Shown piece after piece: positions 1 to 33,709 of a stretch of 33,709 nt of DNA. Below the pieces are notes generated by a model. That model saw nothing but the letters and a program-made list of their open reading frames with translations. It ran no database searches and was not told where the DNA came from. How positions within the stretch are numbered: the first letter of the stretch is position 1; the number at the start of each line of letters is the position of its first letter. The position numbers and the translations under genes were made by a program. Source of the stretch: Thomasclavelia cocleata (GTDB lineage: Bacteria; Bacillota_I; Bacilli_A; Erysipelotrichales; Coprobacillaceae); contig NZ_FOIN01000027.1 of NCBI RefSeq assembly GCF_900102365.1, positions 1-33,709 of the forward strand, in the 5' to 3' direction.

Positions 1-314
1 TTAATTTTACAAGGGCATCGCATATCATAAGAAGGTTTCTAAACAAAAAAACGGGTAAAAAATCACCCGTTGAGAACCTGATAGCCAAAGAAATACTTCC
101 TGTCCGACCAGGAAGAACAAGCACACGTCATGTTTCTGCCAAAAAAGTCGTATGTTTCAACTATAGGTTTGACTAACACACGACTATTATATACCTTTGG
201 AAAAGCAGTTTCAAGACTGTACTTTTTTGTGTACATAAAATAAAGCCATAAGCATAGATTTTTTATATTCTATACTTATGACTTCTTTCTTATCTTCTTA
301 ACTTAATGACATTG
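1..314 (+). mobile_element. Right end of an IS4-family (IS231-like) insertion sequence, truncated by the window edge
   Basis: The segment holds the 3' end of a transposase gene, about 120 bases of non-coding DNA with a hairpin (arms 247-258 and 269-280, one mismatch), and a terminal inverted repeat at 297-314 reading CTTAACTTAATGACATTG. The same 18 bases form the right end of the complete insertion at 23494-25168, so the two are related copies of one IS group. The repeat resembles the IS231-type end (…CATCAACTTAAG) as I recall it. The left end and the target duplication partner lie outside the window. Confidence 0.8.
3..176 (+). CDS. IS4-family transposase, C-terminal end only
   Basis: An open frame enters from the left edge and ends at the TAA at 174-176, giving about 57 residues. 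Its start (NFTRA…, then RRFL) and its end (VSAKKVVCFNYRFD) align residue by residue with the transposase remnant at 24607-25030, which reads VNFTRSFHILRHFL and VKAKMVVFFNYRYD. This is the segment after the catalytic YREK region of IS4-family transposases. No stop or frameshift is visible in the part present, so this copy could be intact upstream. The window cannot show whether it is. Confidence 0.7.
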   Translation, partial: NFTRASHIIRRFLNKKTGKKSPVENLIAKEILPVRPGRTSTRHVSAKKVVCFNYRFD

Positions 315-351
315 ATAATTTATCTGTTATTTTTTATTTTTTTATCTATGT

Positions 352-357
352 TATACT
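352..357 (+). promoter_or_regulatory. -10 element (TATACT, extended TG) for the zinc-ribbon gene
   Basis: TATACT is preceded by TG one base upstream, an extended -10 element. The -35 region is a T-rich tract with no good hexamer. It lies 38 bases beyond the IS right end, so the gene appears to keep its own promoter. A palindrome with 7-bp arms (ATTTATT and AATAAAT, near 381-399) sits between this element and the ribosome binding site and might be an operator. Confidence 0.45.
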
Positions 358-437
358 AAAGATGAAAGATGTTTTATTTTAATTTATTTCTAGAATAAAT
401 GATCTTAATCACAATAATAATGAAAGAGGGGAATAAA

Positions 438-644
438 ATGCGGAAGTGTCATCGTTGTAATACAGAAATGATTGAAGAATATGGGTTGAAGATAAGTTCT
501 ATTAATGCTGGAGTAGCTTCTGTAATGCTTAGTAAAGGTCAGGGAGTTTTTACATCTGAACTTGGTAAGATAAAAGCTGCAGTTTGCTCAAAATGTGGTG
601 AAGTATCGTTATATACAGAAAATAAAAAGATATTAGATAAATAA
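438..644 (+). CDS. Small zinc-ribbon protein (68 aa), unknown function
   Basis: The chosen ATG (438) has AGAGGGG six bases upstream; an in-frame start at 399 has no such site. The protein has CxxC near the N-terminus (CHRC, residues 4-7) and a second CxxC near residue 49 (CSKC), a spacing expected of a four-cysteine zinc ribbon. Similar stand-alone zinc-ribbon proteins are common in Firmicutes and usually lack a known role. It is monocistronic, between an IS end and a strong bidirectional terminator. I cannot assign a function beyond probable metal, nucleic-acid or protein binding. Confidence 0.7.
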   Translation: MRKCHRCNTEMIEEYGLKISSINAGVASVMLSKGQGVFTSELGKIKAAVCSKCGEVSLYTENKKILDK

Positions 645-649
645 GTAAA

Positions 650-694
650 AAAAGAGATTACAACTTCTAGAGTATAGAAGTTAGAATCTCTTTT
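650..694. terminator. Bidirectional intrinsic terminator between convergent genes
   Basis: Perfect arms 650-659 (AAAAGAGATT) and 685-694 enclose a second perfect stem (662-669 with 675-682). A and T tracts on the two sides make it work on both strands, ending the zinc-ribbon gene and the minus-strand yhgE gene, whose stop is at 698. Confidence 0.85.
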
Positions 695-697
695 AGT

Positions 698-3127
698 TTA
701 TTCATTTACATTTTCAAATGCTTGAGGAATTATTGGAGTAGGTTTTTTAATTCGATGATTATAAACAAGAATTGTTAAGATGCTACAAATAACAATAATT
801 CCAATGAATACGATAATTTCATTACTTACTGATACATTTTGCATACTAATTACTTTTCTAAAACCATCAACACTATATGTGAATGGGATAAAAGGATGAA
901 TTGCTTTAAAGATTGCTGAAGATGTTTCAAGAGGATAAGTACCAGCTGAACCACCTAGATTAATAACCATAAATACTAGAAGAATAAATTCACCAATTTT
1001 TCCACAAACAACACTTAATAGTGTTACTAATGCCATTAATGCTGCACCAACAATAGTTGTAAAAATAAATGTCATTAATAACTGTTGTGGTGAAAAATCA
1101 CAGAATAGCATTAAGGTACCAATCATTATAACTGAAGCAATTGTTGAAATTGAAAACCAGATCGTAGCTTTAGATAACCAGTATTTAAAACCATTTTTAG
1201 CTTTTTCGATATCATTAAATAAAGGATACATCAAAGTAAATGCCATACAAGCGACATATAAACCAACACTCATCATATATGGAGCCATCCCATGACCATT
1301 ATTTTCTACAGTTGATATTTCATGATGAGATACTTTGATAGGTGTTGATAACATATCAAATGTAGCATCACTACTGTTAATATTATTTATTTGTTTAGCT
1401 CCATCAGTTAGTGAAGTCGCTAATGTATTGGTACCATCTTTCAATGTTGTTAAACCACTACTTAATGTATTAGAGCCATCATATAATTGTTTAGCACCAG
1501 AAGCAATTTGATTAGCACCACCAGCTAATTGTTTAGCACCGTTAGAAATAGTAGGATTATTATTGATTAAAGTGGTAGTACCAGCTAATAATTGCTCCGA
1601 ACCATTTTTAGCACTATTTACACCACTTTTATAAGTGTTAAATCCGTTGTTTAAGGCTGAAGTGCCTTGACCAAGTGCTAAGCTGCCTTGATAAATAGAA
1701 TTTGCCCCATTAATTAAAGTATTTGCTGTAGATTTATCACCTAAACCAGTTTGAACAGTTTTTAAACCAGTATATAGCTGCTGAATAGCTTGATTGGCAC
1801 CTGGTAAAGCTTGAGCTGAACCACTAGCTAGTGAATCAACGGTTAATTGTAGATTATTGAAAACCCCATCAACTGTTGCTTTAGCAGTTTTTACGTTTGT
1901 CATGGCTTTAACGTTTGCATTATTAATATTTTGATCATTTTTTATAGTTGATAAAATATTTGCAATTGTTTCTTGATCAAGATTTTTACCAGCATTATTA
2001 GTTAATGCAGTTTGAAGAGCAATAGCATAAGCTTCGTTAATTTGAGTAATAGATGCTTCTGCACTATCAAGAGACATATCAATATTATTGAGATAGTCTT
2101 TTATATTTGGTTTACTACTATCATTACTAGATGTTGAAATGCTTTGATTTAAAGCCTGAATACCATAATTTAATGTTTCTAGTGCAGTTTTACCAGTTAT
2201 TGGATTAGGAGTAATTAGAGCTTGGATACCAGCTTCTGTATTACTATTTAATTGCTTATCAAGAGCGCTTTTAGCATTAGTTAATGCTGATTCTAAATCT
2301 TTGCTTCCTTGTTCTAATTGTTTGATTCCAACATCAAGTTGATTAATACCATTAGTTAAAGCCTGGCTGTTGTTATCAAGTATTACCAAACCCTTATTTA
2401 AATCACCGTTACCATTATTTACAGAGCTAACACCATCAAGATATGAACTAAGACCATAACTTAAAGTTTTTGCACCATCATCAAAAATAAGTGTACTATC
2501 AGCAAGTGTTTTTAAATTTGTTGTAATTAAATTATTTCCATCAATTAGTTGATTAGTTCCATCATTAATCTGTTTAGAGCCATCAGCCGCTTCATTCATG
2601 CCATTACCGACAGTATTTATTTGATTAAATATTGTTTTTGCATAGGTTTTAGTAACTGTAGCTGATACTTCTTCTTTGATCTTTGTTATTGCAGAGTCAT
2701 CCATTTTTGAAGCAATATAGCTTGTTCCTGGATTGGTTGTATAATTTAAGATCATTTTTTTAGGTTCATCTTCTAGTAATGTTGTAGCATTTTTAGAAAA
2801 ATCACTTGGAATAGTAATAATCATATAATAATCACCATCTTCCAATCCTTGTTTAGCTTTAGAAGCATTAACAAGATTAAAGGACATAGAATCATTATTT
2901 TGAAGATTATTTGCTAATTCTTTTCCAATATCTAAGGTTGCATCGTTATATGTTACTTTGTGATCTTCATTTACAACAGCAACAGGAATCTCGCCTGTGT
3001 TTCCATATGGATCCCAGATAGAACCAAGAAAGACTCCTGAATAAATACTTGGAATTGCAATGATGGCAATAGCAACAATAATCAACCACCAGTTTTTTAA
3101 AAATGCTGACCATTCTTTTTTTATCAT
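698..3127 (-). CDS. yhgE: YhgE/Pip family membrane protein (809 aa)
   Basis: This is a YhgE/Pip (phage infection protein) family member, related to the ABC-2 permease fold and to EsaA. The layout is typical: one N-terminal membrane helix (about residues 13-33), a long extracellular region (about 35-600), then about five C-terminal helices (about 620-790). The extracellular part contains many seven-residue repeats of the LxxG type, such as LSSGLTTLKDGTNTL and QLAGGANQIASGAKQL, predicted to form a long coiled-coil stalk. The ATG has AAGGAG eight bases upstream. The lactococcal Pip homologue is a phage receptor; the role of this protein is unknown. It is divergent from an Rrf2 regulator, which may control it through the palindromes at 3181-3216. 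Confidence 0.9.
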   Translation of the reverse strand: MIKKEWSAFLKNWWLIIVAIAIIAIPSIYSGVFLGSIWDPYGNTGEIPVAVVNEDHKVTYNDATLDIGKELANNLQNNDSMSFNLVNASKAKQGLEDGDYYMIITIPSDFSKNATTLLEDEPKKMILNYTTNPGTSYIASKMDDSAITKIKEEVSATVTKTYAKTIFNQINTVGNGMNEAADGSKQINDGTNQLIDGNNLITTNLKTLADSTLIFDDGAKTLSYGLSSYLDGVSSVNNGNGDLNKGLVILDNNSQALTNGINQLDVGIKQLEQGSKDLESALTNAKSALDKQLNSNTEAGIQALITPNPITGKTALETLNYGIQALNQSISTSSNDSSKPNIKDYLNNIDMSLDSAEASITQINEAYAIALQTALTNNAGKNLDQETIANILSTIKNDQNINNANVKAMTNVKTAKATVDGVFNNLQLTVDSLASGSAQALPGANQAIQQLYTGLKTVQTGLGDKSTANTLINGANSIYQGSLALGQGTSALNNGFNTYKSGVNSAKNGSEQLLAGTTTLINNNPTISNGAKQLAGGANQIASGAKQLYDGSNTLSSGLTTLKDGTNTLATSLTDGAKQINNINSSDATFDMLSTPIKVSHHEISTVENNGHGMAPYMMSVGLYVACMAFTLMYPLFNDIEKAKNGFKYWLSKATIWFSISTIASVIMIGTLMLFCDFSPQQLLMTFIFTTIVGAALMALVTLLSVVCGKIGEFILLVFMVINLGGSAGTYPLETSSAIFKAIHPFIPFTYSVDGFRKVISMQNVSVSNEIIVFIGIIVICSILTILVYNHRIKKPTPIIPQAFENVNE
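1340..2640 (-). repeat. Coding heptad (LxxG) repeat region inside the YhgE/Pip gene
   Basis: At DNA level this stretch repeats short variants of words such as ttagcacc and gctaattg. They encode the heptad pattern of small and hydrophobic residues in the predicted stalk. Bounds are approximate. Such repeats are characteristic of the family and could change length by slippage. Confidence 0.6.
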
Positions 3128-3180
3128 TTTTTATTCTCCTTTCATTAGATTTTAGTTTTTACTTGAAATCTAAATTATTA

Positions 3181-3216
3181 ATGGATATAATTTATCTATG
3201 GATAAAGTTTATCTAT
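3181..3216. promoter_or_regulatory. Two tandem 19-bp near-palindromes, putative Rrf2 operator
   Basis: Repeat 1 (3181-3199) is ATGGATATAATTTATCTAT and repeat 2 (3198-3216) is ATGGATAAAGTTTATCTAT. They match at 17 of 19 positions and share two bases, a 17-bp period. Repeat 2 is palindromic as ATrGATAAA-N-TTTATCyAT. They lie in the divergent region between the YhgE and Rrf2 genes, 54 bases above the YhgE start, where a repressor would block its promoter. Assignment to the Rrf2 protein is inference from position. Confidence 0.55.
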
Positions 3217-3298
3217 TAACAAGTACATATTTTAGTCATAACAATATACTTTGTCAATTAATTTATAAAAAAATTTTAAGTAAATTGATCATTTATGG

Positions 3299-3304
3299 TA
3301 CAAT
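3299..3304 (+). promoter_or_regulatory. Extended -10 (TGgTACAAT) for the Rrf2 gene
   Basis: TACAAT is preceded by TG at 3296-3297 and lies 22 bases before the chosen ATG, with AGAGG between. The -35 region (TTTAAG, 18-base spacing) is weak. Confidence 0.45.
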
Positions 3305-3326
3305 ATATGAAAAGAGGTACATAATC

Positions 3327-3767
3327 ATGAAAGTTAAAAATAGTGTCGAACAAGCAATATGTCTATTAATAATGATTGCTCATAGTGATGAGGGGACTCC
3401 ATTAAAGAGTTACAATATTTCAGAAGATTTAGGTGTTTCTGATTCTTATTTAAAGAAAATAATTCGTCAATTAGTAGTAGCAGGTCTAATTACTTCAGAA
3501 GCTGGTAAAAAAGGTGGTGTTTCTTTAAAAAAAAATCCTGATAAAATTACTTTATTGGATATTTTTGAAGCAATTGAGGGAAAAGAGCCTTTTGCTAGAG
3601 CAACAGGCTTAGTTGAACGAGTATTTTTAAATGAGTTAAAAGAGGTTAAAGAACAAAAACAAGCAATGATTTTAGAAGCATTTAATCAAGCTGAAACATG
3701 TTATAAAGAAAGGCTTAAAACAATCACATTGAAAATGGCAATGGTTGAAAGAAAGAGGAGGCAATAA
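3327..3767 (+). CDS. Rrf2 family transcriptional regulator (146 aa)
   Basis: This is a winged-helix regulator of the Rrf2 family. The recognition-helix region VSDSYLKKIIRQLVVAGLI, the glycine-rich wing (AGKKGGVSL) and the following LLDIFEAIEG are diagnostic. Length 146 aa is normal for the family when the ATG at 3327 is used; it has AGAGG nine bases upstream, whereas a longer frame from 3198 runs through the putative operator. Only two cysteines are present (in ICLL and TCYK), not the three-cysteine Fe-S cluster of IscR/NsrR, so it probably senses something else, like CymR or YwnA. Its likely target is the divergent YhgE/Pip gene and itself, by position only. Confidence 0.88.
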   Translation: MKVKNSVEQAICLLIMIAHSDEGTPLKSYNISEDLGVSDSYLKKIIRQLVVAGLITSEAGKKGGVSLKKNPDKITLLDIFEAIEGKEPFARATGLVERVFLNELKEVKEQKQAMILEAFNQAETCYKERLKTITLKMAMVERKRRQ

Positions 3768-3809
3768 TAAAATAACTTATAAAAAGTTATTTTATGCTAA
3801 CCTCTTTTT
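3752..3809 (+). terminator. Terminator after the Rrf2 gene
   Basis: Outer arms AAAGAGG (3752-3758) and CCTCTTT (3801-3807) enclose a perfect inner stem (3769-3778 with 3784-3793), followed by T residues. The 5' arm overlaps the end of the coding region. Confidence 0.6.
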
Positions 3810-3848
3810 ATTAATAAAATTAAGGCAACACATAAATAAAATATATGC

Positions 3849-3854
3849 TATAAT
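3849..3854 (+). promoter_or_regulatory. Extended -10 (TGcTATAAT) for the HAD-DUF523-manA operon
   Basis: Consensus TATAAT with an upstream TG. It is followed 19 bases later by the ATG of the phosphatase gene, with GGGGAG as ribosome binding site. No convincing -35 hexamer is present. Confidence 0.6.
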
Positions 3855-3872
3855 ACTACGGGGAGTGATTAG

Positions 3873-4526
3873 ATGATTAATACAATTATATTTGATTTAG
3901 ATGGAACATTAGTTGATTCTTTAGAAGATTTAGCTAATACAGTAAATATATTATTAAATAAAAGAGGTTATCCTACACATGAGCTTGATCAATATCGTTA
4001 TTTTGTAGGTAATGGAGTAATTAAGTTAATTGAAAGAGCATTGCCTCAAGAGCATAAAGATGAAGTTATGGTTTTAAAACAAGAATTTGATGAAAAATAT
4101 AGTTTAAACTGTTTAAATAAAACTAATGCATATCCAGGAGTTAATGAATTACTTGAAAAGTTAAAAAAACTTGGTTTTAATTTAGCTGTTGTAACTAATA
4201 AACCGCAAGAACATGCTATTAAAATAACTAAGACACTATTTCCTGGCTATTTTAAATATGTTTTTGGAAACAGTATGCGTCATCCTAAAAAGCCTGATCC
4301 TTGCTTAACTAATTTAGTTATTAATTTATTTGATGTTAAAAAAAATGAGGTTATTTATATTGGAGATAGTGATGTTGATATTCAAACTGCTAAAAATGCT
4401 AAAGTTAAGTCGATTGGTGTGGCTTGGGGATTTAGAGGGGCAAGAGAATTAAAAGATAGTGGGGCTGATTACGTGGTTGATCAAGCTGATGAGATTTTGG
4501 AGGTTATTGATGATTGGAGTAAGTAG
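3873..4526 (+). CDS. HAD family phosphatase, phosphoglycolate phosphatase-like (217 aa)
   Basis: All four HAD motifs are visible: motif I FDLDGTLVDS with nucleophile D8 and D10, motif II in VVTNKP, the lysine in HPKKPDP, and motif IV GDSDVDIQTAKNA. Between motifs I and II is a helical C1 cap of the phosphoglycolate phosphatase/PpaX type, and the 217-aa length fits. Substrate cannot be fixed from sequence; 2-phosphoglycolate, pyrophosphate or sugar phosphates are all possible. The gene overlaps the following DUF523 gene by 17 bases and is co-transcribed with mannose-6-phosphate isomerase, so a sugar phosphate role is plausible but unproven. Confidence 0.88.
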   Translation: MINTIIFDLDGTLVDSLEDLANTVNILLNKRGYPTHELDQYRYFVGNGVIKLIERALPQEHKDEVMVLKQEFDEKYSLNCLNKTNAYPGVNELLEKLKKLGFNLAVVTNKPQEHAIKITKTLFPGYFKYVFGNSMRHPKKPDPCLTNLVINLFDVKKNEVIYIGDSDVDIQTAKNAKVKSIGVAWGFRGARELKDSGADYVVDQADEILEVIDDWSK

Positions 4527-4983
4527 TTGTTTAGCAGGAGTTAAATGTACTTTTCGTGGTGATGATAACTTAATTGAAATTATTAAAGAAATGGTTGCTA
4601 GAAAAGAGGCGATTATGATTTGTCCTGAGGTATTAGGTGGTATGTCAATACCTCGAAATCCTTGTGAGATTAGAAATAATAAAGTTATTGATATTACAGG
4701 TGAAGATAAAACAATGGAATATGTCTTAGGAGCAAAAAAATCATTAGAGATATTGCAAAAGTATGATATTGATGTTGTTTTGTTGAAGGCATATAGTCCT
4801 AGTTGTGGAAAGAATAAGATATATGATGGCAGTTTTACTCATACATTAATTGATGGTGATGGAATCACTTGTCAAATACTAGAAAAAAATGGCATAATGG
4901 TATTCAATGAAAATGAAATTAATGAATTTTTTGAATTTATAGAAAAAAGGAGAGTAGAAAATGGGTCATATTTTAAAGGTTAA
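4510..4983 (+). CDS. DUF523 family protein (157 aa)
   Basis: The ATG at 4510 is chosen because GGAGG lies 7 bases upstream and because DUF523 proteins begin at this point (MIGVSSCLAGVKC). Conserved cysteines are seen in SSCLAG (C7), KCTFRG (C13), CPEVLGG and SPSCG, the usual pattern of the family and suggestive of metal or Fe-S binding. No function is established. It overlaps the HAD gene upstream and manA downstream (23 bases), so the three are translationally coupled. Confidence 0.88.
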   Translation: MIGVSSCLAGVKCTFRGDDNLIEIIKEMVARKEAIMICPEVLGGMSIPRNPCEIRNNKVIDITGEDKTMEYVLGAKKSLEILQKYDIDVVLLKAYSPSCGKNKIYDGSFTHTLIDGDGITCQILEKNGIMVFNENEINEFFEFIEKRRVENGSYFKG

Positions 4984-5896
4984 TCCAGTATTTAAAGAAA
5001 TGATTTGGGGAGGAAAAAAGCTAAAAGATATTTATGGTTATGATATTCCTAGTAATCATACTGGTGAATGCTGGGCTATTTCAGCACATCAAAATGGTGA
5101 TTGTACTATGGCAGATGGTGAATTTGTTGGAAAAAAATTATCACAATTATGGGATGAGCATAGAGAGTTATTTGGCAATATTGAAGGTGAACAATTTCCT
5201 TTATTAATTAAAATCATTGATGCTTGTAATGATTTATCAGTACAAGTACATCCAAATGATGAATATGCAAAAGTGCATGAAAATTCATTGGGTAAGACAG
5301 AATGTTGGTATGTTTTAGGAACTGATGAGGATACAAAAATGGTTATGGGACATCATGCTAAAACTAAGGATGAATTTGTAAATGCGATAAAAAAAGATGA
5401 TTATGAAAATTTGTTGAATAAATTTTCAATTAAAGAAGGAGATTTTTTCTATATTCCAGCAGGTACTGTTCATGCAATTTGTAGTGGCTCATTAATATAT
5501 GAGGCACAGCAATCATCAGATATTACTTATCGTGTATATGATTATCATCGTAAAGATGCTAATGGTAATGAACGTCAGTTACATGTACAACAGTCGATAG
5601 ATGTTACTCAGGTACCATATCATCCATATAGTAATGATGATCAAATTGTAGAGAATATTGCTAATGGAACTGTAACAAAGTTAATTTCTAGTGATTATTT
5701 TACAGTTAGTAAGTACGATCTAACTAGTAAGAATACAATTATCAATAATAAACCATTTCAGTTAGTTACTATAATTAAGGGTAATGGTACTATTAATGGC
5801 AGAAATGTAAAAATTGGAGACAATTTCATTGTTTGTGCTGATCAAAAAGAAGTTGTATATGATGGTGATATGTCAATTATGATTTGTACTTTATAA
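4961..5896 (+). CDS. manA: Mannose-6-phosphate isomerase, class I (311 aa)
   Basis: This enzyme interconverts mannose 6-phosphate and fructose 6-phosphate in the cytoplasm. It is a type I zinc-dependent isomerase: the metal ligands appear as Q95 and H97 (VQVHPND), E114 (GKTECW) and H171 (AGTVHAI), and the catalytic arginine as R191 in DITYRVYDY. The 311-aa length matches the short Firmicute form. The ATG at 4961 has AGGAGAG six bases upstream and lies inside the end of DUF523. It links mannose or mannosylated glycan use to glycolysis. Last gene of its operon; no strong terminator follows. Confidence 0.95.
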   Translation: MGHILKVNPVFKEMIWGGKKLKDIYGYDIPSNHTGECWAISAHQNGDCTMADGEFVGKKLSQLWDEHRELFGNIEGEQFPLLIKIIDACNDLSVQVHPNDEYAKVHENSLGKTECWYVLGTDEDTKMVMGHHAKTKDEFVNAIKKDDYENLLNKFSIKEGDFFYIPAGTVHAICSGSLIYEAQQSSDITYRVYDYHRKDANGNERQLHVQQSIDVTQVPYHPYSNDDQIVENIANGTVTKLISSDYFTVSKYDLTSKNTIINNKPFQLVTIIKGNGTINGRNVKIGDNFIVCADQKEVVYDGDMSIMICTL

Positions 5897-6033
5897 GTTT
5901 TAAATATCAAATTATTTTGATTATTCTTCATGTTCAGATACTTTTTTTACTAGAGAAGAGTATTGGTTTGATACATTATAAAGATAATATGGCATCATTA
6001 ATGAAAAAGATGCTGATAAACTATTGAAAATGT

Positions 6034-6039
6034 TATAAT
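6034..6039 (+). promoter_or_regulatory. Extended -10 (TGtTATAAT) for the DUF3788 gene
   Basis: Consensus TATAAT with upstream TG and a weak TGCTGA hexamer 17 bases before it. It is followed by AGAGGAGGG and the ATG at 6066. Confidence 0.55.
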
Positions 6040-6065
6040 AAAGAATAAATTAGAGGAGGGTTATT

Positions 6066-6479
6066 ATGCTTGATATAATACCTGATGCTGAAGAGATGAC
6101 TTATTTAGTTGGAGAATCACTTTATGATATTTGGAATAAATTAAATGCTTTGATTAAGGAAAAATATGATATGGATTGTTTGTGGAACAAGGGTGGAAAA
6201 GCATGGAAATATGAATATAAATATCGGCGTGGTGGCAAAACGTTATGTGCATTATATGCAAGAGAAAACTGTGTAGGATTTATGATTATCTTGGGGAAAG
6301 ATGAAAGATTAAAATTTGAGACAGATAGAGATAATTATTCAAAAGAAGTTCAAAGGATTTATGATGAAACTCAAACTTATCATGATGGAAAATGGCTGAT
6401 GTTTGAGCCAATTGATACTATTTTGTTTGATGATTTTATTAGGTTGTTGAGCATCAAAAGAAAACCAAACAGAAAGTAG
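6066..6479 (+). CDS. DUF3788 domain protein (137 aa)
   Basis: This matches the DUF3788 family over its whole length. The recognisable points are WNKGGKAWKYEYKYRRGGKT in the first half, GKDERLKFE in the middle, YHDGKWLMF near residue 110, and the terminal KRKPNRK. It is a small soluble cytoplasmic protein, fold related to GyrI/SOUL-like ligand-binding domains in some annotations, with no proven function. It has a strong AGAGGAGGG ribosome binding site and its own promoter, and is probably monocistronic. Confidence 0.85.
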   Translation: MLDIIPDAEEMTYLVGESLYDIWNKLNALIKEKYDMDCLWNKGGKAWKYEYKYRRGGKTLCALYARENCVGFMIILGKDERLKFETDRDNYSKEVQRIYDETQTYHDGKWLMFEPIDTILFDDFIRLLSIKRKPNRK

Positions 6480-7121
6480 ATTATTACTACATCATTAGTA
6501 AATTAGATATTTTTGTCAATAGAAAAGTAATTATCAAATTTTAGATTATGAAGATATTACAATGAATGATATATAGAATAAAATTGAATATTATTTTTAT
6601 ACTTCAATATTCTTGTATCAATAAAAAAAGGTTAGAGGGACATCTCTAACCTTTTATAGTGAACTTGACATTAAGCTGGTTATTATTATAAATATTCAAC
6701 CATTGGTAGATGTAATTAAGTTAAATAATATTGTATCATTTTGTTTTAAAAAAATAATATGATTAATTAATGTTTAAAATAATTTATTTTTATAGATTAT
6801 AGGATAAAATAAAGAAAGCTTTAATTATATAATATAATTATTGGTACTGATGTTAAGGTGATTAAAATAAATAAAAGTATGAATCGTTTCTAGACATTAG
6901 TTAAAGCTTAACTAAGGGAACTGATACCATGATATATGGGAAGAGATGATTTTATTATGGTTTCTATGAATAGAGTGTACCTCATTATGTTTAATAATAA
7001 GCTTAGAAATAGTTATAACAGTAAACTCAAACTTAATAGAAGGAGCTTTTATTATTATGAGTAAGTTTTTTAATAATTCTATACTTGAATTAGAGATTTT
7101 TAGGCTACTTTATTTTTATTA
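6480..7121. other. Long gap with little coding potential
   Basis: No credible intact gene is present. The stretch contains a strong terminator (6626-6656), a perfect 8-bp stem with 3-base loop (TTAGTTAA, 6897-6904, with 6908-6915) and a possible degenerate reading frame from about 6879 to 7060, discussed in the findings. The rest is AT-rich sequence in which I see nothing. Confidence 0.6.
6626..6656. terminator. Strong bidirectional terminator
   Basis: Perfect 11-bp arms AAAGGTTAGAG (6627-6637) and CTCTAACCTTT (6644-6654) with a 6-base loop, A tract on one side and T tract on the other. It is 150 bases after the DUF3788 stop and probably ends that transcript. Confidence 0.8.
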
Positions 7122-7150
7122 ATGACAGAGAAAAAAGTTTATGATAAAAT
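7122..7150 (+). promoter_or_regulatory. Promoter for the Ldh2-VOC operon
   Basis: ATGACA (7122-7127), 17-base spacer, TAAAAT (7145-7150). It is 30 bases before the ATG at 7181, with AAGTGAGG as ribosome binding site. Confidence 0.6.
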
Positions 7151-7180
7151 GTATACAATTTATAAGAAGTGAGGTAAATT

Positions 7181-8302
7181 ATGGCACATATAAAGTTTAA
7201 GTTTGATACTTTAAATGCTTTTTGCAATGAAGCTTTTGAAAAGTTTGGTTTTACTAAAGAAGAAAGTAAAATTATAACAGATGTTTTATTATTATCAGAT
7301 ATTTATGGAATTGAATCACATGGGATGCAGAGACTTTCAAGATATCATAAAGGTATTGAAAAAGGTATGATTAAAGTTGATGCAAAACCTGAAGTTATTT
7401 TTGAAACGCCAGTATCTGCTGTTATTGATGGAAATGCAGGAATGGGGCAATTAATTAGTAAATTTGCAATGGATAAATGTATTGAAAAAGCTAAAAATGT
7501 TGGTATGGCAATTGTAACAGTACGAAATTCTAATCACTATGGGATTGCTGGATATTATGCTAAGATGGCATGTGATCAAGGATTGATGGGATTGTCATTT
7601 ACTAATTCTGAGGCAATCATGGTACCTACATTTGCTAGTAAAGCGATGTTAGGTTCTAATCCGATTGCTTTGGCAATGCCAGCGAAACCATATCCATTTT
7701 TCTTTGATGCTTCAACTACTGTTGTAACAAGAGGAAAATTAGAAATGTATCGTAAGGCAGAAAAAGAATTACCACAAGGGTGGGCATTAGATAAGGATGG
7801 TAATCCTTCAACAGATGCACCAGATGTTTTAGATAACATTATTAACAAAGTTGGTGGTGGAATTATGCCATTAGGAGGTTCAACAGAGCAATTAGGTAGT
7901 CATAAAGGATATGGCTATGGAATGTTTTGTGAAATTTTCTGTTCAATATTATCACAAGGACTAACTTCTAATCACACTCATACAAATGGGGTAGGTGGTA
8001 CTTGCCATGGTTTTATTGCTATTGATCCAAAGGTTTTTGGTAATCCAGCAGATATTGAAACGCATTTTTCTACATTCTTACAAGAATTAAGAGATGCTCC
8101 AAAAGCAAAGGGACAGCCACGTATATATACTCATGGTGAAAAAGAAATCGAAGCGACTAAAGATCGAATGGAAAATGGAATTGATGTTGATGTTAAAACA
8201 GTACTAGAGATGAAAGATCTATCTGATTTTGTTGGAGTTGATTTTGAAAAATATTTTGGAAAATTGGATATTGAAGATAAAAATTATAAGACAGTTTATT
8301 AA
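7181..8302 (+). CDS. Ldh2/MDH2 family NAD(P)-dependent malate/L-lactate-type dehydrogenase (373 aa)
   Basis: This belongs to the Ldh2/AllD/YlbC oxidoreductase superfamily, which reduces or oxidises 2-hydroxy acids (malate, L-lactate, ureidoglycolate and others) with NAD(P) and differs from classical Rossmann lactate dehydrogenases. Family marks include DIYGIESHGMQRLSRY near residue 45, the catalytic-histidine region VRNSNHYGIAGYYA (about 112-125), and GSNPIALAMPA. The late GGTCHGFIAIDP is also characteristic. Length is normal. Substrate cannot be told from sequence. A VOC family gene follows 15 bases later, so the two are probably co-transcribed. Confidence 0.9.
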   Translation: MAHIKFKFDTLNAFCNEAFEKFGFTKEESKIITDVLLLSDIYGIESHGMQRLSRYHKGIEKGMIKVDAKPEVIFETPVSAVIDGNAGMGQLISKFAMDKCIEKAKNVGMAIVTVRNSNHYGIAGYYAKMACDQGLMGLSFTNSEAIMVPTFASKAMLGSNPIALAMPAKPYPFFFDASTTVVTRGKLEMYRKAEKELPQGWALDKDGNPSTDAPDVLDNIINKVGGGIMPLGGSTEQLGSHKGYGYGMFCEIFCSILSQGLTSNHTHTNGVGGTCHGFIAIDPKVFGNPADIETHFSTFLQELRDAPKAKGQPRIYTHGEKEIEATKDRMENGIDVDVKTVLEMKDLSDFVGVDFEKYFGKLDIEDKNYKTVY

Positions 8303-8317
8303 TATTAGGAGAGAAAC

Positions 8318-8686
8318 ATGGAATTTAAATGTGTGCATTGTAATATCAATATTACAAATATTGATAAAAGTGTAAGTTTTTATCAAAAAGCTTTAGGTTT
8401 GAAAGTAGAAAGAACAAAAGAAGCTAGTGATGGGAGTTTTATTTTAACTTATCTTGGTGATGGAATTAGTAATTTTCAAATTGAATTGACATGGTTAAAA
8501 GATCATCCTCAACCATATGAGTTAGGTGAAAATGAAAGTCATATCTGTTTTGAAGTTGATGATTTTGATCAGGCTTATCAGTTACATAAAGAGATGGGAT
8601 GTATTTGTTTTGAGAATAAAGCTATGGGATTATATTTTATCAATGATCCTGATGATTATTGGATTGAAATTATTCCAAAGAAATAG
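8318..8686 (+). CDS. VOC family protein, glyoxalase I-like (122 aa)
   Basis: A single vicinal-oxygen-chelate domain of the lactoylglutathione lyase type. The four expected metal ligand positions are all occupied: H7, E56 (QIEL), H75 (ESHICFEVDD) and E117 (YWIEIIP). The start fits the family (HCNINITNIDKSVSFYQKALGL). AGGAGAG lies five bases before the ATG. Glyoxalase I converts the methylglyoxal hemithioacetal to a lactoyl thiol ester, which would fit its pairing with a 2-hydroxy-acid dehydrogenase. Low-GC anaerobes often lack glutathione, so the natural thiol and substrate are uncertain. Confidence 0.85.
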   Translation: MEFKCVHCNINITNIDKSVSFYQKALGLKVERTKEASDGSFILTYLGDGISNFQIELTWLKDHPQPYELGENESHICFEVDDFDQAYQLHKEMGCICFENKAMGLYFINDPDDYWIEIIPKK

Positions 8687-8713
8687 ACTTTGCATATTGC
8701 AAAGTCTATTTTG
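8681..8713. terminator. Bidirectional terminator between VOC and thioesterase genes
   Basis: Perfect 13-bp arms AAATAGACTTTGC (8681-8693) and GCAAAGTCTATTT (8699-8711), loop ATATT. It overlaps the stop codons of both convergent genes (8684-8686 and 8706-8708). Confidence 0.9.
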
Positions 8714-9122
8714 CTAATAATTTTTTGAATAATTCATCAAATTCAGGTTTTAATTTTTTTAAACTGATTGGACGATTTTTACGATTCATAAAACAATGAC
8801 TAGAACTACCGATTGTACAGAGTTGCTTGTCTTGATTATAAATTTCGTATTCAAAAGTAAAACGGACACCTGTATATGAAGATATTTTGAGCTTGATTGT
8901 TGCAATATCATCAAAATACATCATTTTTAGATATTTACAATTTATTTCTAAAACAGGTGAAATGATACCTTCTTCTTCCATGGTTTTATATGTTAAACCG
9001 ATTTGATTCATAAAATCAATTCTAGCTTCTTCAAACCAGCGAATATAATTTGAATGATGAATTATTCCCATTTGATCAGTTTCATAATATTTAGCATGAT
9101 GTTGATATGGATTAATATTCAT
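8706..9122 (-). CDS. Acyl-CoA thioesterase, 4HBT/YbgC-FadM type hotdog fold (138 aa)
   Basis: A single hotdog domain of the 4-hydroxybenzoyl-CoA thioesterase family. The N-terminal motif YETDQMGIIHHSNYIRWFEEAR region carries the catalytic aspartate (D16) and the conserved HxNY. Length is typical. It should hydrolyse acyl-CoA or acyl-ACP thioesters in the cytoplasm; chain length is unknown. The ATG overlaps the end of the upstream MBL-fold gene by 11 bases, so the two are translationally coupled. Confidence 0.88.
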   Translation of the reverse strand: MNINPYQHHAKYYETDQMGIIHHSNYIRWFEEARIDFMNQIGLTYKTMEEEGIISPVLEINCKYLKMMYFDDIATIKLKISSYTGVRFTFEYEIYNQDKQLCTIGSSSHCFMNRKNRPISLKKLKPEFDELFKKLLAK

Positions 9123-9789
9123 TATTTTCTCCTAGAATAAAAACTTCTTCTTTGTTATGAATTTTGATTATATTATTATATTGGTTTAGTGGTTTATTAT
9201 CAAGATATTCATGCATTTTATTAATATCTTCAATAAAATGCATGGGTAAAACATATTTAGTATTAATATATTTTAAAATATAATTCATTCCCCACCAACC
9301 GCTTTCTTTAAGTCGAGGATCTAGAGGTATCATCATTAATTCAAAATTAATATTTGTAATTTTGCTGATTTCTTTTTTAAAGGTTTCAGCTTGATATTTG
9401 TTATCTGATTCAGGTTCTCCAATCCAGTGCCACCAATGTAAATCTCCAGCATGATAAATATATTTATTCTCTACTTTTATGACAAATGCAACACCTTCAT
9501 CAGTTGATAATAAAGTTTGAATATGTAAATCATCTATATCATATACTTTGCCAGGATGTACTTTTATGCCCTTATTATTTATTTTTCGATCAATTATATA
9601 GGTAATTTTAGGGTGAGAAATTTGATAGATTTCTGGATTGTAATGATCATGATGAAAATGGGAAACAAATATATATAGATTTTTATTAGGGTTTAGCAGC
9701 GGAATATTACCTTGATAATAATCAAATAATAGAATATGTTTATCTAATTCTACGATAAAACCACTGTTATATAAATATGTAACTTTCAT
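9112..9789 (-). CDS. MBL-fold metallo-hydrolase, UlaG-like (225 aa)
   Basis: This is a metallo-beta-lactamase fold hydrolase. The metal-binding HxHxDH motif is SHFHHDHYN (H44, H46, D48, H49); further ligands are the aspartate in YHAGDLHWW and the histidine in LPMHF. I chose the ATG at 9789 (MKVTYLYNSGF), which begins the first beta strand as in relatives. The longer frame up to 9873 would overlap the YebC gene and include its terminator. AAGGAA lies eight bases upstream. The substrate is unknown; the family includes lactonases, phosphodiesterases and nucleases. It probably depends on read-through of the yebC terminator or a weak promoter near 9800. Confidence 0.82.
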   Translation of the reverse strand: MKVTYLYNSGFIVELDKHILLFDYYQGNIPLLNPNKNLYIFVSHFHHDHYNPEIYQISHPKITYIIDRKINNKGIKVHPGKVYDIDDLHIQTLLSTDEGVAFVIKVENKYIYHAGDLHWWHWIGEPESDNKYQAETFKKEISKITNINFELMMIPLDPRLKESGWWGMNYILKYINTKYVLPMHFIEDINKMHEYLDNKPLNQYNNIIKIHNKEEVFILGENNEY

Positions 9790-9803
9790 AAGATTTTTCC
9801 TTG

Positions 9804-9826
9804 TAAAAAAAGGAGAATTATTCTCC
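9804..9826 (-). terminator. Terminator overlapping the yebC stop codon
   Basis: On the minus strand GGAGAA-TAA-TTCTCC is followed by seven T residues. The TAA loop is the yebC stop codon itself (9818-9820), so stop and terminator are fused. Confidence 0.8.
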
Positions 9827-10552
9827 CTCATCATAGTTTGCAACATTGTGATAGATTTGATCAACATCATCACAATTATTAAGGTTATTCATAAGACGTT
9901 CAAATAATTCCATGTCTTCACCAGCAAGTTCAACTGTATCTTGAGGTAATGTTTGAATTTCATCAATATCAAATTCAACATCTGGTTTAACACCTTCAAT
10001 TGCTTCTTTGATCTTATATAAATCTGTTGGTTCACCAACGATTTTAATAGTTCCATCTTCTTCACTGACGATATCTTGAGCATCAACTTCAGCCATAACT
10101 AAGGCATCTAAAACAGTTTCTTCATCAAGACCTTTAAAAGCAACTACACTAATTACATCATACAAATAAGAAACAGATCCTTCATTTCCAAGTTTAGCTT
10201 TTGATTTAGTAAAAGCAGGACGTACAGATGAAATAGTACGGTTAATATTATCAGTTAAACATTTAACAATTATCGTAGCTCCACCATTGGCATATCCTTC
10301 AAATACTTTTTCTTCATAATTTTCAGTAACTCCACTTTTTACTTTATCAACAGCTCTTTTGATAACATCAGCAGGTACTTGTTCTTTTTTTGCTTTTTCA
10401 ATTAAACGACGTAAAGCTAAGTTTGCATCAGGTTCAGGTCCCCCTGCTTTTGCAGCTAAATAAATTTCTTTACCATAACGTGAGTATAGTTTAGTTTTTT
10501 TGGCTGCTGTTTTTGCCATTGCAACTTTGCGCACTTCATGTGCTCTACCCAT
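9818..10552 (-). CDS. yebC: YebC/PmpR family regulator or ribosome-associated factor (244 aa)
   Basis: Full-length YebC/PmpR (TACO1) family protein, of the YeeN/YeeI branch judging from the start MGRAHEVRK followed by AAKKTKLYSRYGKEIYLAAK. Other conserved segments are LRRLIEKAKKEQVPADVIKRA, FEGYANGGATIIV and LTDNINRT. Members were long annotated as DNA-binding regulators; more recent work on the family implicates some in relieving ribosome stalling at proline-rich sequences. AGGAGG lies before the ATG. It is the first gene of a minus-strand unit and divergent from the oxidoreductase operon at 10693. Confidence 0.93.
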   Translation of the reverse strand: MGRAHEVRKVAMAKTAAKKTKLYSRYGKEIYLAAKAGGPEPDANLALRRLIEKAKKEQVPADVIKRAVDKVKSGVTENYEEKVFEGYANGGATIIVKCLTDNINRTISSVRPAFTKSKAKLGNEGSVSYLYDVISVVAFKGLDEETVLDALVMAEVDAQDIVSEEDGTIKIVGEPTDLYKIKEAIEGVKPDVEFDIDEIQTLPQDTVELAGEDMELFERLMNNLNNCDDVDQIYHNVANYDEGE

Positions 10553-10664
10553 AAATAACTCCTCCTTAAAGTGATAAATTCTTCTAAATTATACACTTAT
10601 CAAATAATATTATCAAGTATACATTTTATTAGTTGCTTTTGTTTTAAAAGAATGTAGTTTGTGC

Positions 10665-10670
10665 TATAAT
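10665..10670 (+). promoter_or_regulatory. Extended -10 (TGcTATAAT) for the oxidoreductase-mntP-ktrBA operon
   Basis: Consensus TATAAT with TG upstream (in GTGC), 22 bases before the first ATG. The -35 region is T-rich without a clear hexamer. Confidence 0.6.
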
Positions 10671-10692
10671 CTAGGCATTATAAGGAGATTGA

Positions 10693-11808
10693 ATGATGGA
10701 AACAACAGTAATTATTGGTGCTGGTGCTAGTGGTCTTTTATGTGGATGTGAATTAGCTAAACAACAAGCCAATGTGATTATTTTGGAACAGTCTAATAAA
10801 TCTGGAAGAAAAATTCTTGCTAGTGGCAATGGACGTTGTAATCTTTCAAATACTAATTTAGATATGTATTTTTATAATACTGATGATAAAAGAATTGAGA
10901 AAATTATTAATGATTTTAATGTTAAAGACTATTTTAATCAGATCGGGGTTTTAACTAGACAAGTAGGAACTTTATTATATCCTCGATCTAATCAGAGTTT
11001 AACTATTAAAAATGCTTTGATGAATAATTTTGATCAAGTAGCTTTAATTGAAGAATGTCAAGCTTTAAAAATTATTAAAAGGAAAAATGGGTATCTTGTA
11101 AAAAGTACAAGAGGTGATTATGAATGTGATAATGTTGTTATTGCAACTGGTTCTCCAGCATCTCTTTTATCTGGAAAAAATAATTATGATTTAGTTAATG
11201 ATCTTGGTTTAAAAGTAACTGACTTATTTCCTAGTTTAGTTCAAATAAAGACTAAACCTGCTTATCCTAAGTTAAAAGGGGTACGTGTTAAATGTCAGGC
11301 AAATTTATATAATGATAATGAATTAGTTGAAAGTCAAACAGGTGAAGTATTATTTAGTGAACAAGGATTATCAGGTATTTGTATTATGCAATTATCAAGG
11401 TTATTATCTAAATGTCATGGTAATTTAGAAATTGGGTTAGATTTATTAGAGGAATTTAGTGAAAGTGAAGTTAATATATTATTAGAAGAAAGATTAAAAA
11501 AATATGGTAATTATTATTTAGAGGGAATATTCAATGATAAATTAGCTAAAGTGTTAGTGAATGTAGATAATTTAAAAGATATTCGTTTTAAGATAGTAGG
11601 AACATATGATTATACTAAAGCTCAGGTAATGCATGGTGGTGTAAGTCTTGAAGAAGTTGATGAAAATTTAGAGTGCACAAAATATCCAGGAATTTATATT
11701 GCTGGAGAAGTGTTGGATGTAGATGGAGATTGTGGGGGTTATAATTTGCATTTTGCATTTGCATCAGGATATCATATAGCTAAAACAATATTAAGTAAGG
11801 GAAAATAA
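10693..11808 (+). CDS. HI0933/YhiN family FAD-dependent oxidoreductase (371 aa)
   Basis: An N-terminal dinucleotide-binding motif IIGAGASGLLCGCELA (residues 6-21) is followed by the family signature SGRKILASGNGRCNLSN (about 37-53). The second FAD contact GIYIAGEVLDVDGDCGGYN is near the C-terminus. This defines the HI0933/YhiN flavoprotein group, sometimes labelled aminoacetone oxidase family; the physiological substrate is not established. At 371 aa it is slightly shorter than many relatives. Two adjacent ATGs (10693, 10696) are possible, with AAGGAG upstream. One base separates it from the next flavoprotein gene, so it is the first gene of an operon. Confidence 0.88.
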   Translation: MMETTVIIGAGASGLLCGCELAKQQANVIILEQSNKSGRKILASGNGRCNLSNTNLDMYFYNTDDKRIEKIINDFNVKDYFNQIGVLTRQVGTLLYPRSNQSLTIKNALMNNFDQVALIEECQALKIIKRKNGYLVKSTRGDYECDNVVIATGSPASLLSGKNNYDLVNDLGLKVTDLFPSLVQIKTKPAYPKLKGVRVKCQANLYNDNELVESQTGEVLFSEQGLSGICIMQLSRLLSKCHGNLEIGLDLLEEFSESEVNILLEERLKKYGNYYLEGIFNDKLAKVLVNVDNLKDIRFKIVGTYDYTKAQVMHGGVSLEEVDENLECTKYPGIYIAGEVLDVDGDCGGYNLHFAFASGYHIAKTILSKGK

Positions 11809-11809
11809 G

Positions 11810-13393
11810 ATGATAAGAATTAATAATGTAAATGTTTCGTTAGATACAAAAGATTATCGACAGGTAATTTCACAACAATTAAATATTTCTAAAAACAAAA
11901 TTAAAGATGTAAAATTAGTTAAACAAGCAGTTGATGCAAGAAGGAAAAATAAAGTTCATTTTGTATGTAGTTTTGAATTCAATATTGATAATGAAGATAT
12001 AATTATAAAAAAATATCCCAAATTAAATCTTGTTAAAGTAAAACCGTACTATTATCCAGTTTTAAAATCTAATGATGAACATATTATAGTAGTAGGTAGT
12101 GGACCTGCGGGATTATTTTGTGCTTATAATTTAGCTCGTGCTAATCAGAAGGTAACTTTGGTTGAAAGAGGTAGTGAGGTTGATAAAAGAAAAGAAGACA
12201 TTGATAATTTTTTTAAAACAGGTAAATTATTTTTAAATAGTAATGTACAGTTTGGTGAAGGTGGAGCAGGAACTTTTAGTGATGGTAAACTTACTACAGG
12301 GGTTAAAGATAAACGTAAACAATTTATTTTAGAAACTTTTGTAGCTCATGGTGCAAATAAAGATATTTTGTATCTTAATAAACCACATGTAGGAACTGAT
12401 TATTTAATTAATGTCGTAAAAAATATGCGTCAAGAAATAATTAAAAATGGTGGAGAAGTGTTATTTGATAGTCAACTCATAGATATTGAAACACAAAATC
12501 AAAAACTTACAAATATTAAAATAAAACAAGGTGATCAGATTATTACAATGAAGCCAGATAAATTAGTTTTGGCGATTGGTCATAGTGCACGTGATACTTA
12601 TGAAATGCTTTATCAAAGAGGATTAAGAATAGAACCTAAAGCATTTGCTGTTGGTTTAAGAATAGAACATCTGCAGTCATTTATTAATGAACATCAATAT
12701 GGTAGATATGCTAATCATCCTAAATTAAAAGCAGCAGACTATAAATTGGCCGTTAAAACAAGTAGTGGACGTGGCGTTTATACATTTTGCATGTGTCCAG
12801 GGGGGAAAGTTATAAATTCTAGTAGTGAATCAGGTGGAGTTGTAGTAAATGGAATGAGTAATCAAGCACGTGATGATGTTAATGCAAATAGTGCTATTTT
12901 AGTAACTGTTGGTCCAGAGGATTTTGAAAATGCTCATCCTTTATCTGGAATAAAATATCAACAAGATTTGGAGCATAAAGCTTTTATGCTTGGTGGGGGC
13001 AATTATCATGTTCCAGTAATGAAAATAGAAGATTATTTAGAAACTGAACCTGGTAATGAGATGGTTAAATGTAGTGTTTTACCAGGAGTTAAAAATGCTG
13101 ATTTGAATGAGTTATTTAGTAAAGAAATAAATACTGCTTTAAAAGAAGGATTAATATTAATGGATCAAAAGATTTCTGGTTTTGCAAGTAATGCAATGCT
13201 TTCAGGAGTTGAATCACGCAGTTCAGCACCAGTAAAGTTTTATCGTGATGAATCATATCAAAGTAATATTAAAGGTATTTATCCAATTGGTGAGGGTGCA
13301 GGTTATGCTGGAGGAATTATGTCTAGTGCAATTGATGGGTTAAAATGTAGTGAATTTATTTTAGAGGGGGAGAATAAAAAATGTCAGTCTTAG
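11810..13393 (+). CDS. COG2509-type FAD-dependent dehydrogenase (527 aa)
   Basis: An uncharacterised FAD/NAD(P) oxidoreductase of the COG2509 group. An N-terminal alpha/beta extension of about 85 residues (MIRINNVNVSLDTKDYRQVI, then DARRKNKVHF) precedes the FAD motif VVGSGPAGLFCAYNLARAN. The group signature FGEGGAGTFSDGKLTTGVKD and the terminal GEGAGYAGGIMSSAIDG are present. Length is normal. No reaction is known. It is very often found near other housekeeping redox genes in Firmicutes. It starts one base after the preceding flavoprotein and overlaps mntP by 13 bases. Confidence 0.9.
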   Translation: MIRINNVNVSLDTKDYRQVISQQLNISKNKIKDVKLVKQAVDARRKNKVHFVCSFEFNIDNEDIIIKKYPKLNLVKVKPYYYPVLKSNDEHIIVVGSGPAGLFCAYNLARANQKVTLVERGSEVDKRKEDIDNFFKTGKLFLNSNVQFGEGGAGTFSDGKLTTGVKDKRKQFILETFVAHGANKDILYLNKPHVGTDYLINVVKNMRQEIIKNGGEVLFDSQLIDIETQNQKLTNIKIKQGDQIITMKPDKLVLAIGHSARDTYEMLYQRGLRIEPKAFAVGLRIEHLQSFINEHQYGRYANHPKLKAADYKLAVKTSSGRGVYTFCMCPGGKVINSSSESGGVVVNGMSNQARDDVNANSAILVTVGPEDFENAHPLSGIKYQQDLEHKAFMLGGGNYHVPVMKIEDYLETEPGNEMVKCSVLPGVKNADLNELFSKEINTALKEGLILMDQKISGFASNAMLSGVESRSSAPVKFYRDESYQSNIKGIYPIGEGAGYAGGIMSSAIDGLKCSEFILEGENKKCQS

Positions 13394-13941
13394 AAATTGC
13401 GCTTATTGGAATAGGTTTAGCAATGGATGCTTTTGCTGTATCTATTTGTAAAGGACTTGCAATGAAGAAAATGAGTTACCAAAAAGCAGTTATAATTGCA
13501 TTGTTTTTTGGTGCTTTTCAGGCATTAATGCCAGCATTAGGATATGTTTTAGGTACAACTTTTGCTTCTAAAATTGCAACTATTGATCATTGGATAGCTT
13601 TTATTTTATTAGGATTAATTGGAATAAATATGATAAAAGAGGCAATGAGTAAAGATGAAGATGGATGTTTGGATGATGCATTACACTTTGGTAATTTAAT
13701 TATGTTATCGGTTGCTACAAGTGTTGATGCATTAGCAATTGGAATAACTTTTGCTTTTTTTAATGTTTCAATTGTTTTATCAACTGTAATTATTGGAATA
13801 ATTACTTTTGTTATTTGTGTTATAGGAGTAAAAGTGGGGAATGTTTTTGGTGAAAAATATAAGAGTAAAGCAGAATTTGCAGGTGGAGTACTATTAATTA
13901 TTATGGGATGTAAAATTTTGGTTGATCATTTATTTTTTTAG
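13381..13941 (+). CDS. mntP: Manganese efflux pump MntP (186 aa)
   Basis: Six predicted membrane helices in two related halves. The conserved aspartates lie in the paired motifs GLAMDAFAVSICKGLA (first helix) and ATSVDALAIGITFA (fourth helix). MntP exports Mn2+ and protects cells from manganese overload. Length matches the family. AGAGGGGGAG lies upstream of the ATG, and the gene overlaps the preceding CDS. In many bacteria mntP is preceded by a yybP-ykoY manganese riboswitch; there is no room for one here, so its expression must come from the operon promoter. Confidence 0.95.
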   Translation: MSVLEIALIGIGLAMDAFAVSICKGLAMKKMSYQKAVIIALFFGAFQALMPALGYVLGTTFASKIATIDHWIAFILLGLIGINMIKEAMSKDEDGCLDDALHFGNLIMLSVATSVDALAIGITFAFFNVSIVLSTVIIGIITFVICVIGVKVGNVFGEKYKSKAEFAGGVLLIIMGCKILVDHLFF

Positions 13942-13958
13942 AGAGGTAGAATAAATAT

Positions 13959-15362
13959 ATGAAAGTTGAAATATTTAAAAAAAGACATGAACATCATACA
14001 ATGCGTCCAACAAGGCAAATTGCATTAAGTTTTTTAGCAGTTATTCTGATAGGAACAATTTTATTAAGTTTGCCTATTTGTAATAAAAGTACACCAACAA
14101 CTTTTTTGAATAATTTATTTATTGCTACTTCTGCTACTTGTGTTACAGGGTTAGTACCAGTTACAACAAGTGAACAATTTAATTATTTAGGACAATTAAT
14201 TATAATTGTGTTAATTCAAATTGGAGGATTGGGTTTTTTAACTTTTTTAAATTTATTATTAATAATGATAAAGAAGAAGATTTCATTAACTAATAAAATT
14301 GTTTTACAAGAGGCGCTTAATCAACCCTCATTAAATGCGATTCCTAAATTTTTAAAAAATGTAATTAAATACACTTTTATTGTTGAAGGAATAGGCGCAA
14401 TTCTTTTATTATTTGTATTTGTTCCTGAATATGGTGTTTTAAAAGGAATATACTTTGCAGTTTTTCATGCAATTTCAGCTTTTTGTAATGCGGGATTTGA
14501 TGTATTAGGGAATAATTCATTAATTGGTTATCAAACTAATATAATTATTAATCTTGTAATTCCTGGTTTAATAATTATGGGAGGATTAGGATTTATTGTA
14601 TGGTTTGATGTTATGGAAACAATCAAAAAAGAATATAAAAAACCTAGTAAATTCAATTATCGTCATTTATTTAAAAGTTTTAGTTTACATACCAAGATTG
14701 TTTTGATTATGACATCAATTCTGTTATTTATAGGAATGATTTTATTTTATTTATGTGAATTTTATAATCCTGATACAATTGGAAAATTAAACTTTTTTGA
14801 TCAGCTTCAGGTTTCTTTTTTTCAGTCAACAACATTGCGTACAGCAGGATTTGCTTCTGTTGATATTGCTAGTTTATATCCATATACTAAATTTATGATG
14901 TGTATTATTATGTTTATTGGTGGATCACCTGCTGGTACAGCAGGAGGAATAAAAACTGTAACTTTTGCGATTAGTATCTTAATGGTTTATAATATATATC
15001 ATGGAAGAAAAGAAGTAGCTGTATTTTCTAGAAGGATTCCTAAACGGTTAATAATTCGTTCATTTGCAATTATTACGATAGGAATATCTCTTGCATTTAT
15101 AAGTATTTTTATTTTAAGTATTAGTGAAAATGCTCCTTTTATTGATATTATGTTTGAAGCAGTTTCAGCTTTTGCAACAGTAGGATTAAGTGCATCACTA
15201 ACACCATCACTGACTGGAATTGGAAAAATAATAATTATTATTTTAATGTATATTGGTAGAATTGGACCAATTACTTTAATAATTTCGTTTGCTCGAAGGT
15301 CTTATATTAATGCAGGTAAAAAAGAAGTTCAGTATACTGATGGAAATATTTTATTAGGTTAG
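13959..15362 (+). CDS. ktrB: KtrB-type potassium uptake channel subunit (467 aa)
   Basis: A TrkH/KtrB superfamily K+ translocator with four membrane-pore-membrane repeats. The pore loops with their selectivity-filter glycines can be read as SATCVTGLVPV, ISAFCNAGFDVLG, TLRTAGFASVD and SAFATVGLSASL. It begins with a short basic cytoplasmic tail (KKRHEHHTMRP). The intramembrane loop GGSPAGTAGGIKT in the third repeat is typical. Pairing with the single-RCK KtrA gene ten bases downstream makes this KtrB rather than TrkH. It acts in the cytoplasmic membrane, usually with Na+ coupling. Position behind mntP places two cation transporters in one transcript. Confidence 0.92.
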   Translation: MKVEIFKKRHEHHTMRPTRQIALSFLAVILIGTILLSLPICNKSTPTTFLNNLFIATSATCVTGLVPVTTSEQFNYLGQLIIIVLIQIGGLGFLTFLNLLLIMIKKKISLTNKIVLQEALNQPSLNAIPKFLKNVIKYTFIVEGIGAILLLFVFVPEYGVLKGIYFAVFHAISAFCNAGFDVLGNNSLIGYQTNIIINLVIPGLIIMGGLGFIVWFDVMETIKKEYKKPSKFNYRHLFKSFSLHTKIVLIMTSILLFIGMILFYLCEFYNPDTIGKLNFFDQLQVSFFQSTTLRTAGFASVDIASLYPYTKFMMCIIMFIGGSPAGTAGGIKTVTFAISILMVYNIYHGRKEVAVFSRRIPKRLIIRSFAIITIGISLAFISIFILSISENAPFIDIMFEAVSAFATVGLSASLTPSLTGIGKIIIIILMYIGRIGPITLIISFARRSYINAGKKEVQYTDGNILLG

Positions 15363-15372
15363 GAGTAAGAAA

Positions 15373-16035
15373 ATGAAAGATAAACAATATGCTGTATTGG
15401 GTTTAGGTGTATTTGGTTCAACAATAGCAACTACTTTATCACAATATGATTGTGAGGTAATTGCTATTGATAAAGATATTGCTTGTGTTGAAAGGATTGC
15501 TGATGAAGTTACAAAAGCAGTTGTAGCTAATACAACAGATTTAGAGCAACTTAGAGCTTTAGGGATAGGTGATATTGACGTAGCTATAATTGCTATTGGG
15601 ACTCATTTAGAAGAAGCTGTTTTAACAACTATGAATGTTAAAGAATTAGGTGTTCCTTATATAATTGCTAAGGCAAAAAATAGGCAGTTTTCTACAATAT
15701 TAGAAAAAGTAGGAGCTAATAGAGTTATAAGAGCTGAAAAAGATATGGGAGTTAGGGTAGCTAAATCATTACTTAGAAAAAGTATTGTTGATTTAGTTGA
15801 ATTAGATGAAGATTATTCACTGGTAGAAATAAATGCACCAGTTGATTGGATAGGAAAGAGTTTTCAGATTTTAAATGTTAGACAAGTATACCATATAAAT
15901 GTTATTGGTGTTAAAGATAACGAAGACAAGATGTCATTAAATATAGGTGCTAATTATATTGTAAAAAAAGGAGATCGTTTTTTTGTTATTGGAAAAACAG
16001 ATGATTTAGAGAAATTTGATTATTATACTAAATAA
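15373..16035 (+). CDS. ktrA: KtrA-type K+ uptake regulatory subunit (220 aa)
   Basis: A cytoplasmic RCK protein: N-terminal Rossmann domain with GLGVFGSTIA (about residues 9-18) and acidic IAIDKD at the end of beta 2, then a C-terminal RCK_C domain (about 140-218). One RCK unit only, the KtrA form. KtrA octamers gate KtrB in response to ATP/ADP, and the RCK_C domain binds cyclic di-AMP in studied Firmicutes. A c-di-AMP receptor of the DarA family is encoded 4.4 kb downstream. Last gene of the operon; a terminator follows. Confidence 0.93.
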   Translation: MKDKQYAVLGLGVFGSTIATTLSQYDCEVIAIDKDIACVERIADEVTKAVVANTTDLEQLRALGIGDIDVAIIAIGTHLEEAVLTTMNVKELGVPYIIAKAKNRQFSTILEKVGANRVIRAEKDMGVRVAKSLLRKSIVDLVELDEDYSLVEINAPVDWIGKSFQILNVRQVYHINVIGVKDNEDKMSLNIGANYIVKKGDRFFVIGKTDDLEKFDYYTK

Positions 16036-16119
16036 TGTTTCTAAGTATGAGTAAGATTGAAAAAATATTAATGTATTAATATTGCTGATTAATAAATTTT
16101 ATGAAGATAATTCATATAT

Positions 16120-16142
16120 AAGATGGTTTTTACCATCTTTTT
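16120..16142 (+). terminator. Terminator after ktrA
   Basis: Perfect arms AAGATGGT (16120-16127) and ACCATCTT (16132-16139), TTTT loop, then T residues. It is 85 bases after the ktrA stop. Confidence 0.75.
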
Positions 16143-16266
16143 ATATTGATCTATTTTTTGATAGGAAAAGTATTTAAATTTATTGTAAATTTTTCTTTGA
16201 AAATATATTAATTATCTTGTAATTTAGTTAAAATATGATAAACTTTTTTTGTTTATATCAAAGTTA

Positions 16267-16296
16267 TTGGGAAAGTTAGACAAAATAGGCTATAAT
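16267..16296 (+). promoter_or_regulatory. Promoter for trkA-trkH-dNTPase
   Basis: TTGGGA (16267-16272), 18-base spacer, consensus TATAAT (16291-16296). It is 23 bases before the trkA ATG. An imperfect inverted repeat (TGATAAAC…GTTTATATCA) lies just upstream. Confidence 0.6.
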
Positions 16297-16319
16297 ATGT
16301 GTATTAGGGAGGTTTTTTG

Positions 16320-17681
16320 ATGAAAATTATTATTTTGGGAGCGGGAAAAGTAGGTAAAACGCTAACCAAATATATGGCTAATGAAGATCATGATATTATT
16401 GTAATTGATCAAAATTCTGATAAGATTGATGATGTTGTAAATCAATATGATGTAATTGGTGTTGTAGGTAATGGAGGTTCTTATGATATTTTGATGGAGG
16501 CTAATGCTGATGAAGCTGATTTAATTATTTGTGTAACCGCTTCCGATGAATTGAATATTTTAGCAGGATTAATGGCTAAGCAGATGGGAACAAGACATAC
16601 TATAGCTAGAGTTAGAAATCCAGATTATTCAAAACAATGCAATTTTATGCAAAATCAATTAGGATTTTCATTAATAATTAATCCAGAATTAGAAGCAGCT
16701 AATGAAATTAGAAGAACATTATCATTTCCTTCAGCTGTAAAAGTTGAAACATTTGCTCGTGGAAAGGTTGAATTAGCTGAGTTTAATGTTGATGAGCAAA
16801 GTCAACTTTGTAATATCCAATTAAGTAAATTAAAAAATGTTTCAAAAACAAACGTTTTAGTGTGTGCTATAAGTCGTAATGATGAAGTTATTATTCCTGA
16901 TGGAAATTATGTAATTAAGTCAGGTGATCATTTATATATAACAGGATCACATCGTGATTTAACTAGATTTTGTTTTGATATTGGAATAATTACAAAACAG
17001 ATAAAAAATGTGATGATTATTGGTGGGGGAAAAATAGGTTTTTATTTAGCTAAGCAATTAAGTGTATTGGGAATGAGAGTAAAAATAATTGAAAATAATA
17101 TTGAATATTGTAAAATTTTAGCTAAAAAATTACCATTTATTACAGTTATTAATGCTGATGGTAGTGATGAAGAAATACTAATTGAAGAGGGAATTGAAAA
17201 TACAGATGCTTTTTTAGCATTAACTGGTTTAGATGAAGAGAATTTAATTTTATCTTTATATGCTAAAAAAATGTATCATAAAAAAACAGTGGCAAAGGTT
17301 ACTAGAATGAATTATGCTGGATTAGTGAATAGTTTAAATGTGGATACTATTATTTCACCAAAAAGCGCCATTGCTGCTCAAATTATTCGTTATGTTAGAG
17401 CTAAGGTAAATAAAGATGATGATTCTAGTGTAAAAACATTGTATAAAATTGTTAATGGTGAAGTTGAAGCTAGTGAATTTATTGTTACAAGTAAAATAGA
17501 TTTTTTAGGTAAGACTTTGAATGAATTAAGATTGAAGAATCATATTTTAGTAGCTGCTATTTCTAGAAATAATGAAATAATTGTTCCAAAGGGAGAAACG
17601 ACAATTGAATTAAATGATCATTTAATTATTATATCTCGAGATGAAAAATTGAAAACATTGAACGATATTATAAGGAGATAG
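16320..17681 (+). CDS. trkA: TrkA K+ transport regulatory protein, double RCK (453 aa)
   Basis: Two complete RCK_N-RCK_C units in tandem: first Rossmann motif IILGAGKVGKTLTKYM with acidic VIDQN, second IIGGGKIGFYLAKQ near residue 230 with IIENN. Each is followed by an RCK_C domain (the motifs VCAISRNDEVIIP and VAAISRNNEIIVP show the duplication). The double form distinguishes TrkA from KtrA. ATG at 16320 is preferred over a TTG three bases earlier; GGGAGG is seven bases upstream. It precedes trkH by four bases, so the two form one K+ uptake system distinct from KtrAB just upstream. Confidence 0.95.
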   Translation: MKIIILGAGKVGKTLTKYMANEDHDIIVIDQNSDKIDDVVNQYDVIGVVGNGGSYDILMEANADEADLIICVTASDELNILAGLMAKQMGTRHTIARVRNPDYSKQCNFMQNQLGFSLIINPELEAANEIRRTLSFPSAVKVETFARGKVELAEFNVDEQSQLCNIQLSKLKNVSKTNVLVCAISRNDEVIIPDGNYVIKSGDHLYITGSHRDLTRFCFDIGIITKQIKNVMIIGGGKIGFYLAKQLSVLGMRVKIIENNIEYCKILAKKLPFITVINADGSDEEILIEEGIENTDAFLALTGLDEENLILSLYAKKMYHKKTVAKVTRMNYAGLVNSLNVDTIISPKSAIAAQIIRYVRAKVNKDDDSSVKTLYKIVNGEVEASEFIVTSKIDFLGKTLNELRLKNHILVAAISRNNEIIVPKGETTIELNDHLIIISRDEKLKTLNDIIRR

Positions 17682-17685
17682 TTAA

Positions 17686-19125
17686 ATGAATAGAAAGATG
17701 ATAATTTATACATTAGGAAAACTATTATGCATAACAGGGCTTTTAATGTATATACCAGTATTAGTTGCATTAATATATCAAGAAACTGAGGGAATAGCTT
17801 TTGCTATAGTTGGTGCGATTTTATTTGTTTTAGGTATATCTGTTTCATATAATCAGCCAGTTAAAAAGAATATATATGCACGAGAGGGATTTGTAATTGT
17901 AGCATTGAGCTGGATTTTAATTTCTATTTTTGGAGCTTTGCCATTTTATATAACAGGAGAAATTCCTTCATTTATTGATGCCTTTTTTGAAATGGTTTCT
18001 GGTTTTACAACAACAGGATCATCAATTCTTAATGATATTGAGGCTTTAAGTCATGCTAGTTTGTTTTGGCGCAGCTTTTCTCATTGGCTTGGAGGAATGG
18101 GAATTTTGGTTTTTGTAATTGCGTTTATTCCGATTTCATCAGGTCGTTCATTACATATTTTAAAAGCTGAAGTTCCTGGTCCAGTAGTTGGTAAGCTTGT
18201 TTCTAAAATTCGTTTAACAGCAAGGATTTTATATATTATATATGCTATTTTAACATTAGTAGAAACTGTTTTATTATTGTTTGGTGGTATGCCTTTATTT
18301 GATAGTCTTTTGAATTCTTTTGGAACTGCAGGTACTGGAGGATTTGCAATCAAAAATGCAAGTATTGCAGCTTATGATAGTGTCTATGTTGATACTGTTA
18401 TTACAGTATTTATGATTTTATTTGGGATTAATTTTAATCTGATTTATTTTATAATTATTGGAAAAATTAAAGAAGTTTTTAAAAGTGAAGAATTACGTTA
18501 TTATTTTTTAATAATTCTTGGTGCTGTTATTTTAATTACAATTAATATTTTACCAATGTATGATTCTATTTTATCTGCAATTCGTTATTCTAGTTTTACA
18601 GTTGGGTCAATCATTACAACAACAGGTTTTGTAATTGCTGATTATACTAAGTGGCCAATGTTTTCACAAATGATTATTATTGCTTTAATGTTTGTTGGTG
18701 CTTGTTCTGGTTCTACTGGTGGTGGAATGAAAGTTTCTAGAATCGTAATTTATTTAAAAAATGCAAAAAAAGAACTAAAACATTTATTACATCCTCATAG
18801 TATTCAAACTGTAGAATTTGAAAAAAATTCAATTGATGATCATGTCATTGTTAATATTCATGCTTATTTAGCTTTATATTTAGCTATTTTTGCAGTTTCA
18901 TTATTAATCTTAACATTTTTTAGTCTTGATTTTGAGAGTGCTTTTTCAGCAGTAGCAACATGTTTAAATAATGTTGGACCAGGATTAGGGGTAGTTGGAC
19001 CAGTGAACAATTTTTCGTCATTATCAGATATTTCAAAACTTGTTTTATCTTTTGATATGTTAGCTGGGCGTCTTGAAATTTTTCCGATTTTGTTATTATT
19101 TGCACCTTCACAATGGAGAAAATAG
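17686..19125 (+). CDS. trkH: TrkH potassium uptake channel (479 aa)
   Basis: TrkH-type K+ translocator with an extra N-terminal helix pair compared with KtrB. Pore loops are seen as SGFTTTGSS, FGTAGTGGFA, SIITTTGFVIAD and ATCLNNVGPGLG. Conserved intracellular HWLGGMGILVF and SGSTGGGMKVSR segments are present. The C-terminus ends in LEIFPILLLFAPSQWRK, as in many TrkH proteins. It lies four bases after trkA, with AAGGAG overlapping the trkA end. It imports K+ across the cytoplasmic membrane under control of TrkA. Confidence 0.95.
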   Translation: MNRKMIIYTLGKLLCITGLLMYIPVLVALIYQETEGIAFAIVGAILFVLGISVSYNQPVKKNIYAREGFVIVALSWILISIFGALPFYITGEIPSFIDAFFEMVSGFTTTGSSILNDIEALSHASLFWRSFSHWLGGMGILVFVIAFIPISSGRSLHILKAEVPGPVVGKLVSKIRLTARILYIIYAILTLVETVLLLFGGMPLFDSLLNSFGTAGTGGFAIKNASIAAYDSVYVDTVITVFMILFGINFNLIYFIIIGKIKEVFKSEELRYYFLIILGAVILITINILPMYDSILSAIRYSSFTVGSIITTTGFVIADYTKWPMFSQMIIIALMFVGACSGSTGGGMKVSRIVIYLKNAKKELKHLLHPHSIQTVEFEKNSIDDHVIVNIHAYLALYLAIFAVSLLILTFFSLDFESAFSAVATCLNNVGPGLGVVGPVNNFSSLSDISKLVLSFDMLAGRLEIFPILLLFAPSQWRK

Positions 19126-19169
19126 CATAAAAAGTAATAAATTGTGTAGAATATATAGAGGGTGATTCA

Positions 19170-20348
19170 ATGAAGAAAGAGGAGCTTGTAATCAAGAATA
19201 CGCTTCAAATGACAAAAGAGGCGGATGAACATCTTTCTATTTATGCAACAAAAAATAGTGATTGTATTAAAATAAAACAAACTATTAAGGATAAAGAAGA
19301 GTTTGATATTCGTTGGCCTTTTGAAGAAGATATAGATCGGATTCTATATTGTAAATCATATCAACGTTATGTCGATAAAACACAAGCTTTATCCTTTTTT
19401 CGCAATGCTCATATCTCTAAACGTTCAATTCATGTTCAATGGGTTAGCAGGATTGCAAGACAAATTGGTAGAGGATTAAATTTAAATTTAGATCTAATTG
19501 AAGCAGCAGCTTTAGGTCATGATTTAGGACATGCACCCTATGGTCATGTTGGAGAAAAGGCTTTAAATGAAATTCTTCAGGTTAAGGGTTATGGTTATTT
19601 TGCTCATAATGCCAATAGTGTTCGTAATATTCTTTTTTTAGAAAGAAATGGAATTGGCTATAATGTTTCACTGCAGGTTTTAGATGCAATCTTATGTCAT
19701 AATGGTGAAATGTTATCAAAGAAATATATTCCTGATACTAATAAAACTATTAATCAATTTTGGAGAGAATATGATGATTGCTGGCACAAAGAAAATACAA
19801 GTAAAAAAATTCTACCAATGACACTAGAAGGATGTGTGGTTAGGATTTCTGATGTGATTTCTTATATTGGTAAAGATGTTGAGGATGCAATTAGAGTAGG
19901 AATTATAAAACAGAGTGATTTACCTAAAGAAGTTACTGATATTTTAGGTTTTAATAATAAGTCGATGATAAATCGTTTAATTGGTGATTTAGTAATTCAT
20001 AGTTATGAATTGCCTTATTTGCAGTTTTCTAATGAAGTATTTGAATCATTAAAATGTTTATTAAACTTTTTAACAATAAAGGTTCATCAACATCCTGTTT
20101 TAGTAAAAGAAAATGCTAAACTGATTAGAATGATTAAACAATTGTATGATATTTACTATGAGGAATTAACTGATTTGGAAAATGAAAATTGTAAAATTAA
20201 AACCTTTGTTGCAAAGATGTCTTCAACTTATCAAAGTAATGATCCAGCTTTAATCGTTGCAGATTATTTATCAATGATGACTGATTCGTATGTCTTAGCT
20301 GAATATGAATCAATATTTTTACCAATCCAGCATAATGAAATAATTTAA
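19170..20348 (+). CDS. HD-domain dNTP triphosphohydrolase-like protein (392 aa)
   Basis: This is a Dgt/dNTPase-family HD phosphohydrolase. The HD metal site is visible as H88 (SIHVQW), H117-D118 (GHDLGHAPYGH) and the late aspartate in VRISDVISYIGKDVEDA. The N-terminal IRWPFEEDIDRILYCKSYQR is the counterpart of the FqrDRDRIihs.aFRrL region of the family. Known members hydrolyse dNTPs to nucleoside and triphosphate, controlling dNTP pools. Substrate specificity here is unproven. Only 44 bases separate it from trkH and no terminator intervenes, so it is likely in the trk operon. GAGGGTG lies upstream of the ATG. Confidence 0.82.
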   Translation: MKKEELVIKNTLQMTKEADEHLSIYATKNSDCIKIKQTIKDKEEFDIRWPFEEDIDRILYCKSYQRYVDKTQALSFFRNAHISKRSIHVQWVSRIARQIGRGLNLNLDLIEAAALGHDLGHAPYGHVGEKALNEILQVKGYGYFAHNANSVRNILFLERNGIGYNVSLQVLDAILCHNGEMLSKKYIPDTNKTINQFWREYDDCWHKENTSKKILPMTLEGCVVRISDVISYIGKDVEDAIRVGIIKQSDLPKEVTDILGFNNKSMINRLIGDLVIHSYELPYLQFSNEVFESLKCLLNFLTIKVHQHPVLVKENAKLIRMIKQLYDIYYEELTDLENENCKIKTFVAKMSSTYQSNDPALIVADYLSMMTDSYVLAEYESIFLPIQHNEII

Positions 20349-20390
20349 GTTTATGTTATTATATTGGTATTATCTTTTTTTAATTCGTAG

Positions 20391-20396
20391 TATAAT
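20391..20396 (+). promoter_or_regulatory. -10 (TATAAT) for darA
   Basis: Consensus TATAAT 25 bases before the darA ATG, with AGAGGAGGAG between. The -35 is poor (TTGGTA is 21 bases away). Confidence 0.5.
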
Positions 20397-20420
20397 ATAT
20401 TTATAAGAGGAGGAGCTAAT

Positions 20421-20747
20421 ATGAAACTGATAATTGCAATTGTTAATTCTGATGATAGTTCGTCGGTTCAAGGAGCCCTTACTGAAGGCGGATATTTTGT
20501 AACAAAATTATCTACAACAGGGGGATTTTTAAAAAAAGGAAATACGACATTTTTTGTTGGAACCAATGATGATAAGGTTGAGGACTGTATTTCAATAATA
20601 AAAGCTAATGCTAAAAAACGGGTTGAAAAAGAGCCTACTATTCCTCCAACTGAAATGGGAGAGTTTTTTACACCGATTATGGTAGATGTTTTAGTTGGTG
20701 GGGCAACTGTATTTGTACTTAATATTGATCAGTTTGAAAAATTCTAA
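20421..20747 (+). CDS. darA: Cyclic di-AMP receptor DarA/PstA, PII-like (108 aa)
   Basis: A complete PII-like c-di-AMP-binding protein. Family marks are the start MKLIIAIVNSDDSSSVQGAL, the glycine-rich TTGGFLKKGNTTFFVG, and the C-terminal PTEMGEFFTPIMVDVLVGGATVFVLN. Length matches DarA of Bacillus and PstA of Listeria and Staphylococcus. It forms a trimer and binds c-di-AMP; its downstream target is not fully known in any species. Here it follows two K+ uptake systems whose RCK domains are typical c-di-AMP targets, a suggestive neighbourhood. It has its own promoter and a strong terminator, so it is monocistronic. Confidence 0.93.
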   Translation: MKLIIAIVNSDDSSSVQGALTEGGYFVTKLSTTGGFLKKGNTTFFVGTNDDKVEDCISIIKANAKKRVEKEPTIPPTEMGEFFTPIMVDVLVGGATVFVLNIDQFEKF

Positions 20748-20774
20748 AAAAGAAGTAGCTTAGCTACTTCTTTT
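20746..20774 (+). terminator. Terminator after darA
   Basis: Perfect 12-bp arms AAAAGAAGTAGC (20748-20759) and GCTACTTCTTTT (20763-20774) with TTA loop; the 5' arm begins directly after the stop codon. Confidence 0.88.
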
Positions 20775-20801
20775 ATCATATAATGGTTTAAGGTGATTAT
20801 A

Positions 20802-22439
20802 ATGGAATATAGATTAATAAGAGAAAATGAAATTGATACTGTAATCAAATTAATTGATAAAGTTGTTAAAGAATGCGTATGTTTGGATTTTGAGATTGAA
20901 AGAAAAAGTGATTTTTATTTAAATAAGTATAGTCTTACATATGTTTGTTTAGATGATAATAAAATTGTTGGGATGGTTAGTTTAACTAATGGAAATTATT
21001 TAAATTTATTATTTGTTGATAAAGAATATCGTAGAAGAGGAATTGGCAAAAAATTAGTAGAAATAATTGATAATCTTGTTTTAGAGGATTTAGAAGTAAA
21101 TGTTGGTGCTTATGCTAAATCATTTTTTGAACATATTGGTTTTAGTTTAAAGGTAGATTTTGAAAAAAAAGATACTTATTCAATGATAAAGAAAAGATAT
21201 GTTGAAAAAAAGTTTAGTAATTATGATGAGGTAGTTGAGTTTATTAATGGTCAAAAAGATCGTGTTTATAGTTTAGATAATTTTAGGAATTATATGGAGA
21301 ATTTAGGCAATCCACAGTTAATTCTTGATTGTGTTCATATTGGTGGAACTAATGGAAAAGGTTCAACTACTAATTATATTAAAGAAGTATTAAAACAAGC
21401 AGGATATAAAGTTGCAACTTTTACTTCACCAGCTTTGTATTCTAGGCTAGATATTATTAGAATCAATGATCAGTTTATTGATGAACAAACAATGGTAAAT
21501 TATGCTAATCGTTATGTTGATTTATGGCTTAAGTATGAAATATCGATGTTTGAAATTGAGGTATTTATTGCAATAATGTATTTTATTGAACAGAAAGTTG
21601 ATATAGCATTGTTTGAAGTAGGTTTAGGTGGTTTATTAGATGCAACAAATATTATTATGCCTAAATTAGCAATCAACACTAATATCGGTTTAGATCATGT
21701 ATATTATTTGGGTCATGATTATCAAAGTATTGCTTTGAATAAGGCAGGAATAGTTAAAGAAGGAATAGATTATTTAACTGGTGAAACAAAACCAGAATGT
21801 TTAGTAGTATTTGAAAAAGTATGCCAAGAGAAGCATAGTACATTATTAACTTTAGCACCAATTACAAATATTATTGATGGTAATAATGTTAGCTATCGTT
21901 ATCGTAATTATGATATTATTTTAGATACACCAGCATTATACCAAATATATAATAGTGCATTAGCTTTAGAAGCTTTGTTATACTTAAAAGAACATCAGAT
22001 TATTAATTTTAGTGATGATGATTTGTTACAGGGAATGTATAATGCTCGTTGGGCAGGACGCTTTGAAATAGTTAATATTGAGCCATTAATAATTATAGAT
22101 GGTGCTCATAATAAAGAGGGAATTGATGCTTTTTATGAATGTGCAAAAAAGTATGATAAGATAAAGATTATATTTAGCGCTTTACGTGATAAAGACTATA
22201 AACATATGATTGAAAAGTTATTATCATTAACTGATGATATCACAATTTGCGAATTTGAACATGTTCGGGCAAGTGATGCTAAAACACTTGCTGATGGTTT
22301 TAATGTTAAAATTGAACCTGATTATAAAGTGGCTATAGATGATGCTTTTAGTCATGATGGGACTGTTTTTGTTACAGGATCACTATATTTTATTTCTAAA
22401 GTTAGAGAATATATTGTAAAAAAATTGTCATGTGATTAA
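20802..22439 (+). CDS. folC: GNAT acetyltransferase - FolC (folylpolyglutamate/dihydrofolate synthase) fusion (545 aa)
   Basis: Residues 1 to about 130 form a GNAT N-acetyltransferase with acetyl-CoA motif LLFVDKEYRRRGIGKKLVEI (about 69-88). From about 138 on, a full FolC follows: start region SNYDEVVEFING, NLGNPQ, ATP-binding loop GGTNGKGSTT (P-loop 182-188), then VGLGGLLDATN, LDHVYYLGH, AGIVKEG and IIDGAHN. FolC adds glutamates to folates. ATG 20802 has AAGGTG upstream; a GTG nine bases earlier is less likely. No ribosome binding site precedes the internal ATG near 21184, so the fusion appears real. The following gene is a folate-type ECF S component. What the acetyltransferase modifies is unknown. 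Confidence 0.9.
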   Translation: MEYRLIRENEIDTVIKLIDKVVKECVCLDFEIERKSDFYLNKYSLTYVCLDDNKIVGMVSLTNGNYLNLLFVDKEYRRRGIGKKLVEIIDNLVLEDLEVNVGAYAKSFFEHIGFSLKVDFEKKDTYSMIKKRYVEKKFSNYDEVVEFINGQKDRVYSLDNFRNYMENLGNPQLILDCVHIGGTNGKGSTTNYIKEVLKQAGYKVATFTSPALYSRLDIIRINDQFIDEQTMVNYANRYVDLWLKYEISMFEIEVFIAIMYFIEQKVDIALFEVGLGGLLDATNIIMPKLAINTNIGLDHVYYLGHDYQSIALNKAGIVKEGIDYLTGETKPECLVVFEKVCQEKHSTLLTLAPITNIIDGNNVSYRYRNYDIILDTPALYQIYNSALALEALLYLKEHQIINFSDDDLLQGMYNARWAGRFEIVNIEPLIIIDGAHNKEGIDAFYECAKKYDKIKIIFSALRDKDYKHMIEKLLSLTDDITICEFEHVRASDAKTLADGFNVKIEPDYKVAIDDAFSHDGTVFVTGSLYFISKVREYIVKKLSCD

Positions 22440-22530
22440 ATATTTGAATTTTGTTATTTTTAGTTTATGATGATTATTTTTTATTGATGATGATAAAAAA
22501 TTACTTGAAGTAAGAAAAAAATTGTAGTAT

Positions 22531-22560
22531 TATACATATTGTATACATTTTGTATATAAT
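22531..22560 (+). promoter_or_regulatory. Tandem palindromic operator overlapping the -10 of folT
   Basis: Two overlapping copies of TATACA-N3-TGTATA occur at 22531-22545 and 22542-22556, an 11-bp period. The -10 hexamer TATAAT (22555-22560) overlaps the second copy. A dimeric regulator binding here would occlude the promoter. Its identity is unknown; no regulator gene is adjacent. Confidence 0.55.
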
Positions 22561-22598
22561 TTAGAAAAAGGGGGAGTCTACTTTTTAGTAGCAATCGC

Positions 22599-22667
22599 AT
22601 GTACGGTCGATGATCGGAATTAACGCCTGTGGACTAGAAATGAGGATGAAGCAGGAAAGATTGTAAA
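22599..22667 (+). pseudogene. TnpB-like (IS200/IS605 family) C-terminal remnant in the folT leader
   Basis: One frame reads SHVRSMIGINACGLEMRMKQ, then ERL and a stop. The NACG…MKQE pattern resembles the C-terminal tails of many IS1341-type TnpB proteins as I know them. Two in-frame stops precede it and no other part of tnpB is present. If right, this is the 3' scar of an old IS200/IS605-type insertion between the folT promoter and its start codon, and it would overlap the omega-RNA region of that element. A 9-base direct repeat (GTAGCAATC) brackets it, near 22589 and 22672. Confidence 0.45.
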
Positions 22668-22684
22668 TAAGTAGCAATCAGATT

Positions 22685-23479
22685 ATGATTCAAATTATTT
22701 GCGGATTTATTTTAGTTTTAATTGGAATATTGGTATTTTGGAAATTTCCAATTAAAAGTGACACTAAGTCACTTACATTAGCAGCCTTATTTATTGTATT
22801 GGCAGCAGTTTTAAAAAGGTTATCAATTATGATACCACTATTTGGATTTGAGAGTTTGAAAGTCTCAATTGAAGTTATTCCAATGTTGTTAGCTGGAATA
22901 TTGTTAGCACCAGGATACTGTTATATTATTGGTCTTGCAGTAGATTTAATTGGTTTACTCGTGACTCCGACAGGATTTCCGTTTTTAGGATTTACTTTGA
23001 GTGCAGTGTTGCAAACTTTAATTCCATCAATTGTAGTAACAGCTATAAAAGAAAGTTATGCTAATTATTTAGAAAAAGTTATCAAGGTCGCTTTGGTTTT
23101 ATTAGTAATTGGTGCGTGTAGTTATGTTTATAGTTTAGATCAGGTAACAATTTCAAAAAATATAGTTAATATTACACTTAGTCATAAGATTATTATTAGT
23201 ATAACCTGTATTGTAATGATAAGTATTTTATTTATTGTGATGTATTATTATAAAAGGAAATTAGATGAATCAGAGTATCATTTGTTTAATTTATGGATGA
23301 TTTCAGTAGTAATTGTTGAAATGTTAATTACTTTTTGTTTAACACCATATTGGTTACAAGTGATGTATGGAATACCTTTTACACTCTCTTTGTTTATTCG
23401 AGTGATTAAAGAGTGTATCATGATTCCAGTTGATATCATTTTAGGATATAATGTTTTAAGAATTATAAAAAAATTGTAG
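22685..23479 (+). CDS. folT: Folate-type ECF transporter S component, FolT-like (264 aa)
   Basis: A membrane protein with about seven hydrophobic segments. The conserved stretch YCYIIGLAVDLIGLLVTPTG followed by FPFLGFTLSAVLQTLIPSIV is the FolT-type S-component core. The S component binds folate and works with the shared EcfAA'T energy-coupling module encoded elsewhere. It follows FolC, making a folate uptake and retention pair. It is longer than typical FolT (about 170-180 aa), with an extra N-terminal helix and an extended middle. No good ribosome binding site precedes the ATG; the leader carries a TnpB-like scar, so the native start may have been altered. Specificity for folate rather than another vitamin is inferred from motif and context. 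Confidence 0.72.
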   Translation: MIQIICGFILVLIGILVFWKFPIKSDTKSLTLAALFIVLAAVLKRLSIMIPLFGFESLKVSIEVIPMLLAGILLAPGYCYIIGLAVDLIGLLVTPTGFPFLGFTLSAVLQTLIPSIVVTAIKESYANYLEKVIKVALVLLVIGACSYVYSLDQVTISKNIVNITLSHKIIISITCIVMISILFIVMYYYKRKLDESEYHLFNLWMISVVIVEMLITFCLTPYWLQVMYGIPFTLSLFIRVIKECIMIPVDIILGYNVLRIIKKL

Positions 23480-23485
23480 AGTCTT
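23478..23485 (+). terminator. Left stem arm of the folT terminator, split by an insertion
   Basis: AGAGTCTT directly follows the folT stop. Its partner AAGACTCT plus T tract lies at 25177-25189, beyond the inserted element. Removing the insertion and one copy of the 11-bp duplication restores AGAGTCTT-GTAAT-AAGACTCT-TTTTT, a perfect intrinsic terminator. Confidence 0.75.
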
Positions 23486-23493
23486 GTAATAAG
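23483..23493. repeat. 11-bp target site duplication, left copy
   Basis: CTTGTAATAAG is identical to 25169-25179 and directly abuts the left terminal inverted repeat. 10-12 bp duplications are typical of the IS4 family. Confidence 0.88.
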
Positions 23494-23511
23494 CAATGTC
23501 ATTAAGTTAAG
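23494..23511. repeat. Left terminal inverted repeat (18 bp)
   Basis: CAATGTCATTAAGTTAAG, the exact reverse complement of 25151-25168 and of 297-314. Confidence 0.9.
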
Positions 23512-23526
23512 GATTTAATGCCATTG

Positions 23527-23559
23527 GAGGAGTACATAGTAATGTACCCCTCTTTTTTT
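23527..23559 (+). terminator. Inward-facing terminator at the left end of the insertion
   Basis: Eleven-base arms (23527-23537 with 23542-23552) with one A-C mismatch, AGTA loop, then seven T residues. It sits 16 bases inside the left repeat and would block read-through from folT into the element, a common protection in insertion sequences. Confidence 0.8.
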
Positions 23560-23695
23560 ATAATAAAATTATCTGAGTTTCTTTTAAAATGTGTTGACAT
23601 AGAATCATTTTTCTAATAGCTTTTTGTTCATTTTCTGCTTCAATGATTTCTCGGTATTGAAGTGTTTCTGTAACTTCTACTTGATATTTATTCAT
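23558..23695 (-). CDS. DpnD/PcfM-like small protein (45 aa)
   Basis: Reads MNKYQVEVTETLQYREIIEA, then ENEQKAIRKM. The K-Y-x-V-x-V-T-E-T-L-x…A-E-N-E-x-x-A arrangement resembles the N-terminus of DpnD/PcfM family proteins found on plasmids and conjugative elements. A GAGAAG site precedes the ATG. Its stop falls in the T tract of the element's left-end terminator, so its C-terminus may have been altered where cargo and IS sequence join. No function is known. Confidence 0.55.
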   Translation of the reverse strand: MNKYQVEVTETLQYREIIEAENEQKAIRKMILCQHILKETQIILL

Positions 23696-23718
23696 TCATT
23701 TTCTTCTCATTTATTTCT

Positions 23719-23895
23719 TTACATAAAAAAATCAGTATTTTGTTCTAATTTTTCATACTGATTCTTCAAATTATTTAAGTCTTTTAATTGCAATTGGATA
23801 ACATTTAATTCATCTTCTAACTGGCTTTTCTTGTTCAATTTTATTTGTTTTTGTTGTTCTAGTCTTTGTATTTTTCTGTTGATTTTCTTAATCAT
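23719..23895 (-). CDS. Small coiled-coil protein (58 aa), unknown function
   Basis: A lysine-, glutamine- and leucine-rich helix is predicted over nearly the whole length (KKINRKIQRLEQQKQIKLNK onward), with heptad spacing of L, I and V. The ATG at 23895 has AGAGGTG six bases upstream; a GTG at 23904 is an alternative with no site. It lies 49 bases below the toxin gene, so it is probably in the same transcript. I do not recognise a family. Confidence 0.5.
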   Translation of the reverse strand: MIKKINRKIQRLEQQKQIKLNKKSQLEDELNVIQLQLKDLNNLKNQYEKLEQNTDFFM

Positions 23896-23944
23896 CTCAT
23901 ACACCTCTAAACAAAAAGGAGCAATTCCAAATAAGAATCACTCT

Positions 23945-24270
23945 CTAAACTTCAGATTTTGAATCACTTAATTTATTTTGATAATCTTCCAATTCATGAA
24001 AAATTCTAAATATAACCAATTCGTTTTTTATCTCATCTATATAATAAACAAAGATATAATTTCTAACAATCATCTTTCGATAATCATAATCATATTGGCG
24101 AAAAATAACACGATATGATTGTGGAAAATTTTTAATAATTTCTAATTTGTTATCTATTTTTTAAAATACGTTAAAATATTTGGATTTCCATATCCGCTTA
24201 AATAAGATAAAATACTGTTTAAATCATCAATCGCTGAATCAGTATATACGACTTTATAGTTCAAATTCAT
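23945..24270 (-). pseudogene. ParE/RelE-family toxin, frameshifted in a poly-A run
   Basis: The first frame starts MNLNYKVVYTDSAIDDLNSI and runs to TYFKK, then stops. After adding one base the second frame continues DNKLEIIKNFPQSYRVIFRQ, then YRKMIVRNYIFVYYI, to a normal ParE/RelE end. Together they make a 108-residue toxin of the usual length. The break is at six A residues on the coding strand (T6 at 24157-24162); seven would restore the frame. It may be an inactivating mutation, slippage or an assembly error. It overlaps the antitoxin gene by 17 bases, as expected of a toxin-antitoxin operon. Active ParE/RelE toxins target gyrase or mRNA. Confidence 0.8.
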
Positions 24271-24421
24271 ATTTTTTACTGAACATATTCCAAACTTCTT
24301 CCTCAGAATGTGTTCTTCCTTCTTCATAATCCTTTTTAGCTTCTTCTAGTTTTTCTTCAATCGTTTTCGGACGAATAACAGTTTTATTATCTAATGAATT
24401 AATATTTTTTAACGGTTTCAT
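24254..24421 (-). CDS. Antitoxin of a type II toxin-antitoxin pair (55 aa)
   Basis: A short acidic-basic protein: N-terminal MKPLKNINSLDNKTVIRPKT, then a charged helix with EEKLEEAKKDYEEGRTHSEE, ending WNMFSKKYEFEL. The small size, the overlap with a ParE/RelE toxin gene downstream and the order antitoxin-toxin support the call. The sequence alone does not identify a specific antitoxin family. AAGGAGG lies ten bases upstream of the ATG. The frame is intact although the toxin is broken. Confidence 0.75.
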   Translation of the reverse strand: MKPLKNINSLDNKTVIRPKTIEEKLEEAKKDYEEGRTHSEEEVWNMFSKKYEFEL

Positions 24422-24443
24422 CTCTATTATCCTCCTTGCAAAG

Positions 24444-24449
24444 ATTATA
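24444..24449 (-). promoter_or_regulatory. -10 (TATAAT) for the toxin-antitoxin transcript
   Basis: Consensus TATAAT on the minus strand, 22 bases before the antitoxin ATG, with AGGAGG between. The -35 is weak (T-rich). Confidence 0.55.
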
Positions 24450-24606
24450 TCATTTTTTCTTAATATAAATAAAAATTCATTTTAATTAATCAAAAACTCA
24501 TAAAATTTCATTAAATATCTATCCAAAATTGACACCATTCTGTTTTATGATATGCATAAAATTTTCATTATTTATCAATATTTCTTTGTCATGATTTGAT
24601 ATTAAA

Positions 24607-25030
24607 AACTCATCTTTTATGATTTCTTTATTTTCAAAATATGAAAAATTCACTATTGATGGTATTAAGGATTTATATTGTAAGCGCTGTGGTATCGAAA
24701 ATTCATTTAGAGAACTGAAATATGCGATTGGATTAAATGCACTGCACTCCAAAAAAAGAAAACTCATTGAACAGGAAACATATGCACGTATGATACTCTA
24801 TAATTTCTGTCAGCGTATTGTTTAAGAAATAAAAATTCTAAAGAAAGATAATAGAAAGTATGAATATCAAGTCAATTTTACAAGATCATTTCATATACTA
24901 AGACATTTTCTAAGAAAAACAGATGGGAAAACCCTACCTGTAGATCATTATGCCAATTCGACCCAGTAGAATAGATACACAATACGTTAAAGCAAAAATG
25001 GTCGTGTTTTTTAACTATAGATATGACTAG
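24607..25030 (+). pseudogene. IS4-family transposase, degenerate C-terminal remnant
   Basis: Reads NSSFMISLFSKYEKFTID, then IKDLYCKRCGIENSFRELK, which contains the IS4 YREK signature with exact spacing: Y-2-R-3-E-6-K. The usual RWGIE is RCGIE here. The frame continues through YAIGLNALHSKK and YARMILYNFCQRIV to a stop at 24823-24825, then on in the same frame to HILRHFLRKTDGKT. A shift near 24942 leads to IIMPIRPSR and VKAKMVVFFNYRYD with a stop at 25028-25030. The N-terminus and both catalytic aspartates are absent. It cannot encode an active transposase. Confidence 0.85.
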
Positions 25031-25108
25031 TCGTTACCAATTATGCACCTTATCAAATGTAGTATCAATACTACACTTTTTTAGCTTGAGCAAATTAAAA
25101 ACCAAAAG

Positions 25109-25131
25109 ACAATACTCATTTGGTATTGTTT
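25109..25131 (+). other. Subterminal hairpin near the IS right end
   Basis: Arms ACAATAC (25109-25115) and GTATTGT (25123-25129), extendable by G-T and A-T pairs, ending about 20 bases before the right repeat. The other IS copy has a hairpin at the same distance (247-280) with unrelated sequence. Confidence 0.55.
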
Positions 25132-25150
25132 CTGGTAAGAATGTTATCAT

Positions 25151-25168
25151 CTTAACTTAATGACATTG
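25151..25168. repeat. Right terminal inverted repeat (18 bp)
   Basis: CTTAACTTAATGACATTG, an exact inverted match to 23494-23511 and identical to 297-314. Confidence 0.9.
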
Positions 25169-25179
25169 CTTGTAATAAG
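25169..25179. repeat. 11-bp target site duplication, right copy
   Basis: CTTGTAATAAG, identical to 23483-23493. Confidence 0.88.
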
Positions 25180-25189
25180 ACTCTTTTTT
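25177..25189 (+). terminator. Right stem arm and T tract of the split folT terminator
   Basis: AAGACTCT followed by T residues. It is the partner of 23478-23485 and is now 1.7 kb away, immediately upstream of spoVAC. Confidence 0.75.
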
Positions 25190-25234
25190 GTTTAATTTTA
25201 TTTTAATTGGAAAAAATATTGTGAGGTGAAATTA

Positions 25235-25678
25235 ATGAATACGTCTAAATATAATAAAATTGCTGAACAATTGAAACCGCCAAAACAAGTTGGAAAACAT
25301 TGTTTAAGTGCATTTATCTATGGAGGAATAATTGGAGCAATAGGTCAGGGAATATTAGATTTTTATATGATGATTTTTGATGTCAATGAAAAAGAAGCTA
25401 CACCAATGATGATTATAACAATCGTTTTAATTGCTGCTATTTTAACTGGATTAGGTGTTTATGATCGAATAGGTAAAAAAGCTGGAGCTGGTACTTTTAT
25501 TCCTATTACAGGTTTTTCTAATAGTATGACTTCAAGTGCATTAGAAGCAAAAAGTGAAGGATTAGTAACAGGAATAGGTGCTAATATGTTTAAATTGGGT
25601 GGAACTGTAATTACTTTTGGTATTGTTGCATCATTTGTTTTAGGAGGGATTCGTTATGTCTTCAGTTTTATCTGGTAG
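25235..25678 (+). CDS. spoVAC: Stage V sporulation protein SpoVAC (147 aa)
   Basis: A membrane protein of the SpoVAC/SpoVAE family with about four helices: conserved stretch HCLSAFIYGGIIGAIGQGIL, then LGVYDRIGKKAGAGTFIPIT and GFSNSMTSSALEAKSEG. It is part of the SpoVA channel that moves dipicolinic acid into the forespore and out at germination. SpoVAC is reported to be mechanosensitive in Bacillus. The ATG at 25235 has GAGGTG upstream; a GTG at 25226 falls in that site. It is the first gene of the cluster, 66 bases after an IS insertion. I see no clear sigma-G promoter in the space left. Confidence 0.95.
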   Translation: MNTSKYNKIAEQLKPPKQVGKHCLSAFIYGGIIGAIGQGILDFYMMIFDVNEKEATPMMIITIVLIAAILTGLGVYDRIGKKAGAGTFIPITGFSNSMTSSALEAKSEGLVTGIGANMFKLGGTVITFGIVASFVLGGIRYVFSFIW

Positions 25679-26660
25679 TTCAATGACTTTAAAGAATGTC
25701 TATGTAAGGGCTATTGGAACTACTGCAGGAATAGATGAATTTAATGGACCTTTAGGTGATTATTTTGATCGTCACTATCCAGATTTTCACTTTGGTAATG
25801 ATTCATATGAACAAGCAGAAATAGCAATGTTGCAAGATGCGATAAGTATTGCATTAAAAAAAGGAAAGTTAAAAAAAGAAGATATAAACGTGTATTTAGG
25901 TGGCGATTTAAATAATCAGGTTACAGCAAGTAATTATACTGCCAAAGATTTTCATAGGCCATTTATGGCTATGTATGGTGCTTGTGCAACAATGGGATTA
26001 GTAATAAATACGGCTTCAATGTTAATTGAAAATCATAGTTTGCATAATGCTAACTGCTTTGTTTGCAGTCATAATGCTACTGCAGAAAGACAATTTCGTT
26101 ATCCAGTGGAATATGGTGTACAACGTAAAGAAACAATGACTACTACAGCTACTGGGGCAGTAAGTGTAATTCTTGATAATAATCCTAGTTCAATACGAAT
26201 TGAATCTTTAACCATTGGTAGAGTTGTTGATTTGGATCAAAGTGATCCTAATGATATGGGAAGAGCAATGGCACCTGCTGCATTTGATACTTTGTGTAAT
26301 CATTTAACAGATTTAAATCGTCAGGCTACTTATTATGATTTAATAGTAACTGGTGATTTATCTAATTATGGAAAAGCTATTATGAAGGAGTTAATGAAAG
26401 AAAATCATATTAGTTATAAAGAGTATGATGATTGCGGTAGTCTTTTATATAGTAGTGATCAAGATGTTAATCAAGGTGGTAGTGGACCATCATGTAGTGC
26501 TTTAGTTGCATTTGGTTATTTATATCAAAAAATGCTAAAACACAAGTATAAAAGAATTTTAGTAATTACTACAGGAGCTTTATTATCACCAGTTATGACT
26601 AATCAAAAACAAAGCATTCCTTGTATTGGTCATGCTTTTAGTTTGGAGGTAGTAGAATAA
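25656..26660 (+). CDS. spoVAD: Stage V sporulation protein SpoVAD (334 aa)
   Basis: A soluble thiolase-fold protein of the SpoVA complex that binds dipicolinic acid on the outer face of the spore inner membrane in Bacillus. Family features include VYVRAIGTTAGIDEFNGPLG near the start, the MAMYGACATMGL segment at the thiolase active-site position, and GGSGPSCSALVAFGYL near the end. Length is normal. AGGAGGG lies seven bases before the ATG, inside the end of spoVAC (23-base overlap), so translation is coupled. Confidence 0.96.
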   Translation: MSSVLSGSSMTLKNVYVRAIGTTAGIDEFNGPLGDYFDRHYPDFHFGNDSYEQAEIAMLQDAISIALKKGKLKKEDINVYLGGDLNNQVTASNYTAKDFHRPFMAMYGACATMGLVINTASMLIENHSLHNANCFVCSHNATAERQFRYPVEYGVQRKETMTTTATGAVSVILDNNPSSIRIESLTIGRVVDLDQSDPNDMGRAMAPAAFDTLCNHLTDLNRQATYYDLIVTGDLSNYGKAIMKELMKENHISYKEYDDCGSLLYSSDQDVNQGGSGPSCSALVAFGYLYQKMLKHKYKRILVITTGALLSPVMTNQKQSIPCIGHAFSLEVVE

Positions 26661-27010
26661 TGAATTATCTTTTAGCATTTATATTTTGTGGTCTTGTTTG
26701 TGTAATTGCTCAGCTTATTTATGAGTATACAAAATTAACACCTGGTCATATTACTAGTATGTTCGTGGTTATTGGGGCTTTTTTAGATTTATTTCATATT
26801 TATGATAAACTAGTTGAAATTTTTCATGCTGGAGCATTGCTTCCAATTACTAGTTTTGGTCATTCATTAATGCATGGAGCATTAGCAGCAACGAAAGAAT
26901 TTGGCTTTTTTGGACTTGCCTTGGGAGTATTTGATTTAACTGCCGCAGGGATTAGTAGTGCCATTTTATTTGCCTTTCTTGTTGCTGTATGTACTAAACC
27001 TAGATCATAA
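26660..27010 (+). CDS. spoVAE: Stage V sporulation protein SpoVAE (116 aa)
   Basis: A small SpoVAC-related membrane protein (SpoVAEb type) with about three to four helices and the conserved GAFLDLFHIYDKLVEIFHAG, LPITSFGHSLMHGALAATKE segments. It is an integral part of the dipicolinic acid channel. Start and preceding stop overlap by one base (TAATG), and GGAGG lies in the end of spoVAD. Confidence 0.94.
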   Translation: MNYLLAFIFCGLVCVIAQLIYEYTKLTPGHITSMFVVIGAFLDLFHIYDKLVEIFHAGALLPITSFGHSLMHGALAATKEFGFFGLALGVFDLTAAGISSAILFAFLVAVCTKPRS

Positions 27011-28287
27011 TGAAGAATCCATCATTTGATCTCAATACCCGAACTCTTGATTTTGAAAATGAAAAAGTAACAGTTAATTATGTTTCTAGTCTTTGTTCAG
27101 ATGATTTAATTGCTTATTTAGTTGAAGGAATTACCAATCATCGTGGTGAAACACTCAAAGACTGTTTAAATAATGGTGATGTTAAAGAAGAACCTGATTT
27201 AGAAAAAGCTCAATATGCTATGCTTACAGGATGTGCAGTAGTTGGTTATCGGGATACTCAGTATGTATTAGATACTAGACGTTTTCCAAGTCGTTCTGTC
27301 GAAGAACCTGAAACAGAGAAAAGTGTGCGTGGTTCTAAAGATGGTTTTAATGAATCAATGCTTACTTGTGCAGGACTAATTCGTCGTAGGATTAGAACGA
27401 TTGACTTAGTTATGAATAAGCAAACTATTGGTAAAAATAATCCTTTAGATATATGTTTGTGTTATTTAAATGAAAAAGTTGATCAAAATATGTTACAGAC
27501 AATTCTAGAGCGTATTAAGGAAATTAGAAATGAAGATCTAGTTATGTCTGATCGTGCAGTTGAAGAAATGATTTTAGATCAGGGCTATAACCCATTTCCT
27601 TTAGTTCGTTATAGTGAGCGTCCTGACGTTGTTGCAACTCATATTTTACATGGACATATTGCTATTATTTGTGATACTTCTTCATCTGTCATGATGTTGC
27701 CAACAACTTTGTTTGAAATTTTAGAACATGTTGAAGAACATCGTCAGACTCCGATTATTGGTACATTTATTCGTCTAATTCGTTGTAGTGCAGTTTTAAT
27801 ATCGATATATTTAGTACCATTATGGATTCTATTAACAAGTAATGGTGATCTTGACTTAGTATTTTTAGGACAAGTATTATTGGTTGAATTAGCTATTGAA
27901 TTACTTAGAATTGCAACTATTCATACCCCTACATCTTTATCCAATGCAATGGGGATGATAGCAGCAGTATTATTAGGTCAATTTGCAATAGATTTAGGTA
28001 TTTTTAGTGAAGAAATATTACTTTTTTGTGCGATAGGTGATGTTGGTGGTTTTGCCACACCAAATTATGAATTGTCACTTACAAATAAGTATTTAAAGAT
28101 TTTTTTAATTATTTTTTCTGGACTTTTAGGATGGATAGGATTTGCAATTTTTCATATTATTTTAATCGGTTATTTAGTTTCTTTAAAACCACTAGGAACA
28201 TCTTATCTATATCCTCTTTATCCATTTGATGGTAAAGAAATGCTTAATTTTATTATTCGTAAACCAAAAAGAAAAAAAGGGTCATAG
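27010..28287 (+). CDS. spoVAF: SpoVAF, GerA-type spore germination protein (425 aa)
   Basis: A homologue of GerA A-subunits: soluble N-terminal part (about 1-240) with LTGCAVVGYRDTQYVLDTRR and VRGSKDGFNESMLTC, then about five membrane helices (about 255-405) with TPIIGTFIRLIRCSAV and a final PLYPFDG. In spore formers SpoVAF modulates germination receptor output and sits in the inner membrane with SpoVA. At 425 aa it is shorter than the roughly 490-aa Bacillus protein. It starts by TAATG overlap with spoVAE and has no recognisable ribosome binding site, so it probably depends on translational coupling. A terminator follows. Confidence 0.92.
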   Translation: MKNPSFDLNTRTLDFENEKVTVNYVSSLCSDDLIAYLVEGITNHRGETLKDCLNNGDVKEEPDLEKAQYAMLTGCAVVGYRDTQYVLDTRRFPSRSVEEPETEKSVRGSKDGFNESMLTCAGLIRRRIRTIDLVMNKQTIGKNNPLDICLCYLNEKVDQNMLQTILERIKEIRNEDLVMSDRAVEEMILDQGYNPFPLVRYSERPDVVATHILHGHIAIICDTSSSVMMLPTTLFEILEHVEEHRQTPIIGTFIRLIRCSAVLISIYLVPLWILLTSNGDLDLVFLGQVLLVELAIELLRIATIHTPTSLSNAMGMIAAVLLGQFAIDLGIFSEEILLFCAIGDVGGFATPNYELSLTNKYLKIFLIIFSGLLGWIGFAIFHIILIGYLVSLKPLGTSYLYPLYPFDGKEMLNFIIRKPKRKKGS

Positions 28288-28289
28288 AA

Positions 28290-28318
28290 GTCTCAATTAT
28301 TCAAATAATTGGGATTTT
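28290..28318 (+). terminator. Terminator after the spoVA cluster
   Basis: Arms CTCAATTAT (28291-28299) and ATAATTGGG (28304-28312), one G-T pair, then TTTTT. Confidence 0.78.
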
Positions 28319-28335
28319 TAGTTTGAAAAGAAATC

Positions 28336-28364
28336 TTCTAATGCAGTAATTTATGTGCTATAAT
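28336..28364 (+). promoter_or_regulatory. Promoter for scpA-scpB-DUF5662
   Basis: TTCTAA (28336-28341), 17-base spacer, extended -10 TGcTATAAT (28359-28364). It is 35 bases before the scpA ATG. Confidence 0.6.
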
Positions 28365-28399
28365 AATTATTGCTTAATTAAAAATAAGGGGGATTTATC

Positions 28400-29128
28400 A
28401 TGGAATATCAAGTTGTAATTGAAGATTTTCAAGGTCCATTAGACTTATTATTACATTTAATTAAAGAAAAAGAAATGGATTTAGAAACATTAGAATTATC
28501 TGTTATTGCTGATCAATATCTACAATATATCCATGCTATGGATCCGTCTTTATTAGAACTAATGTCAGAGTACTTAGTAATGGCAGCAGATTTAATTGAA
28601 ATGAAAAGTAAAATGCTTATTCCCAAAGAAAAAGTTACTATAAATGATGACTATCAAGAAGATCCACGTGAGGCATTAATACGACGTCTGATTGAATATA
28701 AGCGATATAAAGATGTTCTTGATGAAATCCGTGAAAAGTATGAACAGCGTCAAAATATCATTATTAAACCAGCAGAATCAATGGATGAATATGTTATTGA
28801 TACAAGTTCTATGATTCCTGAAGGCTTAGAAGTTTATGATCTTATGAAAGCAATGCAAAAAATGTTTCAACGTAAGGCAATGATGAGACCTTTAGATACT
28901 CATATTGCTAAAAAAGATATTTCAATAGATGAAAGAACAGAACAAATTAGAGATTATTTTAAAACACGAGTAAACAAAAAGGTTAGATTTGAAGAATTAT
29001 TTGACCGATATGATCGATTCTATTTTATTGTTACTTTTATTGCTGTTTTAGTTTTAGCTAAAGATAAAGAGGTTGAAATAATTCAGGATGGATTATTTAC
29101 AGATATATATGTGGAGGGGAAAGTTTAA
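28400..29128 (+). CDS. scpA: Segregation and condensation protein ScpA (242 aa)
   Basis: The kleisin subunit of the bacterial SMC-ScpAB condensin. The N-terminal DFQGPLDLLLHLIKEKEMDL is diagnostic and binds the SMC neck; YLVMAADLIEMKSKMLIP follows. The C-terminal winged helix (FEELFDRYDRFYFIVTFIAVL) contacts the SMC head. Length is normal. AAGGGGG lies upstream of the ATG. It directly overlaps scpB, the standard arrangement in Firmicutes. Confidence 0.97.
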   Translation: MEYQVVIEDFQGPLDLLLHLIKEKEMDLETLELSVIADQYLQYIHAMDPSLLELMSEYLVMAADLIEMKSKMLIPKEKVTINDDYQEDPREALIRRLIEYKRYKDVLDEIREKYEQRQNIIIKPAESMDEYVIDTSSMIPEGLEVYDLMKAMQKMFQRKAMMRPLDTHIAKKDISIDERTEQIRDYFKTRVNKKVRFEELFDRYDRFYFIVTFIAVLVLAKDKEVEIIQDGLFTDIYVEGKV

Positions 29129-29751
29129 TGGAAGAAATCAGTTGGCTAGATGAGGAAACAAATTATTTAGATATTATTGAAGGGATGTTGTATCTTGCTG
29201 GAGATGAGGGAATAGATATTAAACAGGTTGCTGGGATTCTGGAAATAAGTCGTAAAGATGCAACTTTATTAATGGATCAATTTACACAAATGTATGAAAA
29301 TAAAAGTATGAAAGGAATTATATTAGTTAATTTTGGGGGAAGATACAAATTAGCTACTAATAGTGAATACTTTATTTATTATCAAAAAATGGTTGAACAA
29401 AGTAGTGCAAGTCTTTCTAATGCTGCATTGGAAACATTAGCAATTATTGCTTATAATCAGCCGATTACTAGAGCAGCAGTTGAAGATATTCGTGGAGTAG
29501 GCTGTGATGCAATGATTCGTAAATTAGTAGCCAAGGCTTTAATTAAAGAAGTTGGTCGTGAAGATAGTCCAGGGATGCCGATATTATATGGGGTAACAGA
29601 TGAGTTTATGGATGCTTTTGGTCTTACATCATTAGATGAATTACCAGATTTAGCAGATATTGTTGAAGTGGATGACCAGGAAGATATTTTTGCAACAAAA
29701 TATCGTGAAGATACAGATAATAAAATAGAGGAAAACAATGAAAGCCATTAA
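29128..29751 (+). CDS. scpB: Segregation and condensation protein ScpB (207 aa)
   Basis: Tandem winged-helix partner of ScpA. Conserved segments are GMLYLAGDEGIDIKQVAGIL at the start, LSNAALETLAIIAYNQPITR in the middle and EDIRGVGCDAMIRKLVAKALI after it. It dimerises and bridges ScpA in the condensin complex for chromosome segregation. Starts within the scpA stop (one-base overlap) with GGAGGGG upstream, and overlaps the following DUF5662 gene by 14 bases. Confidence 0.97.
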   Translation: MEEISWLDEETNYLDIIEGMLYLAGDEGIDIKQVAGILEISRKDATLLMDQFTQMYENKSMKGIILVNFGGRYKLATNSEYFIYYQKMVEQSSASLSNAALETLAIIAYNQPITRAAVEDIRGVGCDAMIRKLVAKALIKEVGREDSPGMPILYGVTDEFMDAFGLTSLDELPDLADIVEVDDQEDIFATKYREDTDNKIEENNESH

Positions 29752-30259
29752 ACATTTTAGGACAATAACTAAACATAAATATTATGTAATGAAATTATGC
29801 TTTCGTTTTGGTTTATATAAACAGGGATTAAAACATGATTTATCAAAATATTCATGGTGTGAATTTTCTACTGGTGCTAAATATTATTTAGGTTATAAAT
29901 CTCCTAATAGTAATGAAAGAGATCAGATTGGTTATAGTAGTGCTTGGCTTCATCATAAAGGAAGGAATAAACATCATTGGGAATATTGGATTGATTTTAC
30001 TAGTAAGGGAATTATTACTATTGAAATGCCAATTAAATATGTAGTAGAAATGTTTTGTGATCGTGTAGCAGCAACAATGGTTTATCAAGGTGATAATTTT
30101 GATTTTACTGCGCCATTAGATTACTACAATAAAACGAGATTTTATTATATTATTAATGAAAAAACAGATTATATTATCAAGGATATGTTAACCCATTTAG
30201 CAAACACTAATCTTGATGAAACAGTAGAATATATTAAAAGAACATATTTATCGAAATAA
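29738..30259 (+). CDS. DUF5662 family protein (173 aa)
   Basis: A soluble protein matching the DUF5662 family. The marks are GLYKQGLKHDLSKYSWCEF near residue 30, then AWLHHKGRNKHHWEYWIDF (about 70-88) and EMFCDRVAATMVYQG. The histidine/aspartate arrangement (HD, HH, HHWEYW, CDR) is reminiscent of an HD-type metal site, but no reaction is known. It is translationally coupled to scpB (14-base overlap, GAGG upstream) and ends at a strong terminator. Confidence 0.85.
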   Translation: MKAIKHFRTITKHKYYVMKLCFRFGLYKQGLKHDLSKYSWCEFSTGAKYYLGYKSPNSNERDQIGYSSAWLHHKGRNKHHWEYWIDFTSKGIITIEMPIKYVVEMFCDRVAATMVYQGDNFDFTAPLDYYNKTRFYYIINEKTDYIIKDMLTHLANTNLDETVEYIKRTYLSK

Positions 30260-30288
30260 AGTGCATCTTGTATGGATGCATTTTATTT
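30254..30288 (+). terminator. Terminator after the scpAB-DUF5662 operon
   Basis: A 14-bp stem (30254-30267 with 30275-30288, one G-T pair) whose 3' arm is T-rich. It overlaps the stop codon. Confidence 0.8.
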
Positions 30289-30517
30289 ATCAAAAAATTA
30301 GGTTAGCTTAGAAAGAAGTTTCTAAAGTAATGGTTTTTGAACTAGTGTTAAAATGAATGAGTTGAAATGTTTAGTATCATATAATTTTTAGAGGTAAATA
30401 AAAAATAAAGATATTAACTGTATTAATTCAATTTATAAAAATTTTCTTAAAGAGTTTAAAAGTTTTTGTGAATAATGTTTATTAAATAATGAATATAAAT
30501 TGTAATATGTTTTATGT

Positions 30518-30523
30518 TATAAT
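30518..30523 (+). promoter_or_regulatory. Extended -10 (TGtTATAAT) of the GH123-like gene
   Basis: Consensus TATAAT with TG upstream (30515-30516). The -35 region is weak. The transcript would start near 30530. Confidence 0.55.
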
Positions 30524-30526
30524 ATA

Positions 30527-30540
30527 TGTAATCGCATACA
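30527..30540. promoter_or_regulatory. Putative cre (CcpA) site at the transcription start
   Basis: TGTAATCGCATACA matches the cre consensus TGWNANCGNTNWCA at all fixed positions but one (A for T at position 10). It overlaps the expected start point, a position where CcpA represses. This fits carbon catabolite control of a glycosidase gene. Confidence 0.5.
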
Positions 30541-30671
30541 TGGGACATTTTAGAAATGGAGGTGAATAAAAAATATTATCTAGTTAAAATAGATAAATAT
30601 TGTATGTGACTATATATTGGGATGACTATTTAAGGGATGATTATTTATAAAAAGTAAGAATTGGAGATAAC

Positions 30672-33600
30672 ATGAAAACTATGAAAAGAATAAAAAGAAT
30701 TGGGATTATTGGAATTATTTTAGCTTTTGTTTTATCTGTTTTTTCTGGTGTTATTGTAATTGAAAATGTAAATGCAGCTCAGGAAAATGAAAAAACTATT
30801 ACTGCAAAAATTGATGTTGGAGAGGGAATTGATAAATTTAATTATTATCCAGAAAACAAATGGAAAGCAGGACCTAAAATTGATGAGTATTTTACAACTG
30901 TCGATACTAGACTAGAAGAGAACAAAGATGTTTATTATACAATCGATTTTGAAGGAACAGGAATAGAAGTATATGGTTTTAAAGCACCTAGACATTCAAT
31001 TGTAGCATTTTCAATTGATGGGAGTGAACCTATAGAAGTCGATACTTTTGCAAGTGTTCGTACAACTAATCCAGTCATGTTGAAAGAATATAAAGATTTG
31101 AGCAATGGTCAACATCAAATCAAAGTACAAGCTACTGGAAAAACAAATGTGGCTGCAATATTTGGTGATATACAAGTATCATATGCAAAAATATATAAGC
31201 CTAGACAGGTTGCCACAAGTATTGTTTTTAATAAAGAGTCAGCTACTATATATGAAGGGGCTACATACCAAATTGAATATACAACAAGTCCAATAGATGC
31301 GATGTTACCAGATGATTTTAAATTTACATCTAATGATGAATCTATTGCTACTGTAAATGATGATGGTTTGGTGACTGCAATCAGTAAAGGGAAAACAGAG
31401 ATTAAAGGATATTCACCAAGTCTTGGATTTGAAGCAAATATGGAAATCATAGTTGAAAAAATAAGTGATTTACATGCTACTGTTGTTGATTCTAATGATC
31501 AATATCAACAAAAACATTATCAAACCTTGATGAATACAAATGAGAGTTTTGAGTCACTATGGTCTTGGAAAAATGATAAAGCTATTTCTCAAATTGCTTT
31601 GCTTACAGGAAATAAGGATTTGGAAAATGTAAAGATTGAATTTGGAGAATTTAAAAATAATAATGGAGAATTATTGAATCAAAATAATTTTAAAGCAACT
31701 TATATGAAAGAAGTAAAAGCATTTATTGGTAATGCAGGATGGTATTCATATAATCCTGAGGGACATCTCCCAATTGGGCCTAAAGAAGATTATTTTGATG
31801 TTATTTATGATTCAGAGCCTTTAGATATAGCTAAAAATCGAGTTCAATTAGTGTGGCTTGATTTTGGTATAGATAAAGATGCTAAAGCAGGCGTTTATAA
31901 TGGAAAAGTAACAATAAGCGCAGATAATACAGATGTAGAGCAAGTAATTGATTATTCAATTGAAGTAATAGATGCTGATTTCTTAGATGAAAATGAATAT
32001 AGTTTTAGACCAGATTTTTGGACTTATCCATTTAGTTCAGCTGAATATTACGATGTAGAACCATTTTCAGATGAACATAATGAAATCTTAAAGAAACATT
32101 TATTACAATATAAAAACTATGGTGGTACTACATTAACAGGAACATTAGTAGAAGAAGCATGGGGTGGTCAAACATATGGAAAGACTGATGCTGCTACTGG
32201 TGATAATGTACGTTGTCCTTCATTAATTAAGTGGATTAAGCAAGCTGATGGAACATGGCGATTTGATTATAATTATTTTGATAAGTTTGTAGAACTTGCT
32301 AAATCAATTGATTTAGGAGATGATATTGTATTATATAGTCCAATGCCATGGAATAATCAAATCATTTATTATGATGAAGCAAGTGCAACTACTAAAAAAA
32401 TTAGTGCTGCACCAGGGACTACTGCATATGCAAATAATTGGAAACCATTTTTTAAAGATTTTGCTGATCATTTAGATGAAAGAGATTGGTTTGATGATAT
32501 ATCTTTAGGATTTGATGAAAGAGATAATATGTTAAGTGTATTTAACATAATTGATCAAATAAAAAATAAAGATGGTAAAGTATTTAAGAAACAGGGAGCT
32601 TATAATCATATATATTCAAATGATGGTGTTCCTGATAGAATGGTAAGTTTATCTTTTAATTTAAATCAATTAAGGAATCAAGGAATTGATAAATTTAAAA
32701 AGTTTGTTGCTGATAGAAAAGCTAAAGGATTAAAAACAAGTTTTTATACAGGAACAGAAATTTTTCCAAATACATTTGTTCGTTCTCTTCCAGGTGAAGG
32801 ATATTGGACAATGATGTTCTCAGGAGCTTTAGATTTAGATTATTTCCTTGATTGGGCATATGATGCTTGGGTTGAAGATCCTCTTGTAGATGCAACACAC
32901 TCATCATTCCAACCAGGAGATTGTTTTATGGTATATCCATCTTTGAGGGATGCTACTAATAAAGAATCTAAACCTTCAATTAGAAGTGAAAAATATGGTG
33001 AAGGTATAAGAGATATTAATAAGCTTTATCGTATCAAAAATGAGTGTCCAGCTTTAAAAGATGAGATAGATGCATTATTTGCAACTGTAAAATCTAATTA
33101 TGATAATGTTACAGTACAAAATGATCCAAGTTGGTTTGTACCTGGAATTACAGGAAGACCAGCCTACTGGGCTTCTGAAAAAGGAAGAAAAGATATTTTA
33201 ACTGATGTAGAAGCCTTTAAGCAGGGAGTTTATGAAATCAGCAAAAAATATGCTGAATTATCAAAAACAGATCGAAGTGCTTTAGAAATTGCTGTAGAAT
33301 TAGCAGATGAGGTAACAGAAGAAGAGTTACAAAATGTAGTTCCTATAGTTGTTGCTGAATTTAGAGCAGCTCATAATTATGCTAAAGAAGTTTTAAATGA
33401 TTCTTTGGCAAGTCAGGAAACAATTGATCTTGCTTTCACACGTTTAGCAAATGCAATGCATATGTTAGAGTTCTATAAAGGAGATAAAACAGAATTACAG
33501 GCATTAGTTACTAGAGTAGAAAAATTAGAAGAAGGTAACTATACATCAGAATCTTGGGCTCCATTTAAAGAAGCATTAGATGCAGCAATAGCAGTTATTG

Positions 33601-33709
33601 GGGATGATAATGCATTAGAACCAGATGTAGAATTAGCGTATAAGAATTTAAGTGAAGCATTTGCAAACTTAAAATTAGCAGCAGATAAGACAAGACTACG
33701 AAACTTTGT
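30672..33709 (+). CDS. Secreted multidomain GH123-like glycoside hydrolase, 3' end beyond the window (at least 1,012 aa)
   Basis: Open to the window edge without a stop. Signal peptide at residues 1-35 (basic start, long hydrophobic core, cleavage likely at VNA-AQ). About 40-172 is a beta-rich, possibly carbohydrate-binding region. A bacterial Ig-like (BIG2) domain at 176-257 carries SIATVNDDGLVTAISKGKTE. From about 255 to 780 is a GH123/DUF4091-type enzyme with the adjacent acidic pair D615-E616 in LGFDERD and GDCFMVYPSL near 749. A FIVAR-type helical domain spans about 940-1008 (YTSESWAPFKEALDAA). GH123 enzymes release beta-linked N-acetylgalactosamine from glycosphingolipid-type glycans using an Asp-Glu pair. 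GGAGAT lies upstream of the ATG. Cell-wall anchoring cannot be judged. Confidence 0.8.
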   Translation, partial: MKTMKRIKRIGIIGIILAFVLSVFSGVIVIENVNAAQENEKTITAKIDVGEGIDKFNYYPENKWKAGPKIDEYFTTVDTRLEENKDVYYTIDFEGTGIEVYGFKAPRHSIVAFSIDGSEPIEVDTFASVRTTNPVMLKEYKDLSNGQHQIKVQATGKTNVAAIFGDIQVSYAKIYKPRQVATSIVFNKESATIYEGATYQIEYTTSPIDAMLPDDFKFTSNDESIATVNDDGLVTAISKGKTEIKGYSPSLGFEANMEIIVEKISDLHATVVDSNDQYQQKHYQTLMNTNESFESLWSWKNDKAISQIALLTGNKDLENVKIEFGEFKNNNGELLNQNNFKATYMKEVKAFIGNAGWYSYNPEGHLPIGPKEDYFDVIYDSEPLDIAKNRVQLVWLDFGIDKDAKAGVYNGKVTISADNTDVEQVIDYSIEVIDADFLDENEYSFRPDFWTYPFSSAEYYDVEPFSDEHNEILKKHLLQYKNYGGTTLTGTLVEEAWGGQTYGKTDAATGDNVRCPSLIKWIKQADGTWRFDYNYFDKFVELAKSIDLGDDIVLYSPMPWNNQIIYYDEASATTKKISAAPGTTAYANNWKPFFKDFADHLDERDWFDDISLGFDERDNMLSVFNIIDQIKNKDGKVFKKQGAYNHIYSNDGVPDRMVSLSFNLNQLRNQGIDKFKKFVADRKAKGLKTSFYTGTEIFPNTFVRSLPGEGYWTMMFSGALDLDYFLDWAYDAWVEDPLVDATHSSFQPGDCFMVYPSLRDATNKESKPSIRSEKYGEGIRDINKLYRIKNECPALKDEIDALFATVKSNYDNVTVQNDPSWFVPGITGRPAYWASEKGRKDILTDVEAFKQGVYEISKKYAELSKTDRSALEIAVELADEVTEEELQNVVPIVVAEFRAAHNYAKEVLNDSLASQETIDLAFTRLANAMHMLEFYKGDKTELQALVTRVEKLEEGNYTSESWAPFKEALDAAIAVIGDDNALEPDVELAYKNLSEAFANLKLAADKTRLRNF

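Follow-up and report, generated by a model that had tools for sequence, protein, structure and literature searches.

The stretch of Thomasclavelia cocleata DNA analysed here (the window, 33,709 nucleotides) carries on its forward strand folT (22685..23479), encoding the S component of a folate ECF transporter (TIGR04518, E 1.2e-65), and directly upstream of it folC (20793..22439; TIGR01499, E 8.9e-99), a gene order that is preserved in relatives. The folC frame has an N-terminal GNAT-like domain (matches 12-131) in front of FolC (161-540) and is thus a fused or run-together pair. The two genes are separated by a promoter-like site, a sequence resembling a Shine-Dalgarno (SD) site, GGGGGAG (22570-22576), and a 108-base leader (22577-22684) that ends at the ATG of folT.

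The promoter region (22531..22560, forward strand) contains two overlapping TATACA-N3-TGTATA palindromes (22531-22545 and 22542-22556; two in the window versus 0.01 expected). As noted in a preliminary description of this DNA, they overlap the -10 element: the second palindrome runs into TATAAT (22555-22560) of the best forward-strand promoter-like site. Judging from this site, the folT transcript likely starts at about 22567, which would place the SD at the extreme 5' end of the mRNA. The leaders of genus-mates (L003-L011) also have TATACA/TGTATA palindromes at the promoter, with spacers differing by a few bases, which makes a fixed-geometry operator doubtful. In one relative (G062, contig 1, 2835356-2836155) folT is in two pieces with an in-frame TAG, and the leader is retained.

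Fold of the leader RNA

A conserved structured RNA (22570-22687; all its elements are on the forward strand) extends from the SD to the AUG of folT. The distal SD (22570..22576), GGGGGAG here and GGAGGAG or AAAGGAG in relatives, is followed by the 5' strand of helix P0, CUACUU (22578..22583), which has its partner AAGUAG at 22669..22674 inside AAGUAGCA, and an alternative local partner, GUAG, at 22588-22591. Helix P1 is formed by GCAAUC (22591..22596) and GAUUGU (22659..22664). The core between the P1 strands (22597..22657; represented by covariance model R1, see below) consists of the P2 hairpin (22604-22608/22612-22616) with loop-E-like flanks, the conserved GGAAUUAACG, and a k-turn hairpin P3 (22626..22657), recognized both by its match to RAGATH-18 and in the core alignment, in which P3a (22626-22630/22651-22655), a tandem G.A element (22631-22633/22648-22650) and P3b (22634-22635/22643-22644) can be distinguished. 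The 9-bp direct repeat GTAGCAATC, previously noted as bracketing a TnpB-like tail, is indeed present at 22588-22596 and 22671-22679 (two copies versus 0.20 expected; 0/100 shuffles with two), but it does not resemble a target-site duplication, its first copy containing the 5' strand of P1 and its second the 3' strand of P0. At AUGUACGG (22599) begins a short open frame, MYGR*, which was considered weak; it is missing in relatives, several of which have GUGUACGG.

The core helices were analyzed on an alignment of 37 of the 47 core units, the ten omitted ones being identical to kept rows. P2 and P3 are 96.6% paired, and pairing falls to 27-53% when the partner strand is slid by 1-3 columns. Two-sided changes are found in 8 of the 12 pairs, compared with 1.8 in shuffled alignments (0/500 as high), and in 22 cells compared with 3.1; examples of compensated helices are CCUG/CAGG, CCCG/CGGG, CCCA/UGGG and CCUAG/CUAGG. 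These shuffle values, like all others and the Fisher test below, ignore kinship. Twenty-six core positions, among them most of the unpaired GGAAUUAACG, do not vary in any of the 37 units.

The sequence of P1 differs by genus (GCAAUC/GAUUGU, AGCAAA/UUUGCU, UUCGAAUGU/ACAUUUGAA, CAAUUGU/ACGAUUG, UAGAAU/AUUCUA), and the closing arms of 16 genera form better duplexes with their own partners than in cross-pairs (-11.8 versus -8.4 kcal/mol; 0/20000 permutations as low), also when the P0 strands are removed (-7.5 versus -4.9 kcal/mol; 0/20000). P0 itself (CUAC/GUAG, with additional pairs in the second family of the order) is nearly invariant, and its support thus comes from conservation and not from covariation; in the Eggerthia-type leader L027 the CUAC/GUAG pairing is absent. 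The permutation of arms was made because, in the alignment of 25 single-core leaders (A2; the tandem ones, a few same-genus near-copies and L129, L146 and L147 of the second family were omitted), MAFFT puts the arms of three rows (L017, L023 and L027) in the wrong place. On this alignment, whose counts are poor for the three misplaced rows, P0 and P1 show little covariation, with two-sided change in one pair and 140/500 shuffles as high.

RNAalifold applied to the whole-leader alignment returns P2 and P3 only. Folded alone, the window leader prefers local hairpins, its energy being no better than that of shuffled sequences (z 0.23), and the predicted minimum-energy form is open. In 28/37 leaders, CUAC and GUAG can also form a local hairpin at the expense of P0; the other nine lack this hairpin. 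Six leaders have triple cores (L012, L013, L014, L058, L059 and L062) and form P0 and P1 once, at the outer ends; three tandem cores are kept in one genus (Faecalibacillus-type species). Taken over all leaders, sequence comparison shows the helices; that they close the gap between SD and AUG is suggested by the co-varying arms, against which stand the near-invariant P0 and the open predicted form.

A probable split ribosome-binding site and the distribution of the leader

According to the preliminary description, folT lacks a ribosome-binding site. There is indeed no SD beside the ATG at 22685, but a good one, GGGGGAG, is located at the opposite end of the leader. The same arrangement, an SD located 86-247 nt upstream of the AUG and no local SD, is observed in 37 of 38 leaders (local SD, 0/37). 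The starts of L025 and L026 had been taken 3 nt late and that of L017 up to 10 nt late, and rereading of the sequence still reveals no local SD. The exception is L075 (G096), which has lost both the distal SD and P0 and has an SD, AGGAAAGGA, beside its AUG; this natural rewiring is a potential experimental control. At leaderless folC-folT junctions of the second family, a local SD is found in 25/26 cases, for example AAAGGAG-ATTATTT-GTG (L226) and AAGGAG-TTAGT-ATG (L230). For the frames of the window itself, a local SD was scored in 27/28 by a lax rule that accepted any start within a frame's first quarter; this count is not relied on.

The loss of the local SD and the position of the leader are thereby established by comparison, and we infer from them that ribosome binding at folT is not absent but split, the RNA structure bridging the gap. 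In the window, closure of P0 would leave only U22577 and ten bases (22675-22684) between the SD and the AUG. Split sites have a precedent in T4 genes 38 and 25 (PMC3014915), where RNA structure between SD and AUG likewise shortens the functional spacing; the spacers there are 22-27 nt, compared with 86-247 nt of transposon-derived RNA in the folT leaders.

A DNA match to the leader is found upstream of folT in 33/98 relatives, including 9/9 of the genus, and the T. cocleata genome has one leader place only. Model R1, a covariance model built from 37 folT-leader cores, has matches in 59/315 genomes of the order. In 38 of these the context is folT (33/43 genomes of the same family and five of the second family), and in the remaining 21 the locus is not at folT. 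Of 23 non-folT loci read, most have a TnpB frame or remains of a TnpB-type RNA, and at least three fall within coding sequence by chance. In the phylum set, R1 matches were detected in 26/392 genomes; six of these genomes belong to other orders, and none of the loci read from them is at folT. Named genomes, scanned with a pattern, yielded 52 records, classified by eye as 30 folT leaders, among them those of Thomasclavelia, Massilimicrobiota, Faecalibacillus, Stoquefichus, Longibaculum, Eggerthia, Beduini, Dielma and Breznakia, and 22 other loci, in ten of which a simple test detects a TnpB Zn motif. On the FolT tree, built without the near-copies L005, L014 and L016, two changes of the leader label are needed; the tree is compatible with a single origin of the leader but does not show it. 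A term search of a limited set of papers retrieved no description of a guide-RNA leader at folT. A second TnpB-type omegaRNA-like remnant was seen in a genus-mate (L153, G004 contig 56, 1466-1537); the gene downstream of it, judged by eye to be alr-like, is equipped with a normal SD.

Relationship to IS607 guide RNAs

The window contains no Rfam match at gathering level. In a permissive scan of 22400-22750, RAGATH-18 matches 22626-22657 with 25.8 bits (E 0.0089), below its gathering score of 44.9; weak matches to snR57, hveRNA and rli52 in the same scan were taken as chance. Model R1, which had no reRNA in its training set, recovers 15/15 of the reRNA-type loci supplied, with E-values from 1.4e-6 to 3.8e-13 and a best score of 58.2 bits. 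By this test, the loop-E-like hairpin followed by a k-turn hairpin is a core shared between the folT leader and the RAGATH-18 RNAs or reRNAs of IS607 elements. In particular, the Aneurinibacillus reRNA (L179) and the leader have in common AUGUACGGU, CGGAAUUAACGCCUGUGGA and GAAGCAGGAA, and at the place of the 3' end AGUAGCAG of that reRNA the leader has AGUAGCAA. AGUAGCAG is the right end of IS607 reRNA scaffolds, and its counterpart in the window, AAGUAGCA, contains the 3' strand of P0.

According to PMC11061315, RAGATH-18 RNAs guide the TnpB nucleases of IS607 elements. With this guide RNA (RAGATH-18, RF03064; ISFba1 in PMC11061315), the leader shares AUGUAC-hairpin-GGAAUU(U/A)ACG, the k-turn hairpin CUGUGGA...GAAGCAG, the 3'-end GUAGCA and AGGAG on the 5' side. 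It differs in the apical part of the k-turn hairpin (5-6 positions versus 35-40 in the reRNAs in the R1 alignments), in the absence of the 3' stem loops, in the loss of GGCUA(C) from the P2 loop, in the lack of an adjoining TnpB and in its location in an mRNA leader. In ISFba1 (PMC11061315), a pseudoknot PK2 links the 5' hairpin loop with the 3' end; we read its strands as GGCUA(C) and GUAGC(A). A PK2 between a P2-loop GGCUA and the 3' UAGC(A) was not found in the leaders, whose P2 loops lack GGCUA, and by our reading the partner of GUAGC in the leader is now the CUAC adjoining the SD, that is, P0.

In the comparison of sequences, the leader core is homologous to the IS607-type TnpB guide RNA (reRNA or omegaRNA, RAGATH-18) and not to an RNA of the IS200/IS605 type. 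The preliminary description was correct in recognizing an old TnpB element and an omega-RNA-like fold, as the RAGATH-18 match and the recovery of reRNAs by R1 confirm, whereas the assignment to IS200/IS605 has to be changed to IS607, since the closest loci are RAGATH-18 reRNAs. The segment taken for a TnpB C-terminal tail does match TnpB loci, but the matched part (22626-22657) is guide RNA and not coding sequence. An IS200/IS605 right end with a TnpB coding tail was considered and rejected; in the IS607 loci L064, L066, L081, L082 and L092 the TnpB frame stops before the homologous RNA starts. No tnpB adjoins the leader, its flanks being folC and folT, and the T. cocleata genome has no PF07282 match. 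Among the 33 leader-bearing genomes of the family, no PF07282 TnpB was found in 23 and a TnpB-like Zn domain is still present in ten.

The position of the distal SD corresponds to that of the target motif (TAM) of IS607 insertions, AGGAG in 18/22 strains tested in PMC11061315. Because this motif is itself an SD sequence, IS607-type elements appear to land in ribosome-binding sites. Indeed, downstream of 15/20 right ends, a start codon (of a frame of at least 50 codons) occurs at a distance of 3-21 nt, compared with 16% for random positions of the same loci; counted were the 20 definable right ends (L064-L092, L179, L183, L201, L202 and L218). The gap between SD and AUG is therefore a frequent landing place of such elements, and folT is a case in point: there, the empty sites and the AGGAG motif together place the insertion between the SD and the AUG. 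That the native leader has been replaced, as had been supposed, agrees with these empty sites, in which the element's place is the native SD-AUG spacer.

An identity of 19 nt, AAGAAAGGAGAGTCTACTC, exists between the interior of tnpB in L080, L081, L085, L086 and L088, where it codes for KKGEST, and the end of folC and start of the folT leader in two genomes of the second family (L146 and L147). It exceeds the largest match in 1000 shuffles (15), and it hints at an internal deletion of the element; tnpB ancestry is only suggested, because other folT-leader loci have up to 18 nt in common with L146 and L147 and both stretches contain an SD.

Possible modes of folT control

The reading we favour, with fairly good confidence, is that the leader is what remains of an old IS607 insertion, exapted into a split-ribosome-binding-site leader in which P0 rejoins SD and AUG and which probably serves as a sensor for folT translation. 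In an ancestor within the order, in which two families carry the leader, an IS607-type element would have entered the AGGAG site, both SD and TAM, between folC and folT. Its genes would then have been lost and a trimmed guide-RNA scaffold retained, fixed in the folT mRNA with the SD on its 5' side and the AUG on its 3' side. With P0 and P1 formed, the structure would be closed at its ends and the SD would again stand about 11 nt away from the AUG, and the core (P2 and the k-turn hairpin P3, triple in one genus) would stabilise this form or sense something. The sensed signal would shift the RNA between the closed, translatable form and local hairpins that keep SD and AUG apart. Bridging, switching and sensing are inferred; the leader probably folds to join SD and AUG and to control folate uptake, and its deep conservation argues that it is used. 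As the target motif of the element is itself a ribosome-binding site, hardly more than one step is needed to derive a structured regulatory RNA from a mobile element.

To our knowledge, the exaptations of TnpB systems described so far retain the protein, and what folT seems to have retained is the guide RNA alone, in the role of a leader that controls the gene. IStrons, which combine an IS element with a group I intron, are similar in that a host gene survives the insertion at the RNA level; they splice themselves out, whereas the folT leader RNA stays and may bridge. The TldR RNA-guided repressors (PMC13418256), in which an exapted TnpB and its guide RNA control host genes, keep the protein and act in trans, in contrast to the folT leader, where the RNA acts alone and in cis. 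For a TldR-type TnpB-like protein, the search of the T. cocleata genome by the PF07282 Zn domain gave no match.

That the omegaRNA core is the aptamer of a riboswitch-like sensor of folate or a related metabolite is a serious possibility, although it falls somewhat short of being probable. Among the loci read, R1 matches occur only before folT or in TnpB-type or chance contexts; the repeated cores are reminiscent of tandem aptamers, and the core retains invariant unpaired bases. Local and long-range pairings are mutually exclusive in 28/37 leaders, but the alternative local hairpin is missing in the other nine. The THF-I riboswitch (RF01831) likewise forms a leader of a folT gene in this bacterial order; its covariance model has no match in the window, and it precedes a different, short FolT. 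THF-I and the folT leader never occur in the same genome (0/98; Fisher 4e-13, kinship ignored), which is weak support for a sensor, as the exclusion follows from the two FolT types: the FolT proteins found with THF-I form a clade of their own (support 100/99, five rows), and six of the 98 genomes (G038, G046, G053, G055, G078 and G088) have the long, folC-linked FolT with neither leader. Being confounded by FolT type and kinship, the exclusion is not leaned on. If the core does bind a ligand, common gut bacteria possess in this leader a candidate for a folate-related riboswitch. Tentatively, such a riboswitch, derived from a nuclease-free guide-RNA scaffold, might represent a new class of cis-acting sensors that, over distances of 86-247 nt, opens and closes a split site; in Faecalibacillus-type species its aptamers would be triplicated. 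The identity of the IS607 TAM (AGGAG) with the SD, through which elements land between SD and AUG, would have favoured this starting material.

If the core binds no ligand, the leader is an unusually long split ribosome-binding site. A constitutive site of this kind, in which the structured RNA only bridges SD and AUG, in the mode of T4 genes 38 and 25 (PMC3014915), would account for the missing local SD and for the closing arms. We regard it as possible and rather doubtful, since any stem would suffice for bridging, yet the 26 core positions, including most of the unpaired GGAAUUAACG, are invariant and one genus retains three tandem cores.

Control of folT through a protein bound to the core, either a k-turn binder of the L7Ae/YlxQ type or a TnpB acting in trans, appears unlikely. 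The k-turn geometry of RAGATH-18 is kept in the core, and RAGATH-18, which contains a k-turn, is bound by L7Ae in vitro through it (PMC8191799). A TnpB in trans might be available in the 10/33 family genomes with the TnpB-like Zn domain, but no PF07282 TnpB was found in the T. cocleata genome or in the other 23, and the reRNA parts required by the ISFba1 TnpB, the PK2 loop and the 3' stem loops, are missing from the leader.

A neutral scar or a non-autonomous mobile IS copy, which the IS607-like ends and the AGGAG insertion site would suit, is very improbable in view of family-wide conservation at one locus, covariation and a single leader place per genome apart from tandem cores. The preliminary description had proposed that the leader would be a riboswitch rather than a scar if distant relatives had it before folT as well and its structure covaried; such relatives do have it and its helices do covary, which excludes the neutral scar and leaves the transposon origin standing, and together with the TnpB homology this points to an exapted remnant.
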